Below are positions 1 to 64,000 of a stretch of DNA of 64,000 bases, one piece after another. Origin of the DNA: Lacibacter luteus (GTDB lineage Bacteria; Bacteroidota; Bacteroidia; Chitinophagales; Chitinophagaceae); contig NZ_SDHW01000001.1 in assembly GCF_004118265.1 (NCBI RefSeq), positions 186,001 through 250,000 on the forward strand, read 5' to 3'. How positions within the stretch are numbered: position 1 is the first letter of the stretch; every line of letters begins with the position of its first letter. The position numbers were made by a program, and so were the translations under genes. The notes under the pieces are model-generated. The model did no database searches. It saw only the letters and a program-made list of their open reading frames with translations, and was not told the DNA's origin.

Positions 1-2403
1 GCTTTGAATTTTATGGATGAGATCGTTCAAACGCAATATGGCCAGGGGCAAGGTGGTGTAAAGTTTACAACCGCTGCACAGATCCAAGGTAATGGTCAGT
101 GGGGATGGGGTGCTAAATTAGATGGACAACCAACCATCAATTTCGATGGTAAAATGCGTCCCTACTCTGCTCATCCTTTCCAGTTGTTTGACTATTTACG
201 AACAGGAACAAATCTTACCAATACGCTTGGGTTATCAGGTGGCGGAACTAATGGAAGTTTCAGAACATCACTCTCTACAACAAGCGCAAAAGGTATTGTT
301 CCGGGCAATGAATATAAAAGAAGGATCTTCAATATCGGCGTGAATCAAACCATTGCAAAAAAACTTCGGTTACAGGTAAACGTTAACTATGCTGATGAAG
401 ATTATATTAACCCTCCGCAAATAGGTACACAAGGTGATGGTGCCGTCAATTTCTTTAACAGGATGCCCATTTCTGTTCCTATTGAAGCTTATCGTGATAA
501 TGCAAAAGATCCTGCTACCAATGCAGAATGGAGAACAAGCGGATTCCAGGGAACAGTGAACAATCCATACTTTGCTTTGCAATACGGACAAAAATATAAG
601 GAAGACAGAAACCGTCTTCTCGGTACAACTACTTTACGATACAACATCACTGATTGGTTGTATGCACAGGGAAGATTTAACTACGATCGTGGCGATAATT
701 TCATGGAATCTTACACATTGAATGGTCAGGGCGCCAACACTACTATTGCTACTACTACTCCTACTGTTACATACAGAGGTGCGTATAATCTCAGCCAAAC
801 AACAACAACAAACATAAATGCTGATTTCCTGGTTGGTGCCAACCACGAATTTGGTAAGTTTTCTGTTGATGCAAGCTTTGGTGGCAACACATTACGTTCA
901 GAATGGAAGAACATGGTGCAAAGTGCCACTAACTTTACTGTTCCTGATCTTTATTCATACCGCAACGGTACTGTGAAAGGTGCAGGTGATGGTTTTAACT
1001 ACAGCCAGCAACGTGTGAATTCACTTTATGGTGTGCTCGAGTTAGGTTACAACGGGCTTTTATACATCAATGGTACAGCAAGAAATGATTGGTTTTCGAT
1101 CCTCAATCCTGAAAACAACAGTAAGTTCTACTCATCTGTATCAGGAAGTTTTGTTTTCTCCCAGCTCCTAAAAAATGTGAACTGGTTATCATTTGGTAAA
1201 CTAAGAGCTTCATGGGCACAGGTGGGTAGTGTAGCTTCGGTAAATCCTTATGATGGTGTGCTTACTTATGGACTTGGTGCAAACCTGTTTAATGGACAAA
1301 CCACCGCAAGCATTAACGGAACCGGCGCTCCAAACCCATTATTACAGCCGTTCACAGTAACAGAAAAAGAATTAGGTCTTGAATTAAGATTGTTTAAGAA
1401 CAGGTTGATGTTAGATGTTGCAGCATTTGATAAAGTAACAACTGAACAAATCATTGATGTTAATCTTTCTACTGCATCGGGCTATAATACTTCCAAACAA
1501 AATGCAGCTTCATTAAAGAACAGTGGTTTGGAAACAATGATTGAATATAAAGCGGTACAAGGCAAAAATTTCAACTGGACCACTTCCTGGAACAACGCAT
1601 TTCTTAAAACAAAAGTGTTGAATGTTGGTAATCCCAGCGGAACAATTCTTCTGCTTTATTTTAATGGAACAGGTAATGAATTCCTTGGAGAAATAAGGTA
1701 CACAGAAGGTTTAGCTATGAATCAACTGTACACAAGAACGTATAGAAGAAATGCCAATGGCGATATCCTGATAGGTAACGATGGCCGTCCTCTGGCATCA
1801 AATACAAATCCCAAAGGTATTACTACTGGTTTTGTTCCTGTAGGCAGTGCAATCCCTAAGTTCACCGGAGGGTGGAACAATACGTTCTCCTATAAGAATC
1901 TTAGCCTCGGTGTTCATGTCGATTATAAATTCGGCGGTACCGTATTATCATCTACACTGTTGAACATGACAAGGCAAGGTCATAGCAAGTTGTCTTTAAC
2001 TGGTCGTGAAGGTGGTTATGTATTCCCTGGTGTTAACGTTAACACCGGACAACCCAACACTGTTGTGGTTACTGTTGCAGCTAATGGTTTACAAAATTTA
2101 TGGACAGGTTACAGAAATGATCAGATAGGTGATCCATTTACATTCAAGTCAGATTTTGTAAAACTCAGAAACATTTCTTTAGCATATAATTTCACCAGTC
2201 TTATTGGTAAAGTATCGGCATTGAAATTCGTAAAAGGATTATCTCTGTCTGCTTCCTGCCGCAACGTGGCAATTCTTTACAAAGATCTGCCTGGTCTTGA
2301 TCCTGAAGCTATCCAATCATCTGGTGATATCAGGGCTGGTTATGAGAATTCATCATTACCAACAACACGCAATTACAATCTTACTTTAAATGTTAAATTC
2401 TAA
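1..2403 (+). CDS. SusC/RagA-type TonB-dependent outer-membrane receptor, 3' part
   Basis: The gene enters from the left edge, so signal peptide, carboxypeptidase-like domain and plug are not visible. The 800 codons present are the C-terminal beta-barrel: alternating aromatic/polar strands, Asn/Gly-rich loops, and a final strand ending NYNLTLNVKF with a terminal aromatic, as expected for an outer-membrane barrel. Proteins of this family pull glycan oligomers through the outer membrane with energy from TonB. The next gene is a susD, 4 bases after this stop, which is the standard pair. Substrate is not readable from the barrel; the following GH10 xylanase and pentonate enzymes suggest xylan or arabinoxylan fragments (inference). 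Confidence 0.93.
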   Translation, partial: ALNFMDEIVQTQYGQGQGGVKFTTAAQIQGNGQWGWGAKLDGQPTINFDGKMRPYSAHPFQLFDYLRTGTNLTNTLGLSGGGTNGSFRTSLSTTSAKGIVPGNEYKRRIFNIGVNQTIAKKLRLQVNVNYADEDYINPPQIGTQGDGAVNFFNRMPISVPIEAYRDNAKDPATNAEWRTSGFQGTVNNPYFALQYGQKYKEDRNRLLGTTTLRYNITDWLYAQGRFNYDRGDNFMESYTLNGQGANTTIATTTPTVTYRGAYNLSQTTTTNINADFLVGANHEFGKFSVDASFGGNTLRSEWKNMVQSATNFTVPDLYSYRNGTVKGAGDGFNYSQQRVNSLYGVLELGYNGLLYINGTARNDWFSILNPENNSKFYSSVSGSFVFSQLLKNVNWLSFGKLRASWAQVGSVASVNPYDGVLTYGLGANLFNGQTTASINGTGAPNPLLQPFTVTEKELGLELRLFKNRLMLDVAAFDKVTTEQIIDVNLSTASGYNTSKQNAASLKNSGLETMIEYKAVQGKNFNWTTSWNNAFLKTKVLNVGNPSGTILLLYFNGTGNEFLGEIRYTEGLAMNQLYTRTYRRNANGDILIGNDGRPLASNTNPKGITTGFVPVGSAIPKFTGGWNNTFSYKNLSLGVHVDYKFGGTVLSSTLLNMTRQGHSKLSLTGREGGYVFPGVNVNTGQPNTVVVTVAANGLQNLWTGYRNDQIGDPFTFKSDFVKLRNISLAYNFTSLIGKVSALKFVKGLSLSASCRNVAILYKDLPGLDPEAIQSSGDIRAGYENSSLPTTRNYNLTLNVKF

Positions 2404-2407
2404 CAAC

Positions 2408-4003
2408 ATGCTGAAGATATTTAAACAACTCATCCTTATTATTTGCAGTGGCTGTTTACTTACAGCCTGTGATAAGGATTTTGAAAAAATAAATACCAAC
2501 CCCTACGCTGTAACATCAATTGACCCTGCTCTTTTGTTAGCAGGTGCACAACGTACACATATCGGCACATGGAATGCAGAACATATCATTGTGCAGCAGT
2601 TTATTGTTCCATACAACACCGGGGCCAACCAGGGTTTCAGTTTCAATGTTGACATTGATGGGAACAGTAATCCCAAATGGGATCAATCATATTCCGCAGT
2701 GAATAATGGCAATGCACCTCCCGTAAAAAACCTTACACAGGCTTTGACACTTTTGAGTGCTAACACAACCCGCATCAATCTAAAGAGCATGATCCGCATC
2801 TGGAAAGCACAGGTGTTCATGGGATTGGTTGATGACTACGGAGATGTTCCTTACTCAGAAGCAGGAAAGGCAGTAATCGATGCAAAATTCTTTCCGAAAT
2901 ACGATGACGATGCAGCCATTTATGAGGACCTGTATAAAGAGATCAAAGAATCAACAGCAGCAATAAGTACAACAGGTGAATATATTTCTGCTGATCTTTT
3001 CTATGGTGCAAATGCGCAGGCATCAACTAAAACTTCAACTGTGGCAGACCAGGCAACAAAATGGAAAAAATTAGGTAATTCATTATTGCTACGCTTAGGA
3101 ATGCGTTACAGTAAGCTTGATCCTGCAAAAGCTGCAACCATTGTAGCCGAAGCATTTGCCGGAGGAGTAATGACATCAAACGCAGATAATGCATTTGTAA
3201 AAAATGATGGAACAGCTTTTTCGCAGGCAGATAATGCAGCATTACGGAACTTCTCCCAATTTAACTATGCTGCAGAGCCATTTGTTAATCAATTAAAGCT
3301 TACCAATGATCCTCGTGGTAAATTCCTGATAGCACAATACCCCGATCCTGGTGCTATTGCAAATAATCTCACTCCTGATATGGTGTTGGCAAATCAATAT
3401 GGTGTACCAATCGGCGTTACCAGCGATCAGATATTAGCTACAGGAAGCCCTTACAGAGGAGCAAGAGGATCAGGACTTAATTACTCTCAGTTCAATGTAA
3501 ATATTGTTGCTGCACCGGGTGTACCTGAGTTTTGGGTTACTTATGCGCAAACATCTTTGTTACTGGCAGAGGCAGCAAAAAGAGGTTGGATTCCCGGAGG
3601 AGATGCACAAGCAAAGATCTATTATGACAATGCAATTGCAGCTGACATGGCATCCTATTCTCTTTACACCGGCACCACTCCTATCTCTGGTGCAGAAGTT
3701 CTTGCATATACAAATGATCCCGGTGTGGCATATACTCCTGCTGATGCGTTGAAGTTGATCAACACGCAATATTGGATCATTAATATCAGGAACGGAACAG
3801 AGGCATTTGCCAACTTCAGAAGAAGCGGCTTTCCTGCATTAACACCCAACCCTGTTGCAGGGGCACTTGGCAGTGTAGGTTTTGCAAGAAGGCTTTCATA
3901 TCCTGATCTTGAAGCATCATCCAATACAGCACACTATAACAATGGAGCTGCAGCTATTGGCGGAGATAAATTAACATCAAGAGTATTTTGGGACAAACTA
4001 TAG
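2408..4003 (+). CDS. SusD-like outer-membrane glycan-binding lipoprotein
   Basis: This 531-residue lipoprotein has a signal peptide with lipobox (SGCLLTAC then DKDFEKIN). The N-terminal INTNP...DPALLLAGAQ pattern is typical of the SusD-like_2 branch (PF12771-like). The fold is TPR-rich and caps the SusC barrel, capturing glycan at the cell surface. I chose the ATG at 2408, four bases past the susC stop, because it begins directly at the signal peptide; an in-frame ATG at 2390 would add six residues and overlap susC. C-terminal NTQYWIINIRNGTEAFANFRRSGFP is the usual family ending. It is cotranscribed with the preceding susC. Confidence 0.92.
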   Translation: MLKIFKQLILIICSGCLLTACDKDFEKINTNPYAVTSIDPALLLAGAQRTHIGTWNAEHIIVQQFIVPYNTGANQGFSFNVDIDGNSNPKWDQSYSAVNNGNAPPVKNLTQALTLLSANTTRINLKSMIRIWKAQVFMGLVDDYGDVPYSEAGKAVIDAKFFPKYDDDAAIYEDLYKEIKESTAAISTTGEYISADLFYGANAQASTKTSTVADQATKWKKLGNSLLLRLGMRYSKLDPAKAATIVAEAFAGGVMTSNADNAFVKNDGTAFSQADNAALRNFSQFNYAAEPFVNQLKLTNDPRGKFLIAQYPDPGAIANNLTPDMVLANQYGVPIGVTSDQILATGSPYRGARGSGLNYSQFNVNIVAAPGVPEFWVTYAQTSLLLAEAAKRGWIPGGDAQAKIYYDNAIAADMASYSLYTGTTPISGAEVLAYTNDPGVAYTPADALKLINTQYWIINIRNGTEAFANFRRSGFPALTPNPVAGALGSVGFARRLSYPDLEASSNTAHYNNGAAAIGGDKLTSRVFWDKL

Positions 4004-4162
4004 TAACATCGAAAAAAGTTTCCTCGGGATTTTATTTCTTGTTTGAGTCGATAGCGAAACTTTTTAAATGCAATTCAAAACGATCGGAGAAAATAAGACT
4101 GGAATAGTTTACTACAAATAGCTGAAGTAAGATCCAACTTGCATAGCATTATCGTTAGAAAT

Positions 4163-4191
4163 AGACCTTTTGTATCTACAAAGGGTCTTTT
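4163..4191 (+). terminator. Rho-independent terminator after susCD
   Basis: Arms AGACCTTTTGT and ACAAAGGGTCT pair (one G-T) around a 4-base loop and run into TTTTCC. It lies in the 222-base gap between susD and the aldehyde dehydrogenase gene, so the enzyme genes probably have their own promoter or depend on read-through. Nothing else recognisable is in the gap. Confidence 0.75.
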
Positions 4192-4225
4192 CCATACCGA
4201 CGCTTGCAATTAATCAACATTTAGT

Positions 4226-5812
4226 ATGATAAAGAAAACGCAGATCATTGGGTTCAACACATCAATAGAAGGAACTGAAACGTTTTATTCGTTAAATCCT
4301 GCTAGCGGTGCAAATAACGAATATGTTTTTCCCAAAGCAACAAAGGAGGAAGTAAATACAGCAGCCGAAAAAGCGGCGGCTGCTTTTCAATTGTATTATA
4401 AAAAAAGCGGCGAAGAAAAAGCTTCTTTTTTAGAAGCAATTGCAGAAGAAATTAGCAACACCGGCGTGCATTTAATAACGGTGTGCAGCAGCGAAACCGG
4501 TTTACCCCCGGCACGCATTGAAAGTGAAAGAGGACGTACGGTGAATCAATTGAAAATGTTTGCTGCATTGTTGCGTGAAGGTTCATGGGTGGATGCTCGC
4601 ATTGATACTGCTATACCGGATCGGGCTCCTGTTCCTAAACCTGACATACGATATATACAAATTGCAATTGGCCCGGTGGTTGTTTTTGGAGCAAGTAACT
4701 TTCCATTGGCCTTTTCTGTTGCGGGTGGCGATACTGCTTCTGCATTGGCGGCAGGTTGCCCGGTTATTGTAAAGGCACACAGTGCACATCCTGCCACTTC
4801 ATCCATTATCGGCAAAGCAATTCAAACTGCCGCAATAAATACCAATATGCCCGATGGTGTTTTTTCATTGCTGTTTGGCGATGGCCCAGCTGCCGGCATG
4901 GAGTTGGTAAAACATCCAGACATTAAAGCAGTTGGCTTTACTGGTTCATACAAAGGAGGAAAAGCGTTGTATGATGCAGCTGTTAGTCGTCCTGAGCCCA
5001 TACCTGTATATGCAGAAATGGGCAGCAGTAATCCTGTTTTTATTTTACCACAAGCGATGAATGAACGAGGCGCCGCTATTGCCGCAGGTTATGCTGCATC
5101 TATTACATTGGGTGTTGGACAGTTTTGTACCAATCCCGGTCTCCTGTTTTACAAAGAGAATGAAAGTAAATTCAAAAACATATTGAAACTGGAATTTGAA
5201 AAAGCAAACGGAGGTGTAATGCTGGCTCCTGCAATTTATCATTCGTATACAAAGGCTGTAGAACAACAGTTGCATGTAAACGGTGTGGTTCAATTAGCAA
5301 CCGGTGCCGCAGCAAAAGGAAATGAAAGCAATTATGCTACACCGGTATTGCTGGCAACAAGTAGCGAAACATTTAACAACAACCCGGAATTAAGCGAAGA
5401 AATATTTGGTCCGGCAAGCATTACCATCAATACTACAGGGAAAAAAGAGATGATCGAGATTGCTAAAAAACTTTCAGGACACCTCACTGCTACTATTCAT
5501 GGAACAGAAGACGAATTGGAGGAGTATAAAGATCTCATACATATTCTTGAGCAGAAAGTTGGGAGACTTGTTATTAATGGATTTCCAACAGGTGTAGAAG
5601 TATGCAGCGCAATGGTGCATGGTGGCCCATTCCCTGCAACCACCGATAGCAAGCACACGTCGGTTGGTACTGCAGCTATCAATCGTTTTACAAGACCGGT
5701 ATGTTATCAAAATATGCCTGACGCTTTATTGCCGGCAGAATTAAGAAACAAAAACACGTTGGGTATTTGGCGTTTAATTAATGGTGTAAGAACCAATAAA
5801 GATGTTGAATAG
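4226..5812 (+). CDS. Aldehyde dehydrogenase, likely 2,5-dioxovalerate (alpha-ketoglutarate semialdehyde) dehydrogenase
   Basis: The 528-residue protein is an NAD(P)-dependent aldehyde dehydrogenase. Catalytic Cys301 sits in VGQFCTNPG and the general-base Glu264 in AEMGSSNPVF; the Rossmann region contains VVFGASNFPLAFSVAGGDT, typical of the 2,5-dioxovalerate/KGSA branch. It would oxidise 2-oxoglutarate semialdehyde to 2-oxoglutarate, the last step of non-phosphorylative pentose or uronate catabolism. It is followed 38 bases later by a sugar-acid dehydratase and then an FAH-family dehydratase, which supply the two preceding steps. Function within the family is inferred from this context; a general semialdehyde dehydrogenase is the alternative. 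Confidence 0.9.
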   Translation: MIKKTQIIGFNTSIEGTETFYSLNPASGANNEYVFPKATKEEVNTAAEKAAAAFQLYYKKSGEEKASFLEAIAEEISNTGVHLITVCSSETGLPPARIESERGRTVNQLKMFAALLREGSWVDARIDTAIPDRAPVPKPDIRYIQIAIGPVVVFGASNFPLAFSVAGGDTASALAAGCPVIVKAHSAHPATSSIIGKAIQTAAINTNMPDGVFSLLFGDGPAAGMELVKHPDIKAVGFTGSYKGGKALYDAAVSRPEPIPVYAEMGSSNPVFILPQAMNERGAAIAAGYAASITLGVGQFCTNPGLLFYKENESKFKNILKLEFEKANGGVMLAPAIYHSYTKAVEQQLHVNGVVQLATGAAAKGNESNYATPVLLATSSETFNNNPELSEEIFGPASITINTTGKKEMIEIAKKLSGHLTATIHGTEDELEEYKDLIHILEQKVGRLVINGFPTGVEVCSAMVHGGPFPATTDSKHTSVGTAAINRFTRPVCYQNMPDALLPAELRNKNTLGIWRLINGVRTNKDVE

Positions 5813-5850
5813 ACAGCAATGTTCCCCGTGAAATTTATAAACAGAAAAAG

Positions 5851-7569
5851 ATGAGCACACATTTGAGAAGCCACGATTGGTTTGGCCGCAAAGACAAAGA
5901 CGGAATTATTTACCGCAGCTGGATGAAGAATCAGGGCATGCCAACAGATATGTTTGATGGCAGACCGGTGATCGGCATTTGCAATACGTTCAGTGAACTC
6001 ACACCTTGCAATGCACATTTTCGTGATCATGCAGAAGCAGTGAAACGTGGCGTGTTGGAAGCAGGTGGTTTTCCTGTTGAGTTTCCGATCATGAGTTTGG
6101 GTGAGACTTTGCTAAAACCAACAGCGATGTTGTTTCGCAATTTGGCAAGTATGGATGCAGAAGAAAGTATTCGTGGTAACCCGATCGATGGCGTGGTGTT
6201 ATTGACCGGTTGCGATAAAACAACTCCGAGTACTGTGATGGGTGCAGCGAGTGTTGGCTTGCCTACGATAGTTGTTCCGGGTGGACCAATGTTAAACGGA
6301 CGTTACAAAGGACAAACCATCGGAAGTGGTACACATGTGTGGAAGTTTGATGAAGACATGAAGACGGGAAAGATGACGCAGGAAGAATGTGAATATGCAG
6401 AAAGTTGTATGAGCCGTAGCATTGGTCATTGTATGACGATGGGCACTGCAAGTACCATGGCTGTGATGGTTGAATCATTGGGTTTAACATTGAGTGGCGC
6501 ATCTGCTATTCCTGCAGCTGACAGTCGTAAAAAAGTAATGGCACAGTTGAGTGGAAGGCGCATTGTTGAAATGGTGAAAGAGAATTTAACCATCGATAAA
6601 ATATTAACAAGAGAAGCATTTGAAAATGCCATTAAAGTAAATGCAGCCGTTGGTGGTTCTTCAAACTTTATTATTCATCTCGCTGCCATTGCCGGAAGAA
6701 TTGGCGTTGATCTGAAGTTGGATGATTTTGATGCGATCGGTAGTAAGATCCCTCTCCTGCTCAACCTGATGCCTTCAGGAAAATATTTGATGGAAGATTT
6801 TTATTATGCAGGTGGATTACCAGTGATCTTAAATGAACTGAAAAAAGAATTGCATCAAAACGTTATTACTGTTACAGGAAAAAATCACCAGGAGAATATT
6901 GTTGGCACAACAGATAACTATAATGCTGATGTAATTGCTGCATACAACAAACCATTTATTCCGGAAGCTGGCATTGTGGTGGTGAAAGGCAATCTTGCAG
7001 AGAATGGTGCTGTTATTAAACCATCGGCTGCAACACCTGCATTAATGAAACATACCGGCAGAGCAGTGGTGTTTGAAAGTATTGAAGATTATCATGCACG
7101 TGTGGATGATCCTGAATTGGATATTGATGAAAACTGTGTAATGGTGTTGAAATATGTTGGCCCGGTTGGTTACCCGGGTATGCCGGAGGTGGGTAATATG
7201 GCTTTGCCGAAAAAAATATTGGAGAAGGGAATTAAAGATATGGTGCGCATCAGCGATGGAAGAATGAGTGGTACTGCGTATGGTACGGCTGTATTGCATG
7301 TAAGTCCTGAAAGCGCAATTGGTGGTGCATTGGCATTGGTGCAGAATGGTGATATGATCGAACTAAATGTTGAGAAGCGATTATTGCACTTGCATGTTAG
7401 TGATGAAGAATTGGCTAAACGCAGAGCAGCCTGGGCATCACCTAAACCTGCAGCTACTCGTGGTTATGTAAGTATGTATATTAAACATGTGATGGGTGCA
7501 GATAAAGGTGCTGATCTTGATTTTTTACAAGGAAGCAGCGGCAGTGAAGTAACAAGAGATTCACATTAA
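5851..7569 (+). CDS. IlvD/Edd-family sugar-acid dehydratase (pentonate dehydratase)
   Basis: This 572-residue Fe-S dehydratase has the family cysteines at Cys44 (GICNTFSEL), Cys121 (TGCDKTTPS) and Cys194 (GHCMTMGTAST), which hold the cluster. C-terminal ISDGRMSGTAYGTAVLHV is the usual substrate-binding signature. Its length and neighbours fit D-xylonate or L-arabinonate dehydratase, giving 2-keto-3-deoxy-pentonate, rather than IlvD of branched-chain synthesis (no ilv genes nearby). It lies between the semialdehyde dehydrogenase and a secreted esterase on the same strand with short gaps, so an operon is likely. Sugar specificity cannot be read from sequence. Confidence 0.9.
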   Translation: MSTHLRSHDWFGRKDKDGIIYRSWMKNQGMPTDMFDGRPVIGICNTFSELTPCNAHFRDHAEAVKRGVLEAGGFPVEFPIMSLGETLLKPTAMLFRNLASMDAEESIRGNPIDGVVLLTGCDKTTPSTVMGAASVGLPTIVVPGGPMLNGRYKGQTIGSGTHVWKFDEDMKTGKMTQEECEYAESCMSRSIGHCMTMGTASTMAVMVESLGLTLSGASAIPAADSRKKVMAQLSGRRIVEMVKENLTIDKILTREAFENAIKVNAAVGGSSNFIIHLAAIAGRIGVDLKLDDFDAIGSKIPLLLNLMPSGKYLMEDFYYAGGLPVILNELKKELHQNVITVTGKNHQENIVGTTDNYNADVIAAYNKPFIPEAGIVVVKGNLAENGAVIKPSAATPALMKHTGRAVVFESIEDYHARVDDPELDIDENCVMVLKYVGPVGYPGMPEVGNMALPKKILEKGIKDMVRISDGRMSGTAYGTAVLHVSPESAIGGALALVQNGDMIELNVEKRLLHLHVSDEELAKRRAAWASPKPAATRGYVSMYIKHVMGADKGADLDFLQGSSGSEVTRDSH

Positions 7570-7609
7570 ATCCAACTTGATGATGAATGAAAAAATTGAA
7601 AACACATTC

Positions 7610-8476
7610 ATGAAAGAAGTATTGTGCTTTGTCTTCCTGATTTTCAGTTCAACTCTGTTTGCTCAGGATTCGATTTACAAATTAGGCCCTCATTCGCATC
7701 CGAAAGATGGCGTTCCAAAAGGAACCGTAACAAAGCATGAATGGAAAAGCAGGCTCTATAATAATTTTCGTGAGTATTACATTTATGTGCCGGCTCAATA
7801 TGATGCAACTAAACCTGCAGCATTAATGGTATTTCAGGATGGGCATAGCTATGTAAATGATTCAGGCGACTTTCGTGTGCCGGTTGTTTATGATAATTTA
7901 ATTCATCAGAAAAAATTACCTGTCACAATTTGCTTGTTTGTGAATCCTGGTCATCCTACAAATGATTACCCACCTAACAGGTTTGCAGCAAGAAACCGTG
8001 CAGATGAATATGATGTGCTGGATGATCGTTATTCTACGCTGTTGATAGATGAAATTATTCCGGAAGTAAAAAAGCAATACAATATCAGCAATGATCCGAA
8101 GATGCATGGCATTGGCGGTTTATCGAGTGGAGCAATTTGTGCTTTCACCGTAGCGTGGGAACATCCTGAATATTTCAGCAAGGTGCTTAGTCATATTGGT
8201 AGCTATACAAATATCCGTGGAGGAAATAATTATCCATCGATCATTCGTAAACATAAAAAGAAAGATATTAAGATCTTTATGCAGGATGGCACTAACGATC
8301 TGGACAATGAACATGGCAACTGGTGGTTGGCAAACCTTGAAATGGAATCTGCCTTTCAATTTAAAGGCTATGAATTTAAATTTGAAAAAGGATCAGGCAC
8401 ACATAGTGGTAAACATGGCGGCAGTATATTACCTGAGTCGCTGCTCTGGCTATGGAGCGATGCAATGAACAAATAA
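7610..8476 (+). CDS. Secreted alpha/beta-hydrolase, esterase D / CE1-like
   Basis: A 288-residue protein with signal peptide MKEVLCFVFLIFSSTLFAQ. It has an esterase-D fold (PF00756-like): nucleophile Ser in GGLSSGAICA, an Asp in QDGTNDLDNE and a His in HSGKHGGS make a plausible triad. Upstream in-frame starts at 7577-7583 would put ten or more polar residues before the signal peptide, so ATG 7610 is preferred. It starts 40 bases after the dehydratase and just before the FAH-type gene. Acetyl-xylan or feruloyl esterase activity fits the GH10 neighbour; a sugar-lactonase role feeding the pentonate pathway is another possibility. Neither is proven by motif. Confidence 0.8.
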   Translation: MKEVLCFVFLIFSSTLFAQDSIYKLGPHSHPKDGVPKGTVTKHEWKSRLYNNFREYYIYVPAQYDATKPAALMVFQDGHSYVNDSGDFRVPVVYDNLIHQKKLPVTICLFVNPGHPTNDYPPNRFAARNRADEYDVLDDRYSTLLIDEIIPEVKKQYNISNDPKMHGIGGLSSGAICAFTVAWEHPEYFSKVLSHIGSYTNIRGGNNYPSIIRKHKKKDIKIFMQDGTNDLDNEHGNWWLANLEMESAFQFKGYEFKFEKGSGTHSGKHGGSILPESLLWLWSDAMNK

Positions 8477-8493
8477 ATAGCAATCATACAAAC

Positions 8494-9324
8494 ATGAAAT
8501 TATTTAAAACGAAAGCAGGCGTTGTAATTGAACAGAACAACCAGTTTTTTTTAGTAGCAAACGAAAGTTGGGATACATTCATTAATGATGATAACGTACT
8601 TGTAAAAGCAACATCGCTAGTTGCAAATCTTCCTACAGTTGATCCTTCAGTAGTAAATGAAGTACTGGTGCCTATGGGCAGCAACCAGGAATTATGGGCT
8701 TGTGGTGTTACCTATTACAGAAGCATGGTGGGCCGCAAGGAAGAAAGCAAAGCAGCAGGCGGTGCCGATTTTTACAGCAAAGTATATGAAGCCGAACGCC
8801 CTGAATGTTTTTTCAAAAGCCCCTTTCATCGTGTTGTTGGTAGCAACGATTATGTACGCATCCGTAAAGACAGTACATGGGATGTGCCTGAACCCGAATT
8901 GACTTTGGTAGTAACATCATCCGGAAAAATTATTGGTTACACAGTGGGAAACGATATGAGCAGCCGCAGTATTGAAGGAGAAAATCCATTGTATTTGCCT
9001 CAGGCAAAAACATACGATGCCTGTGCGGCAGTTGGTCCATGTGTTTATCTTACAAACGATCCACTCGATCCAGATACAACTATTCAACTTATAATCAAAC
9101 GTAATGCTGCTGTGGTATTTGAAGGAACTATTGCCATTAGTCAAATGAAACGCACAGCACAGGAATTGGGTTCATTTATTTATCGTGAAAGCAGTTTTCC
9201 GCATGGTTGTTTAATTATGACGGGTACTGGCATTGTGCCCGGCAGTGATTTCACTTTACAAAGCGGTGATGAAATAAGAATTTCAATTGAGGGTATTGGC
9301 GAATTAGTGAACACCGTGAAGTAA
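8494..9324 (+). CDS. FAH-family hydrolase/dehydratase, likely 2-keto-3-deoxy-pentonate dehydratase
   Basis: The 276-residue protein belongs to the fumarylacetoacetate-hydrolase superfamily. The metal-binding acids are visible in WDVPEPELTLVV, followed by GYTVGNDMSSRSIEGENP and KTYDACAAVGP. In pentose oxidation, members remove water from 2-keto-3-deoxy-xylonate or -arabinonate to give 2-oxoglutarate semialdehyde, the substrate of the dehydrogenase encoded at 4226. ATG 8494 is preferred over an in-frame ATG at 8452 that overlaps the esterase gene by 25 bases and adds 14 unconserved residues. GH10 follows directly. The reaction is inferred from family plus neighbours. Confidence 0.85.
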   Translation: MKLFKTKAGVVIEQNNQFFLVANESWDTFINDDNVLVKATSLVANLPTVDPSVVNEVLVPMGSNQELWACGVTYYRSMVGRKEESKAAGGADFYSKVYEAERPECFFKSPFHRVVGSNDYVRIRKDSTWDVPEPELTLVVTSSGKIIGYTVGNDMSSRSIEGENPLYLPQAKTYDACAAVGPCVYLTNDPLDPDTTIQLIIKRNAAVVFEGTIAISQMKRTAQELGSFIYRESSFPHGCLIMTGTGIVPGSDFTLQSGDEIRISIEGIGELVNTVK

Positions 9325-9328
9325 TCAA

Positions 9329-10516
9329 TTGCCATCAATAAAAAAACAAGTTCCGTTGAAACAGTTACGCTATTTATTATTTGTATTACCACTTATTGTT
9401 ATTGGCTTCGCCTCCATGAAAAAAGTAAATCGAACGATTGCTCCCGATCAAACATTAAAAGATGTGTACAAGGATGCATTCCTCATTGGTGCGGCCGTTA
9501 CCCCAGCCATTACATCAGGTGCCGATAAAGCTTCGCAGGATATTGTAGTAAAACATTTCAATACCATTACCGTTGAAAATGTGATGAAGGCTGCCCTGAT
9601 CAATCCGGAGCCCGGTGTGTTTAATTTCAAACCTGCAGATGATTTTGTTGCCTTCGGCGAAAAGAACAAGATGTTTATCATCGGTCACACATTGGTATGG
9701 CACAATCAATGTCCTGCATGGTTTTTTACAAATGCACAGGGAAAACCAAATACAAAAGAAGAACAGATCGAACGGTTGCGGAGTCATATACAAACTGTTG
9801 CCGGACGATATGCCGGTCGTGTACATGCATGGGATGTGGTGAACGAAGTAATTGATGAAGATGGAAACTACCGGCCCACAACATGGGTAAATGCATTTGG
9901 TAACGGTGATACATTGGTGAAATATGCATTTGAGTTTGCTGCACAATATGCGCCCAACACAGAATTGTATTATAACGATTTCAATGCATGGCGTCCTTCA
10001 AAACGGGATGGCATTGTTCGGCTGGTAAAAATGTTGCAGAAGGAAGGCATACGTATTGATGGTGTGGGTATGCAAGGTCATTGGGGATTGAATTATCCTA
10101 AAACAAAATACATTGAAGAGGCGATTGATGCATATGCTGGCTGTAATGTAAAAGTGATGATCACGGAACTGGATGTGGATGTACTGCCGTTAACAAAAGA
10201 AGGACAGATCATTGGTCAAGGGATGGCTGATAAACAATTTCAACTTGAAGAGTTCAAAACATTTTTGGATCCTTATCAAAAAGGTTTACCCGATAGTGTG
10301 CAACGTTTACTAACAAATAGATATGCAGAGTTTTTCAGTATCTTTTACAAACGAAGAGATAAGATCGATCGTGTAACACTGTGGGGAGTGCACGATGGAA
10401 TGAACTGGAAAAATGATTATCCCATACCACGACGCACAAATTATCCTTTGTTATGGGATCGTCAACGACAATCCAAACCTGCCTTGCAGGCAATAATGGC
10501 AGTTCCCGGTAAATAA
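9329..10516 (+). CDS. GH10 endo-beta-1,4-xylanase
   Basis: The 395-residue protein is a single-domain glycoside hydrolase family 10 enzyme. Acid/base Glu173 is in WDVVNEVIDED and nucleophile Glu280 in ITELDVDV; HTLVWHNQCPAWFF and NDFNAW are also conserved. It cleaves internal xylan linkages by a retaining mechanism. No ATG precedes the hydrophobic signal segment LRYLLFVLPLIVIGFAS, so translation probably starts at TTG 9329 (4 bases after the previous stop) or TTG 9356; ATG 9416 would lose the export signal. No binding module is present. It is the only polysaccharide-cleaving enzyme in this module. Confidence 0.93.
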   Translation: MPSIKKQVPLKQLRYLLFVLPLIVIGFASMKKVNRTIAPDQTLKDVYKDAFLIGAAVTPAITSGADKASQDIVVKHFNTITVENVMKAALINPEPGVFNFKPADDFVAFGEKNKMFIIGHTLVWHNQCPAWFFTNAQGKPNTKEEQIERLRSHIQTVAGRYAGRVHAWDVVNEVIDEDGNYRPTTWVNAFGNGDTLVKYAFEFAAQYAPNTELYYNDFNAWRPSKRDGIVRLVKMLQKEGIRIDGVGMQGHWGLNYPKTKYIEEAIDAYAGCNVKVMITELDVDVLPLTKEGQIIGQGMADKQFQLEEFKTFLDPYQKGLPDSVQRLLTNRYAEFFSIFYKRRDKIDRVTLWGVHDGMNWKNDYPIPRRTNYPLLWDRQRQSKPALQAIMAVPGK

Positions 10517-10557
10517 AAATTTGCTGTCTTATACGGCAGCCCTCAACGATTGTTTGC

Positions 10558-11865
10558 ATGCAGTTATTCATTATACTTAGCGCTATTCTTTTACAGGTAT
10601 TTCTCACTGTAAAAAAGATCAACCCGTTTATCTCCTTATTAATTGTGGCAATTCTTGCAGGCCTTGCATTAGGCATGCCCGCTCCTGCTTTGCTGAAATC
10701 AATTGAAAAAGGAGTTGGTAATACATTAGGTGGATTGGCGTTGATCCTTTGCCTCGGTGCAGTGCTTGGAAAAATTTTAGAAGCAAGCGGTGCAGCGGAA
10801 AAAATTGCCATCACCCTTATAAAAAAATTCGGCGAACAAAATATTCAATGGGCAGTATTGCTCACCGGTTTTTTAATTGGTATTCCGTTATATTATAACG
10901 CTGGTTTTGTTATTCTTGTGCCGCTGGTATTTATGCTGGCACGCAAAACAGGATTGCCGCTGTTGTATATCGCTATACCCATGGCTGCATCGCTCAGCAC
11001 TACGCATTGTTTTTTACCACCACATCCGGGTCCTGTTGTATTGGTGAATGCATTTAAAGCAGATATGGGAACGGTGTTGATGTATGGAATTGTTATTGCC
11101 ATACCTGCGGTAATAGTTGCCGGCCCATTCCTTGGGCGATTGGTGAAAGGCATCACATCAAAAGAAACGAACCTGTTCACGTCAATAGAAACAGAATGGA
11201 AAGAACTGCCTGCAGCCTTACCAAGTTTTTTAATTGCCTTACTTCCTGTTTTACTTATTTCGCTGGCTGTTCTTGCACAAAATTTCCTGGCAGATGGATT
11301 ACTGAAAACCGCTTTCCTGTTTATCGGCGATTCAACCATTGCCTTACTACTTGCAGTATTGCTTGCATTTTATGTGTTTGGTGTGCGGAAGAAGATCAGC
11401 ATGGACAAGCAAATGAAATGGCTCAACGATGGTATCTCCGGCATTGCCATGATCTTACTCATTATTACAGCTGGTGGTGTATTTAAACAGGTGTTGCAGG
11501 ATAGTGGCACCGGCGATTACATTGCATCGTTCAGCAGCAAATGGCAAATGCCTCCGTTGATCTTTGCATGGGTGATCACTGCATTACTTCGTGTCACCAT
11601 AGGTTCAGCAACAGTTGCAGGTATTACTGCTGCGGGTATTGTTGCACCGCTAGTAACGAGTGGAACTGCATCACCCGAGTTAATGGTATTGGCCGTTGGT
11701 AGTGGCAGTGTATTTGGTTCGCACATCAACGATTCCGGCTTCTGGATGTATAAAGAATTTTTCAAACTATCACTCAAACAAACATTTCTTTCGTGGACGG
11801 TGATGGAAACAATGATTTCAATTTTGGGGTTGATAGGTGTTTTGTTATTAAACTATTTTATCTGA
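10558..11865 (+). CDS. GntP-family sugar-acid:H+ symporter
   Basis: A 435-residue polytopic membrane protein of the gluconate permease family, with about 12 hydrophobic segments. Recognisable stretches are GLALILCLGAVLGKILEASG, STTHCFLPPHPGPV and GSVFGSHINDSGFW, all typical of GntP. It would import aldonates such as gluconate or xylonate across the inner membrane. Position after the pentonate dehydratase, FAH dehydratase and KGSA dehydrogenase supports pentonate uptake and could bypass the missing sugar dehydrogenase and lactonase (inference). Confidence 0.9.
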   Translation: MQLFIILSAILLQVFLTVKKINPFISLLIVAILAGLALGMPAPALLKSIEKGVGNTLGGLALILCLGAVLGKILEASGAAEKIAITLIKKFGEQNIQWAVLLTGFLIGIPLYYNAGFVILVPLVFMLARKTGLPLLYIAIPMAASLSTTHCFLPPHPGPVVLVNAFKADMGTVLMYGIVIAIPAVIVAGPFLGRLVKGITSKETNLFTSIETEWKELPAALPSFLIALLPVLLISLAVLAQNFLADGLLKTAFLFIGDSTIALLLAVLLAFYVFGVRKKISMDKQMKWLNDGISGIAMILLIITAGGVFKQVLQDSGTGDYIASFSSKWQMPPLIFAWVITALLRVTIGSATVAGITAAGIVAPLVTSGTASPELMVLAVGSGSVFGSHINDSGFWMYKEFFKLSLKQTFLSWTVMETMISILGLIGVLLLNYFI

Positions 11866-11978
11866 TCACTGGATAACGTAATTTATTCCGCAGTGTTTTC
11901 TTTCCTGTTATAAAGCAATTGGATTCTGAGATCAGTCACCTATGAATTTCGGATACTAACTAATTAAAATGGGAGCTT

Positions 11979-12215
11979 ATGGAAATCAACATTATCTCTG
12001 CTGAAAAGCGTGTCATTACGTACTTGATCGAAATACCTGGAGACTTGAAACACTACCAGCCAAAACTTGCAAACAATATTGTGGCAACGGATTCATTTGG
12101 CAATATACTTTTCCATGAAGTGAACGAGGGACGTTTTTCTATCTGGACCAGTCATTACCTGATAAAAGAAGATGCCGGATTTATTGCTACAGGTGTTGAT
12201 TTGTTCTTTTGCTGA
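11979..12215 (+). CDS. Small hypothetical protein (78 aa)
   Basis: I do not recognise this protein. It is short, soluble and without a signal peptide or clear motif; it starts at ATG 11979, preceded by a purine-rich GGGAG at suitable distance. The sequence reads like a small beta-rich domain (VITYLIEIPGDLKHYQP, FSIWTSHYLI). It stands alone in a poorly coding stretch between the permease and the tRNA-Pro region, which lowers confidence that it is expressed. Confidence 0.45.
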   Translation: MEINIISAEKRVITYLIEIPGDLKHYQPKLANNIVATDSFGNILFHEVNEGRFSIWTSHYLIKEDAGFIATGVDLFFC

Positions 12216-12619
12216 AAATTCTGCGTTTACGCCATCAACTGTAATGCGCACATAAATATGTGCTCCCTGTTTATCTGCCTTGCATTTTCGTAAAAGAAAA
12301 CAACGCTGAATGTTTGTCGTTCCATAACGTTGTCTCGTTTGAGGTTTGAAATGATTTGAAATTCACTCTTCACGAAATACCAGTCCGCAGTTTCAAATCC
12401 ATTTCGAATCCTCTGTTTCGTCTTGACTAAATTTGAGACGACAGTATGGATTGCAATGAATTAGATGCTTCTCAGTGAGTACAATTCAAATGCCTGAATG
12501 TACTCACCGATTTACACCATTTTTTTGAGTTTTTTTAATATGATTTGACAGAGACAAAATAAAAAAGACTGCAAATCAGCTGATTCTATAGAGATTGATT
12601 CAACTTAGAATCACCATAG
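12216..12619. other. Non-coding stretch
   Basis: No ORF of convincing quality on either strand. It holds one hairpin (12475-12507) and AT-rich sequence. It separates the pentose module from the tRNA-Pro region. Confidence 0.6.
12475..12507. repeat. Inverted repeat / hairpin
   Basis: GTGAGTACAATTCA and TGAATGTACTCAC form a 13-bp stem with one bulged A and a six-base loop. Downstream are T runs separated by other bases. It could be a transcription stop or an RNA structure; no gene ends close by on the plus strand except the 78-aa ORF 260 bases upstream. Confidence 0.5.
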
Positions 12620-12676
12620 TCGGGATGACTGGATTCGAACTAGCGATCTTCCGCCTATTGCGGGATGCGTTACCGT
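12620..12676 (-). pseudogene. tRNA-Pro-like 3' fragment
   Basis: Read on the minus strand this contains a D-arm end (CGGTAACGCA), a hairpin TCCCGC..GCGGAAG in place of a normal anticodon arm, a T-arm with GTTCGAATC, and an acceptor 3' strand CATCCCG plus A. It lacks the 5' acceptor strand and the first half of the D-arm, so it cannot fold as a complete tRNA. It closely matches the intact tRNA-Pro about 55 bases away outside the anticodon arm. Confidence 0.65.
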
Positions 12677-12694
12677 TCAATGTTTTATGAAACA

Positions 12695-12724
12695 CAAAAG
12701 CTTCACTTTTCAGTGAAGCTTTTT
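12695..12724 (-). terminator. Terminator downstream of tRNA-Pro
   Basis: AAAAGCTTCACT and AGTGAAGCTTTT form a symmetric hairpin with T runs on both strands. It lies six bases after the 3' end of tRNA-Pro on the minus strand and would end that transcript. Confidence 0.7.
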
Positions 12725-12730
12725 ATTCAG

Positions 12731-12804
12731 TCGGGACGACTAGATTCGAACTAGCGACCCCTTGCACCCCATGCAAGTGCGCTACCGGGCTGCGCTACGT
12801 CCCG
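12731..12804 (-). tRNA. tRNA-Pro (anticodon GGG)
   Basis: The 74-base gene folds fully: acceptor CGGGACG/CGTCCCG with discriminator A, D-arm GCGC/GCGC, anticodon arm CTTGC-ATGGGGT-GCAAG, and T-arm GCTAG/CTAGT around TTCGAAT (the outer pair is G-T). The C1 start and GGG anticodon identify proline, reading CCC/CCU. CCA is not encoded. On the minus strand the GIY-YIG stop codon is only three bases before the tRNA 5' end, and partial tRNA-Pro copies lie on both sides. Confidence 0.93.
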
Positions 12805-12807
12805 AAC

Positions 12808-13050
12808 TCATACAAGACCTTGATCCTGTAAGTATCTTTTGATTCCTCTTTTTTTTATTTTCAATTCCAGTTGAGCTGCACTTGATCGAGAAGTGCATTC
12901 AAATGTTGTAATTAAAATCCAAGGAATACCTTTTGATGTATAATTACCTTTTCCTGCATTATGCTGATTTAATCTGATACTTACATTTTCAGTATAGCCA
13001 GCATAATACTTTTCTAAAGAACTACTAAAGAGAATATATACGTAAAACAT
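12808..13050 (-). CDS. Small GIY-YIG nuclease-domain protein
   Basis: An 80-residue stand-alone GIY-YIG domain. YVYIL at residues 3-7 and YYAGYT at 15-20 are the two motif strands, Arg26 (IRLNQHN) is the catalytic arginine and Glu62 (LELKIKK) the metal-binding glutamate. Small proteins of this type are common in Bacteroidota and lack a separate DNA-binding domain. Its ATG comes just after a tRNA-Pro 5'-half fragment, and its stop is three bases from the intact tRNA-Pro, so it appears to share the tRNA promoter. Activity as a site-specific endonuclease is inference. Confidence 0.88.
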   Translation of the reverse strand: MFYVYILFSSSLEKYYAGYTENVSIRLNQHNAGKGNYTSKGIPWILITTFECTSRSSAAQLELKIKKRGIKRYLQDQGLV

Positions 13051-13075
13051 AAACTCTCTATTTTGATCAGCAGCC

Positions 13076-13124
13076 CTCCCGCCTCCGGCGGGATGCGCTA
13101 CCGGGCTGCGCTACGTCCCGAACA
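13076..13124 (-). pseudogene. tRNA-Pro-like 5' half with altered anticodon hairpin
   Basis: On the minus strand the sequence starts CGGGACGTAGCGCAGCCCGG, identical to the 5' half of the intact tRNA-Pro. It then has TCCCGCC-GGA-GGCGGGA, a 7-bp stem that replaces the anticodon arm. T-arm and 3' acceptor strand are absent; the GIY-YIG start codon follows about 25 bases later. It is not a functional tRNA. Confidence 0.75.
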
Positions 13125-13162
13125 AAGAACGAAAATCCACCCCTGGATTTCATTCGGGGTTG

Positions 13163-13195
13163 CAAATGTAAGAATTCTATCTATTTGACACAAAA
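13163..13195 (-). promoter_or_regulatory. Bacteroidota-type promoter for the tRNA-Pro fragment / GIY-YIG / tRNA-Pro unit
   Basis: On the minus strand TTTTG (-33 box, 13191-13195) is followed after 20 bases by TACATTTG (-7 box, 13163-13170), a good match to the Bacteroidota TTTG-N19/21-TAnnTTTG consensus. It points into the 5' tRNA half and then the GIY-YIG gene and tRNA-Pro. No better promoter was seen between the GIY-YIG start and the tRNA. Confidence 0.65.
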
Positions 13196-13244
13196 TCAAT
13201 CAAAAAAAACGATCTTAGCGGCGCAATAATTATCCTATAGGTAC

Positions 13245-14510
13245 ATGACTATTCTTATTCGTCAGGCGCATATTATCGATCCGCTTTCAACTTTTCATAA
13301 GAGTACACAAGATGTTTTTATTGAGAACGGCCGCATCAGCAAAATCGGTTCACTACCCGATCAGCAAGCCGATAAAGTGATTGAAGCAAATAACCTGCAT
13401 CTGTCACCAGGCTGGGTTGATGTGTTTGCTCATTTTTGCGATCCGGGTTTTGAGTTTAAAGAAACATTGGAAACAGGTATTGCAGCTGCAGCAGCTGGTG
13501 GCTTTACCGAAGTGCTCCTCTTGCCTAATACCAATCCGATCGTAACAGGTAAGTCGCAGGTAGAGTACATGGTGCAGAAAGCAAAAAATGAAGTGGTGAG
13601 TGTACATCCGTTGGGTGCAGTTACCAAACAAACAGAGGGTAAAGAGCTTGCAGAAATGTACGATATGAAAGCTGCAGGTGCTGTTGCTTTTACTGATGGA
13701 TTACACCCTGTACAATCTGCAGGTTTGTTGTTGAAAGCACTGCAGTATGTGAAAGCATTTGAGGGAACGATCATCCAAATACCCGACGATAAAACGATCG
13801 GCACTTATGGTTTAATGAATGAAGGCATCATCAGTACAAGACTGGGTTTGCCGGGCAAACCAATTCTTGCAGAAGAAATTCAGGTTGCCAGAGATATTAA
13901 ACTTGCACGTTATGCTGAATCGAAACTGCATTTCACAGGTATTACATCGCCAAAGAGTATTGATTATATTAACCGTGCAAAACAAAGCGGTGCAGCTATC
14001 AGTTGCTCGGTAACGCCTGCTCATCTTTATTTTACCGATGAAGATCTGCAGACCTACGATACCAACCTTAAATTATATCCGCCGGTGCGTACAGCAAATG
14101 AACGTGATGCTTTAAGACAAGCTGTTTTAAATGGTGGCATCGATTGTATTACTACACACCACGAGCCACATGAATATGATAGTAAAGTGTGTGAGTTTGA
14201 ATATGCAAAACCCGGTATGATTGGTCTTGAAACATGTTACGGTGTAATGGGGGCTGTATTTGCTGATGCGTTGAGTACAGAACGTTGGGTTGAGCTGGTT
14301 TGCAGCAATCCACGTAAATTGATGCAGCTTTCGCAACCTGTAATTAAAGAAGGTGAACCGGCGAATGTAACAATCTTCGATCCGATGGCGACATATGTGT
14401 TTACTGAAGATGCCATTCGTTCCAAATCGAAAAATTCTGCCTTTGTTGGTAAGGAATTAAAAGGTAAAGTGATTGGCATCATCAATAACAATCAACTAAA
14501 ACTCAACTAA
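13245..14510 (+). CDS. Dihydroorotase-like amidohydrolase with degenerate metal site
   Basis: A 421-residue protein with the dihydroorotase fold along its whole length (PGWVDVFAHFCDPG near residues 56-68, NTNPIVTG, GLETCYGVMGAVF). The usual HxH metal motif reads VFAHF here, so the first histidine is lost (Phe61), and the usual ATDHAPH reads ITTHHEPH, with His305 in place of the metal-binding aspartate. It may thus be a structural or regulatory partner of aspartate transcarbamoylase, or have another role, rather than an active dihydroorotase. It forms a tight plus-strand row with DUF4199 and a GT2 gene. Confidence 0.82.
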   Translation: MTILIRQAHIIDPLSTFHKSTQDVFIENGRISKIGSLPDQQADKVIEANNLHLSPGWVDVFAHFCDPGFEFKETLETGIAAAAAGGFTEVLLLPNTNPIVTGKSQVEYMVQKAKNEVVSVHPLGAVTKQTEGKELAEMYDMKAAGAVAFTDGLHPVQSAGLLLKALQYVKAFEGTIIQIPDDKTIGTYGLMNEGIISTRLGLPGKPILAEEIQVARDIKLARYAESKLHFTGITSPKSIDYINRAKQSGAAISCSVTPAHLYFTDEDLQTYDTNLKLYPPVRTANERDALRQAVLNGGIDCITTHHEPHEYDSKVCEFEYAKPGMIGLETCYGVMGAVFADALSTERWVELVCSNPRKLMQLSQPVIKEGEPANVTIFDPMATYVFTEDAIRSKSKNSAFVGKELKGKVIGIINNNQLKLN

Positions 14511-14520
14511 ACTTTTGTTT

Positions 14521-15066
14521 ATGGAAACAAAGCAATCAAATCCCTTATTACAGTTCGGTCTTTTGTCGGCTCTTATTGGTGTTATCGCTTATATTGGTTT
14601 GTATCTGGGCGGTGTAAAAATTTTAATGAGTCCGTTGGCTTTTGTTACCAGTTATGTACTGCCGATTATTTTTGCTGTAATGGCCTGCATTGCGGCTAAA
14701 AAGCAAAATCATGGATTTCTTGAATTTGGTAAAGCATTAAAAATAAGCTTTGGTGTTTTTGTGCTTACTGCACTGGCCGTTTCTGTTCTTTCTTATATAC
14801 TTTTTAATTTCATTGATCTTGAATTTAAACAGGCAATGGTTGAAGAATCGTTGAATATGTCGGAAAAGATGCTGAAAAAATTCGGTGCATCGCAGGATCA
14901 GATAGAAAAAGCTATGGATGAGGCAAGAAAGAAAGACAGCTTCAGTATTGGCAACATGCTGCTGGGTTTTGCTTTCAGTTGTTTTATTTATTTCCTCTTC
15001 TCTTTGATTATTGCTGCAATTGTGAAAAAGAAGAATCCCGAAAACGAAATGCCACAAACACTTTAA
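14521..15066 (+). CDS. DUF4199 membrane protein
   Basis: A 181-residue protein with four predicted membrane helices (near residues 9-31, 35-57, 75-97 and 145-167) and a charged loop with coiled-coil character between helices 3 and 4 (SEKMLKKFGASQDQIEKAMD). This layout is that of DUF4199, a Bacteroidota family of unknown role. ATG 14521 is preferred to the in-frame TTG two codons earlier. It starts 10 bases after the dihydroorotase-like gene and ends 7 bases before the GT2 gene, so the three are probably one operon. Confidence 0.85.
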   Translation: METKQSNPLLQFGLLSALIGVIAYIGLYLGGVKILMSPLAFVTSYVLPIIFAVMACIAAKKQNHGFLEFGKALKISFGVFVLTALAVSVLSYILFNFIDLEFKQAMVEESLNMSEKMLKKFGASQDQIEKAMDEARKKDSFSIGNMLLGFAFSCFIYFLFSLIIAAIVKKKNPENEMPQTL

Positions 15067-15073
15067 ACTACAC

Positions 15074-16018
15074 ATGAACTTAAGCATAGTTATACCCCTG
15101 AAAGATGAAGCCGAATCGTTACCGGAGCTTTGTGCATGGATTGAACGTGTGGTAAACGAACAGCAGCTGAGCTACGAAATTATTTTGGTTGATGATGGCA
15201 GTACAGATGATTCCTGGAAAGTGATCAAGGAATTGCGTTCGGCCAACAGCAACATTAAAGGCATTCGCTTTCAACGGAACTATGGTAAGTCTGCTGCGTT
15301 GAACGAAGGTTTTAAAGCTGCACTTGGTGAAGTTGTGATTACAATGGATGCTGATTTGCAGGATAGTCCCGATGAAATTCCTGAGTTATATAAAATGATT
15401 ACAGCTGATGGTTTTGATTTGGTGAGTGGCTGGAAAAAAGTGCGTTATGATAATACGCTCACAAAAAATATTCCGTCGAAATTGTTTAATGCAGCTACCC
15501 GTAAAATGAGTGGCATTTACCTGCACGATTTTAATTGCGGACTAAAGGCATACAATGGTCGTGTGGTAAAAAGCATAGAAGTATATGGCGAAATGCATCG
15601 CTATATTCCTGTGTTAGCCAAGTGGGCAGGGTTTCGTAACATTGGGGAGAAAGTTGTTGAACATCGTAAACGCAAATACGGTGTAACCAAGTTTGGCTGG
15701 GATCGTTTTGTAAATGGATTCCTCGATCTTGCAACCATTACATTCGTGGGCAAGTTTGGTAAACGCCCAATGCACTTTTTTGGTTTGTGGGGTTCCTTGT
15801 TTTTTCTGCTGGGTTTTGGAATCAGTGCTTATCTCGTTATAGCCAAGCTGGTTGATTTTAACTTCTCCATCACCAATCGTCCAACATTTTTTATTGCGTT
15901 GGTGGCAATGGTTATTGGTACACAATTATTTCTTGCCGGTTTTATTGGAGAGTTGATCAGTCGAAGTTCTTCCGAAAGAAATTTTTATTTAATTGGAGAG
16001 AAAGCAGGGATAGAATAA
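15074..16018 (+). CDS. GT2 glycosyltransferase, polyprenyl-phosphate glycosyltransferase type
   Basis: The 314-residue protein has an N-terminal GT-A domain with IVIPLKDEAESLPEL, ILVDDGSTDDSW, and the metal-binding DADLQDSPDEIP, then two C-terminal membrane helices (about residues 230-255 and 268-293). This is the DPM1/ArnC/GtrB-like architecture, which transfers a sugar from a nucleotide donor to undecaprenyl phosphate on the inner face of the membrane. Donor sugar is unknown. It closes the DHOase-like/DUF4199/GT2 row. Confidence 0.9.
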   Translation: MNLSIVIPLKDEAESLPELCAWIERVVNEQQLSYEIILVDDGSTDDSWKVIKELRSANSNIKGIRFQRNYGKSAALNEGFKAALGEVVITMDADLQDSPDEIPELYKMITADGFDLVSGWKKVRYDNTLTKNIPSKLFNAATRKMSGIYLHDFNCGLKAYNGRVVKSIEVYGEMHRYIPVLAKWAGFRNIGEKVVEHRKRKYGVTKFGWDRFVNGFLDLATITFVGKFGKRPMHFFGLWGSLFFLLGFGISAYLVIAKLVDFNFSITNRPTFFIALVAMVIGTQLFLAGFIGELISRSSSERNFYLIGEKAGIE

Positions 16019-16025
16019 AATAGAA

Positions 16026-16063
16026 ACACAGATTTGACTGATTGGATAGATTTACACTGATTA
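16026..16063. repeat. Left inverted flank of GxxExxY gene
   Basis: Degenerate units ACAGATTT, ACTGATT, TAGATTTACACTGATT. The same units appear in reverse complement just after the GxxExxY gene (16461-16497), giving imperfect inverted flanks. Confidence 0.5.
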
Positions 16064-16078
16064 CTCAACTTTAGATCT

Positions 16079-16462
16079 ATGTATCTTCATCAGGAGCTGA
16101 CCGAAAAAATCATTCGTTGTTTTTATAACGTATACAATGAACTCGGGTACGGCTTTCTTGAAAAAGTATATGAAAATGATTTGCTGATTGAGTTGAGAAA
16201 TAACGGGCTTAGTGCTGAAAGTCAGTTCCCAATCAAAGTATATTATCAGGAAAAAGAAGTGGGTAGTTATTATGCGGATATTTTAGTAGAAGGTAAGGTG
16301 ATACTTGAATTAAAAGCAGGCGATATGGAGGAAACAATTCTTAATCATGAATTGCAGATCACAAACTATCTAAAAGCTACAAATTACGAAGTCGGTCTTT
16401 TGCTGTTATTTGGTACCAAACCGCAGGTTAAACGAAAAATTTTCACTAACGATCTAAAATAA
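16079..16462 (+). CDS. GxxExxY protein (PD-(D/E)XK-like)
   Basis: A 127-residue protein with the family signature GYGFLEKVYE near residue 22, followed by ADILVEGKVILELKAG, whose D...ExK pattern resembles a PD-(D/E)XK nuclease core. The family (PF13366-like) is widespread and of unknown function. It stands between two glycosyltransferase genes but is bordered by inverted short CTGATT-type repeats, suggesting an inserted unit rather than part of the sugar operon. Confidence 0.88.
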   Translation: MYLHQELTEKIIRCFYNVYNELGYGFLEKVYENDLLIELRNNGLSAESQFPIKVYYQEKEVGSYYADILVEGKVILELKAGDMEETILNHELQITNYLKATNYEVGLLLLFGTKPQVKRKIFTNDLK

Positions 16463-16497
16463 ATCTGTTCAATCAGCAGAATCAGTTTAATCAGTGA
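16461..16497. repeat. Right inverted flank of GxxExxY gene
   Basis: AAATCTGTTCAATCAGC then AATCAGTTTAATCAGT, reverse-complement counterparts of the left flank at 16026-16063. The GTG start proposed for the next gene lies at its right end. Confidence 0.5.
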
Positions 16498-17651
16498 CTC
16501 CATTGCATTCATCCAAAAAAATAATCATCCTCGGTCCTGCTCATCCCCTTCGTGGTGGTATCGCCATTTTTAATGAGCGTTTGGCAAGGCAGTTTCAAAA
16601 CGAAGGACATGATGTAAGTATTTATTCTTTCAGCCTGCAATATCCCGGCTTTTTGTTTCCCGGTACAACACAATACTCATCCGAACCTGCACCTGCCGAT
16701 CTCAACATCAACATTAAAGTCAACTCCATTAATCCAATCAACTGGCTTTTAGTTGGCAACGAAATCAAAACGCAAAAGCCCGATCTGTTGATTGTGCGTT
16801 ACTGGTTGCCGTTAATGGGCCCCGCATTGGGTACTATTCTTCGTCGAATAAAATCGAACGGCCATACAAAAATTGTCTGCATAGCCGATAATGTGGTGCC
16901 ACACGAAAAACGTACAGGCGATCATGCATTCACAAAGTATTTTATAAAGCCTGTGGATGCATTTGTGACCATGAGCGAAAAAGTGATGACTGATCTGCGC
17001 AGCTTTACCCACACAAAACCAGCAGTATTGCAACCGCATCCGTTATACGATGTATTTGGTAATGCTGTTTCAAAAGAAGAAGCCAGAACTCACCTCAACA
17101 TCAATCAAAACGATTTCATCTTTCTGTTCTTTGGATTTATCCGTAAATACAAAGGACTGGATATGCTGCTTGAAGCTTTCAGCAAGCTGAACAACCATAA
17201 ACAAAAAACGATAAACTATAAACTTCTTATCGCTGGTGAGTTTTACGAAGACCGAAAACACTACGATGAACTGATTGCACAACTGGGCATTGCAGACGAC
17301 CTGATTCTTAAAACAGAATTCATTGCCGACAGTGAAGTGAAATATTATCTCTGTGCTTCTGATGTGGTGGTACAACCTTACCGTAATGCAACACAGAGTG
17401 GTGTTACTCCCCTTGCCTATCACTTTGAAATTCCCATGATCGTTACCAATGTGGGTGGCCTCCCTGCATTTGTACCACAGGGAAAAGTGGGGTTGGTTTG
17501 CGAGCCCGATGCGGCTTCAATAGCAGAAGCAATGCAGCAATACGTGCAAACAGGAGCCGCACATTTTCTACCTTACCTGCAGGAAGAGAAAAAGAAATAC
17601 GGCTGGGATAAAATGACAGTGGCTATTCTGCAACTGGCTGCATCGGTGTAA
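16494..17651 (+). CDS. GT4-family glycosyltransferase
   Basis: The 385-residue protein has a GT-B fold. The N-terminal acceptor domain begins IIILGPAHPLRGGIAIFNERL, and the C-terminal nucleotide-sugar domain has FGFIRKYKGLDMLLEAF and the PYRNATQSGVTPLAYHFEIPMIVTN region with the family's acidic/Gly pattern relaxed. No ATG precedes the conserved start, so GTG 16494 (or TTG 16503) is used. Role is probably in surface glycan or lipopolysaccharide core synthesis, in line with gmhA and gmhB downstream; donor and acceptor are unknown. Confidence 0.85.
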   Translation: MTPLHSSKKIIILGPAHPLRGGIAIFNERLARQFQNEGHDVSIYSFSLQYPGFLFPGTTQYSSEPAPADLNINIKVNSINPINWLLVGNEIKTQKPDLLIVRYWLPLMGPALGTILRRIKSNGHTKIVCIADNVVPHEKRTGDHAFTKYFIKPVDAFVTMSEKVMTDLRSFTHTKPAVLQPHPLYDVFGNAVSKEEARTHLNINQNDFIFLFFGFIRKYKGLDMLLEAFSKLNNHKQKTINYKLLIAGEFYEDRKHYDELIAQLGIADDLILKTEFIADSEVKYYLCASDVVVQPYRNATQSGVTPLAYHFEIPMIVTNVGGLPAFVPQGKVGLVCEPDAASIAEAMQQYVQTGAAHFLPYLQEEKKKYGWDKMTVAILQLAASV

Positions 17652-17652
17652 C

Positions 17653-17718
17653 AGGTATGCCATACCTATTACCAGGCTGAATATAATCATGAATATTGAT
17701 AGGTATGGCATACCTATC
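17653..17718. promoter_or_regulatory. Two palindromic boxes between GT4 and gmhA
   Basis: Box 1 (17653-17667) is AGGTATG-C-CATACCT. Box 2 (17698-17718) is GATAGGTATG-G-CATACCTATC, a perfect 10+1+10 palindrome. The two centres are 48 bases apart, and the whole block can also fold as one long hairpin. It could be a pair of operators for the gmhA promoter (TACATTTG at 17748-17755) or a terminator-like structure for the GT4 gene. Confidence 0.6.
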
Positions 17719-17758
17719 GTACGAACAGCCAGCAGCTTTTTTCATTTACATTTGCACA

Positions 17759-18343
17759 ATGAACGAACAGATCAAACAGATCATCAGCGATTCAATAGCT
17801 GTAAAACAGCAATTACTTGGCGATGAAGCAATGCTTACAAAGATCAACGACATCAGTAATTTAATTGTTGATGCATTTCGTGCAGAAAAGAAAATTCTTT
17901 TTTGCGGCAACGGCGGCAGTGCTGCCGATGCGCAACATTTGGCTGCAGAACTCAGCGGTCGTTTCTACCTCGATCGGGATGCATTACCTGCCGAAGCCTT
18001 GCATGTAAACACATCCTACCTTACAGCTATTGCCAACGATTACAGTTTTGAAGTGGCCTATGCACGTTATATTAAAGGTGTTGGACATGCAGGCGATATA
18101 CTTGTTGGTTTATCAACTTCCGGTAATTCAACCAACATTATCGAAGCATTTAAGGCAGCAAAAGAAAAAGGAATGATCACCATTGGTTTTACCGGCGCAA
18201 GCGGCGGCAAACTGAAAGAATGGAGCGATCATCTGTTCAATGTGCCATCAACTGTTACGCCACGCATACAGGAAAGCCACATTATGCTCGGCCATATTAT
18301 CTGTCAGTTGGTCGAAGAGCGATATTTCAATCCAAAGAATTGA
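17759..18343 (+). CDS. gmhA: D-sedoheptulose-7-phosphate isomerase
   Basis: A 194-residue SIS-domain isomerase. FCGNGGSAADAQHLAAELSG and the GLSTSGNSTNI phosphate-binding loop are characteristic; QESHIMLGHIICQLVE near the C-terminus carries the catalytic Glu/His region of GmhA. It converts sedoheptulose 7-phosphate to D-glycero-D-manno-heptose 7-phosphate, the first step of ADP- or GDP-heptose synthesis. ATG 17759 is preferred over a longer reading frame that enters the palindromic boxes. A TACATTTG -7-like box lies four bases before the start, suggesting a very short leader. gmhB follows after three bases. Confidence 0.92.
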   Translation: MNEQIKQIISDSIAVKQQLLGDEAMLTKINDISNLIVDAFRAEKKILFCGNGGSAADAQHLAAELSGRFYLDRDALPAEALHVNTSYLTAIANDYSFEVAYARYIKGVGHAGDILVGLSTSGNSTNIIEAFKAAKEKGMITIGFTGASGGKLKEWSDHLFNVPSTVTPRIQESHIMLGHIICQLVEERYFNPKN

Positions 18344-18346
18344 TGC

Positions 18347-18967
18347 ATGATCCACACAACACTTACAACAAACGTTCCGGCCAATACCGCTTATTTTATG
18401 CCTTTGCCACATAAAGAATTACCAGCTGTTACAAACGAATGGACTTTGTTTCTCGATCGTGATGGTGTTATTAATAAAGATGTGGTGGGCGATTACATTA
18501 AAAGCTGGAGCGAATTCCATTTTACCGAAGGAACATTGGATGCTATTGCTGCATTATCGAAATTATTCGATTGCATTTTTGTGGTTACCAACCAGGCAGG
18601 TGTTGGTAAAGGATTGATGAGCGAAGAAACGCTGGAAGAAATTCATGCAAACATGCTACAGGAAATTGTTGCAGCCGGAGGACGTATTGATAAGATCTAT
18701 TTCTGCACATCAACCGATAACAAACACATCAACCGCAAACCCAATCCCGGTATGGCTTTACAGGCCAAGCAGGATTTTCCGGAAATTGATTTAAAGAAAT
18801 CGATCATGGTGGGTAACATGCCTAACGATATGTGGTTTGGCAGAAAGTTCGGCGCATTTACTGTTTATCTTCCTACCCGTCCCGAAGAAAAGCCCGACCC
18901 CTCCACTGTGGATGCACAGTATAAAGATTTGTTAGCATTTGCACAAGCTCTCAGCAGCAAGGCTTAA
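18347..18967 (+). CDS. gmhB: D-glycero-D-manno-heptose-1,7-bisphosphate phosphatase (HAD family)
   Basis: A 206-residue HAD phosphatase. The nucleophile motif is FLDRDGVIN (Asp37, general acid Asp39), motif II is VVTNQAGVGKG and motif IV is IMVGNMPNDMWFG. It would remove one phosphate from heptose 1,7-bisphosphate. The Cys-x-His...Cys-x-Cys zinc loop of enterobacterial GmhB is not present (only CTSTDNKHINRKPNPGM), and the first acidic residue of motif IV is Asn. An N-terminal stretch of about 30 residues precedes the domain. Translation probably couples to gmhA, three bases upstream. Confidence 0.85.
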   Translation: MIHTTLTTNVPANTAYFMPLPHKELPAVTNEWTLFLDRDGVINKDVVGDYIKSWSEFHFTEGTLDAIAALSKLFDCIFVVTNQAGVGKGLMSEETLEEIHANMLQEIVAAGGRIDKIYFCTSTDNKHINRKPNPGMALQAKQDFPEIDLKKSIMVGNMPNDMWFGRKFGAFTVYLPTRPEEKPDPSTVDAQYKDLLAFAQALSSKA

Positions 18968-19005
18968 AACACAATAATTTTGCCTTTAAACAGTTAATAG
19001 CATCA

Positions 19006-20010
19006 ATGAAGAACCTGTTTACCTTTCTTGCGCTTTTTATTGCAGCAACTGCTTCGGCACAGAAATTTACTCCTGCTGAGTTAAAGCAGTTTCGTTTGCG
19101 TGAAGATTCGCTGAAAAAATTCGGTTATGAAATTGTGCGTGGTAAAGATGCAGCCGTTCGCTTCCGCAGCGACAGCAACTTTACACGTATTCTTGTTCGA
19201 GCAATCGTTCAGGATAAATCATTTCAATATCCGTTCGATTCGTTGAAGACCATTTCGAAAATTTATAGTGAAGACAGTTCGTTCCGCATATTTACCTGGC
19301 AGGTAGTAAAGGATGATGATTATTGCAGGCAAAAAGGATTTATCCAGTTTCGGAACCCCAAAGGTGCTGAAAAATTTATTCCGCTGCGTGATGCAGATCA
19401 GTTTATTGCGAACGACGTAGATACCATTGCCAACAATCTGTGGTGGATTGGTGCAGTGTATTACCGCATTGTAGAAAAAGAATTCAACGGTAAAAAATAT
19501 TACACACTGTTTGGTTACGATGAGAACGATACACGTACAACCCGTAAATGGCTCGATGTAATGTGGTTCGATGAAAATGAAAAACCCGTGTTTGGTAAAC
19601 AGGGTGCGTTTTCGTTTGCACAGGATTCTGTACCAAAGCCTGCCACGAATCGTTTTTTGCTGGAGTACAAAAAAGATGGCCGTGCACGTGTGCAATACGA
19701 TGAAGAATTGGATATGATCATCTTCGATCATCTTGTATCAGAAACAAGTGAACCCGGCAAAAAATACACACTCATCCCCGATGGCGATTACGAAGGCTTT
19801 AAATGGGAAAACGGGCAATGGCAACACATCGATAAAGTTTTCAACTTTAAATTAGAAGACGGACAGGCACCTGTACCTGAAGCAATTGATTTCAACAACC
19901 GTCTATTACGTGGTGAAATTATTGAGGAAGCACCTCCAACAGCGCCCAAACAACAACCGCAGAAAAAGCCGGTTGCAAAACCACCGGTGAAAAAGAAAAC
20001 AGGGAATTAA
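19006..20010 (+). CDS. Secreted protein of unknown function (334 aa)
   Basis: Signal peptide MKNLFTFLALFIAATASAQ, then a soluble domain rich in aromatic and acidic residues with a repeated WFDENEKPVFGK / YDEELDMIIFDHL character. The C-terminus is a Pro/Lys/Gln tail (PPTAPKQQPQKKPVAKPP). I do not recognise a named domain; proteins of this appearance are common in Bacteroidota. A TAATTTTG -7-like box at 18975-18982 sits 23 bases before the ATG, so it is probably transcribed separately from gmhAB. A short hairpin follows the stop. Confidence 0.8.
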   Translation: MKNLFTFLALFIAATASAQKFTPAELKQFRLREDSLKKFGYEIVRGKDAAVRFRSDSNFTRILVRAIVQDKSFQYPFDSLKTISKIYSEDSSFRIFTWQVVKDDDYCRQKGFIQFRNPKGAEKFIPLRDADQFIANDVDTIANNLWWIGAVYYRIVEKEFNGKKYYTLFGYDENDTRTTRKWLDVMWFDENEKPVFGKQGAFSFAQDSVPKPATNRFLLEYKKDGRARVQYDEELDMIIFDHLVSETSEPGKKYTLIPDGDYEGFKWENGQWQHIDKVFNFKLEDGQAPVPEAIDFNNRLLRGEIIEEAPPTAPKQQPQKKPVAKPPVKKKTGN

Positions 20011-20015
20011 AAATA

Positions 20016-20037
20016 AAGGCCACAGCAAGTGGCTTTT
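20016..20037 (+). terminator. Short terminator hairpin
   Basis: AAGGCCAC and GTGGCTTTT pair around AGCAA and run into T residues, directly after the stop of the secreted protein gene. The stem is short. Confidence 0.55.
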
Positions 20038-20047
20038 GTATTCTTCA

Positions 20048-20149
20048 GGCTACCAACTAAGACGTAGATTATACCAAGCCAATTACAGTTCAGCTAAATC
20101 TTAAAAAAAAATTCTTCTTGGTTTTTACACAGTTCATGTTGGTATAGGC
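20048..20149 (-). repeat. attC-like site B (weaker)
   Basis: Read on the minus strand, TATACCAAC is followed about 80 bases later by GTTGGTAGCC; the outer seven bases (TACCAAC/GTTGGTA) are complementary and an inner pair (TATACCA/TGGTATA) also occurs. It begins two bases after the stop of the 192-aa gene, where an integron cassette attC would be. The core differs from the GTTRRRY consensus at its last positions, so the call is tentative. Confidence 0.4.
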
Positions 20150-20151
20150 TT

Positions 20152-20730
20152 TTACTTTTTGGCAATCCTGTTTAGGTCTGCAAAAAGCCCCGTAATATTT
20201 TCGTTCTTTCTTATTTTGTTTACTTTTTCTAAAAGTTGGTCTGAAAATTTTTCTGATTCATTCCCTGCAAACCATCCTAACTTGTCGTTATCAAAGTGAC
20301 CATTGAAAGGACTGTCAAAATCAAAATTTCCATATTCAACTAATTTCCAATCACCTGAAAAAACTTCATCTGGTCTAAAAACTGACATAACTATAGAATA
20401 AGTATCAGTATTCAATAGTTCTGTTATTTTTTGAGAATTAAATACGTTTGGATTTACCCATAGTCCAATACGATTTCCAAACATCCATATACAAAATGAC
20501 TCTCTGCCAAATTCAGTCAAATACCATCTGAAATCCCAGGAATTCCAACTTGAAAATGACCAACCGTTTACAACGTCTTCTTCACAAAATCGTTTTGTTA
20601 CGAGGGTTTTCATTTTTTGATACCATTGATTTCTTATTTCATCTTTACTACTTGAAAGTTCTAAAAATGAGTTCCATTTGTCTGCTGTGTCAAACATCAG
20701 CATTGCTTGGTGTATTAATTCTTTTTGCAT
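20152..20730 (-). CDS. Unknown protein (192 aa) in AT-rich island
   Basis: I do not recognise this soluble 192-residue protein. It is rich in Trp and Phe (WSFSSWNSWDFRWYLTEFG, CIWMFGNRIGLWVNPN) and has no signal peptide or membrane segment. It starts 12 bases after the nuclease gene on the same strand, so the two are probably one transcript, and a partner or immunity-type role is conceivable. Base composition is clearly lower in GC than the flanking core genes. Confidence 0.7.
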   Translation of the reverse strand: MQKELIHQAMLMFDTADKWNSFLELSSSKDEIRNQWYQKMKTLVTKRFCEEDVVNGWSFSSWNSWDFRWYLTEFGRESFCIWMFGNRIGLWVNPNVFNSQKITELLNTDTYSIVMSVFRPDEVFSGDWKLVEYGNFDFDSPFNGHFDNDKLGWFAGNESEKFSDQLLEKVNKIRKNENITGLFADLNRIAKK

Positions 20731-20742
20731 TTTAATATATAG

Positions 20743-21603
20743 TTATTGCCAAAATTCAATGTATTGCTTGATATATTCTTTAAGTCTATGATTTTCTTTT
20801 GGAATGTCGTTATAAGTTTCGCTCAACCAGCTATTAATTTCATTACTAAACTTCCAAATTTTTGTTTCAAGAGGCATTATGGTTGGCAAACTTGTATCCC
20901 AATTGTTTGGTCTTAATGTTGTGTTTTCGCTTGGTTGTTTCCAATCAGCAGGGGTTAAGAATACTACTTGATATTTTTCAGGATGATGTTTAGAGTAATC
21001 ATTTTCCCTATGTCTGTTTGGGTAGTATATTTCACGATACCAATATCTATAAAGTTGATTAGGCTGGTCACCAGCATAGTTGGATTTATTTTCAATTACT
21101 ATTACACTGTGTGGGTGTTGTCGCTTTATCAAAACATCAATTCTTCCTTTTTCAGCGGTAATTGTCCATTGACCTTGCTCTGGAAATTCAATGCCTAATT
21201 TTTGTAAAAATGAAAGAAGAAATAAATTGCCTTGTCCGTGTTCAGAATTAGGATTTAATATGTTAGCAAGCAAAAAACTGTGCATTGGTTCATTGATACT
21301 AAATAATTTCAAAACGTTGAAGTCGCAGGAAGTCTCTTTATTTTTTTGTTCAGCTTTTTTTTCAATTAGCTGAAATTTGTCAAGCAGTTCTTTGTTTTCA
21401 TTAATTACTCTGTTCTTAGTTTGAAGTTTAATATGTGAGTAGGCTTTAATTATTTTTTTAAGAGATGTGTCTAATTTATTTGATTTGAAAGGTTGATTTA
21501 TTATTTGGTGATATTCATTTAAACGTTTTGCAGTAATAACATTTTTTTGAGTTGACAAAACCTCAAGTAATTTGTCTGCTAATTGAGTGTCTATTGTTGT
21601 CAT
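20743..21603 (-). CDS. PD-(D/E)XK nuclease-superfamily protein (PDDEXK_4-like)
   Basis: A 286-residue protein with the nuclease core GRIDVLIKR...SVIVIENKSNYAGDQPNQLYRY: Asp156, Glu171 and Lys173 form the D...ExK triad, followed by the DQxxQLxRY helix typical of PDDEXK_4 (PF14281-like). Before it is HSFLLANILNPNSEHGQGNLFL, also a family feature. The N-terminal 90 residues look helical. ATG 21603 is used because the longer frame (to 21681) translates the attC-like repeat. Its family occurs near defence genes, but no direct function is shown. The 192-aa gene follows. Confidence 0.82.
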   Translation of the reverse strand: MTTIDTQLADKLLEVLSTQKNVITAKRLNEYHQIINQPFKSNKLDTSLKKIIKAYSHIKLQTKNRVINENKELLDKFQLIEKKAEQKNKETSCDFNVLKLFSINEPMHSFLLANILNPNSEHGQGNLFLLSFLQKLGIEFPEQGQWTITAEKGRIDVLIKRQHPHSVIVIENKSNYAGDQPNQLYRYWYREIYYPNRHRENDYSKHHPEKYQVVFLTPADWKQPSENTTLRPNNWDTSLPTIMPLETKIWKFSNEINSWLSETYNDIPKENHRLKEYIKQYIEFWQ

Positions 21604-21638
21604 ACATTTAGTTATTGAAGCGGGTTTTGTCAGCTTAC

Positions 21639-21772
21639 GCCCAACGTTGAGGGTATTGCCGAAGGCGGGGCGTTTCAGCACTACTGTTGATTTGAAAAAC
21701 TAAAGCTCGGTTAAGCACAAAAGTTTCATAGAGGCACGTCACCCCCGCTTTTGGCAATACCTTGTTAGCGGC
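21639..21772 (-). repeat. attC-like site A (134 bp imperfect inverted repeat)
   Basis: On the minus strand the site runs from GCCGCTAAC (21772-21764) to GTTGGGC (21645-21639). Inner arms AAGGTATTGCC-AAAA-GCGGGG and CCCCGCC-TTC-GGCAATACCC pair with a few unpaired bases, leaving about 70 bases between them. GTTGGGC matches the integron core GTTRRRY. The HEPN stop codon lies inside the left core, as in integron cassettes. GTTAGCGGC, the complement of the left core, recurs at the other end of the HEPN gene (22385-22393). Confidence 0.6.
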
Positions 21773-22319
21773 TGGTTTTTTTCTTCTCATTTGTCGGTTT
21801 ATGTTTTGTCAAGTAGTCGTCAGCAATTTTTAGAGCTAAACTTTTTAATTGGTCAACAGTGAAAATAATTTCAAAGTCTCTTTCTTCGTTGTATGTATTC
21901 CAAAGTTTTACACCAACCCATTTGTTGGCTTCATTTATACCTTCAATGTTTTGATGTGCAATACCATTTCTCAATTTATTTATAAACCAAAATTTGTCCT
22001 GAGATTTTAGGTCGGACTTATGCCCAATTTTAGTTTCTATTTTTTCAACTCTTTCATCTGTCAAGTCTTCTGAATGTCTTTTCTTAATTATGAAACCAAC
22101 TTTGTCTGGGAGTAGTGAAATAAAGGCATGGTCTATTTTGCCATTAAATGTCAATTTTGATTTTTTCTCATTTTCTGAAACATTTACAATGAGGCCCAAC
22201 AAACAGTTAAGTAAAAATGTTACTTCCTTGTCTTTGCTCTTAAAGTCAGCAAAGTTGTCGTTGAGCAATTCTTTTGTTCTGGTTACAAAATCAATCTTAT
22301 AGTTTTTAATCTCACTCAT
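21765..22319 (-). CDS. HEPN-domain protein, possibly pEK499_p136-like
   Basis: The 184-residue protein is largely helical and contains KLRNGIAHQNIE with Arg117 and His122, the Rx4H motif of HEPN domains that is the RNase active site in toxin and defence members. The region FLLNCLLGLIV near residue 35 recalls the pEK499_p136 HEPN family. No nucleotidyltransferase (MNT) partner is adjacent. It fills the segment between a GTTAGCGGC box and attC-like site A, i.e. a single-gene cassette. Toxin, defence or RNA-processing function is inference. Confidence 0.72.
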   Translation of the reverse strand: MSEIKNYKIDFVTRTKELLNDNFADFKSKDKEVTFLLNCLLGLIVNVSENEKKSKLTFNGKIDHAFISLLPDKVGFIIKKRHSEDLTDERVEKIETKIGHKSDLKSQDKFWFINKLRNGIAHQNIEGINEANKWVGVKLWNTYNEERDFEIIFTVDQLKSLALKIADDYLTKHKPTNEKKKTSR

Positions 22320-22384
22320 TTATTTACTTTTTCTATGTCCAATAAAACGCTTTCCGGATTAGGTTAGCACTGTCTTCTAAACTT

Positions 22385-22393
22385 GCCGCTAAC
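22385..22393 (-). repeat. Cassette 5' boundary box
   Basis: GTTAGCGGC on the minus strand, about 65 bases before the HEPN start codon. It is the exact reverse complement of the left core of attC-like site A, which is what is expected for the two ends of one integrated cassette. Confidence 0.45.
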
Positions 22394-22609
22394 ACATAAA
22401 TGTACGCACCTTCTTGTTTAAATAACCATTCATTTGCAACCTGCTTTTCACCAAATCAACAGGCAGAAAAAAGCGGCACAGACTTTTGTTCATCCATTAT
22501 CTGTTACACGAGTATCGCCTTCGTAAAAGTTTCATTAAATGGATTAAAGCATTTCGTTCATTGGTCAGGCGACCAACTAAGGGTTAACGACCAACGAAGG
22601 CCTGAAAGG

Positions 22610-23029
22610 TTATCCCTTCCCTTTCTTTTTGGTTGATGCTTTAGGTCTGTTGTTGATCTGTTGCAACAACGAATCATTCACGGGTGCATCAAGTTGCTCA
22701 TCTTTTTTCTTCACCCATATCGTAATGCTTTTGCGTACTGCAGGTTCCTGTTTCAAACTCACTTCAACAACAATACTGTCGTAAGGAAAAGTCCAGTCGA
22801 GCCAGACTGTATTTCGTTCTAGCTTGCCGGCACTTACTTTAAAGTTGAGTTGTTCGGCAGTTAGCGGCATGTATTTGCCGTTACTCAGTTTGGCATCTAC
22901 ATTAATATAATTCCAGGAACCTTTCTTTAAACTGTCGGTGTACAGATTAAAAAACAGGCTGTCGATCTTCTGTGCTTTAACAACAGAAAACAAACAAAGG
23001 AACAGCAATGAACAAAGTACCTGCTTCAA
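22610..23029 (-). CDS. Small exported protein of unknown function (139 aa)
   Basis: Signal peptide MKQVLCSLLFLCLFSVVKAQ, then a compact domain that reads like a beta-sandwich (NYINVDAKLSNGKYMPLTAEQLNFKVSAG...), and a Lys-rich C-terminus (RPKASTKKKGKG). I do not recognise the family. It marks the return to core-like composition next to the cassette island; the 290 bases between it and the HEPN gene hold no clear gene. Confidence 0.75.
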   Translation of the reverse strand: MKQVLCSLLFLCLFSVVKAQKIDSLFFNLYTDSLKKGSWNYINVDAKLSNGKYMPLTAEQLNFKVSAGKLERNTVWLDWTFPYDSIVVEVSLKQEPAVRKSITIWVKKKDEQLDAPVNDSLLQQINNRPKASTKKKGKG

Positions 23030-23156
23030 GCAACTGAATTTACCTGCAAAGATTGTAAAAACCGCAATGTGGTTGGCTGTTAAATAAAATTAACAGGCCA
23101 TCGCCACAGAATTTTATTCGTGTTCCTGTTGTAATTTGTACAACAAACAGTACAAC

Positions 23157-23786
23157 ATGAAACTCATCGTATTTGGCGCAACCGGACAAGTTGGAGTGCA
23201 AGTGGTGAAACAGGCTTTGTGGCGTGGACACGAAGTAAAAGCATATGGCCGCAATGTGCATCAATTGGCAGACGGAGACCCGAAGCTGCAGTTGATTAAA
23301 GGTGCTTTGTTTGATGAAGCTGAAGTGTATGATGCAATAAAAGGATGCGATGCGGTAATCAGTGTTATCGGCGGAGCATTTGATGGCGCCGATAAATCCC
23401 GTTCCTTAGGTATGAAAAACATTATTAAACAAATGACAAAAGCTGCTGTGCGCAGAATTGTTGCATTGGGGGGCATGGGTATTTTAAATGCAGATGAAAA
23501 GGGTTTGCTCATCGATCAGAAAGATTATCCGCAGGAATATTTACCCGTTGGCAACGAACATCGCAAAGCTTATGAATACTTAAACGCTTCCTCGCTCGAT
23601 TGGACATTTGTGTGCAGTCCGGATATTATCAATGATGGCCCAACCGGAAACTATATTACCGGCAAAGACTATCCGCCGCAACCGAATTTATACCGCATCA
23701 ACGCAGGCGATCTTGCCCAGTTTATGCTCACCGAACTTGAAGAGAATGCTTATGTAAAAAGCAGAGTTGGCATATCAGCTATTTAA
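23157..23786 (+). CDS. NAD(P)-binding atypical SDR (NmrA/BLVRB-like)
   Basis: A 209-residue Rossmann protein. It begins LIVFGATGQVGVQVVKQAL, the NAD(P)-binding GxxGxxG strand, and has GCDAVISVIGGAF and VRRIVALGGMGI, as in the NAD(P)H-binding atypical SDR group. The usual Tyr-x-x-x-Lys catalytic pair is not evident; HRKAYEYLNASSLDWTFV is the corresponding region. Function could be a quinone/flavin reductase or redox sensor. ATG 23157 is chosen over a longer frame because it starts right at the first strand. It stands alone. Confidence 0.85.
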   Translation: MKLIVFGATGQVGVQVVKQALWRGHEVKAYGRNVHQLADGDPKLQLIKGALFDEAEVYDAIKGCDAVISVIGGAFDGADKSRSLGMKNIIKQMTKAAVRRIVALGGMGILNADEKGLLIDQKDYPQEYLPVGNEHRKAYEYLNASSLDWTFVCSPDIINDGPTGNYITGKDYPPQPNLYRINAGDLAQFMLTELEENAYVKSRVGISAI

Positions 23787-23808
23787 CAGAATGGCAGCGT
23801 ATATTGAT

Positions 23809-23872
23809 AAAACTGATTTTCACTGATTTTAAAAATCTGCGTAAATCTTTTTGATCCCTGTCATCTGTGACT
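23809..23872. repeat. Solo copy of CTGATT-type repeat
   Basis: AAACTGATTTTCACTGATTTT followed by AAATCTGCGTAAATC and TGTCATCTGTGA: the same type of short unit that flanks the GxxExxY gene near 16 kb, here without a gene. It fills the gap between the SDR gene and the SpoU gene. Confidence 0.45.
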
Positions 23873-24613
23873 CTATTTTCCTCTCTTCAACTCCCACAAA
23901 AAGATACTTGTAGCTATTGCTGCGTTCAACGATTCAGCCTCACCAAAACGTGGAATCATTAATGCATCTGTAAGCATTGGAATGACTTCTTCCCTAATGC
24001 CATTTGCTTCGTTGCCAATTACTAAGATGCCACCGCCTGGAAATTTATACGATGCTAATTCGGTACCCCCCAATACGGCACCAACAACAGGTACTTGCTG
24101 CTGGCTGAGAAAAGAAGTCAGTTCAGCTTCATGTACTGCAACCCGCATAATGCTGCCCATGGTAGCCTGTATTACTTTGGGGTTGTAGATGTCTGCACAA
24201 TCGGGCGAACAAACAATGTGTTTAATGCCAAACCAGTCGGCAAGGCGGATGATGGTGCCCATATTTCCCGGATCACGGATGGCATCGAGTACCAGTGTCC
24301 ATTCTGTTGAAGAAGGGCTCCACTCCTGTTGCGGAAAATAATGTACAAGCGCAAGTGCCTGGTTAGGGGTTTGCTGTTGCGAAATACGCTCCAACTCTTC
24401 GTTACTGATAACAAAATGTTGTTGAATCGTTTTTGCTTCAGCACAATTGGTATAAAAGGTTTCGGTAGCGAATAAACGCACTATTTGCGTTGCATACTGC
24501 TGTACCAACTCAGCAACCATCTTACTTCCTTCTACCAAAAACAGCCTTTCTTCGTCCCTTCTTTTTTTGTGGCCTAAACTTTGGATATATTTGACTTCGT
24601 TTTTACTGAGCAT
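23873..24613 (-). CDS. SpoU/TrmH-family RNA 2'-O-methyltransferase
   Basis: A 246-residue SPOUT methyltransferase with an N-terminal substrate-binding domain (KYIQSLGHKKRRDEERLFLVEG) and three SpoU motifs: DAIRDPGNMGTIIRLADWFG, ILVIGNEANGI, and IPRFGEAESLNAAIATSI. It methylates a ribose in rRNA or tRNA using S-adenosylmethionine; target site is not readable. It is divergent from the TamL gene, with only 13 bases between starts, so the promoters overlap the coding ends. Confidence 0.92.
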   Translation of the reverse strand: MLSKNEVKYIQSLGHKKRRDEERLFLVEGSKMVAELVQQYATQIVRLFATETFYTNCAEAKTIQQHFVISNEELERISQQQTPNQALALVHYFPQQEWSPSSTEWTLVLDAIRDPGNMGTIIRLADWFGIKHIVCSPDCADIYNPKVIQATMGSIMRVAVHEAELTSFLSQQQVPVVGAVLGGTELASYKFPGGGILVIGNEANGIREEVIPMLTDALMIPRFGEAESLNAAIATSIFLWELKRGK

Positions 24614-24626
24614 TGATCATCTTTTT

Positions 24627-27128
24627 ATGCAATTAACCCGGGCAGTTATTACCATATTAGTCAGCTTCATTGCAATGCAGTTATTTGTTTCCTGTGCTGC
24701 ATTTAAAAAACCAACCCGGCGTCAATATACCAAAGTAAAGAAATATCCCATAGATAAGCCCTTTGTTTATTACAACGAGATAAAGGTTGTAAACGATAAG
24801 CTGAGCAAAGATGAGAAAACAGTTTTGGGTGATGGGTTGCGCACACAACTCGACGATAGTTTACAAACAGTGGTAAAGGAGTCGTTTGTATTTTTTAAGA
24901 AGCTTGAATCGCCTGCAGTTTACGATACGGCTTATGCTGTTAACAGTGCCCGTAACATGGAGATCTATTTAAAGACAGAAGGTTACTATAACGGCAAGGT
25001 TAATTACGAATTATTTCCTTTCGATACCATCTACAAAGGAGATCCTGAAAAGGAACAGATACGTGTGGCAACTAAATTTATTGCCAACACCGGGCCTGTA
25101 TTCCGTATTGATTCCATTGCCATTATTCCAAACGATTCGGGACGTAATTACCTGTTGCCTTTGCAGGAACTTTCGAATCGCAATCTGTCGCAAAGTTTGC
25201 TGAAAAAAGGAAAACCTTTTTCTGAGCAGTTGGTATCGGGAGAAATGAATCGCCTGGTTGAACTGTTCCGTAACAATGGTTATTACAATTTCAGCAGGGA
25301 TGCTATTTATGCAGATGTTGATACTGTTTTTTTGGCACTGCTCGATCCTTTGCTGGCCTTAGACCCTATCCGCCAGTTTGAAGTTTTCCAGGAAGCACAG
25401 GAACGTAGAAAGAATCCGGTTATCAATGTGTACATCCGCACAAAACCTAATCTGAACCCTTCTGTTTTTCAGCAATTCACCAATAACAAAATTGTTGTTT
25501 ATCCCGAATTTAAAGGTGGTGATAAGTCTGATTCCATCCCCTATATCGATAGCGTTCGAAACAGTATTATTGTTCGCTTTCACGAAGGAAAATATAAACC
25601 GTCATTTATCCGTCGCAATTTGAAATTGCGGACAGACAGTTTGTACAGTGCACTCAAGGTTAGCCAAACTGCCGAAGAGTTAAACAAATTAAATGTGTGG
25701 CAGGTTATCCGTATTCAGCCAAAACTTTCAACAGAAGATTCAGCAAAAATTGATTACGATATTTTGTTGATTCCTTACAAACGATACACGTTCAGTACTA
25801 ACCTCGAAGGTGTGTTTAATCAACCATTAAACCAGTTAACAGGTGCGGGTAACCTTGTGGGTTTAGGTGTAAACTTTGGCTTGCAGGATCGCAACATTGC
25901 AAAACAGGGTATTCAAATGACCAATACACTTCGTACTGGTATTGAGTTTGGCTTACCTCCTATTAATGCAGGTTTGCAGGCAACAGAATTAACCTTCAGC
26001 AATTCCATTACATGGCCACGTATACCGGATAAGTTGTTTACACGTAAAAGCCGGCGTTGGCTAAATCGCAAAACATTCTTAACGTCCAATATCTCCATCA
26101 TCGATAGAAATATTAACAAGAATGGATCGTTTGCGTTAACCACGGTAAGCTCAACATTTGGCTGGCAGTTTCAAACGCCTAAGAATGCGTTGTGGCGTGT
26201 TAGTCCGTTGAATGTTGAATATGTAAACCTTTACGATATTTCCACCAACTTCCAGGAACAGCTGAATAATAATCCGTTTTTACGTAACTCTTTTAACCAG
26301 GGTTTTGTATTAGGTGTTGTAAATGTTGGGTATAAGCAACCATTCCGTATTAAAAAGCACGACAATCATACTGCTGCACTGCGTGTAAATTTTGAAGAGT
26401 CGGGTGCATTGTTTGGCCGCTTTAAAAAATCGGTGAAGTTGTTCGATGAACAATTGTTTGAGTATGTAAAAGCCGATGCAGAGTTTCGTTATGCTATTAC
26501 TAATCCTGCACGAAACAGGGAATTGGTTTTTCGTGGAGCTGTTGGCGCAGGTTATTTGTACGATAATGATACTTCGAACATGCCGTTCTTTAAACAGTTT
26601 GCAGGTGGTGGCCCTAATAGTATGCGTGCATGGCCTTTACGAAGTTTAGGTCCGGGTGCAAGCCGTAACGATCCACGTACAGGTCGTAACCAGTTCTTCA
26701 GTCGCTCGGGCGATATGCTTATTGAAGGAAACATTGAATACCGTTACAATATCTGGAGCATATGGCCCAACACACTTATTCTGCGTGGAGCACTCTTTAC
26801 CGATATCGGCAATGTCTGGAACTTCCGTAATCAAAGTAACAGAGGTAACGATACCGTTGTGTTTCAGTTAAAGAATCTGTACAGAGATTTGAGTGTAAGT
26901 GTTGGAACCGGTTTCCGTTTGGATTTTGTTGGCCTTTTCCTGATACGTGTTGATGTTGGTTACCGCTTAAAAAACCCTGCTTATCCTTTTGTACTTACCA
27001 ACGATGGATGGCGTATTCCTAAATTCAGTGATGCTGCAAATCTTTTCAACGGTTCGGAAGCTGCCAGAAACTGGCGTTACGAAAACATGAATATTTCGTT
27101 GGGCATTGGCTTGCCGTTCCAGTTCTGA
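24627..27128 (+). CDS. TamL-type OMP85/BamA-family outer-membrane lipoprotein
   Basis: An 833-residue protein with an N-terminal lipobox-like segment (MQLFVSCAAFKK), POTRA-like repeats over the first half, and a C-terminal 16-strand barrel containing GGGPNSMRAWPLRSLGPG, the OMP85 loop-6 region, and a terminal strand ending GLPFQF. This is the Bacteroidota TamL arrangement, a TamA relative carrying a lipid anchor that acts with TamB in outer-membrane protein insertion. ATG 24627 is chosen; the frame could extend to 24567 but would overlap the divergent SpoU gene. No TamB gene is adjacent in this window. Confidence 0.88.
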   Translation: MQLTRAVITILVSFIAMQLFVSCAAFKKPTRRQYTKVKKYPIDKPFVYYNEIKVVNDKLSKDEKTVLGDGLRTQLDDSLQTVVKESFVFFKKLESPAVYDTAYAVNSARNMEIYLKTEGYYNGKVNYELFPFDTIYKGDPEKEQIRVATKFIANTGPVFRIDSIAIIPNDSGRNYLLPLQELSNRNLSQSLLKKGKPFSEQLVSGEMNRLVELFRNNGYYNFSRDAIYADVDTVFLALLDPLLALDPIRQFEVFQEAQERRKNPVINVYIRTKPNLNPSVFQQFTNNKIVVYPEFKGGDKSDSIPYIDSVRNSIIVRFHEGKYKPSFIRRNLKLRTDSLYSALKVSQTAEELNKLNVWQVIRIQPKLSTEDSAKIDYDILLIPYKRYTFSTNLEGVFNQPLNQLTGAGNLVGLGVNFGLQDRNIAKQGIQMTNTLRTGIEFGLPPINAGLQATELTFSNSITWPRIPDKLFTRKSRRWLNRKTFLTSNISIIDRNINKNGSFALTTVSSTFGWQFQTPKNALWRVSPLNVEYVNLYDISTNFQEQLNNNPFLRNSFNQGFVLGVVNVGYKQPFRIKKHDNHTAALRVNFEESGALFGRFKKSVKLFDEQLFEYVKADAEFRYAITNPARNRELVFRGAVGAGYLYDNDTSNMPFFKQFAGGGPNSMRAWPLRSLGPGASRNDPRTGRNQFFSRSGDMLIEGNIEYRYNIWSIWPNTLILRGALFTDIGNVWNFRNQSNRGNDTVVFQLKNLYRDLSVSVGTGFRLDFVGLFLIRVDVGYRLKNPAYPFVLTNDGWRIPKFSDAANLFNGSEAARNWRYENMNISLGIGLPFQF

Positions 27129-27276
27129 TGATGAGTAATGAATGATGAGAGCGGTAAAATCCTGAGCGATTTGCTCACGGTAACTATGTGAGGGAAAATA
27201 CAATGGTAAGCATTGCTCATTGATTCACTTGTTCGCTAAAATTTCTGAATGCACTTATTATTCATCATTCATCATT
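27129..27276. repeat. Short ATGATGA-type inverted repeat between tamL and truB
   Basis: GATGAGTAATGAATGATGAG right after the TamL stop and ATTATTCATCATTCATCATT at the truB 3' end are imperfect inverted copies of a short unit. It lies between convergent genes. It may be a simple-sequence expansion. Confidence 0.35.
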
Positions 27277-27965
27277 CCCGCCTTCACTTCTTTTATCCAC
27301 GCCAATGTTTCAGGTAATGTTCTTGCATGTTCGGTTGTAAACTCGCCAATGCGTGTACGACGCAGGCTGCTGAGGTAAGCGCCACAACCCAATGCTTTTC
27401 CATAATCGTGGGCAAGACTACGGATATAGGTTCCTGTAGAACATACCACACGGAAATGCAAAACAGGTAATTCGATCTTTGTAATTTCAAAAGCTGCAAT
27501 GTGTAAGGGCCTTGGTTCAAGCACTACATCCACTCCTTTTCTTGCCATTAAGTAAACAGGTTTACCATCACGCTTAATAGCCGAATGCGTTGGCGGCACC
27601 TGCATAATATCGCCAATAAATGGCTTTGTTGTTTCGTGAATGAGCTCTTCGGTTACAAACGAATAATCTTTCTCCTGTTCAGGCGTACTTTCAAGATCAT
27701 ACGTTGGTGTTACTGCACCAATGGTAAACGTACCGGTATATTCTTTTTCACGTGCCTGGTATTCGTTAATGCGTTTGGTAAACTTGCCCGTGCAGAGAAT
27801 AAGCAAACCTGTAGCCAATGGATCAAGCGTGCCTGCATGTCCTACCTTTTTTATACGGATAGTACTGCGCACTTTTGCCACCACATCATGCGATGTCCAT
27901 TCGAGTGGTTTATCAACTAAGATCACTTGCCCTTCGGTAAAAATAGTTTGCTCTTCCTGTTTCAT
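27258..27965 (-). CDS. truB: tRNA pseudouridine-55 synthase
   Basis: A 235-residue pseudouridine synthase of the TruB family. Catalytic Asp is in [35 protein letters not shown] and [14 protein letters not shown] are conserved. It forms pseudouridine 55 in the T-loop of tRNAs. At 235 residues it lacks the C-terminal PUA domain of longer homologues, as is usual in Bacteroidota. It converges with the TamL gene. Confidence 0.94.
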
Positions 27966-28172
27966 GCGTGGGCAAAGGTAGGGAATGGAGAGCGATGCGT
28001 GAAGTTGAATGAGTAATCAGTTGTCCTTAGCCGTTTCCTGTTTATGGTTTATCGTTTTTGGTTCTTTATAACTTGAACCTTGTGTCTTATTCTTTGGTTT
28101 TTATATTTTGCGCATCGTCAGGAAGAGCAAAAAAATCAATAACTAATTCCATTAAATTTGGAAAAAAACCAA

Positions 28173-28727
28173 ATGAAAAAACTTGGATTGATAGCCTTGT
28201 TCTTATTATTTTCTATTGTTGCTTTCTCTCAAAAAACAAAGGACCCTGTGGAAGTTACAGTTGCAATTGAAAAGAAAATCGCAAGCGATATTGCAAAAGA
28301 AGCTGATGTGCTAAAAGCTAAATTAATCAAGGACAATGATCATGAATATAGTATCGAATTTGAATTAGATACGTTTCGAGTGCACCGTTACATGCAACTT
28401 TATATAAATTACGATTGGACAACTGCTGGAATGCGTATGGCTACTTATGAAGCGGCGGCAAAATATGATAGCTTGCTCAATAAATATTATAAAAGACTGA
28501 TGGACGTTCTCAAACCGGAGGATAAGAAAGCACTTATTGCTGCACAAAAAGCGTGGCTTACTTTTCGGGATAACGAACGGAAACTGATCGACGTTATTGG
28601 TAAAGACGAATATTCTGGCGGCGGTACAATACAACAATTGATTGATGCCTCTGAATATTTAGATCTTATTGAAAAAAGAACAATTACTCTTTTTCAACAT
28701 TACATGCGGGCAACACAAAGTTATTAG
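28173..28727 (+). CDS. LprI-like (DUF1311) exported protein
   Basis: A 184-residue protein with signal peptide MKKLGLIALFLLFSIVAFSQ. The C-terminal half YDSLLNKYYKRLMDVLKPEDKKALIAAQKAWLTFRDNE matches the LprI N-terminal / DUF1311 pattern (L-N-x-x-Y...L...AQ-AW-x-FRD). Family members include lysozyme inhibitors, but most are uncharacterised, and the cysteines common in that family are absent. ATG 28173 is chosen at the start of the signal peptide. It stands between truB and the DUF58 operon with no clear partner. Confidence 0.8.
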   Translation: MKKLGLIALFLLFSIVAFSQKTKDPVEVTVAIEKKIASDIAKEADVLKAKLIKDNDHEYSIEFELDTFRVHRYMQLYINYDWTTAGMRMATYEAAAKYDSLLNKYYKRLMDVLKPEDKKALIAAQKAWLTFRDNERKLIDVIGKDEYSGGGTIQQLIDASEYLDLIEKRTITLFQHYMRATQSY

Positions 28728-28773
28728 TGTGGGTGCTTTTTACTTCGTACCTCGTAGCTCCAACCTCGTACTT

Positions 28774-30153
28774 CTATATCGCCTGCCTTGTCTTTATTTC
28801 AATGTATTTATTAATCGTATTGACGGTTACATTTTCCGGTGCAGAAAGAATACTGAGAATGCCTGCATGTTGCAGCTCCTTTACAATGAGTTGTTTTTCG
28901 TGCATGAATTTACCGGCGATGGTTTTTACATACAGATCTTCAAGGTCGTTCACATCCTGCATGCTTACTGTTTTTAATTCGGTGTTTTCGAAAAACACAA
29001 CCAGTAGCAAATGGTATTTTGCAATACGTTTGAGGTATTGCATCTGTCGTTGCATACCCGTTAACGATTCGAAGTTGGTAAAGAGAATAATTAAGCTGCG
29101 TTGTTTGATGGTTGCACGGATACGTGTGTAAAGCAATTCAAAATCCGATTCAAGAAAAGCAGTTTGCTGATTGTACAAAAGCTGCAACACTTTTTCCAGC
29201 TGCACCGGTTTACGATCGGCAGCCAACATAGAACCTGCTTTGTTACTGAAGGTCATTAATCCAAACTTGTCCTGTTTATTCAACGCAACATTACACATTA
29301 CAAGACTTGCATTAATGGCATGATCGAGTAAGGTCAATCCCTGGAAAGGCATTTTCATCAGGCGGCCTTTATCTACAATGCAATACACCTGCTGACTTTT
29401 CTCATCTGTGTACGAATTCACCATCAACGATCCTTTGCGTGCTGTTGCTTTCCAGTTTATATTCCGCACATCATCGCCCTGCACATATTCTTTTACCTGC
29501 TCAAACTCCATACTGTGGCCGATCTTTCGTAAACGTCTGTTGCCCGCTTCTTTTGTTTGCGCTGCTTCTGCATGTAACTGGTATTGCCGCATACGGATGA
29601 ACGAAGGATAAACGGGAATCATTTCTTCGCTTGCTCCTGCAAACTTCCGTTCAACCAAACCTACTAACGAAGATGCAAAGAGTTGAACAACACCAAACTT
29701 ATATTCACCTCTTTCCAACGGACGTACAACATAATGTTGCTCTTTGGTTTCGCCCGGTTTCAACGTAAGACTTAGTTTAAAGTTCCGTTGCTCAAACTGT
29801 TCGGGTAATTCATCAATCAGCTCTGCATGTATTCTAAACGGATATCGGTTGTGTATCGTAATTTTTATGGGATTATTATCACCATTACTCAAACGTTCGG
29901 GAACAATCCGTTCAACTACGGGTTTACGGTTGATGACAAATAAGAAAAACAGATCGGCTGCAAACAATGCCGTGAGTACAACAAAAAAGATGCGGGCTGC
30001 AGTTTCAATTTCGGGAATGAAAAATGCCACAAGGAACAGCACAGCAGCTATTGACAGCAACACATAAAAACGGTTGCTGAGGTACACTGTCTTTAGCACG
30101 TAGTGCGACAGTACATACAATAAACCTCCGGAAAGTAACAGCAGCCAGAACAT
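28774..30153 (-). CDS. DUF58 membrane-anchored protein with vWA-like C-terminus
   Basis: The 459-residue protein has two or three N-terminal membrane helices (residues 1-70), a beta-rich region, then DUF58 with the signature VQGDDVRNINWKATARKGSL and a vWA-like segment (VYCIVDKGRLM). DUF58 proteins are encoded with MoxR ATPases and are thought to act with them in assembling or maturing envelope enzymes. ATG 30153 follows the MoxR stop with one base between. It is the last gene of the SpoIIM-DUF4129-DUF4350-MoxR-DUF58 operon. Confidence 0.9.
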   Translation of the reverse strand: MFWLLLLSGGLLYVLSHYVLKTVYLSNRFYVLLSIAAVLFLVAFFIPEIETAARIFFVVLTALFAADLFFLFVINRKPVVERIVPERLSNGDNNPIKITIHNRYPFRIHAELIDELPEQFEQRNFKLSLTLKPGETKEQHYVVRPLERGEYKFGVVQLFASSLVGLVERKFAGASEEMIPVYPSFIRMRQYQLHAEAAQTKEAGNRRLRKIGHSMEFEQVKEYVQGDDVRNINWKATARKGSLMVNSYTDEKSQQVYCIVDKGRLMKMPFQGLTLLDHAINASLVMCNVALNKQDKFGLMTFSNKAGSMLAADRKPVQLEKVLQLLYNQQTAFLESDFELLYTRIRATIKQRSLIILFTNFESLTGMQRQMQYLKRIAKYHLLLVVFFENTELKTVSMQDVNDLEDLYVKTIAGKFMHEKQLIVKELQHAGILSILSAPENVTVNTINKYIEIKTRQAI

Positions 30154-30154
30154 A

Positions 30155-31132
30155 TTAACGTGGTACCTCCAGCGATTTGATGATGCGGTCAATTAATTCG
30201 TCGGCAGTAAGTCCTTCCATTTCTTTTTCAGGTGTAAGAATAATGCGGTGACGTAATACATGCGGAGCCACTTCAATAATATCTTCGGGAGTAATAAAAT
30301 CACGGCCACGCATTGCAGCAAATGCTTTCGATGCTTTAACAATTGCAAGCGATGCTCTTGGCGATGCTCCGAGAAACAAGGATGGATTATTTCTTGTTTC
30401 AAATACAATACGTGCAATAAACTCAAGCAATTTCTGATCAACAACAATTTTGCGGATGGTTTCCCTGTATTGTGCAATATCAGTTGCCGATAAAACTTTC
30501 TCCACTTCGTTCAACAGGTTTCTGTTATCGGCCTGGTGCTGATTGCTGAGAATGATCACCTCTTCTTCCAATGTTGGATAACCCACTTCTATTTTAAACA
30601 GGAAACGGTCGAGTTGTGCTTCGGGTAAACGATAAGTTCCTTCCTGGTCGATGGGATTTTGTGTTGCCAGTACCATAAACGGTGTATTCATCGTATAGGT
30701 TGTACCATCAACTGTAACCTGCCGTTCTTCCATTACTTCAAACAATGCCGATTGTGTTTTTGCCGGGGCACGGTTAATTTCATCAATCAACACAATGTTG
30801 CTGAACAACGGTCCAGCTTTAAACTGAAAGCTTGCTTCCTTCGGATTAAACACAGATGTACCCAATACATCGCTCGGCATCAGATCGGGCGTAAACTGTA
30901 TGCGTGAAAAGCCTGCATCAATGAGCTTGGCCATCAGTTTAGCCGAAAGTGTTTTTGCAACGCCGGGTACGCCTTCAATAAGAATATGCCCGTCGGCTAA
31001 AATTCCTGCGATCATAAGTTCTACCATTTGCTCCTGCCCAACAATTACTTTTCCAACTGCTTCTCTTATAGTTGCAATAGCGTTATTGAGTTGCGACAAA
31101 TCTGTACGTTGTTCAAAAAATGAATATTCCAT
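30155..31132 (-). CDS. MoxR-family AAA+ ATPase
   Basis: A 325-residue MoxR ATPase. Walker A is EGVPGVAKTLSAK, Walker B is NIVLIDEINRAPAKTQSALFE, sensor 1 is MVLATQNPIDQEGTY, and the C-terminal lid has LGASPRASLAIVKASKA. MoxR proteins act as chaperone-like ATPases with vWA-domain partners; here the DUF58 gene is immediately downstream. It starts six bases after the DUF4350 stop. Partner complex is inferred from gene order. Confidence 0.95.
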   Translation of the reverse strand: MEYSFFEQRTDLSQLNNAIATIREAVGKVIVGQEQMVELMIAGILADGHILIEGVPGVAKTLSAKLMAKLIDAGFSRIQFTPDLMPSDVLGTSVFNPKEASFQFKAGPLFSNIVLIDEINRAPAKTQSALFEVMEERQVTVDGTTYTMNTPFMVLATQNPIDQEGTYRLPEAQLDRFLFKIEVGYPTLEEEVIILSNQHQADNRNLLNEVEKVLSATDIAQYRETIRKIVVDQKLLEFIARIVFETRNNPSLFLGASPRASLAIVKASKAFAAMRGRDFITPEDIIEVAPHVLRHRIILTPEKEMEGLTADELIDRIIKSLEVPR

Positions 31133-31138
31133 GCCTGC

Positions 31139-32353
31139 TTATTTTAAAAATTGTTGCATTCTGTTATTGTATTCTAATAATTCCTGGTCAGAAACCTGCG
31201 GACTCTCCTGTAGTTGCTGCAAGAAGCGGAAAAAATCTTTCACTTCTATTTCTGCTACTCCGCTTTTTCTCGATAGCGACGACATAAACTCTGCATTGAG
31301 ATGTGCCGTATTAAGATAATAATGCGTACGGATATACTCAAGGAAATAAGTCGTCATTTTATGCGCAATATTTACATTGTCTTTCTTTTGCAGGTACAAA
31401 CGTCCGATTGTTTCAACAAATGAAATACTATCGTTACTGTTCACTGTTTTTATTGGAATAAAACGTTGCCTGCGTTTACTTGCAAACGCAACATAAAAAA
31501 TGAGTAAGGCCATAGTAAGCAACAGCGCCCACTTCAGCATTTCGTGTTTCAGAAACACATCAAACATCGAAAAGCTTTCATTAGGTGTACTGCCAATGCG
31601 ATAATAATCATCCCAGTATACCATTGTTCTTGACGATGGTAAATAAGCAAATGCTTCTTCAGCGTATCCTTTGTTCTGATTTTGCAGTAAAAAATAATTA
31701 CTGAATGCTTCCGGGTTTAAATGCAGATAGATGCGCCCATTGCCATGTTGTAATGAAATATAGTTGGGAGAAGTTTCGTCGTTCTGACCAAGTACAACAG
31801 CTCCTTTCTCTTCGGGGCGAACAAAATGTGCATCGAACGGAAAATAAAAGAAATTGTATTGTTTTGGTTTTAACGAGTCGGTTCGTTTTACCGAAACTGC
31901 AGTGTAACGCATTGGGCCAGCCGTATCGGCCTTTTGCTGAAAAATACTTTTAACGGTGTAGTATTGCGGTTCAATATCTAATTTTTCGAGCAGCTGTTCA
32001 TCAATATATTCTGCAGAAATAAAAACCTGGTTACCGTTGCTTACATAGTTCAGCAACAGTTCCACATCTTTTTCAACCATTAACACCCGTTTTGCAATAA
32101 TTACATACAAACTGTTTCCACTTTCGTTATGAAAAGCAAATGTTTCGGAAAACGGTTTTGTCATTGTAAGTACAGTTGATTGTCTGTACCTGGTTGAAAG
32201 CATGCTGTATGCAACATAAGCACCAAACGGTTTCTTGCTTCTTTTCGAGTAGCTACGTGTCATGTCGGGCAGCTTTACTTTGTTTTTGCTTCCGCAGGAT
32301 GTAAAAAAGAGAAGTGCTGAAAGGAAAAAGCCGTATCGTAGCAGTTTTATCAA
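31139..32353 (-). CDS. DUF4350 lipoprotein/membrane protein
   Basis: A 404-residue protein with a lipobox at its N-terminus (SALLFFTSCGSK), a DUF4350-like domain (YSKRSKKPFGAYVAYSML, the region that in this family resembles a glutamine-amidotransferase-like fold), one membrane helix near residues 270-290 (WALLLTMALLIFYVAFASK) and a cytoplasmic tail. It overlaps the DUF4129 gene by four bases and precedes MoxR, as in the conserved Bacteroidota locus. Function unknown. Confidence 0.85.
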   Translation of the reverse strand: MIKLLRYGFFLSALLFFTSCGSKNKVKLPDMTRSYSKRSKKPFGAYVAYSMLSTRYRQSTVLTMTKPFSETFAFHNESGNSLYVIIAKRVLMVEKDVELLLNYVSNGNQVFISAEYIDEQLLEKLDIEPQYYTVKSIFQQKADTAGPMRYTAVSVKRTDSLKPKQYNFFYFPFDAHFVRPEEKGAVVLGQNDETSPNYISLQHGNGRIYLHLNPEAFSNYFLLQNQNKGYAEEAFAYLPSSRTMVYWDDYYRIGSTPNESFSMFDVFLKHEMLKWALLLTMALLIFYVAFASKRRQRFIPIKTVNSNDSISFVETIGRLYLQKKDNVNIAHKMTTYFLEYIRTHYYLNTAHLNAEFMSSLSRKSGVAEIEVKDFFRFLQQLQESPQVSDQELLEYNNRMQQFLK

Positions 32354-33144
32354 AATTGTTTTACAGATTGGTTGAATAAATCAAAATCATTTTTTACCTG
32401 TTGGTATACCGTTGCATCAATTTCAAAATCGCCATACCATGCATATTCATAATGAAGAGTAATTCTGGAAAAACCATTTCGCAGTTGTGGTTTTGCAAGT
32501 TCACGAACATACTGATAGTTGGTTTTGTCGGGCGAAAGATGCAGCCAGTTGCGTTGACTGAGTTTGTTTAACGACTGCAGGTATAAATAACGAATGGCCA
32601 ACCGGTAGTTTTGATCGCTCAGCGCCTGTTTTAATTGTTGATCGAGATATGCATCGTCGGTTAACTGCTCCTCCTCTACTTCTATCTGCTTGTTTTTGGT
32701 TGGTGATGTAAACAAACCTTTGTCGCTAAGGAAAACACGGTACAACACAAATAACAATGCTGCAATAAGAATGCCCCAGAGCAGAATTTGTAATACGCCT
32801 CCGATATTAACCGATGTACCTGTACTGTTGCTTACTTTTTTTTGTTGTTTGTTTAATTCTTCCTGCCTCAGTTTTAATAAACTGTCGAGGTTGTTTGCAT
32901 AGCTGAAATCTTTTTCTCTGCGCAGATGATTGATGCTGTCTGCCGGGTAAAACCATTGTTGAAAAAGAAGTGTTGTATCGTAAACTCTTGTATCCTCAGT
33001 TGATTCTTCGTAATCTTCATCCTCCACCACAACTGATGTGTCAACAACAGGTGGGTTTACAACAACGGTATCATTCTCCTGCGCATTGATGTTGGCAGAA
33101 AACAGAAGAAAGAACAGTACCAGTAAAAACGAAGGATATCTCAT
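32350..33144 (-). CDS. DUF4129-type membrane protein
   Basis: A 264-residue protein: signal peptide MRYPSFLLVLFFLLFSANINAQ, an acidic extracytoplasmic stretch, one membrane helix near residues 115-137 (VLQILLWGILIAALLFVLYR), and a C-terminal cytoplasmic DUF4129 domain (LAIRYLYLQSLNKLSQRNWL...YAWYGDFEIDATVYQQV). Start and stop overlap both neighbours by four bases (ATGA type), indicating translational coupling with SpoIIM and DUF4350. Role within the MoxR locus is unknown. Confidence 0.87.
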   Translation of the reverse strand: MRYPSFLLVLFFLLFSANINAQENDTVVVNPPVVDTSVVVEDEDYEESTEDTRVYDTTLLFQQWFYPADSINHLRREKDFSYANNLDSLLKLRQEELNKQQKKVSNSTGTSVNIGGVLQILLWGILIAALLFVLYRVFLSDKGLFTSPTKNKQIEVEEEQLTDDAYLDQQLKQALSDQNYRLAIRYLYLQSLNKLSQRNWLHLSPDKTNYQYVRELAKPQLRNGFSRITLHYEYAWYGDFEIDATVYQQVKNDFDLFNQSVKQF

Positions 33145-34148
33145 GCGTTTAGTTTTTCTGCAAAGGCCGGATTGTTACGCAATTTTCTTTCTAAACGAAT
33201 AGGATAAATAACAAAGTACCAAACAATGAACAGCAACGATACCGCCAGTATACTGATGCTTGCTGCTACTGGTAAAGAGGTATTGGTTGTTTTATCAAAT
33301 GCATTAGAGCTTAAACGTGTAATATAACTTTCAAGAAAAGCTGCAAGAATGGTGATGGGTACAAGACTTACACAGATCTTCATCGCATCCTTCACTCCCC
33401 GTTTAAACGAAACCCAGCGGGAATAGGTGCCCGGAAATACAATGCTGCTGCCAAGTATAAAGCCGGCACAGGCTTCAATGATCATTCCTGAAATTTCGAG
33501 TGTACCATGTATCCAGATCACCAATACACTTTGCCAGCCTAAACCTTTTGCAAAGAACATGTATTGAAAACTGCCTACCATAATACTGTTCTGAAAGAAG
33601 AAATACAAGGTTCCGAATCCGAATGTGATACCGCTTACAACAATTAAAAAACCAACTTTGATATTGTTGAATGCAATACGTACCCACATCGAAAACCTGC
33701 TTTCATCGCTGTACACACCAAAAGGATCACCCTTTTCAATATTCTCTTCCGTCATGGCCACATAGTTCTCACCCAACACACCTTTTACAAAACCATCATC
33801 TTTCATCGAAGACAGTATAGCTATTGAACACAACAATGCAAATAAGAGAAACGTATACAAAAACATTTTGTGATACTTGCGGAACATCAACGGCAACTCA
33901 TAACGCCAAAATGTAATGAGTCGGGAGAAGCGCTGTTTCTTATTTTGATAAATAGTTTGATAAATGCTTACCGCCAAACTGTTGATCCATTGTGTAACCT
34001 TACTGTGCGGATAAAACGTTTTGGAGTAACTCAGATCGTCGAGCAGGGTAATAAACCTTTCGGCCATCTGATCGGGGTCCTCGGTTTGCAGATATTGGTA
34101 TTCGTTCCACTTCTGCGCATTTTTTTTAATAAAGAGTGCTTCTCTCAT
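33141..34148 (-). CDS. Stage II sporulation protein M-like (DUF95) membrane protein
   Basis: The 335-residue protein begins MREALFIKKNAQKWNEYQYL and has about six membrane helices, with the SpoIIM/DUF95 core (NNIKVGFLIVVSGITFGFGT, WIHGTLEISGMIIEACAGF). The organism does not need to sporulate: this family sits in the MoxR locus in many non-sporulating Bacteroidota. ATG 34148 is chosen at the conserved start; the frame extends further upstream to 34196. It is the first gene of the five-gene operon and divergent from RDD. Confidence 0.88.
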   Translation of the reverse strand: MREALFIKKNAQKWNEYQYLQTEDPDQMAERFITLLDDLSYSKTFYPHSKVTQWINSLAVSIYQTIYQNKKQRFSRLITFWRYELPLMFRKYHKMFLYTFLLFALLCSIAILSSMKDDGFVKGVLGENYVAMTEENIEKGDPFGVYSDESRFSMWVRIAFNNIKVGFLIVVSGITFGFGTLYFFFQNSIMVGSFQYMFFAKGLGWQSVLVIWIHGTLEISGMIIEACAGFILGSSIVFPGTYSRWVSFKRGVKDAMKICVSLVPITILAAFLESYITRLSSNAFDKTTNTSLPVAASISILAVSLLFIVWYFVIYPIRLERKLRNNPAFAEKLNA

Positions 34149-34241
34149 GGTGAGTCGGAAAATTGAAAATAGCAAGTAATTTTTAATTACAGCCAACTGT
34201 GCAATAAATTATTCCTTTATTTTACAAATACAAACAGATCT

Positions 34242-35024
34242 ATGTCTAACGTACAAATCAGTACACCTTTTAATATATCGCTCGACTTTGAAATAGCCCC
34301 CTTTTTCAAACGGCTTGTTGCTACATTGCTCGATCTTACGTTGATGGTTGTATATGCATCGCTCATGCGCTTTGTACTGTACGATGTTTTATTGCTCAGC
34401 GGCGAAAAAGCAACTGGTATTGATATACTGGCTGTATCTATTCCTCTGCTCCTGTATCACCTTGTATTTGAAATTCTGTTTCACGGACAAAGTCTTGGCA
34501 AAATGGCAATGGGCATAAGGGTGATGAGTCTGGATGGTGGCGACCCTGCCATCAGCCAATACCTGTTACGTTGGTTTTTTCGTGTGTGGGAATGGCCACT
34601 GGTATTTGCATTTGTATTACCGGGCTTGTTGATTCTTTACCAGATCATAATCGTTTGCGTATTCGGAATAGTAGTTGTGATTATTGTTGCCGTAACAAAA
34701 AACAATCAGCGGCTTGGCGATCTTGCAGCCAATACTGCTATTGTAAGTACCCGTATTAACCGTTCTATACATGATACGGTGTTTATGGAAATTAACCAGA
34801 AGGATTACAAGGTGCTTTTTCCACAGGTATTAAAACTGAGCGACAGGGATATCAATACCATCAAAACTGTTTTAAACGATTCTTACAAACGGGGAAATTT
34901 TGAAACAGCTCATCGTATTGCAGGTCGCATAAAATCGGTACTGAAAATTGAAAGCGACCTGGAAGTAGATGCTTTTCTGGAACGCATGATCGCCGATTAC
35001 AATTATCTTGCAACAAAAGAATAA
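34242..35024 (+). CDS. RDD-family membrane protein
   Basis: A 260-residue protein with an RDD domain: FKRLVATLLDLTLMVVYASL in helix 1, HGQSLGKMAMGIRVM after helix 2 and NQRLGDLAANTAIV after the last helices. The C-terminal 90 residues are soluble and helical. RDD proteins are thought to be transporters or membrane partners, and this one faces the SpoIIM/MoxR operon across a 93-base divergent gap, as is common in Bacteroidota. A strong hairpin follows. Confidence 0.88.
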   Translation: MSNVQISTPFNISLDFEIAPFFKRLVATLLDLTLMVVYASLMRFVLYDVLLLSGEKATGIDILAVSIPLLLYHLVFEILFHGQSLGKMAMGIRVMSLDGGDPAISQYLLRWFFRVWEWPLVFAFVLPGLLILYQIIIVCVFGIVVVIIVAVTKNNQRLGDLAANTAIVSTRINRSIHDTVFMEINQKDYKVLFPQVLKLSDRDINTIKTVLNDSYKRGNFETAHRIAGRIKSVLKIESDLEVDAFLERMIADYNYLATKE

Positions 35025-35027
35025 AAA

Positions 35028-35060
35028 GAAAAGCCGCTTCAGTTGAAGCGGCTTTTCTTT
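35028..35060. terminator. Bidirectional terminator
   Basis: AAAAGCCGCTTC and GAAGCGGCTTTT form a 9-bp GC-rich stem with AGTT loop; A and T runs flank it on both sides. It lies between the convergent RDD and CCC-motif genes. Confidence 0.85.
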
Positions 35061-35077
35061 TATAAAGCTGATGATTT

Positions 35078-35422
35078 TTATCCTTGCAGCTCCTGCATAC
35101 GACGCATCATTTCATCGGGATTGCGCATGGCTTCAATACCGAAAGTGGCAATCATAACAATGATAAGAATAAGATACAATGCTGAAAGAATTAAACCAAT
35201 AATAGCACATACTCTTCCTGCATTTAAGTTTTTTAAACTTGAAGCTGTATACAGTTCGGGTTCCGCTGCAAACAATTTCTTGTCTTTTGCAGCCAAAACA
35301 ATAGCTACAATACCAAGAATAATACCCAAGCCATAAAAGCAACAGGCTATAATGGAAAGAATGCCCAGTACCAATACAATTGTTGCATTTGGTAACGGAC
35401 GTTGCTGTTGAAATTGATCCAT
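35078..35422 (-). CDS. CCC-motif (DUF4190-like) small membrane protein A
   Basis: A 114-residue protein with a polar N-terminus (MDQFQQQRPLPNATIVLV), three hydrophobic segments and a paired cysteine in ILSIIACCFYGLG. Between the helices is DKKLFAAEPELYTASSLKNLNAGRVCAIIGL, the hallmark of the Bacteroidota CCC-motif family. It is a paralogue of the next gene upstream. Function is unknown. The three small genes at 35078-36120 are on one strand. Confidence 0.85.
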   Translation of the reverse strand: MDQFQQQRPLPNATIVLVLGILSIIACCFYGLGIILGIVAIVLAAKDKKLFAAEPELYTASSLKNLNAGRVCAIIGLILSALYLILIIVMIATFGIEAMRNPDEMMRRMQELQG

Positions 35423-35461
35423 GTTAAAGTTGGTTTTGATGAATTGAATTGATTGCTGAGA

Positions 35462-35788
35462 TTAATTGAAACCACCTGCAGCTCCTGCAGCGGTAACCAG
35501 GAAAACGATGAAAATAATATACACCAGGAAGCCGATTAGCTGCAACGCAATACCAATGATTGCACAGATACGCCCGGTTTTAATATTGCTGTACGACTGT
35601 GCTGTATATGCACCGGGGTTTGCTCTGTACAATGCCATGTCTTTGTTGGCCAATACCAAGGCTATAATGCCGGTAATAAAGCAAATAACAATGGATAAAA
35701 TGCCTAACACAAGTACGGCTGTGGCGTTTGGTAAGGCTTGTTGTGTTTGTTGACTGGATAAATAATCCTGTTGTTGATTTTGTTCCAT
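35462..35788 (-). CDS. CCC-motif (DUF4190-like) small membrane protein B
   Basis: A 108-residue paralogue of the preceding protein: Gln-rich N-terminus, LPNATAVLVLGILSIVICFITG, then NPGAYTAQSYSNIKTGRICAIIGIAL and a last helix. It has one cysteine in the position of the pair. ATG 35788 overlaps the DUF2752 stop by one base (TAATG), so it is probably translationally coupled to it. Confidence 0.85.
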   Translation of the reverse strand: MEQNQQQDYLSSQQTQQALPNATAVLVLGILSIVICFITGIIALVLANKDMALYRANPGAYTAQSYSNIKTGRICAIIGIALQLIGFLVYIIFIVFLVTAAGAAGGFN

Positions 35789-36120
35789 TAATGCAGTATT
35801 TGGTTTGTTGTTACTCTGTAAATATAATGTACCACAATTATTAGTGCGCAAAAAATATAACCGATTGTAAGTATTCTGGCGCCGTTTTTAAAACGCACAG
35901 CTATATGCGTCAAAAGATAAAGAAAAAGTAACAGGATGGGTATAGCTGCCGGGTACAAACGAATGCTTTCAGCAATGTTTCCCTTGAGCAATGCAATATA
36001 ACTGCGTTGCAAACCACAACCCGGGCAATCAATATGCAGGAACTTTCTGCTTGGGCAGGTAAGCATATGCTTCTCCAGCCAAAGAACAATATCAGCAAAA
36101 AAGCTAAGAAGTAGTTGCAT
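35788..36120 (-). CDS. DUF2752 membrane protein
   Basis: A 110-residue protein with the DUF2752 signature DCPGCGLQRSYIALLKGN near residue 31 and two C-terminal membrane helices. The CPGCG motif suggests metal or redox chemistry, but no function is established. It heads the small-protein row with the two CCC-motif genes, a common Bacteroidota neighbourhood. Confidence 0.88.
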   Translation of the reverse strand: MQLLLSFFADIVLWLEKHMLTCPSRKFLHIDCPGCGLQRSYIALLKGNIAESIRLYPAAIPILLLFLYLLTHIAVRFKNGARILTIGYIFCALIIVVHYIYRVTTNQILH

Positions 36121-36152
36121 ACTTCAAACATACAGGGCTTGCACTTTTTTTC

Positions 36153-36183
36153 AAAATAAAAAGGCCGGCGATGAGCCGGCCTT
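36153..36183 (-). terminator. Terminator after proS
   Basis: On the minus strand AAGGCCGGC-TCAT-GCCGGCCTT (imperfectly written here; the central loop is four to five bases) is followed by TTTTTATTTTG. It lies 22 bases after the proS stop and before the DUF2752 gene. Confidence 0.85.
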
Positions 36184-36205
36184 AGAATAATATGCGGTTT
36201 GTTTT

Positions 36206-37681
36206 TTAATATGCTAATGCAAACAATACTCTTTCTTTCGAAGCTTTGCCGGTAAGAATACATTTACCTTCTTCCTGTTCGTTGTTCAACGGAATACAAC
36301 GGATGGTTGCTTTTGTTTTTGCTTTGATCTCTTCTTCAGTTTCAGCAGTGCCATCCCAATGTGCCGATACAAAACCACCTTTGTTTTCCAATGCTGCAAC
36401 AAATTCTTCCCATGTATCAGCTTTGCTAATATGGCTGTCTCGATAAGCTTTTGCTTTGTTAAACATGTTCTGCTGAATTTCTTCCAGCAATCCATGCAGG
36501 TAAGCTGCAAGGCCATCCTGACTTACCGTTGCTTTTGTTTTTTCATCCCGTCTTGCAACCTCAGCCGTATTATTTTCAAGATCACGACCGCCTATTGCCA
36601 CACGCACAGGCACCCCTTTCAATTCATGCTCTGCAAATTTCCAGCCCGGTCTTGCATTATCGCTGTCATCGTATTTAACACGAACGCCCAATGCTTTCAG
36701 TTCGCTCATCAATACGTTTACCTTTTCGGTAATCGCCTTCAATTGTTCTTCGCCTTTGTGAATAGGAACGATCACCACCTGCAATGGAGCAATTTTTGGT
36801 GGAAGAATCAATCCCTGGTCATCGCTATGCGCCATCACCAAACCACCAATCAAACGTGTACTTACGCCCCAGCTGGTAGCCCACACATATTCAAGTTCGT
36901 TTTCTTTATTGCTGAATTTTACATCAAATGCTTTTGCAAAATTCTGTCCCAAGAAATGTGAAGTGCCTGCCTGCAATGCTTTGCCATCCTGCATCAATGC
37001 TTCAATACAGTACGTGTCTTCTGCACCTGCAAAACGTTCATTGGCTGTTTTCACACCTTTAATAACCGGTACGGCCATCCACTCTTCTGCAAATTGTGCA
37101 TATACATCCAACATCTTTCTTGTTTCTTCCACTGCTTCCTGCGCAGTTGCATGGGCGGTATGTCCTTCCTGCCACAAAAACTCAGCAGTACGAAGGAATA
37201 AACGTGTACGCATTTCCCAACGAACAACATTTGCCCATTGGTTTACCAATATCGGCAAATCACGGTACGATTGTATCCAGTCTTTATATGTATTCCAGAT
37301 AATGGTTTCAGAAGTTGGGCGAACAATCAGTTCTTCCTCCAGCTTTGCTTCCGGGTCAACTACTACACCCCCACCATTCGGATCGTTCTTTAAACGGTAA
37401 TGCGTAACAACCGCACACTCCTTGGCAAAACCTTCCACGTGTGCCGCTTCTTTGCTTAAAAAACTCTTTGGAATAAACAACGGAAAATAGGCATTAACAT
37501 GGCCTGTTTCTTTAAACATCCTGTCTAACTGATCACGCATATTCTCCCAAAGTGCAAAGCCGTAGGGTTTAATCACCATACAGCCACGTACAGCGGAATA
37601 ATCGGCCAAGCCGCCTTTTAAGATAAGATCGTTATACCATTGCGAATAATCCTGCTCACGAGATGTAATTGCCGCTGCCAT
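36206..37681 (-). CDS. proS: Prolyl-tRNA synthetase, archaeal/eukaryotic type
   Basis: A 491-residue class II synthetase of the shorter ProS type without the bacterial insertion domain. Visible features are motif 2 region [40 protein letters not shown], the motif 3 region [19 protein letters not shown], an anticodon-binding domain ([15 protein letters not shown]), and a C-terminal domain after residue 400. It charges tRNA-Pro, one of which is encoded at 12731-12804. It starts at ATG 37681 after a 155-base intergenic region shared with the divergent lipoprotein gene. Confidence 0.96.
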
Positions 37682-37836
37682 TGTTGAATGCCTTTATAAA
37701 AGTTTACAGTTAGTTTAACAGGCCAGATACACGAAAAAAAGTGCAATGGCTTGCTATTTGTTAAAATATTTATTGAACTATCTAAGGAGTTGCAAAAGTA
37801 GTAACTTCACATTACAAACCTCAAATTCAAAACATC

Positions 37837-38625
37837 ATGGTAACCAGAATTTTACTCGTTGGTTTGGTAACAGCAGGGCTGACCTCCTGCGCCACCTATC
37901 GTACAGGACAAACTCCTGATGACGTTTATTATTCACCCGAGCGGCCACAGGAAACTTATGTGCAGATAGACCGTGATGAAGATGACCGTTATTCTTACAA
38001 CGACCGCAGTTTGGAAGACCGTCGTTTACGTCAGCAGATCCGTGATTCACGCTTCCGTTTTGAAGACGATATTTACTGGAACACGCCACGCTACAACAGC
38101 TGGGGTTGGAATACTTGGAACAGCCCGTACAATACCTGGGGTTGGAACAGCTGGAACAGTCCTTATAATTCATGGGCATGGAACAGTGGCTGGAACACCG
38201 GTTACTATAACAAATGGAGTTCCCCATACATCTGCATACCCGGCGGCAATAACCTGATTGTAATTGCAGGCCCCGGTGCTCCAAAATACAGCACTGGTAT
38301 TCGTTACTCAGCTCCTATTCAACGTTTCCCTAATTCAGGAACAAACTTCACTTACGGCAAACCTACCGGTACAGGTTCGGGCAGCCGTTACTTTGGTAAC
38401 AATACCAACAGCACCAGAAGTGGTTACTTTGGCGGAAACAATAATAACAGCTCATGGAGTGGCGACAGAACATCGAGCAGCCGTTCGTTCGGAAACAGTA
38501 ATAACAATACTTCTTCCGGCAGTAGCAGCAGAAGCATTAGTTCAGGCTCATCATCATCCAGCAGTTCTTCTTCCTCTTCATCAAGCAGCTCAAGTGGCAG
38601 CTCAGCCGGAGGACGCCGTAACTAA
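37837..38625 (+). CDS. Trp/Asn/Ser-rich low-complexity lipoprotein
   Basis: The 262-residue protein begins with a lipobox (VTAGLTSCATYR), then an Arg/Asp-rich segment (residues 40-75), then tandem units built on YNSWGWNTWNSP (about residues 86-125), a short folded segment (ICIPGGNNLIVIAGPGAP), a Gly/Asn/Ser stretch and a run of about 14 serines before GSSAGGRRN. No domain is recognised. It is probably a surface-exposed, partly disordered lipoprotein; codons vary inside the repeats, so selection acts on the protein. The FadL-like gene follows after 40 bases. Confidence 0.8.
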   Translation: MVTRILLVGLVTAGLTSCATYRTGQTPDDVYYSPERPQETYVQIDRDEDDRYSYNDRSLEDRRLRQQIRDSRFRFEDDIYWNTPRYNSWGWNTWNSPYNTWGWNSWNSPYNSWAWNSGWNTGYYNKWSSPYICIPGGNNLIVIAGPGAPKYSTGIRYSAPIQRFPNSGTNFTYGKPTGTGSGSRYFGNNTNSTRSGYFGGNNNNSSWSGDRTSSSRSFGNSNNNTSSGSSSRSISSGSSSSSSSSSSSSSSSSGSSAGGRRN

Positions 38626-38665
38626 TAACAAGTCATAAGACGATACGAAGAATCAAAAAACGAAT

Positions 38666-40267
38666 ATGAAAAGAATTTTCATAACGGGGATAGCTGTATG
38701 CCTTCTTCAAAGCTCATATGCCCAGGATGTATTTGATGCCTTACGCTATTCTTACCCCATAAGTTCAGGAACTGCACGTACGCAAGCCATTGGAGGAACA
38801 AATATTTCGTTGGGTGGCGATATCAGTTCGGTTTTTATTAATCCAGCCGGTATTGCTCAATTTAAAACCAATGAGCTTGTACTTTCTCCGGGTTTCAATT
38901 TCAATAAATACAAGATCAATTACAACGATACCATCACCAAAGGAAATAAAAGCAAATTGAATGGCGGTACAAGTGGCGTGATTTTTAGTTTTGGTGGAGG
39001 AAGATATGGCCGTTCGAGAAATAACACCACCCTTGCGCTTGCTGTAAACCAAACGGCCAACTTTAATACACGGTTTTCTTATGGCGGACGGAACTTAAAC
39101 AGTTCGTACACCGAAAAATGGTTGGAAGAGATCAAGTACAGTAATGTATCAACAATTGATGGAGTTCGCAGCAGTTTTCCTTTAGGTGCAAGCCAGGCTT
39201 ATGAATCGTACCTCATCGATATTGTCAGTTCTCCTAACGGCGATCTGTTGATCACCAATGCCGACATCAGCAAAAATATTACGCAGCATTTTGCATACGA
39301 ATCAAAAGGAGGTATGACGGAAGGTGCTATTGCTCTTGCCTGGAACAGCAACGACAAAGTACTTTATGGTGTTACCATCGGTATTCCGATTGTTCAGTAC
39401 GACAGGCAAACGGTTGTAACGGAAAATGACGGAACGGGCAATACAGATAATGATTTTGAAAGTTTCACATTCACTGAAAATCTTGCAACAAGAGGTGGTG
39501 GTATTAATGCGAAGCTTGGTGTTTTGTTTAAACCCGTTGAATATTTCCGTATCGGTTTAACTTTTCATACACCTACGATTATGTCGCTTACAGATTATGC
39601 TGATGCGACCATTACAAGTAATATTGAAAACTATTCACGCCGCTTGAATAACGATCCGAGTAAACCTACATCTTACACGTACAACACAAAAGATGTAAAT
39701 GAACTTACAGGTGGCGGCGATGAAAACAGGTATTCGTACCAGATCGTTACTCCATGGCGTGCAGGTTTAGGTTTATCGTATGTTTTTCGTGAAATAAGCG
39801 ATGTAACCAAACAAAAAGCATTTATTACAGGTGATGTTGAGTTGATCAATTACAAAGCAATGAAGTACAGCAGCAGCCAGGGGTCGCCCGATGTTGGTGA
39901 AACAGAATACTTCAATGGCTTAAACAGCCAGATTGATGAGATGTACAAAATGGCGATCAATGCACGTATTGGTGGAGAACTGAAGTTTAAAACATTGATG
40001 GTGCGTGCAGGTTTCAATTTTATGGGAAGCCCGTACAACCGCAATTTTGTAAACGATGTATTTGGTGAAGATTTACCCGGCTGGAGAATGACGCCAAGTC
40101 TTGGTTTAGGTTACAGAGATAAAGGTGTGTTTTTTGATCTGACCTATGCACATGCGTTCGGCAGAAATTTTCATGTTCCTTACACTTTACAAGATGCATC
40201 TTACCCGTTTGCAAAAAACAATATTTCAAACGGACAGGTTGTAGCAACTGTTGGGTTTAAATTCTAA
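38666..40267 (+). CDS. FadL/OmpP1-like outer-membrane barrel protein
   Basis: A 533-residue protein with signal peptide MKRIFITGIAVCLLQSSYAQ. It has GTARTQAIGGTNISLGGDISSVFINPAGIA near the N-terminus, the NPAG pattern of FadL/OmpP1 transporters, and a long beta-barrel ending GQVVATVGFKF. Such proteins admit hydrophobic compounds across the outer membrane; substrate is unknown. It may be cotranscribed with the low-complexity lipoprotein. A hairpin terminator follows and serves also the convergent miaA gene. Confidence 0.82.
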   Translation: MKRIFITGIAVCLLQSSYAQDVFDALRYSYPISSGTARTQAIGGTNISLGGDISSVFINPAGIAQFKTNELVLSPGFNFNKYKINYNDTITKGNKSKLNGGTSGVIFSFGGGRYGRSRNNTTLALAVNQTANFNTRFSYGGRNLNSSYTEKWLEEIKYSNVSTIDGVRSSFPLGASQAYESYLIDIVSSPNGDLLITNADISKNITQHFAYESKGGMTEGAIALAWNSNDKVLYGVTIGIPIVQYDRQTVVTENDGTGNTDNDFESFTFTENLATRGGGINAKLGVLFKPVEYFRIGLTFHTPTIMSLTDYADATITSNIENYSRRLNNDPSKPTSYTYNTKDVNELTGGGDENRYSYQIVTPWRAGLGLSYVFREISDVTKQKAFITGDVELINYKAMKYSSSQGSPDVGETEYFNGLNSQIDEMYKMAINARIGGELKFKTLMVRAGFNFMGSPYNRNFVNDVFGEDLPGWRMTPSLGLGYRDKGVFFDLTYAHAFGRNFHVPYTLQDASYPFAKNNISNGQVVATVGFKF

Positions 40268-40283
40268 GCAAACAGCTTTATAG

Positions 40284-40317
40284 AAAAAAGAGCATTCATT
40301 TCGAATGCTCTTTTTTT
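40284..40317. terminator. Bidirectional terminator, overlapping miaA 3' end
   Basis: AAAAAAGAGCATTC and GAATGCTCTTTTTTT form an 8-bp stem with A/T runs on both sides. The miaA stop codon (40296-40298) lies inside the stem, so both convergent genes use one structure. Confidence 0.88.
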
Positions 40318-41210
40318 ATTGCAGTAACAAATTGAATGATCGCTTCAGTATTGGATGGATGAAACCATTTCATTGCTGTATCCCGTTTAAACCAGGTAAG
40401 TTGTCGCTTGGCATAATGCCTGCTGTTCTGTTTTATTTTGTCGATGGCTTGTTCTAATGAAATGCTTCCGTCGAAATAATCGAACAACTCCCTGTAGCCA
40501 ACTGTTTGTAATGCATTTAACTGCCGTTGCGGATAAACTGCTTTTGCTTCTTCCAATAAACCTTCTTTCATCATCAGGTCTACACGCAGATTTATTCGGC
40601 TATATAATTCTTCTCTTGGCAGTTCAAGCGCTATCTTAATTACATTGAACGGCCGCTGTTGCTTCTCCCCTGTTCTGAATTTGATGATCGATTCACCGCT
40701 TGCCAAAACAACTTCCAATGCACGGAGCATACGCTGCGGATTTTGCATTTCGCCCTGTGCTGCAAACAACGGGTCGTGCTGTTGTAATTGCTGTTGTAAC
40801 CAACTGATGCCTTGCTGCTGATAGGCTTGCTGCAACTCCATTCGCAATGCATCCGGTACTGCAGGTATCTGATCCATGCCCTCACAAAAAGCTTTAATGT
40901 ACAACCCTGTTCCACCAACCATTACTGCAACATCATTTGTTGTAAAGATTTTATCAGCTGCAGCTAACGCATATTGCTCATATGACGCTGCCGTAAGCTC
41001 TCCTGTAATGGAATGTGAATTGATGAAATAATGCTTTACCGCTGCTAATTCCTCAGCTGACGGTTTGGCTACGCCAATCGTAATTTCTTTGTAACACTGT
41101 CTTGAATCGGCGGAAATAATTGCAGTATTGTAATGCTGTGCAAGCTGTATAGCCAAAGCTGTTTTGCCAACTGCTGTAGGCCCTGCAATAAGAATAACTG
41201 TTTTGTTCAT
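40296..41210 (-). CDS. miaA: tRNA dimethylallyltransferase
   Basis: A 304-residue protein beginning MNKTVILIAGPTAVGKTALA (P-loop), then SADSRQCYKEITIGVAKPS, VMVGGTGLYIKAF and RQLTWFKRD, all characteristic of MiaA. It adds a dimethylallyl group to A37 of tRNAs reading UNN codons. ATG 41210 is preferred over a frame ten residues longer because it starts at the first beta strand. The C-terminus overlaps the terminator hairpin. Confidence 0.95.
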   Translation of the reverse strand: MNKTVILIAGPTAVGKTALAIQLAQHYNTAIISADSRQCYKEITIGVAKPSAEELAAVKHYFINSHSITGELTAASYEQYALAAADKIFTTNDVAVMVGGTGLYIKAFCEGMDQIPAVPDALRMELQQAYQQQGISWLQQQLQQHDPLFAAQGEMQNPQRMLRALEVVLASGESIIKFRTGEKQQRPFNVIKIALELPREELYSRINLRVDLMMKEGLLEEAKAVYPQRQLNALQTVGYRELFDYFDGSISLEQAIDKIKQNSRHYAKRQLTWFKRDTAMKWFHPSNTEAIIQFVTAIKKEHSK

Positions 41211-41322
41211 GTTTTGATGAGTTTGTAAAGAACTCAGCAAGTGTCCAGCGTCTCAAGGAGCTTCCGACACATTTATAAACGTAAATAAAAAAAGTAACAT
41301 TGATATCCGTCAGACGGATGTG

Positions 41323-41889
41323 TTAAAATGCGGCATCATCCTCTTCTGTTGCGCTATCCTCTTCTTCCTCTGCTCCTTCACTTTCTTCGCCTTCTTCACC
41401 AAAGCCTTCGCCAACTGCACTCAAATCATATTTTTCTTCCATTTCGGCCAGCTTATCGCCAACCAAACCTTTGGTACCGTACTGACTTGGTGCAATGCCT
41501 TCGCTGCGAACAACGCAAGGGTATGTAAGTTTCGGATTATCATCTTTGCTTACGTTGATCAACTCAACAAGGAATGTCCAGTTCTTATTAAAATCGTAAA
41601 CGAAAATGAACTTCTGATTAGGCTCACGTATTTCAGTACCAACTGCCGTTTCTTCCATCAGCAAAGGTTCTGCCTTATAATCCTTCTCGTATTTTTCTAA
41701 TGATATTTCACGACCCCGCTGCCAGTGATCGTTACTACGATGAAACGTAGCCTTATGTTTGTTATCGAATTCGTATGCTTTCAGGATCACTTCGTGCAGA
41801 TCTCTGAAATTTTGTGTGTGCTTTACAGCAACATCACGATAAATGGCATCATCTTCTTCCCAATAAATTCTGAATCGTAAAACAGCCAT
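41323..41889 (-). CDS. pRiA4b ORF-3-like protein with acidic tail
   Basis: A 188-residue protein with the PRiA4_ORF3 pattern (PF07929-like): FRIYWEEDDAIYRDVAV, FRDLHEVILKAYEFDNKHKATF, and VYDFNKNWTFLVELI. The last 40 residues are almost all Glu/Asp/Gly/Ser (GEEGEESEGAEEEEDS). The family is found on plasmids and chromosomes and its function is unknown; here nothing around it suggests a plasmid. It lies between miaA and the CCA-adding enzyme on the same strand. Confidence 0.85.
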   Translation of the reverse strand: MAVLRFRIYWEEDDAIYRDVAVKHTQNFRDLHEVILKAYEFDNKHKATFHRSNDHWQRGREISLEKYEKDYKAEPLLMEETAVGTEIREPNQKFIFVYDFNKNWTFLVELINVSKDDNPKLTYPCVVRSEGIAPSQYGTKGLVGDKLAEMEEKYDLSAVGEGFGEEGEESEGAEEEEDSATEEDDAAF

Positions 41890-41979
41890 AACGTAATTTG
41901 AAAATGAATGAATTTGAAAATTTGAGAATGAAATGCAATCGCTTTCCTCTTCAAACGGTCACTTACAAAAGTAAAAACA

Positions 41980-43398
41980 TTAACTCACAGGAACAAGATT
42001 TACTTCTTTTGCTTTTTGGAGCATAAAGGCATATGCCGCTTCGTAACTGTTTTCAATTGCACCATCGAGAATAGCATCTTTAATGGCCGTTTTCAGGTCG
42101 CCTACTATGCGTGACGGCGGCACATTAAATATTTGCATGATCAGTTCGCCGGTAATGGGTGGTTGCCAGTTGCGGATATGATCTTTCTCCTCCACCTCTT
42201 TGCAACGTTGGCGCACCAGTTCGAAATTCTGCAGATAACGCTGTACTTTCTGTTGGTTTTTTGAAGTGATATCGGCATTGCACAACAACATCAATGCATC
42301 AAAATCTTCACCCGCATCAAACAGTAAACGGCGGATAGCACTGTCCGTTATGTTTTCTTTGGTTAAACTGATGGGTCGAAGATGCAGCTCCACCAACTTC
42401 TTTACAAACTTCATTTTTTCGTTTGCTGGAAGTTTTAACTGTGCAAAAATTTTCGGTACCATTCTGCCTCCAACAACTTCGTGCCCATGAAATGTCCAGC
42501 CATGACCTTTTTCAAAACGTTTGGTTGCAGGTTTGGCAATATCGTGAAGAATAGCTGCCCAACGCAACCACAAATCGTTTGTATGTTCGGCAATATTATC
42601 CAGCACCTGGAGTGTGTGATAAAAATTATCCTTGTGTCCTTTACCGTCAATGTATTCGGCACCGGCAAGATCGATCATTTGCGGAAAGAATAATTTAAGC
42701 AAACCGCTCTTGTACAACAGATCGAAGCCAACAGATGGTTTCGGACTGAGTACAATTTTGTTCAGCTCATCGGCAATACGTTCTTTTGAAATGATATGTA
42801 AACGATGTGCATTTTCAATAATACCCAGCCATGTTTCCGGAACAATACTGAAGTTTAATTGCGATGCAAAACGAATGGCACGCATCATACGCAAGGGGTC
42901 GTCGCTGAAAGTTGTGCCGGGCTCTAATGGTGTACGGATGAGTTGCAGTTTAAGGTCTTCCACTCCATTGAATGGGTCGATCAACGCACCGAAATCATCT
43001 TTGTTTAAACTGATGGCAAGTGCATTGATGGTGAAATCTCTTCGACGCTGATCATCCTCCAAAGTACCGGGCTCCACTTCTGGCTTGCGTGAATGTGCAG
43101 CATAACTTTCTTTACGTGCACCTACAAACTCAATTTCAAATCCACCAACTTTAATATTGGCTGTACCGAATGTTTTAAAGAAAGCAACCTGTGGTGTTGG
43201 TTTAAACTGTTTCGCTACTTCGTTTGCCAATTCAATACCATCGCCTACGCAAACAACATCAATATCTTTACAGGCACGTTGCAGTAATTTATCACGCACA
43301 AAGCCGCCAACAAGATAACAGGGCAATTGCATTTTCTGTGCACAGTTACCAATTATCTGCAGAATCTTCAGCTCTTCTTTTGAACAATCAATCATCAT
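41980..43398 (-). CDS. CCA-adding tRNA nucleotidyltransferase / poly(A) polymerase family with HD domain
   Basis: A 472-residue class II nucleotidyltransferase. YLVGGFVRDKLL and CKDIDVVCVGDG form the catalytic palm, RRRDFTINALAISL and RMMRAIRFASQLNF the nucleotide-binding neck, and HDIAKPATKRF an HD phosphohydrolase domain in the C-terminal half. It adds or repairs the tRNA 3' CCA; the visible tRNA genes do not encode CCA, which makes such an enzyme necessary. The start at ATG 43398 is used; a frame eight residues longer exists. Confidence 0.93.
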   Translation of the reverse strand: MMIDCSKEELKILQIIGNCAQKMQLPCYLVGGFVRDKLLQRACKDIDVVCVGDGIELANEVAKQFKPTPQVAFFKTFGTANIKVGGFEIEFVGARKESYAAHSRKPEVEPGTLEDDQRRRDFTINALAISLNKDDFGALIDPFNGVEDLKLQLIRTPLEPGTTFSDDPLRMMRAIRFASQLNFSIVPETWLGIIENAHRLHIISKERIADELNKIVLSPKPSVGFDLLYKSGLLKLFFPQMIDLAGAEYIDGKGHKDNFYHTLQVLDNIAEHTNDLWLRWAAILHDIAKPATKRFEKGHGWTFHGHEVVGGRMVPKIFAQLKLPANEKMKFVKKLVELHLRPISLTKENITDSAIRRLLFDAGEDFDALMLLCNADITSKNQQKVQRYLQNFELVRQRCKEVEEKDHIRNWQPPITGELIMQIFNVPPSRIVGDLKTAIKDAILDGAIENSYEAAYAFMLQKAKEVNLVPVS

Positions 43399-43468
43399 AC
43401 GCTGCAAAAATAAGAAAGACAAAACAAGTTTGAAGTACGAGGTTAGAAGTAAGATTTGTTACAATTGT

Positions 43469-44623
43469 TTAGAACAATTTTTTATAAACGTTCATTACGC
43501 TAGCAGCAGTTGCTTCATTGGTAAAGCGTTGTGCATGTTGCCAACCTTTTTCTACCTGTTGTGCAACAAACGTACTATCGTTTAAAATGCGTTTCATTTG
43601 CGCTGCAATTTCTTCGGGTTTATTGGGATCAACATAAAAAGCTCCTTCCCCCCCTGCTTCGGGCAAACAGGAAACATTCGACGTTATTACCGGAATGCGG
43701 CTCCACAACGCTTCCAGTACAGGAATACCGAAACCTTCAAACACACTTGGATAGATCATGGCTGTTGCCATTTGGTAGATGGCAGGAAAATCTTCTGCCG
43801 ATTGAAACCCCGGAGAATATTTTGCTGTTTTGCTATCGGAAAGAAAAATGATCTTTTCATCGAGGCGGTTTAACGTAACAAAGTCTTTTACTTTTTGTTT
43901 GTATTCGCCACCATTACCAATTACCACCAACGGCAAGGGATTTTCATTGCCCATCAACTGCATTGCCTTGCAAAGGTTGAGCAGGTTCTTGCGTTCAATA
44001 ATGGAACCAACGTATAAGAAATAGTTCTCTGGCAGCTGGTAATGTTTACGGATGCGTTCTTTCGTATCGGCAGAAACTGTTTGTGCAAATGCAGGATTAC
44101 AACTCTGGTAGCATACATCAATTTTATCTGGAGCTGTTTGATAAAATTCGATGAGATCGCTTTTGGTTTGTTCACTGATGGCAATGATACGATCGGCATG
44201 TTCGCAAGCGTACCTGAATTTATTTGTATAAATTTTTCTGTCGATGGCTTTATATTGCTCAGGATAACGTTCATGAATAAGATCGTGCATGGTAACAACC
44301 GACTTAATACCGGTGCGCTGAATATTTACAGGTATTTCGTGGCTGAGTCCGTGATAGAGATCAATGTTCAATCGTTTTAAATCGGACTTGATCCAGTTGC
44401 TGCGCCACAACGATGATAGTTTTTTGCTAATGAATGTTTGCGGCTGTACTTCCTGTACATTCTTCAAGTCATCAAAAAAGAAAAGTGAAGAAGATTTAGG
44501 ATTGAAGAGCACGTACTGATGTTGCGGAAAGCCTGTTGCCAGCGAACGGATCAATGTTCGACTGTAGTGCCCTAACCCTGTTTGATTATGATATGCCCGT
44601 TTTGCATCGAAGCCAATATTCAT
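43469..44623 (-). CDS. GT4-family glycosyltransferase
   Basis: The 384-residue GT-B enzyme begins MNIGFDAKRAYHNQTGLGHYSR (acceptor domain) and has FLYVGSIIERKNLLNLCKAM and the donor-binding EGFGIPVLEALWSRIPVITSN with the E-x7-E motif. It is a retaining family 4 transferase, sugar and acceptor unknown. The reading frame continues 96 residues upstream through the inverted repeat at 44648-44916; that part has no family similarity, so ATG 44623 is used. It is divergent from dapD. Confidence 0.9.
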   Translation of the reverse strand: MNIGFDAKRAYHNQTGLGHYSRTLIRSLATGFPQHQYVLFNPKSSSLFFFDDLKNVQEVQPQTFISKKLSSLWRSNWIKSDLKRLNIDLYHGLSHEIPVNIQRTGIKSVVTMHDLIHERYPEQYKAIDRKIYTNKFRYACEHADRIIAISEQTKSDLIEFYQTAPDKIDVCYQSCNPAFAQTVSADTKERIRKHYQLPENYFLYVGSIIERKNLLNLCKAMQLMGNENPLPLVVIGNGGEYKQKVKDFVTLNRLDEKIIFLSDSKTAKYSPGFQSAEDFPAIYQMATAMIYPSVFEGFGIPVLEALWSRIPVITSNVSCLPEAGGEGAFYVDPNKPEEIAAQMKRILNDSTFVAQQVEKGWQHAQRFTNEATAASVMNVYKKLF

Positions 44624-44647
44624 GGCGCAAAGGTGCGGAATATTGTG

Positions 44648-44916
44648 CAATAGTGAATTGTCAATGGTGAATAGTGAATGGGGTGCTGTTTTTGTAAATT
44701 GCTGTACAAACGGCATGGAGCTTATCTCCTCCTCGGGAGGGGCGGCAACGTGTTGCACATAGGCAACGACTGCAGGGGTGGGTTTTTGATGAATAGTATT
44801 CCCGGACGTACAAGAGCTTGCGTGGCAACAGGCGATGCTATAAAATACAGGCGCTGGTATAACATATAAAATATTCTTTCGAATTTTTAAATCCTCTTGT
44901 TGACAATTCACTATTG
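44648..44916. repeat. Possible MITE-like unit with 17-bp terminal inverted repeats
   Basis: CAATAGTGAATTGTCAA (44648-44664) and TTGACAATTCACTATTG (44900-44916) are perfect inverted copies at the ends of a 269-base non-coding segment. The inside holds a hairpin-prone CTCCTCGGGAGG and a GGGGTGGGTTTTT stretch. It occupies the divergent gap between the GT4 gene and dapD. Confidence 0.5.
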
Positions 44917-44945
44917 ACTATTTTCGCAGCAAATTTGAAACAACA

Positions 44946-45752
44946 ATGAAAGATTTGATTCTTGAAGCATGGGGTAACCGTGAACTTTTGAAGGATAATA
45001 AATACAGTGATGCGGTGCGTGCTGTTATTGAAGAAGTAGATAAAGGCCGTTTACGTACAGCAGAACCAGTTAGTGATGGCTGGCAGGTAAACGAATGGGT
45101 AAAGCAGGCCATCCTGATGTATTTTGGTATTCAGCAAATGCAGACATGGGATGTGGCTCCGTTTGAGTTTTACGATAAAATGTTGCTGAAGAAAAATTAT
45201 AAAGACCTCGGCGTACGTGCAGTACCACATGCAGTAGCACGTTACGGTGCTTACCTGGCGAAGAATGTGGTGTTGATGCCAAGTTATGTAAACATTGGAG
45301 CGTATGTTGATGAAGGTACGATGGTTGATACATGGGCTACAGTTGGTAGCTGTGCTCAGATTGGTAAAGGTGTTCACCTGAGTGGTGGTGTTGGTATTGG
45401 TGGTGTGTTGGAACCATTGCAGGCAAGCCCGGTAATTATTGAAGATGGCGTGTTTGTAGGCAGTCGTTGTATTGTAGTGGAAGGTGTGCGTGTAGAGAAA
45501 GAAGCTGTGCTTGGTGCAAACGTGGTATTGACACAATCAACAAAGATCATTGATGTGAGTGGCGCTGAACCGGTTGAAATGAAAGGCCGTGTTCCTGCTC
45601 GCAGTGTGGTGATACCGGGTTCTTATACAAAAAAATTCCCCGCAGGAGAATATGGTGTTGGTTGTGCATTGATTATTGGTCAGCGTAAACCAAGTACCGA
45701 TCTGAAGACAAGTTTGAATGATGCGCTGCGTGATTTTAACGTGAGTGTATAA
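44946..45752 (+). CDS. dapD: 2,3,4,5-tetrahydropyridine-2,6-dicarboxylate N-succinyltransferase
   Basis: The 268-residue protein has an N-terminal helical domain and a left-handed beta-helix of hexapeptide repeats (VLMPSYVNIGAYVDEGTMVDTWATVG, then SGGVGIGGVLEP). DGVFVGSRCIVVEGV and VVIPGSYTKK are DapD-specific. It succinylates tetrahydrodipicolinate from succinyl-CoA in the succinylase branch of lysine/diaminopimelate synthesis. No other dap gene is adjacent. A promoter-like TTGACA lies upstream inside the inverted-repeat end, and a strong terminator follows. Confidence 0.95.
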   Translation: MKDLILEAWGNRELLKDNKYSDAVRAVIEEVDKGRLRTAEPVSDGWQVNEWVKQAILMYFGIQQMQTWDVAPFEFYDKMLLKKNYKDLGVRAVPHAVARYGAYLAKNVVLMPSYVNIGAYVDEGTMVDTWATVGSCAQIGKGVHLSGGVGIGGVLEPLQASPVIIEDGVFVGSRCIVVEGVRVEKEAVLGANVVLTQSTKIIDVSGAEPVEMKGRVPARSVVIPGSYTKKFPAGEYGVGCALIIGQRKPSTDLKTSLNDALRDFNVSV

Positions 45753-45777
45753 CAGGCGAATATCTTTTTAGCTTTTT

Positions 45778-45816
45778 AAAAGAGTCCTGTTGTAATATGC
45801 AGGACTCTTTTTTTTA
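45778..45816 (+). terminator. Terminator after dapD
   Basis: AAAAGAGTCCTG and CAGGACTCTTTT pair around a ten-base loop and end in eight T residues. The EamA-family gene starts six bases later, so it needs its own promoter or read-through. Confidence 0.88.
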
Positions 45817-45821
45817 ACCTT

Positions 45822-46736
45822 ATGTCGAAAAAACAATCACTTGCATTCATTGGTTTTGTGTTGACGTTTACAGGATCGATCCTGTTTTCAACCAAGGCCA
45901 TTATTGTTAAAAAAGCATTTGCATCCATTGAAGTGGATGCATTGTCGCTGCTGGCATTGCGTATGCTGTTTGCATTACCGTTTTACATAGCAGTATTATT
46001 TGTTACAAAACGTACGAACACAACAACGCTCAGTTTAAAAAAATGGTTGCAGCTGGTTGCAGTTGGTTTGCTCGGTTATTATGTAAGCAGTTATCTTGAT
46101 TTTGAAGGGCTGCGTTATATTTCAGCCGGTCTTGAACGATTGATCCTTTTCCTCTACCCCAGTTTTGTGGTGTTGATCAATGCATTTGTTTTTCGGGAGA
46201 AGATAAACAGTAACCAGCGATTGGCATTGCTGCTCACCTATTCCGGAATTGCGTTGGCCTATGCAGGTGAATTTAATCTTTATCATTTGCAGCCCGGTTT
46301 CTTTTGGGGTGGCTTACTGGTATTTCTCTGCTCTATTACGTATGCACTTTATATTGTAGGCAGTGGTCGTTTAATTCCGTTAACAGGTGCTACTGCATTT
46401 ACTTCTTACGCCATGCTTGCAGCAACGGCCGGTATTTTTATTCATTTCCTTGTTGGGCACGATGCATCGTTGCTGGTATCGGTTGCTAAACAACATTGGC
46501 AATATGGTTTGTTGTTGGGCATTATTGCAACTGTACTTCCATCCTATTTAATTGCAGGCGGCACTAAACGCATCGGCAGTAATAATGTGGCCATCATTTC
46601 CAGCATTGGCCCAGTATCAACTATCTTACAGGCATGGTGGTTTTTGGGCGAAACGATTCACTGGTCGCAATTGGTAGGCACAGGATTGGTGATTGCAGGC
46701 ATCCTGATATTGGGGTTGAAAAAGCAAAAGACCTAA
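45822..46736 (+). CDS. EamA/DMT-superfamily transporter
   Basis: The 304-residue protein has ten predicted membrane helices in two EamA repeats (first about residues 8-140, second 150-298). GLLGYYVSSYLDFEGLRYISAGLERLILFLYPSFV and AIISSIGPVSTILQAWWFLGE are typical. Such proteins export amino acids or metabolites; substrate unknown. It ends shortly before tRNA-Leu. Confidence 0.88.
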   Translation: MSKKQSLAFIGFVLTFTGSILFSTKAIIVKKAFASIEVDALSLLALRMLFALPFYIAVLFVTKRTNTTTLSLKKWLQLVAVGLLGYYVSSYLDFEGLRYISAGLERLILFLYPSFVVLINAFVFREKINSNQRLALLLTYSGIALAYAGEFNLYHLQPGFFWGGLLVFLCSITYALYIVGSGRLIPLTGATAFTSYAMLAATAGIFIHFLVGHDASLLVSVAKQHWQYGLLLGIIATVLPSYLIAGGTKRIGSNNVAIISSIGPVSTILQAWWFLGETIHWSQLVGTGLVIAGILILGLKKQKT

Positions 46737-46770
46737 GCGATTTTAATTTTTTACTTTCCTGAAAGCCCGT

Positions 46771-46778
46771 TACATTTG
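46771..46778 (+). promoter_or_regulatory. -7 box of tRNA-Leu promoter
   Basis: TACATTTG, a full match to the Bacteroidota TAnnTTTG box, 34 bases before the mature tRNA. The matching -33 region is only T-rich (TTTTTTAC). Confidence 0.55.
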
Positions 46779-46812
46779 CACCCCCTGAACCCCGATATTG
46801 TCGGGACAAGTT

Positions 46813-46896
46813 GCCCAGGTGGCGAAATTGGTAGACGCACTGTGTTCAGGTCGCAGCGTTCGCAAGGATGTGCTGGTTCGAATCCAGTCCTGGGCA
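46813..46896 (+). tRNA. tRNA-Leu (anticodon CAG)
   Basis: An 84-base class II tRNA. Acceptor GCCCAGG/CCTGGGC with discriminator A, anticodon arm CTGTG-TTCAGGT-CGCAG giving anticodon CAG, a long variable arm, and T-arm CTGG/CCAG around TTCGAAT. It reads CUG. CCA is not encoded. A terminator hairpin begins about ten bases downstream. Confidence 0.95.
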
Positions 46897-46902
46897 CGAT
46901 AG

Positions 46903-46932
46903 AAAAAGCAGTTCATTTGAACTGCTTTTTTG
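46903..46932 (+). terminator. Terminator after tRNA-Leu
   Basis: AAAAAGCAGTTCA and TGAACTGCTTTTTT form a 9-bp stem with a short loop and T run. Confidence 0.88.
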
Positions 46933-46965
46933 TTTACTTCGGATGTTTCTTATAATAATAGATGC

Positions 46966-48003
46966 CTATTGCTCTTTATAATGTATGGCAGATAAAGATC
47001 TGAGTGTAGCTGCTGCAGTTTCTGCAGTGATGTCCCGTTGCGGATTAGCCAGCATTTCATAACCCACCATAAATTTCTTTACGGTAGCACTTCGCAACAA
47101 TGGTGGATAAAAGTGCATGTGCCAGTGCCATTCTTCATGCACCCCGTCATTTACGGGTGATTGATGCATCCCTGCTGAATACGGAAATGATACATGAAAG
47201 AGATTATCGTATTTGGCAGTTAATTGTTTAAGGATTGATGCCAACGCTGTTTTCTCTTCATCAGTAAATTGTAATACATGCTGCACATGACGCTTGCTTA
47301 CAATCATGGTTTCATAAGGCCATACTGCCCAGAAAGGAACCAACGCCACAAAATGTTCGTTCTCTATGATAATACGTTCCTGTTGTTGCAGTTCAGTTTG
47401 CAGGTAATCACTCAATAAACTTTTACCATGCTGCTGAAAATAATTTTGTTGTTGTGTAGTTTCTTTTGAAAGCTCCAATGGTATGGATGAAGATGCCCAT
47501 ACCTGGCCATGCGGATGCGGATTGCTGCATCCCATGATTTCACCTTTGTTTTCAAAAATCTGGATGTACTTGATAAATGAATGTTTTGATAATTCTGCAA
47601 ATTCATTTTGCCACAGCTCAATTACTTTTTCAATTGCCTGCTCACTCATGAGCGGCAGTGTTAAACTATGATCAGGTGAAAAACAAATAACCCTGCAAAT
47701 ACCGCTTTCACTTTTTGCCTGTAAGAGACTGTTGTTATATTCACCTGTAGGAGTATCAGACAACAACGCAGAAAAATCATTGGTAAACACATACGCATTT
47801 TCATACGCCGGATTCATACTCCCATCAGAACGTTTATTACCGGGGCATAAATAACAACCGGCATCATAAGCAGGTCTGTTATCAGCAGGCAAATCTTCTA
47901 CCTTCCCCTGCCACGGACGCTTCATACGATGTGGTGATACCAAAATCCAATCACCCGTAAGTATGTTAAGCCTTGTATGCGAATGCTCTTTTAAATCAAA
48001 CAT
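46966..48003 (-). CDS. galT: Galactose-1-phosphate uridylyltransferase
   Basis: The 345-residue protein has the HIT-superfamily active-site motif NPHPHGQVWASS (His-Pro-His), two Cys in YLCPGNKRS near residue 52 fitting the metal site, and WHWHMHFYPPLL in the C-terminal half. It exchanges UMP between UDP-glucose and galactose 1-phosphate in the Leloir pathway. It starts three bases after galK ends, forming a galK-galT operon downstream of the sulfatase/GH2 locus. Confidence 0.96.
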   Translation of the reverse strand: MFDLKEHSHTRLNILTGDWILVSPHRMKRPWQGKVEDLPADNRPAYDAGCYLCPGNKRSDGSMNPAYENAYVFTNDFSALLSDTPTGEYNNSLLQAKSESGICRVICFSPDHSLTLPLMSEQAIEKVIELWQNEFAELSKHSFIKYIQIFENKGEIMGCSNPHPHGQVWASSSIPLELSKETTQQQNYFQQHGKSLLSDYLQTELQQQERIIIENEHFVALVPFWAVWPYETMIVSKRHVQHVLQFTDEEKTALASILKQLTAKYDNLFHVSFPYSAGMHQSPVNDGVHEEWHWHMHFYPPLLRSATVKKFMVGYEMLANPQRDITAETAAATLRSLSAIHYKEQ

Positions 48004-48006
48004 GGT

Positions 48007-49164
48007 TTATGCAATTCGTTCTGTTCCGTTTTCAATAGTGGCCACATAATAAGTCAAAGGCAGGTTCATGGTTGCTTCATATAGCGGTTGAATATTTTTG
48101 ATCAATGGCTCAATGGCTTCTTCTTTAATTAAATTGATGGTGCAGCCACCAAAACCACCACCCATCATACGTGCACCCATCACTGAAGCATTACTTTTTA
48201 CACGATCAACCAACCAATCCAGTTCTTTGCAACTCACTTCATACATTTCACTCAGCCCTTTGTGTGTATCAAACATTTTTGCGCCTAATGCTTCTATTTG
48301 TCCGTGTTCCAAATCATCACACCCCTGTAGTAAGCGGTTGATCTCCCGCACTACAAAACGGCTTCGCTTATCAACCAACGCATCTTCTGGTAATACATAT
48401 TGATTGAGCATTTCTTCATTTGCATCTCTTAATGCTTTTACATTTGGGTGATGTTGTTGTATCCATGTAACAGCTTGTGTACATTCTTTACGACGGGTAT
48501 TGTATTCACTTGAAGCAAGCGAATGTTTTACGTTGGTATTTAATAAAAGAATTTTGTACCCATCGAGTTTAAACGGTTTGTATTCATACTCTAATGAGCG
48601 ACAATCCAAACGTATCACATGATCTTTCTTGCCCATCATGCTTGCAAACTGATCCATGATGCCACACATTACACCCGCAAATTCATGCTCGGCTTTTTGT
48701 GCCATTTGAACCATGGTAATACGATCTAGTTGTGTGTTGAGCAATTCATTTAATGCAAAAACCGTAGCACATTCAACAGCAGCAGATGAAGAAAGACCGG
48801 CACCCATCGGCACATCACTGGAGAGCACAACATTAAACCCACGAAATAACTTCTGCATTTTAAAAAACTGAATGGCTGAACCTAAAATGTAATTGGGCCA
48901 GCTTACATCACCCACAGGTTTTAAACCAACAAGCGAAGTAGAAAACGTTTCATGCAAGTCATGCGCCACTAAATGTATTTCATCATCGTTCCGAAGAGAG
49001 ATGGCTACATAAGCAGCTTTATCAATCGCAGCAGGCAATACAAATCCATCATTATAATCCGTATGCTCACCTATGATATTGATTCTGCCTGGAGAGCGAA
49101 CAATGACTGGTTCTTCCTGAAATTTTTCCAGGAATACTTTTCTTATTGATTCTTTTATTTGCAT
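48007..49164 (-). CDS. galK: Galactokinase
   Basis: A 385-residue GHMP kinase. SPGRINIIGEHTDYNDGFVL is the galactokinase signature, PMGAGLSSSAAVE the ATP-binding loop and GARMMGGGFGGCTINL motif 3. It phosphorylates galactose at C1. With galT it would process galactose released by the GH2 enzyme of the upstream locus. The 414 bases between its start and susD hold only a tiny lipoprotein-like ORF. Confidence 0.96.
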   Translation of the reverse strand: MQIKESIRKVFLEKFQEEPVIVRSPGRINIIGEHTDYNDGFVLPAAIDKAAYVAISLRNDDEIHLVAHDLHETFSTSLVGLKPVGDVSWPNYILGSAIQFFKMQKLFRGFNVVLSSDVPMGAGLSSSAAVECATVFALNELLNTQLDRITMVQMAQKAEHEFAGVMCGIMDQFASMMGKKDHVIRLDCRSLEYEYKPFKLDGYKILLLNTNVKHSLASSEYNTRRKECTQAVTWIQQHHPNVKALRDANEEMLNQYVLPEDALVDKRSRFVVREINRLLQGCDDLEHGQIEALGAKMFDTHKGLSEMYEVSCKELDWLVDRVKSNASVMGARMMGGGFGGCTINLIKEEAIEPLIKNIQPLYEATMNLPLTYYVATIENGTERIA

Positions 49165-49290
49165 GAACTTTTTTGAATGATTGTTATTCTTACCAGAGTA
49201 AATATAAAATCCGCACTTGTAATAAATTGTTCATTTAAGGGAGAAGGATGTACCAGTTGCTTAAAAAACAGCAGCGATGTAAACGACTTC

Positions 49291-49446
49291 TTATATAGTC
49301 GCAAACCTTTTCGGTGTTGGCATACAGGAATGAATACTATCCTTTGTACGATTGCGATCAGGTGGTCGGTTACTGTTACCGCAACTGCTGCACAGCAGGA
49401 TGGTAAAGAACGATATATTAAATAAGACTAAAGAAAAGCACTTCAT
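49291..49446 (-). pseudogene. Very short lipoprotein ORF, possibly a truncated gene
   Basis: ATG 49446 opens a 51-residue frame: signal MKCFSLVLFNISFFTILLCSSC with a good lipobox, then CGNSNRPPDRNRTKDSIHSCMP and a stop. The ending (CMPTPKRFATI) resembles the N-terminal linker seen in Bacteroidota SUMF1/formylglycine-enzyme-like lipoproteins, whose domain would follow, but no such domain is encoded downstream. It could be a remnant or a genuine small lipoprotein. It lies after susD and before galK on the same strand. The rest of 49165-49578 has no other gene. Confidence 0.35.
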
Positions 49447-49578
49447 CTGCGATGATTGAAAGATTGTGGTTCTCACAGTACAGATAAAAATTTGTTTCTC
49501 AGTTGTATCGGGTTACGCTTTCCTTATATGCATCAATGAAGTGCTTTATTACCGGTTAATCATATTTTATTGTTGTCA

Positions 49579-51147
49579 TTATTTCCAAACAGGGTTTTGT
49601 TCCAATTTAAGATTAGCTCTTAACTCTGCTGTTGGTATTGGAAATATAGTCGATCTGTCCAGGTAACCGATACGGGCACTGTAGTTAGCAATGTTATCTG
49701 CCTTTGCCCTGTTAAAAGCATCCTGCACTGTACCCCATCGTTTTAAATCATAATAACGCAACCCTTCAAAGGCTAATTCTACTCTCCGTTCATGACGAAC
49801 GATATTTCTTAATACAGCCTGACTTAAACCAGTTCCTTCTGCAACTTCAACTGTTGGCATGTTCACTCTTGCTCTTACTTGGTTCACCAATGCAGGCACA
49901 CCTGTAAGTTGCCCCAACTCTACCATTGCTTCTGCACGCATCAGTAACACATCAGCATAGCGAATTACAATAAAATCTTGTCCTCCCGGATTAAACGGTG
50001 CAATACCTGTAGGCGAATTTGCATTGCGTATATATTTCTTCTGGCCATAAGTGGTAGCATTTGTTGTAAACACACCAACAGGTGCAATTCTGTCAACCAA
50101 AAATGCATCACCTCTGAAATAGACAGAAGCTAATAAACGGGGATCCCTGTTATTTTTTTGCGGTGTATTGTTTGTGGCAGTGCCGGGACTGTATAAAGGT
50201 GATGTAGTAATTGGTTTACCATCTGTGCAATAGTAATCTTTTACAAGATTGGGCATAGGTTGCTGATCTACTTTAGGTGCAGTAAGAAAAACACCGGAAA
50301 ACAATTCTCCATTATTCGATGCATCCTGAATAAATCTTACCGAGAAAATAATTTCAGTTGATAATTCACCTTGTTCTGTAAACAGCTGCGCATAACTTGG
50401 ATTTAATGTGTAGCCAAGCGTTAACACGGAAGCTGTTGCATCTAACACACCCTGGTAATCTTTGTTATAAAGAAGAAATCTTGCAAGTAGTCCTAACGCT
50501 GCGCCTTTTGTAGCATAGCCATATTGAGCTGCAGGATAAGACTGTGGCAGAAAATTAGCAGCGTCCTTTAAATCTTTTATCACCTGCGTTGAAATTTCCT
50601 GGTAAGTATTCTTGGGTACATAGGCTTCTTCTAATTCCTGCACTTTTAAAACAAGTGGAGCATCCTGGTAATAGATGGCGAGATGCGAATAAAAAAGTGA
50701 ACGAAGAAATAGAGCCTGTCCTTTGATGATTTGTTTTCTTGCATCAGGTATTACTGAGGTTGGTGCTGCTTCAATTTTTTCCAATACGGTATTTGCACGA
50801 CGAATGCCTTTATACAACGAATTCCATAGAGAAGTAAACATGTCATGATCCGGGGTAATGTTTGCTTCCATAAAATTTCCTGGACCTTCAAACTTAAATG
50901 AATTGAAGGCATTATCACCCAAATTATCGTACATGGGAAAACCTGCGGTGCCATTTAAGCTGCCACTGTACTGAACCCTGTCTTGCAATACTTCGTAGGT
51001 GCCGTTCAGCGCCAATACAAAATCCTGCTCTGTTCTGAAAAAATTGGCTTCACTGATCTGTGTTAACGAACGTCTTTCCAAATAGTCTTTCGAACAGGCT
51101 GCAAAAACAAATACAATCGCTATAATAATTATTTTTTTCATGTTCAT
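49579..51147 (-). CDS. SusD/RagB-family outer-membrane glycan-binding lipoprotein
   Basis: The 522-residue lipoprotein has lipobox VFVFAACSKDYLE, an N-terminal SusD-like region (FFRTEQDFVLALNGTYEVLQD) and the C-terminal RagB/SusD region (ADVLLMRAEAMVELGQL, RHERRVELAFEGLRYYDLKRW, IFPIPTAELRAN). It caps the SusC barrel and binds glycan. The start overlaps the susC stop by one base (TAATG), with a second ATG two codons later. Confidence 0.95.
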   Translation of the reverse strand: MNMKKIIIIAIVFVFAACSKDYLERRSLTQISEANFFRTEQDFVLALNGTYEVLQDRVQYSGSLNGTAGFPMYDNLGDNAFNSFKFEGPGNFMEANITPDHDMFTSLWNSLYKGIRRANTVLEKIEAAPTSVIPDARKQIIKGQALFLRSLFYSHLAIYYQDAPLVLKVQELEEAYVPKNTYQEISTQVIKDLKDAANFLPQSYPAAQYGYATKGAALGLLARFLLYNKDYQGVLDATASVLTLGYTLNPSYAQLFTEQGELSTEIIFSVRFIQDASNNGELFSGVFLTAPKVDQQPMPNLVKDYYCTDGKPITTSPLYSPGTATNNTPQKNNRDPRLLASVYFRGDAFLVDRIAPVGVFTTNATTYGQKKYIRNANSPTGIAPFNPGGQDFIVIRYADVLLMRAEAMVELGQLTGVPALVNQVRARVNMPTVEVAEGTGLSQAVLRNIVRHERRVELAFEGLRYYDLKRWGTVQDAFNRAKADNIANYSARIGYLDRSTIFPIPTAELRANLKLEQNPVWK

Positions 51148-54100
51148 TAAAATTTGAGGTTTAAGCCAATGGTATAAACTTTATTAAGTGGCGCTAACTG
51201 ATCTGTATTTCCTCCCCTTGCTCTTTCAGGATCAAAATTTTTCATTTTAGTGAATGTGAGTATATTTTGGCCACTTACATAAAACCTTAGTTTTGAAATG
51301 CCTGCTTTTCGAATGATGCCATCAGGTATTGTGTAACCTATTTCAATATTTCTTAAGCGTAAATAAGAAGCATCTTCAATATAGAAATCAGAAACCCGTT
51401 GATTGTTTTGTCCACCGAGTCGGGGAAGTTTAGAAGCTGTATTTGAAGTTGTCCACCTGCCGGTCCAGTAAGTAAGTGCATTATTTCTGTCGCCCTCAAA
51501 CGGTAGTTGTCCATTATCATTGAGTAAGCGATCGACTCTGTTTAAGCCTTCAAACAAAATGTTGAGATCAATTCCCATGTAACTCAAATTTGTATTGAAG
51601 TTGTAAATGGCTTTCGGAAACGGATTACCAATGACTGTGCGGTCACGATCATCAATGATACCATCCGGTTTTCCCTCAGGTCCAGACAGATCAGCATATT
51701 TAAAATCGCCGGGACCAGTTGTTGTACTACCAAATTGTCTTGGAGAATTTGTGACTTCATCAGTCGTTTGAAAAATACCAATCACTTTCAAACCATAGTA
51801 AGCATTAAAAGGAACTCCAATTGTAATAATATTCTCTACTGTTACTGTGGGCGCACCATCTTTGCCGAGGCCTGTTACATTATTATCAGCAAATAAACTT
51901 AAACTACCACCCACGCTATAGTTAAACGTCTTATGGCTGTTGCGAAAATTCACTGAAATCTCCCAACCACTATTTACCATGCTGGCTGCATTTTGAGCAG
52001 CTAAATTGGTTACACCAATGGTAGCAGGAATTGGAAAATTAGCATACAATACATCTGTACTGGTACGTTTAAAATAATCTGCAGTAACGGATAACCTGTT
52101 TCTAAACAAACCGGCATCCAAACCAATATCATATTGCTCCACTGTTTCCCAGGTAATGGTGGGGTTTGCCAACCTTGTTAATGCTACACCCGGAACAACC
52201 GTAGCGGTGCCTAAAAAATAATCAATATTAGAGCTGCCATAAGTTTGATCAAAAATATAATTGCTGATATTATCATTACCGGTAATACCCCAGCTGGCTC
52301 TTAATTTTAAATCACTGATCCATTTGATCCTTTCAATAAATTTTTCCCTGTTGATCCTCCAACCAGCGGAAGCAGACGGAAAGTTGCCATACTTATTAGT
52401 AGATCCGAATTTGGATGAACCATCACGACGGAAATTTAATTCCAGCAAATATTTGCTTTTATAGATGTAATTAACTCTCGTAAAGAAAGATTGTAATGCT
52501 TCTTCTGCAACACTACCACTAACAGCAGGATTTAATACACCTCCTCCATCAAATTCTTCTATATCATTTGTCGGGAAGCCTTGTAATGATCCACTGAACC
52601 CATCATTGCGGTTGTAAATAACGGAATGGCCTAAAAGAACTGAAAGATCATGATCACCTGTAAAGTTCTTGTTATACCTTAACAGATTTTCATTTAACAG
52701 ACGATAGTTAAAACTGGTATTGTTATTTAATGAATTGACAGATGTACCCGTTACCACATTTCCTGCCCAATCATAATTATCATTGGTAGGTGTGAAGTTG
52801 GAGACCATGCCATAAGCAAGATTTAAACTTCCTGCTGTTTCAAAAGACAATGATTTTGTAAAGTCGACTTTTATACCAAAACGATCTGCGATATTAATAT
52901 CATCACTTTTGTAGTTACCAAGAAATCCTCTTTGCAAGGGATTCGTAATAGGAAAGCTTGGGTTGTTTGCTTTCAAATAAGAGCCATCAACCGTTCCATA
53001 TTTCCCATTCGAATAAAATACGGGAACCGTTGGTGCTGAACGTTGAAACTGGTTGATGATACCTGTTTCACCGGTAATAGCATCAGCCCCACCTTGCGGT
53101 CCTTTGAATATTGCCCAATAAGCATTGGTAACATTACTGATCGTTAACCACTCTTTGATCTTTGAGTTTAAATTAAGACTTAAATTAAAACGTTCTGATT
53201 GAAACTTGCCTTTTACTACCGCTTCTTGTCGTTGGTAACCAAGAGAAGTTCGGTATGTAGTTTTATCGTTGCCGCCCGAAAAAGCAATGTAATGATTTTG
53301 TAAGGGTGCCCTTCTTAATATTTCATTGGCCCAGTTAGTGTTTGCATATTGATCTGGTGATAATCGATTAGAGATTGCTGAAATATCAGCAGCAGAATAT
53401 CTTAATGCTGCTGAAGGTCCGTTTCGATTAATGTCGGCTTCGTTTTTCAGCGTAGCATAATTGATTGCATCGAGATATCTTGGAACCACAGTTACTTCCT
53501 GCATACCGATATAACTGTTGTAGATCACACTCATCGCACCGCTCTTTCCTTTTTTAGTAGTTACCACAATAACACCATTGGCACCACGGGCACCATAAAT
53601 AGCACTGGCAGATGCATCTTTCAAAACTGAAATAGATTCTATATCTGATGGAGCTAAATTGTTAAACACTTCCAGCCCACTGTATTGAATATTATCAATT
53701 ACCAACAATGGTGTTGATGAACCAAATGTTCCAATTCCCCTGATATTTATACTTGAACCATCTGCACCGGGTAAGCCGCTTGATTGCGTTAATTGCACAC
53801 CGGAAAATTTGCCGTACATGAGTTGGCCTGAATTGGTTACAGGCTGGTTTACGGCATCATCTAATTTAAGCGTTTGTGTTGCGCCTGTTTGATTTACTTT
53901 CTTTTGCGTACCATAACCTACAACTACTACATCCTGTAATGTAGATGCAGATGACTCGAGCTTTACTGAAATATCAGCACTGCCATCCCATGCCAATGTA
54001 AAGGATTGAAACCCTACACTTGAAAAAACAAGTACCGGCTTTGCTTTCGTTACAGTTAAACTGAACTTACCATCTTTATCAGTAGAAGTTCCTTTACTGC

Positions 54101-54263
54101 TAGCTTGCTCTGTAACCGATACGCCTGCAAGTGGAGTATTGTCAGTTGCATTTACAACTGTGCCGGTTACAGTTCTGTTTTGTGCAAATAAACTGAAGCT
54201 GATCAGCAACAACAAGGATAAGAAGCAGAACCGGTTGTGGAATTTTCTTTTAAACACAAGCAT
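51147..54263 (-). CDS. SusC/RagA-family TonB-dependent receptor
   Basis: The 1038-residue receptor is complete: signal peptide (LSLLLLISFSLFAQ), a carboxypeptidase-regulatory-like domain near residues 30-105 (VTGTVVNATDNTPLAGVSV), the SusC signature QDVVVVGYGTQKK near residue 115, a plug (GSSINIRGIGTFGSSTPLLVID) and a long barrel ending YTIGLNLKF. It imports glycan oligomers with TonB. ATG 54263 is chosen at the signal peptide; the frame extends 16 residues upstream. It is coupled to susD and lies downstream of the GH2 gene on the same strand. Confidence 0.96.
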   Translation of the reverse strand: MLVFKRKFHNRFCFLSLLLLISFSLFAQNRTVTGTVVNATDNTPLAGVSVTEQASSKGTSTDKDGKFSLTVTKAKPVLVFSSVGFQSFTLAWDGSADISVKLESSASTLQDVVVVGYGTQKKVNQTGATQTLKLDDAVNQPVTNSGQLMYGKFSGVQLTQSSGLPGADGSSINIRGIGTFGSSTPLLVIDNIQYSGLEVFNNLAPSDIESISVLKDASASAIYGARGANGVIVVTTKKGKSGAMSVIYNSYIGMQEVTVVPRYLDAINYATLKNEADINRNGPSAALRYSAADISAISNRLSPDQYANTNWANEILRRAPLQNHYIAFSGGNDKTTYRTSLGYQRQEAVVKGKFQSERFNLSLNLNSKIKEWLTISNVTNAYWAIFKGPQGGADAITGETGIINQFQRSAPTVPVFYSNGKYGTVDGSYLKANNPSFPITNPLQRGFLGNYKSDDINIADRFGIKVDFTKSLSFETAGSLNLAYGMVSNFTPTNDNYDWAGNVVTGTSVNSLNNNTSFNYRLLNENLLRYNKNFTGDHDLSVLLGHSVIYNRNDGFSGSLQGFPTNDIEEFDGGGVLNPAVSGSVAEEALQSFFTRVNYIYKSKYLLELNFRRDGSSKFGSTNKYGNFPSASAGWRINREKFIERIKWISDLKLRASWGITGNDNISNYIFDQTYGSSNIDYFLGTATVVPGVALTRLANPTITWETVEQYDIGLDAGLFRNRLSVTADYFKRTSTDVLYANFPIPATIGVTNLAAQNAASMVNSGWEISVNFRNSHKTFNYSVGGSLSLFADNNVTGLGKDGAPTVTVENIITIGVPFNAYYGLKVIGIFQTTDEVTNSPRQFGSTTTGPGDFKYADLSGPEGKPDGIIDDRDRTVIGNPFPKAIYNFNTNLSYMGIDLNILFEGLNRVDRLLNDNGQLPFEGDRNNALTYWTGRWTTSNTASKLPRLGGQNNQRVSDFYIEDASYLRLRNIEIGYTIPDGIIRKAGISKLRFYVSGQNILTFTKMKNFDPERARGGNTDQLAPLNKVYTIGLNLKF

Positions 54264-54398
54264 CGCTTTCGTTTTAGTTTGATTAATAATTACAGAGACT
54301 AAGTAAAGCACAATATTTTATTTGCAGGGTGTGCTTACACTTCAAAAAAGCGGTGCATTTAGGTCAACAAAACAGGCTTGAAATGTTCAGGAGTTGGT

Positions 54399-56885
54399 CT
54401 ATTGAATGCTGATAATAATAGCTGAAGTCTTTAACCCCGCCGATGAAGCTTCAATCTTTACTTCACCAGCCGCTCCTTTCTTACTTCTGATTACTAACAA
54501 ACAGAGCCCGTTAAATGTTTTGCGGTAATTGGCCTGGAATGGTTCGGTTGATGCTGCATTGCCGTTATCAACCGCTGCTATGGTTGCAGGGCCTGAAAGC
54601 TTAAATTCAATTTTATTATCAGCAAGAGGGCAAAAATTTCCATCTTCATCTTCAATCTTTACCGTGATGAAAGACAAATCTTCACCATCTGCACTGATGA
54701 CTTTTCTATCAGGTATTAATTTGATTTGATTTGGGGTCTTAGCGGTGTTGATTGTTTTTACGGCTGCTTCTTTCCCATTTTTATAGGCCACTACTTTCAG
54801 TTCGCCTTTTTCATACAGCACATTCCAGTTAAGGCGGTAAGGTGATTCAAAATTTTTTGGCCGGTTTTTCCATGCATTGAAAGCAACAGGTACGATGGTT
54901 TTATCAACACCCATCTTTTTTCTTCCATACGATTTTCCATTTACAAATAATTCCGCTTCATCACAATTGGTATAACAGTACACCGGTATTTCTGTAACGC
55001 TGCTTCCTTCCCAATTCCAGTGTGGTAATACATGCACCATCGGCTCTGTAGTCCACCGACTTTGATACAGGTAAAAACGGTCTTTGGGAAAACCTGCTAA
55101 ATCCACTGCACCGAAATAAGAACTTCTCGATGGCCAATCTGTATCCCAATTGCCATGTGTAAGATTATCTTTTCCACCATACGGCGTTGGCTCGCCGAGA
55201 TAATCAAAACCTGTCCACACAAATTCACCAATTGCATTGGGTAATGAATCCTGGAAATGAAATTCAACATCTGGTGGGTAGGCCCAGCCGGGACTTTGAT
55301 TATCATAACTACTCACCTGCAACGAAGGATGCTTGTCATACTTTTCTAACGGCAAATGATAAACGCCTCTTGATGATACGCAGGATGCAGTTTCAGAACC
55401 ATACACAATCCAATCTTTATGTTGCTGCATGGTGCTTGCATAATCTGACGGTTTATAATTAGCTCCTACTAAATCTATTTCAGCAGCAAGACCATTTTTA
55501 ATAGCAACCGAAAAATTATTAAAGCCCGCCGTAGTGGGTCTGTTCGGGTCTTCTTCTTTACAAATTTTTGAAAGTGAACGGGCAAGCAGGTAACCATCTT
55601 CTTTATTCTGTTCCCTTATTTCATTACCAATGCTCCACATAATAATCGATGGCCGGTTCCTGTCTCTGCGAATCATATCTCTTAAATCCTGCTCATGCCA
55701 TTGCGCCCAATATTTGCTGTAATCATTTTCTACTTTTGGCATTGCCCAGCAATCAAACGCTTCTTCCTGCACCAACAACCCCATCTTATCACACAAATCT
55801 AATTGCTCCGGCGATGCAGGATTGTGTGATGTGCGGATGGCATTCACTCCCATTGCTTTCATGATTTGCAGTTGCCGTTCCGTTGCCCTGTAATTAACAG
55901 CAGTACCCAACGCTCCTAAATCATGATGCAAACAAACACCTTTTAATTTTACACGTCGGCCATTTAAAAAGAAACCTTCTCTTGAATAGCTGATGGTACG
56001 TATGCCAAACTGTTGAGTGTATGTATCAACAACAATATTGTTTTTGTAAATGCTGGAAACTGTTTTGTACAAATGCGGTGTTTCCATATCCCACAACTTG
56101 GGATTAACCACTTCCAGCTCTTGTATTATTTTTGCTTCTCCTGAAATAAATTTAAAATCAGCCATCAGTTTTGCAACTTCTGCACCATCAGCATCCACAA
56201 TACTTGTTTTGATTTGATACTTACCAACATGATTTTTTTGTTTGGATGATACCATTGTTTCGACCTTCACTTTTGCTTTCTCTTTTTCAACAACAGGTGT
56301 GCTGATATGATTGCCCCAGTGTTTTACATGCACCGGGTTTTTTATTTCCATCCACACATTCCGGTAAATACCTGCGCCGGAATACCATCTTGATGCAAGC
56401 ATTTCAGGATTTAGTTTTACGGCAATTACATTATCGCTGCCAAGTTTTACATACGGTGTAATATCAATTTCAAAACCGATGTAACCATAAGGCCGTTCAT
56501 ACACTTTACTTCCATTGATGTACACCGATGAGTTGTACATAATACCATCAAACTCCAGCGTAATTATTTTGCCTTTTGCTGATGCGTCTATTTTAAAATG
56601 TTTACGATACCATGCTTTATCAAAAATGGGAAGACCTCCTGTACGTGGATTGTATTCAGGTTTGAAAGGGCCTTCAATAGCCCAGTCATGCGGTAATGAC
56701 AACTTACGCCAATCTTTATCGTTGTATTGAATTTGTGATGCGGATGAATCAGTCGTTTTTTTAAACAACCATTCTTCCGTAAACCGCTTTCGTTCTCTAG
56801 GTAATTTTTGTGCTGAAAGAGTAACAACAATGAATAAACAAATGGATAAAAGAAGATAGTATTTATATGTGAACTTGTTGCTCAT
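54399..56885 (-). CDS. GH2-family glycoside hydrolase, likely beta-galactosidase
   Basis: An 828-residue exported enzyme (signal peptide ending VVTLSAQ). Domain order is N-terminal sugar-binding beta-sandwich, immunoglobulin-like domain, TIM barrel from about residue 300, then C-terminal DUF4982/Ig-like domains. KLKGVCLHHDLGALG and AIRTSHNPASPEQLDLCD are GH2 signatures; the acid/base Glu is in WSIGNEIREQ (about residue 420) and the nucleophile is probably the Glu in VYGSETAS (about 496). Beta-galactosidase fits the downstream galK/galT; beta-glucuronidase or other GH2 activities are possible. Confidence 0.92.
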   Translation of the reverse strand: MSNKFTYKYYLLLSICLFIVVTLSAQKLPRERKRFTEEWLFKKTTDSSASQIQYNDKDWRKLSLPHDWAIEGPFKPEYNPRTGGLPIFDKAWYRKHFKIDASAKGKIITLEFDGIMYNSSVYINGSKVYERPYGYIGFEIDITPYVKLGSDNVIAVKLNPEMLASRWYSGAGIYRNVWMEIKNPVHVKHWGNHISTPVVEKEKAKVKVETMVSSKQKNHVGKYQIKTSIVDADGAEVAKLMADFKFISGEAKIIQELEVVNPKLWDMETPHLYKTVSSIYKNNIVVDTYTQQFGIRTISYSREGFFLNGRRVKLKGVCLHHDLGALGTAVNYRATERQLQIMKAMGVNAIRTSHNPASPEQLDLCDKMGLLVQEEAFDCWAMPKVENDYSKYWAQWHEQDLRDMIRRDRNRPSIIMWSIGNEIREQNKEDGYLLARSLSKICKEEDPNRPTTAGFNNFSVAIKNGLAAEIDLVGANYKPSDYASTMQQHKDWIVYGSETASCVSSRGVYHLPLEKYDKHPSLQVSSYDNQSPGWAYPPDVEFHFQDSLPNAIGEFVWTGFDYLGEPTPYGGKDNLTHGNWDTDWPSRSSYFGAVDLAGFPKDRFYLYQSRWTTEPMVHVLPHWNWEGSSVTEIPVYCYTNCDEAELFVNGKSYGRKKMGVDKTIVPVAFNAWKNRPKNFESPYRLNWNVLYEKGELKVVAYKNGKEAAVKTINTAKTPNQIKLIPDRKVISADGEDLSFITVKIEDEDGNFCPLADNKIEFKLSGPATIAAVDNGNAASTEPFQANYRKTFNGLCLLVIRSKKGAAGEVKIEASSAGLKTSAIIISIQ

Positions 56886-56902
56886 GTTGTTTCTCCTTTT
56901 CG

Positions 56903-58399
56903 TTATTGTTTGTAAGCAGGGTTAAGGGTAAAACTGCCTGCTTTGTTTACTGTAAGCCATTTATCCAATAGTTCTTTTAATTGCTTTGCTGTTTGTGCGT
57001 TTTCAGCAGCAATGTTTTTCTTTTCAGAAACATCAGCAGCAATATCATACAACTCGGTGCTGCTATCTTCATAATTATAAATCAACTTATAATTTCCTTT
57101 GCGGATAGCTGCACCCGGCTTACCTCCCTGGTTACTGTAATGCGGATAATACCAATACAGTGTTCTGTTTACCGCTTGCGTTGGTTTTAATAAAAGCTGC
57201 AACATATTTTCGCCTTCAACTGCTGTTGTTTTTTTATAAGTTTTATTGATGGCGGTTGCAATAGTTGAATAAATATCTGATGTGGTTATGGGTACATCAG
57301 TAACAACTGCCTGTTGCAGTTTATCTTTCCAATACATAATCATCGGCACTCTTATCCCACCTTCATACAACCAACCTTTTCCTGCTCTTAAAGGCGCATT
57401 GCATGTGGGACTTCCTTCTGCCGTACTCAATCCGCCATTATCAGATGTGAAGATGATAAGTGTATTCTCCAGCAATCCTTTTTCTTTTAATGATTGAATG
57501 ATGCGACCAATATTCCAATCCATGTTTTCAATCATTGCTGCATATACAGCATGGTCTTGTACCAAACGTTGTTTCCAATCATTTTCATTCTTCATCCAAG
57601 CCTCATCTTTTATGAAACGGTCTTTATCAGTATAACCCAATTGTTGCTGTTTTTCTTTATACTTTTTAATTAATGCTGATGGTGCCTGCAATGGATTATG
57701 TACAGCATACAATGAATACATCATTAAAAAAGGCGATTGCTTTTGCTGCTGAATAAAGCTGATGCACTCATTCGCAAGCCTGTCAGTAATGTATTCACCT
57801 TTGGGGCCATCGGGCAATGTTGGATTATTATAAGGTGTAAAGAAACCACCTGTGCTGTCGTTTATTTTTCCTGTTGGCCCACCTTTACTCCATCCACCAA
57901 TATTGGTTTGAAAGCCCTGGCTTAATGGCCAGTACTTCTCTTCTTCACCCAAATGCCATTTGCCTGCAAAAAAAGTTTGATAGCCATTTTGTACTGCATA
58001 CTCCGCAATGGTATTTTCTTTGAGCGATAACTCGTAAGCTGTTGCCGGTGCAATTAATTTTTCAAATGGTTTTGCTTTTCCGTTTTCCTGCCGGCCTTTA
58101 ATCCAGTCTGTTACTTTTGTGTTGATGGGATTTTTACCCGTCATAATGCTTGAACGTGTGGGGCTGCATACAGGACTGGTAGCATAGCTGTTCGTAAACC
58201 GTACTCCTTTTGCTGCCAACGCATCAAGATTGGGTGTTTCGTAAAATGTACTTCCGTAGCAAGTAAGGTCTTTCCAACCTAAATCATCTGCAAGAATGAT
58301 GATGATATTGGGCTTGCTGTTTTTTTGTTGTGCTTGTGCAATTGAAATGACTGCACTACTCCAAACAAAAGCAAGCAGATATTTTAAGAACGTAAACAT
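56903..58399 (-). CDS. S1-family sulfatase A
   Basis: The 498-residue exported sulfatase has signal peptide ending SIAQAQ. Metal-binding ADDLGWKD is near residue 37 and the formylglycine motif is Cys78-S-P-T-R82 (PVCSPTRSSIMTGK); FAGKWHLG and FTSDNGG are further active-site segments. Conversion of Cys78 to formylglycine by a maturase is needed; no maturase gene is seen in the window. It hydrolyses a sulfate ester on the target glycan. It follows sulfatase B by 17 bases and precedes GH2 by 17. Confidence 0.94.
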   Translation of the reverse strand: MFTFLKYLLAFVWSSAVISIAQAQQKNSKPNIIIILADDLGWKDLTCYGSTFYETPNLDALAAKGVRFTNSYATSPVCSPTRSSIMTGKNPINTKVTDWIKGRQENGKAKPFEKLIAPATAYELSLKENTIAEYAVQNGYQTFFAGKWHLGEEEKYWPLSQGFQTNIGGWSKGGPTGKINDSTGGFFTPYNNPTLPDGPKGEYITDRLANECISFIQQQKQSPFLMMYSLYAVHNPLQAPSALIKKYKEKQQQLGYTDKDRFIKDEAWMKNENDWKQRLVQDHAVYAAMIENMDWNIGRIIQSLKEKGLLENTLIIFTSDNGGLSTAEGSPTCNAPLRAGKGWLYEGGIRVPMIMYWKDKLQQAVVTDVPITTSDIYSTIATAINKTYKKTTAVEGENMLQLLLKPTQAVNRTLYWYYPHYSNQGGKPGAAIRKGNYKLIYNYEDSSTELYDIAADVSEKKNIAAENAQTAKQLKELLDKWLTVNKAGSFTLNPAYKQ

Positions 58400-58416
58400 C
58401 TTTTATAAACATGATT

Positions 58417-59943
58417 TTAATTGCTGCCTTCTTTAATTTTTGCAAGTAATGCCTGCATCTCTTTCACTTTTTCCGGATGTGCTGCTGCTACATTTTTTGT
58501 TTCGCCGGGGTCATCGGTTAAATTATACAACTGCGGTTCAGGTAAATTACCCAACTCGGTGTTGGTGTCTTTGTTCATCTTTGGTCCTTTGGATGGTTCA
58601 ATATATTTCCACTGCCCTACAATTAATGATAATGTTGAGTTGAGTGATTGCTCCACCAAATACTCTCTTGATTGTTTTGTTTGATTGAGTAATACCGGCA
58701 AATAGTTTTTACTGTCGGGTGCCTGGCCAGCTTCTACTTTTACACCTGCAAGCTTTGCAAACGATGCATACAAGTCAACCTGGCTGAACAATGCGTCATT
58801 GGTTTTACCAGCTGCCACTTTTCCTTTCCAGCTTACAATAAACGGAACTCTGGTACCTGCTTCAAACGCACTGTACTTGCCACCACGATAAATACCGCCG
58901 GGTTTGTGCGTTCCTAATTTTTCAACTGCATCATCTTTATAACCATCATCAATTACATGACCATTATCACTGCTAAAAATGATGAGAGTGTTCTCCAGCA
59001 AATTATTTTTTTTGAGGATGGCCATGATTTCACCAACCGTCCAATCTAACTGCAACAACACATCGCCTCTAGGTCCCATGCCACTCTTGCCTGCAAAACG
59101 TGCATGTGCTGTTCTTGGCACATGAATATCATGCGTAGCGAAATATAAAAAGAAGGGATTGTTTTTTTGTGATGTGATGTAAGCGTTTGCTTTTTGCACC
59201 AGCACATCAGCAAAGTCTTCATCTTTCCAAAGTGCACTTGTACCACCGGTCATATAACCAATGCGACTGATGCCGTTTACAATCGTCATATCATGACCAT
59301 GCGAAGGATGCATCTTTAACAACTCCGGATTTTTTTTACCGGTAGCTGCGTTTGAATCAAGCGGTGCAGCATAACTTACTTTAATGGGGTCGCTCTTATC
59401 TAAATTGATGACCTGTTGATTTTCTACAAACACACAGGGAACACGGTCGCCGGTTGCAGGAATTAAAAATGAATAATTAAATCCAATTTCCTTTGGGCCG
59501 GGTTTAATTGGTTCATTCCAGTTAATACCCTTTGCATCACCCAAACCCAAATGCCATTTACCAATCACTGCTGTATGGTAACCCGCTTTTTGCAACATGC
59601 CCGGCAATGTGGTTGTAGTAACAGGAATGATTAATGAAGCATCACCCGGAGCAATACCTGTTCCCTGTTTGCGCCATGCATATTTTCCTGTTAACAATGA
59701 AAAACGTGATGGTGTGCAGGTTGCTGATGTAGTATGTGCATTGGTGAATCTTGTTCCGCTTTTTGCCAATGCATCCATATTGGGAGTGGCAATAGCAGTT
59801 GCGCCATAGCAACCCAAATCACCATACCCTAAATCATCTGTATAAATTAAAATGATGTTTGGTTTTTTATTTTTGACTGACTGGCTATTTGTTGCAACAG
59901 CCGCAAACAGCAGAATGATTGCAAGCAAGAATCGGTTAACCAT
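58417..59943 (-). CDS. S1-family sulfatase B
   Basis: The 508-residue exported sulfatase has signal peptide ending AAVATNSQ, metal site YTDDLGYGDLG, formylglycine motif Cys76-T-P-S-R80 (SATCTPSRFSLLTGK), AVIGKWHLG and FSSDNGHVIDDG. It differs clearly from sulfatase A, so the two probably remove sulfate from different positions or linkages. It is the first gene after the HTCS regulator gene, across a 139-base gap that probably holds the operon promoter. Confidence 0.94.
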   Translation of the reverse strand: MVNRFLLAIILLFAAVATNSQSVKNKKPNIILIYTDDLGYGDLGCYGATAIATPNMDALAKSGTRFTNAHTTSATCTPSRFSLLTGKYAWRKQGTGIAPGDASLIIPVTTTTLPGMLQKAGYHTAVIGKWHLGLGDAKGINWNEPIKPGPKEIGFNYSFLIPATGDRVPCVFVENQQVINLDKSDPIKVSYAAPLDSNAATGKKNPELLKMHPSHGHDMTIVNGISRIGYMTGGTSALWKDEDFADVLVQKANAYITSQKNNPFFLYFATHDIHVPRTAHARFAGKSGMGPRGDVLLQLDWTVGEIMAILKKNNLLENTLIIFSSDNGHVIDDGYKDDAVEKLGTHKPGGIYRGGKYSAFEAGTRVPFIVSWKGKVAAGKTNDALFSQVDLYASFAKLAGVKVEAGQAPDSKNYLPVLLNQTKQSREYLVEQSLNSTLSLIVGQWKYIEPSKGPKMNKDTNTELGNLPEPQLYNLTDDPGETKNVAAAHPEKVKEMQALLAKIKEGSN

Positions 59944-60082
59944 TTCCTGATTTATTTTTTAAACAGGTGATAATAATGATTGCTAAATTATCAAAAGCAG
60001 GTTTAGCTTTTATTTCAAAAAAGGGGTGCTGATGTAGCATTAAAAAAACTACATAATGCATAAAAATCGCCGCTATTAAAAT

Positions 60083-63000
60083 CTATTTCTTATAATCTGA
60101 CGGCGATACTCCAAACTGGTCCTGGAAGCGTTTTCTGAAATACTTGATATCATTAAACCCTGCTTCATAAGCCGCTTCGGTTACAGAGTAATTACCACTT
60201 TCCAGCAGCTTAACAGCAAAATTTAAACGGGCTGTTCGTATAAACTCATTGCCCGACATGCCGGTTACTGCTTTCAACTTCCTGTAAAATGTAGAACGGC
60301 TCATAAACATCAGATTGGCCAGTTCATCATTACTGAAATTGCTATTGGAAATATTTTCTTCCACCAGCTTCATGAGCTTGTAAAGAAATTCTTCTTCGTA
60401 GGTTTTAATTTCAAAACTGCCTGTGCCCAGCAAAATACGTTTTGCATATAGCTCTTTTAATTTGTTACGGGAGTTAATGAGGTTATGAATATGCACCAGC
60501 AGCAATTGTGAGTTGAATGGCTTGGGCAAATACACATCTGCCCCTTCCTGTATGCCCTGCACATGATGCGCCATATCACTCAGTGCCGTTAAAAGAATCA
60601 CCGGAATATGTGATGTGTCTTTATGCGATTTCACCGTACGGCAGAGTTCAATACCATCCATCTCCGGCATCATAATATCACTTACAATTAAATCAGGAAT
60701 AATTTCAAGCGCCTTGCTTAATCCATCTTTACCATTAGAAGCTGTAATGACTTTAAATGATGGTGAAAGAATTTCATACACGTATTGCTGAATATCCGTT
60801 TCATCTTCTACAACAAGAATAATGGGCAGCTCCTGTTCCTGGTTCAGCATTTCATTTTCTTCTGACATAACTTCTATATTTAAGTTTGTTTCTTGTAATT
60901 GTTGATTGAACTGTAAAGGCTCAGCAACTGTTGGGTATTTTTCAATAAGCTCTTTATGTGGAAGTGTTATGGTAAACAGAGTTCCCTTGGGTTTATTATA
61001 GGTTGCTGTAATAGTGCCGCCATGCAGTTCAACGAGTTCCTTTACAAATGACAAGCCAATACCTGAACCCGAAATGGCAGCAATATCATCTTCCTTACCA
61101 CGATAGAACCTGTCGAAAATCTTATCCCGTTCATTTTCAGGAATGCCTTTACCCGTATCAGCTATTTTAATTTCACAACTTTTATCTGCATGGCGAATAA
61201 TCTCCATGTGTATCGCTTCTCCATCCGGGGTAAACTTAAACGCATTGGCCAATACATTAAACACAATAATTTCCAGTTTGTTGAAATCAAACACAAACGA
61301 AATGAATTTTTCCTGTGCATGAAAACTATACTGCATGTTTCGCCTTGCAGCTTCGTCTTTAAACAGTAAAAATAGTTCGTTGCAAAAAGTAACTAGCTCA
61401 CCTGGTTGCAATATCAGCTTTAAACTTCCGGCTTCTGCTTTTTGATAATCGAGTAATTGATTCACCATCCGCAGCAATCGCTTGGATTGTTTTTGTATCA
61501 ACCGTAAACTTTTTTCAACAGGTGCTTCTACTTTCGTCCGTTGCAATAAATCTTCCAACGGGCCTAAGATGAGTGTAAGCGGTGTGCGAAACTCATGTGA
61601 GATATTGGTAAACAAACGCTCTTTAAAATCAGACAGCTTTTTCTCCTGCTGTCTCGACATTCTTGAAAGCGTTAATTGATTTTTCAACGCCACTTGTCTC
61701 AACCCAAAATAACGTGTAAGCCACAACAGGAAAATAAACAACAATACATAAATGGTATAAGCCCACCAGGTGCGCCATGGTGGTGGCAGGATAATAATTT
61801 TTAATTCATGCGGAACATCATTCCATATTTTATCGCTGTTGGTTGCTTTTACTTTCAGCGTATAGGTGCCTGCTTTTAAATTTGTAAATGAAACAGTTCT
61901 GTTATTGCCTGCATATACCCAATCATCATGAAAACCTTCCAACTGGTACATGTATTCATTTTTATCAGGCGCATGATAGTCAAGTGCAGCAAACCCGATG
62001 GAGAAGATATTTTCTTTATAGTTGAGCGTAATACTTTTTGTTTCATAAAAAGGACGACTCAACACTGTACTATCGCCTTCCTTTTTACCAAATTCATAGG
62101 ATTCATTGTTGATAGTGAGATTGGTAAAATATACCGGCGGATGAAACCGGTTGATGCGGATACTATCAGGTTTGAAATAAGTAAGCCCTTCTAACCCACC
62201 AAAAAACAATTGACCATTTGCATCTTTAAACGAAGCATTTTCAGAAAACATATCAGATTGCACACCATCCCGTTTATCAAAAACAGCAATGGATTGATTT
62301 ACGGGATTGATTCTTACAAGCCCCTTGTTTGTTGTTGCCCAGATATTGCCCTTATCATCAGCAAGAACTGCATGAACATAATCATTGGGCAATCCATCAC
62401 GAGTGTTATATCTTATTACCTGCAGCTGTTCATTGCTATCAACCGAAATTTTATTGAGACCGCTTTGTGTACCTGCCCAGATATTTCCTGCTTTATCTTC
62501 TGTTAAACAAAGAATGGTATTGTTGCTGATAGATGTTTTTCCATCGCCTGTTTGAACAAATACTTTAAAGGAATCATCAGAAGGATTGTACAAATGCAAA
62601 CCTTTATAAGTACCAACCCAAAGTCTTTTCTTTGAATCAACCAACAGGCAGCTTACCCTTTCGTTTTGCAAAGCGCCTTTCACTCCAAATGCATGTAAAT
62701 ATTTTTTGAATATCGGTTTATTGTTTTTATCAAACCCCGTAATACAATTGAGACCGAATTCCTGCGTGCCTATCCATATTTTTCCTTCTGCATCTTTCAC
62801 CAACGCATTAATTTTTTTATCACTGATGGAAGCAGGATTATTTCTATCCGGCAGAAATAATTCAAACGCACCAAGCGTAGTGCCGGAATTAACAATCCGC
62901 ATCAATGCCTTGTTAGTGCCTACCCACAAATAATTTCCATCTTGCAAAAATGAACGGCTTACGTAAGAAGAAATGGGGTCTGCAATATCCTGCTTGGAGT

Positions 63001-64000
63001 TAATACGATATTGTGTAAATGTTTTACCATCTGTTGAATATTGAATACCACCTCCTTTTGTTCCCAGCCATAATTTTTGAAACGGGTCTGTATAAACTGA
63101 AATGATATGTGTGCTACCAATGAGTGCATTGGATTTAACCCCGATATTTGAAAACTTTTTTTGGTTGAGGTCCATTTTAAAAACACCTGCACCATCTGTA
63201 CCAATCCATAATAATCCTGATGGGTCTTCACGAATTGTTAAGATGATTCGGTTATCACTTGTATTAAGACCGGGAATGCTTAAATCCATTTTTTCAAAAC
63301 TGTCTGTTGCTTTGTTGAATAGGTTTAACCCCGCACCCCATGTAGCAACCCATAAACTACCCTTTGAATCAAGATGTAAACGATACGTATTATTTGAACT
63401 TACTGATGCAGGATTATTTTCTTCGTGTTTGTATTGTTTAAATGCTTTTGTTTGGAGATGAAATTGAATCAATCCTTCATTCCATGTGCCTAACCACAAA
63501 CAATTATATTGCTTATCATGAACAATGGAAGTAATATTAATATCAGGCTTATCAAACTCATACGTAACATCATTCACTAACTGTTTATTGAGATGTCTTA
63601 AACCGCTGTTGGTAGCAAGCCAGTAACCATTTTGTCCATCGGCCTGTATATCAAAAGTTTTCCAGCTGCTGTTGAGGATAGTGAACCTGCCGGTTTTTTT
63701 ATTTAAGTATTGAAAACCCCTCCAGGTACCGATGAGCAGTTTTTCATCATCAGCATCATACAGTGAAAGAATATAATCAGCATTGAATCCGCTGTTTGTT
63801 TTATTGTTGTTGGGATAATTGGTGATGATGCCGGTTTTTAAATCAAACGAACTTAAGCCGCCTGATTTTGTACCAATCCAGATATTGTTTTGTTTACCGT
63901 TGAGTAATACTTCAATTGACTGGCTTAATAAATTATTGCCTGTTGTAAAATCACTTTTCAACAGTTTCATTTCATAACCATCAAAACGCTGCAGCCCTCC
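60083..64000 (-). CDS. Hybrid two-component system (HTCS) regulator, 5' end cut
   Basis: At least 1305 residues; the frame runs off the right edge, so the signal peptide and first propeller blades are missing. Domains in order: periplasmic two-component-type beta-propeller repeats with repeated LWIGT motifs (about residues 1-600), Y_Y_Y domain (about 620-715), one membrane helix (about 732-755), HisKA with His in SHEFRTPLTLILGP (about 790), HATPase (GSGIGLSFVKEL, about 975), receiver with Asp in IVSDIMMPEMDG (about 1100) and AraC-type HTH (last 100 residues). It would sense the glycan in the periplasm and directly activate the sulfatase/GH2/susCD genes. Confidence 0.95.
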   Translation of the reverse strand, partial: GGLQRFDGYEMKLLKSDFTTGNNLLSQSIEVLLNGKQNNIWIGTKSGGLSSFDLKTGIITNYPNNNKTNSGFNADYILSLYDADDEKLLIGTWRGFQYLNKKTGRFTILNSSWKTFDIQADGQNGYWLATNSGLRHLNKQLVNDVTYEFDKPDINITSIVHDKQYNCLWLGTWNEGLIQFHLQTKAFKQYKHEENNPASVSSNNTYRLHLDSKGSLWVATWGAGLNLFNKATDSFEKMDLSIPGLNTSDNRIILTIREDPSGLLWIGTDGAGVFKMDLNQKKFSNIGVKSNALIGSTHIISVYTDPFQKLWLGTKGGGIQYSTDGKTFTQYRINSKQDIADPISSYVSRSFLQDGNYLWVGTNKALMRIVNSGTTLGAFELFLPDRNNPASISDKKINALVKDAEGKIWIGTQEFGLNCITGFDKNNKPIFKKYLHAFGVKGALQNERVSCLLVDSKKRLWVGTYKGLHLYNPSDDSFKVFVQTGDGKTSISNNTILCLTEDKAGNIWAGTQSGLNKISVDSNEQLQVIRYNTRDGLPNDYVHAVLADDKGNIWATTNKGLVRINPVNQSIAVFDKRDGVQSDMFSENASFKDANGQLFFGGLEGLTYFKPDSIRINRFHPPVYFTNLTINNESYEFGKKEGDSTVLSRPFYETKSITLNYKENIFSIGFAALDYHAPDKNEYMYQLEGFHDDWVYAGNNRTVSFTNLKAGTYTLKVKATNSDKIWNDVPHELKIIILPPPWRTWWAYTIYVLLFIFLLWLTRYFGLRQVALKNQLTLSRMSRQQEKKLSDFKERLFTNISHEFRTPLTLILGPLEDLLQRTKVEAPVEKSLRLIQKQSKRLLRMVNQLLDYQKAEAGSLKLILQPGELVTFCNELFLLFKDEAARRNMQYSFHAQEKFISFVFDFNKLEIIVFNVLANAFKFTPDGEAIHMEIIRHADKSCEIKIADTGKGIPENERDKIFDRFYRGKEDDIAAISGSGIGLSFVKELVELHGGTITATYNKPKGTLFTITLPHKELIEKYPTVAEPLQFNQQLQETNLNIEVMSEENEMLNQEQELPIILVVEDETDIQQYVYEILSPSFKVITASNGKDGLSKALEIIPDLIVSDIMMPEMDGIELCRTVKSHKDTSHIPVILLTALSDMAHHVQGIQEGADVYLPKPFNSQLLLVHIHNLINSRNKLKELYAKRILLGTGSFEIKTYEEEFLYKLMKLVEENISNSNFSNDELANLMFMSRSTFYRKLKAVTGMSGNEFIRTARLNFAVKLLESGNYSVTEAAYEAGFNDIKYFRKRFQDQFGVSPSDYKK

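Follow-up and report, generated by a model that had tools for sequence, protein, structure and literature searches.

A minimal GIY-YIG nuclease gene in the window (the whole stretch of 64,000 nucleotides that was analysed) lies between a broken 5′ part of tRNA-Pro, interrupted by a perfect palindrome (P), and an intact tRNA-Pro(GGG), and nuclease genes of this kind recur beside tRNA genes of many types in other genomes. We consider it probable, by a modest measure, that a small splicing-free element of homing type breaks the tRNA gene and carries a replacement tRNA with it. The findings suggest a little-noticed family of selfish elements living in the tRNA genes of Bacteroidota.

Architecture of the tRNA-Pro locus

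The preliminary description of this DNA had placed a 5′ half of tRNA-Pro, a GIY-YIG gene and an intact tRNA-Pro in this order, and ARAGORN, Rfam, PF01541 and an exact 30-nt direct repeat all agree with it (Table 1). The boxes at the start of the locus, which we take to be a putative Bacteroidota promoter consensus, also precede tRNA-Pro at the empty sites of relatives. P occupies the anticodon-arm position of the broken 5′ part, and the nuclease stop codon is 3 nt from the intact tRNA. The 3′ tRNA-Pro piece at the far end contains a decayed palindrome-like arm (12666-12649) and may be the scar of an earlier element. Neither palindrome had been mentioned in the preliminary description. Elsewhere in the same genome, a decayed-looking tRNA-Pro(CGG)-like gene (L167:551-625; G000:C24:366250-366323) scored 28.6 bits, the tRNA cut-off being 29.

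Table 1. Parts of the tRNA-Pro locus, with positions in the window.
Feature	Position	Strand	Basis
Promoter-like boxes, TTTTG (13195) ... TACATTTG (13170-13163)	13163-13195	minus	sequence read
30-nt repeat copy 1: tRNA-Pro start with 3 nt of leader	13123-13094	minus	exact direct repeat
Palindrome P, TCCCGCC-GGA-GGCGGGA, 17 nt, perfect	13093-13077	minus	sequence, RNA fold
T-arm start of broken tRNA-Pro, decayed	13076-13060	minus	by eye
GIY-YIG nuclease gene, minimal, 80 aa	13050-12808	minus	ORF list, PF01541
30-nt repeat copy 2: start of intact tRNA-Pro	12807-12778	minus	exact direct repeat
Intact tRNA-Pro(GGG)	12730/12731-12804	minus	ARAGORN and Rfam RF00005, 59.3 bits
Terminator-like hairpin and T-run	12724-12690	minus	sequence, by eye
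tRNA-Pro 3′ piece, decayed	~12674-12619	minus	sequence
Segment missing from relatives' empty sites: broken tRNA-Pro 5′ part, P and nuclease gene, 316 bp	13123-12808	minus	alignment

Four familiar identities were considered and rejected. A group I intron was discarded after a search of the whole window at the Rfam gathering threshold, which returned two tRNA matches only and no intron family. Of the listed open reading frames (50 aa or longer), the 316-bp segment holds only that of the GIY-YIG protein and thus lacks the integrase gene that would mark an integrase-type island. REP-RAYT proper was dismissed because PF01541 was the sole match and no Y1 transposase was present, and a phage or plasmid vehicle because the matches amounted to three phage matches at 35-38% identity and no plasmid match.

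Filled and empty sites within the genus

The site was tracked in 14 genomes of the genus by its neighbouring gene, a putative dihydroorotase-like gene. It was empty in seven genomes, filled in four and uninformative in three (G003 and G005, contig ends; G004, no tRNA at the site). The empty sites (G001, G002, G006, G007, G010, G011 and G013) consist of the promoter-like boxes, the leader and an intact tRNA-Pro(GGG) without the nuclease, and a profile search of these seven loci found no GIY gene. The filled sites are those of G009, G012, G008 and the window's genome; in G008, the site belongs to a tandem repetition of the unit where a contig ends. Lacibacter cauensis has the same locus as the window. 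Alignment with the empty sites of G006 (L063) and G013 (L064) left 316 extra bases in the window and alignment with that of G002 (L062) left 315, while the intact tRNA-Pro of the window is identical at 75/75 bases to that of five empty genomes. By the identity of the neighbouring protein, the empty genomes G002 (84%) and G006 (83%) are nearer to the window than are the filled genomes G012 (79%) and G008 (74%), and the presence pattern is therefore patchy.

Downstream of the site, a palindrome-bearing 3′ tRNA-Pro piece was found in G009 and G011, a tandem run of such pieces in G012, and more strongly decayed 3′ pieces in G002 and G013. All of these can be read as scars. Nuclease-bearing tRNA loci of congeners were also compared with the tRNA loci of the window's genome. 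Alignment extended over more than 400 bp of flank for 18 of the 22 loci (Arg, His, Leu, Val, Asp, Ser and Asn), which indicates that the sites are orthologous; the match at the other four was of tRNA length or slightly longer. By profile search, the corresponding tRNA loci of the window's genome contained no GIY gene. The preliminary description had read the locus as a cassette that entered a tRNA gene and brought or rebuilt a working copy, and had proposed a comparison with relatives for empty sites. That the site is empty in 7 of the 14 genomes, together with the enrichment of GIY-YIG genes and broken copies beside tRNAs reported below, gives good support to a cassette at a tRNA gene with a working copy left in place; the further proposals of that description, with the nuclease as mover and the promoter driving the broken half, the nuclease and the tRNA together, are more tentative.

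Nuclease genes beside tRNA genes

Protein similarity alone yielded 92 genes, spread over 38 of 59 genomes, and none of them was left out of the examination. An intact same-strand tRNA was present within 150 nt of 67 of them, compared with about 0.2 expected as computed from 55 tRNAs in 5.07 Mb. The nearest tRNA was upstream of 49 of the linked genes (median distance, 47 nt) and downstream of 18, and 85 of the 86 tRNAs within 500 nt of nuclease genes were on the same strand. The linked tRNAs represented 13 amino-acid types and one of unidentified type, and individual genomes had several linked copies, placed at different tRNAs. The 25 non-linked genes comprised five UPF0213-like genes, 10 genes within 300 nt of a contig end, three unlinked genes and seven that were either distal copies of pairs or had a tRNA slightly beyond the limit. 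None of the five UPF0213-like relatives was beside a tRNA, these rows having been chosen from the tree after linkage was known. The general class of tRNA-associated GIY-YIG cassettes that had been thought possible, and for which a survey of nuclease genes and tRNA halves beside tRNAs had been proposed, was thus recovered as a strong enrichment of both.

Linkage was also seen in other samples. A scan of named genomes found 16 of 22 loci to be tRNA-linked. Eight of these 22 loci belonged to Patescibacteria; five of the eight were linked, mostly at 114-144 nt, and the linked locus's own tRNA was the best match of the broken copy in only two of the five. Because of this spacing and the low number of broken copies, the class is less certain in Patescibacteria. 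At least 190 of 296 Bacteroidota genomes had a profile match, a count that may include UPF0213-like genes. Among the matches listed for a second sample, 23 of 30 loci were tRNA-linked; this count leaves out L218, whose copy sits 44 nt from tRNA-Asn, and two loci of the sample (L217 and L243) repeat loci of the first. As a separate observation, L175 (G000:C21, ~27.0-28.5 kb) contains a dense array of twelve tRNA genes, which is perhaps phage-derived, with several low-scoring tRNA-like matches 2 kb off.

Broken tRNA copies and tandem arrays

The flanks of 70 of the 81 linked loci resembled the tRNA of their own locus more closely than they did any of 25 tRNAs for other amino acids, and the remaining 11 loci had no clear broken copy. 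The broken copy was located on the opposite side of the nuclease from the intact tRNA and often also outside the intact tRNA. Left pieces usually lacked the 3′ acceptor strand, and right pieces usually lacked the 5′ acceptor strand. The broken copies were interrupted by palindromes, with a palindrome abutting tRNA sequence in 54 of the 81 loci. The 97 palindrome calls were distributed over the anticodon arm (51), T arm (18), D arm (16) and variable arm (4), with eight terminator-like calls; these arm calls are rough, as the code put the window's P under the D arm even though it is the anticodon arm that is replaced. In the left flank of L100/L045, Mesohalobacter halotolerans (L045) had a tandem run of three tRNA-Asn 5′ pieces with palindromes, followed by its intact tRNA-Asn.

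Among the matches listed, four single-contig genomes had tandem arrays (3.1-5.3 units, 96-100% match), and the first sample included seven nuclease pairs close together. Such arrays and the tRNA-derived direct repeats would also fit passive hitch-hiking, in which a tandem tRNA duplication by unequal crossing-over trapped a small repair-type nuclease gene that was then inherited and duplicated with its tRNA. Vertical clustering by tRNA type and the status of the UPF0213-like relatives as ordinary genes point the same way. We nevertheless regard hitch-hiking as distinctly unlikely in view of the 13 amino-acid types, the occurrence within one genome of several linked copies beside different tRNAs, and the far larger number of changes in tRNA type than in palindrome class on the same rows of the nuclease tree (21 versus 4; see below).

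The nuclease

The 80-aa protein matched a single family, PF01541 GIY-YIG (E value, 1.9e-14), and profile comparison further matched the UPF0213 structure 1zg2 (9.9e-17) and SLX1 (5.8e-7). The solved structures nearest to its predicted fold (model pLDDT, 95) were UPF0213 proteins and the branched-DNA nuclease Slx1. Residues Y5, Y16, G18, R26 and E62, which we take to be catalytic-type residues of GIY-YIG enzymes, were invariant across 12 diverse members, and H30 was present in at least 90%. By domain, residues, profile and fold, the window protein is a Slx1/UPF0213-like member of the GIY-YIG superfamily. A search of NCBIfam with the nuclease gave no family, and PADLOC gave weak partial matches only.

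Four nuclease pairs between genomes gave dN/dS ratios of 0.125-0.165, and one tandem pair gave 0.23; the fifth comparison between genomes, of a UPF0213-like pair, was saturated. These values indicate purifying selection on the nuclease genes. Stops were present in some copies. At loci of type U, the nuclease reading frame often enters the D-arm of the broken tRNA, and the end of the protein is encoded by tRNA sequence. The window's genome contained one GIY gene by single-sequence search and four by profile: that of the window locus, one near tRNA-Ser(cga) and two without a tRNA within 1.5 kb. The gene near tRNA-Ser(cga) (L257:1501-2044; G000:C11:688484-689027) follows the tRNA by about 90 nt and has, by eye, a tRNA-Ser-like remnant behind it.

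The protein could instead be an RNase or toxin, with the tRNA-like pieces as the RNA that partners or neutralizes it, as at type III toxin-antitoxin loci. The pieces are on the same strand as the nuclease gene, and the window's left piece is predicted to form a strong hairpin that was equalled by 3 of 200 shuffles. The right piece folded no better than its shuffles, the arrays multiply the nuclease gene itself, and the nearest solved structures are UPF0213 and Slx1; to our knowledge, known GIY-YIG enzymes act on DNA. An RNA-level system is therefore very unlikely.

Palindrome class and nuclease lineage

Palindrome classes and tRNA types were mapped on a nuclease tree built by a quick method from 80 columns, with 13 of 105 branches starred; it omits four of 114 records, namely three proteins shorter than 45 aa and L037, which is the same locus as G009. 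Nuclease lineages were tied to tRNA type, which required 38 changes over 79 rows, compared with 63.8 when shuffled (lowest, 59 in 200 shuffles). The same held for palindrome class, which required 13 changes over 52 rows, compared with 29.0 in free and 22.7 in within-genome shuffles (500 shuffles; lowest, 20 and 16, respectively), after removal of the eight terminator-like calls and with two of the 54 palindrome loci absent from the tree. When the same 43 rows with four named palindrome classes were used for both characters, P changed 4 times (shuffle mean, 16.6; lowest, 11) and tRNA type 21 times, the minima possible being 3 for four P classes and 17 for 18 tRNA states. For this mapping, CCCCG was merged with TCCCG, row 15 was classed by eye, its palindrome having been trimmed by the code, and nine rows classed as "other" were dropped; with these rows, there were 10 changes on 52 rows.

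P thus goes with the nuclease lineage. Nucleases of the K.KSR type, like those of the Pro-linked clade, had TCCCG/CCCCG palindromes (tRNAs for Pro, Arg, Ala, Val, Met, Asn, Ser, Leu and Lys), and CCTGCC palindromes accompanied KSGxG types at Arg, Glu and Leu tRNAs. TCCGCC palindromes were found in the Met-linked clade and GCTGAC palindromes with LKNL types. One and the same tRNA (Arg, Leu, Met or Val) had a different palindrome when the nuclease lineage was different. The second sample, in which the two members of five locus pairs coincide and many rows went unnamed by the regular expression, agreed with this: lineage a had a TCCCG-type P at 10 of 10 distinct loci with a called P (one also with CCTGCC), and lineage b had CCTGCC at three, TCCGCC at two and "other" at two. 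Exceptions were row 85 (KTGSG type, TCCCG palindrome), L042 (KSGRG type, TCCCG among its two palindromes), L234 (both palindrome kinds) and L248 (by eye).

Because the shuffles take no account of relatedness, the association would also be expected if nuclease and P were simply inherited together. The least that follows is that P and the nuclease are co-inherited as one unit through changes of tRNA. Two further patterns were considered and dropped. That the nuclease lineage fixes the P-bearing arm was favored by free shuffles (0.002) but not by within-genome shuffles (0.41). A division into T-loop lineages with many tRNAs and anticodon-loop lineages with one received no support, since K.KSR rows in which P is in the anticodon arm span several tRNA types.

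Proposed mechanism

Two marks of a homing endonuclease, a gene beside its presumed target and alleles free of the element, occur together at the tRNA-Pro site. The element-bearing allele has broken copies interrupted by P and an intact tRNA with the sequence of the empty site. From the filled and empty sites, the tRNA linkage, the broken copies of the same tRNA, the association of P with nuclease lineage, the arrays, the purifying selection, the invariant residues and the precedent of SegB (see below), we infer that tRNA DNA is cut and that the element is mobile by homing, with a role for P. The element would consist of a minimal GIY-YIG nuclease, a P typical of its lineage and tRNA-derived flanks. 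The first step would be a cut by the nuclease within a loop of an uninterrupted tRNA gene; the ends so produced would then pair with the tRNA stretches that flank P in a copy bearing the element, and repair would copy the element into the cut gene. One intact tRNA would be left, and the cell could survive without splicing. Later unequal recombination between the tRNA-derived repeats could produce tandem arrays or, alternatively, losses that leave P-bearing scars.

The homing reading is weakest in that the intact tRNA has the same sequence as the empty site: an enzyme able to cut the latter ought to cut this tRNA as well, unless its context, its expression or P makes the difference. The intact tRNA may be protected by context or low expression, or the true substrate may be P rather than the tRNA. 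Also counting against the reading are the P-type palindromes away from tRNAs, the lack of a within-genome tie between P-bearing arm and lineage, the exceptions to the P classes and the 11 loci with no clear broken copy. More tentatively, and as a reading that we think somewhat less likely than not, such elements could form a widespread class, mobile without splicing, in which a minimal nuclease takes its own palindromic partner from tRNA gene to tRNA gene and compensates every invasion with a replacement tRNA; the lineage would fix the palindrome, and the tRNA target would have changed about twenty times over 43 loci.

Relation to known elements

Integrase islands and group I introns also target tRNA genes and preserve their function. 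The present element shares these properties and differs in being one 80-aa open reading frame in 316 bp. UPF0213/YhbQ-like proteins and Slx1 have the same minimal domain and match in fold, whereas the UPF0213-like rows were not found beside tRNAs.

The closest known system is SegB of phages T4 and T6. The accessible text of one study describes it as a free-standing homing endonuclease of the GIY-YIG family whose gene lies beside phage tRNA genes of many types; the enzyme cleaves inside tRNA genes, and tandem amplification of the tRNA together with the nuclease depends on it (PMC13096335). The preferred motif given there, RAWTSGAAC (PMC13096335), would by our own reading correspond to the reverse strand of the tRNA T-loop. 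To the extent of that text, SegB resembles the present genes in being a GIY-YIG enzyme that adjoins tRNA genes of many types and in tandem amplification. However, SegB is phage-borne, and palindrome-bearing tRNA copies are not mentioned in the text available (PMC13096335), whereas the present genes are chromosomal, encode about 80 aa and have their own palindrome class in each lineage. The arrangement is likewise not described in the accessible parts of a 2006 GIY-YIG survey (PMC1564403) and a 2023 phage nuclease paper (PMC10448857). No description was found in the open-access library searched, which does not include preprints and most subscription papers. A paper on SOS regulation was set aside as a precedent, as its available part concerns another GIY-YIG protein.

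If the homing reading is correct, many small genes annotated "GIY-YIG nuclease family" in Bacteroidota would be parasites of tRNA genes rather than repair genes, equipped with a built-in means of keeping an essential gene working, and would form a chromosomal counterpart of phage SegB. The broken tRNA copies and the tandem tRNA-nuclease arrays would thereby be explained, and the origin of some dispersed palindromes may be affected as well. The small enzyme and its site would be a directly testable pair.

Palindromes away from tRNA genes

Palindromes of the P type were also present at sites away from tRNAs. In the window's genome, the pattern GCATCCCG..CGGGA had two matches, P of the window and one beside tRNA-Cys, and the looser TCCCG..CGGGA had 39, compared with 7 for the reversed control, which ruled out that P is unique to the window locus. 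TCCCG-type palindromes exceeded the reversed control in 48 of 59 genomes. CCTGCC-type palindromes, for which the control gave 0, occurred in 15 of 59 genomes and numbered 18 and 16 in two of them. CCTGCC presence coincided with the KSGxG lineage (8/15 versus 7/44 genomes; p = 0.007), and for TCCCG the link to lineage had a p value of 0.002 overall and 0.13 outside the window's genus. These counts are suggestive only of a link between dispersed palindromes and nuclease lineage.

REP sequences are partnered with RAYT (Y1) transposases, and the present system resembles REP-RAYT in that a small nuclease lineage is paired with a palindrome class that is also found elsewhere in the genome. It differs in that the enzyme is a GIY-YIG nuclease tied to tRNA genes and broken tRNA copies. 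A comparable nuclease-palindrome pair, whose enzyme would work on the palindrome cognate to it and promote the spread of palindromes, with broken tRNAs as one favored landing place, would fit the agreement of P class with nuclease lineage, the genome counts of both palindrome types, the CCTGCC association with KSGxG, and a fold nearest to UPF0213 and the branched-DNA nuclease Slx1. However, many of the dispersed palindromes could be terminators or repeats of another kind, the TCCCG link is not significant outside the window's genus, and such a pair alone leaves the intact tRNA unexplained. We consider this alternative rather unlikely. In another genome (L203:1430-1600; G027), TCCGCC- and TCCCG-type palindromes were seen inside a gene that, by eye, resembles that of RNase P RNA.
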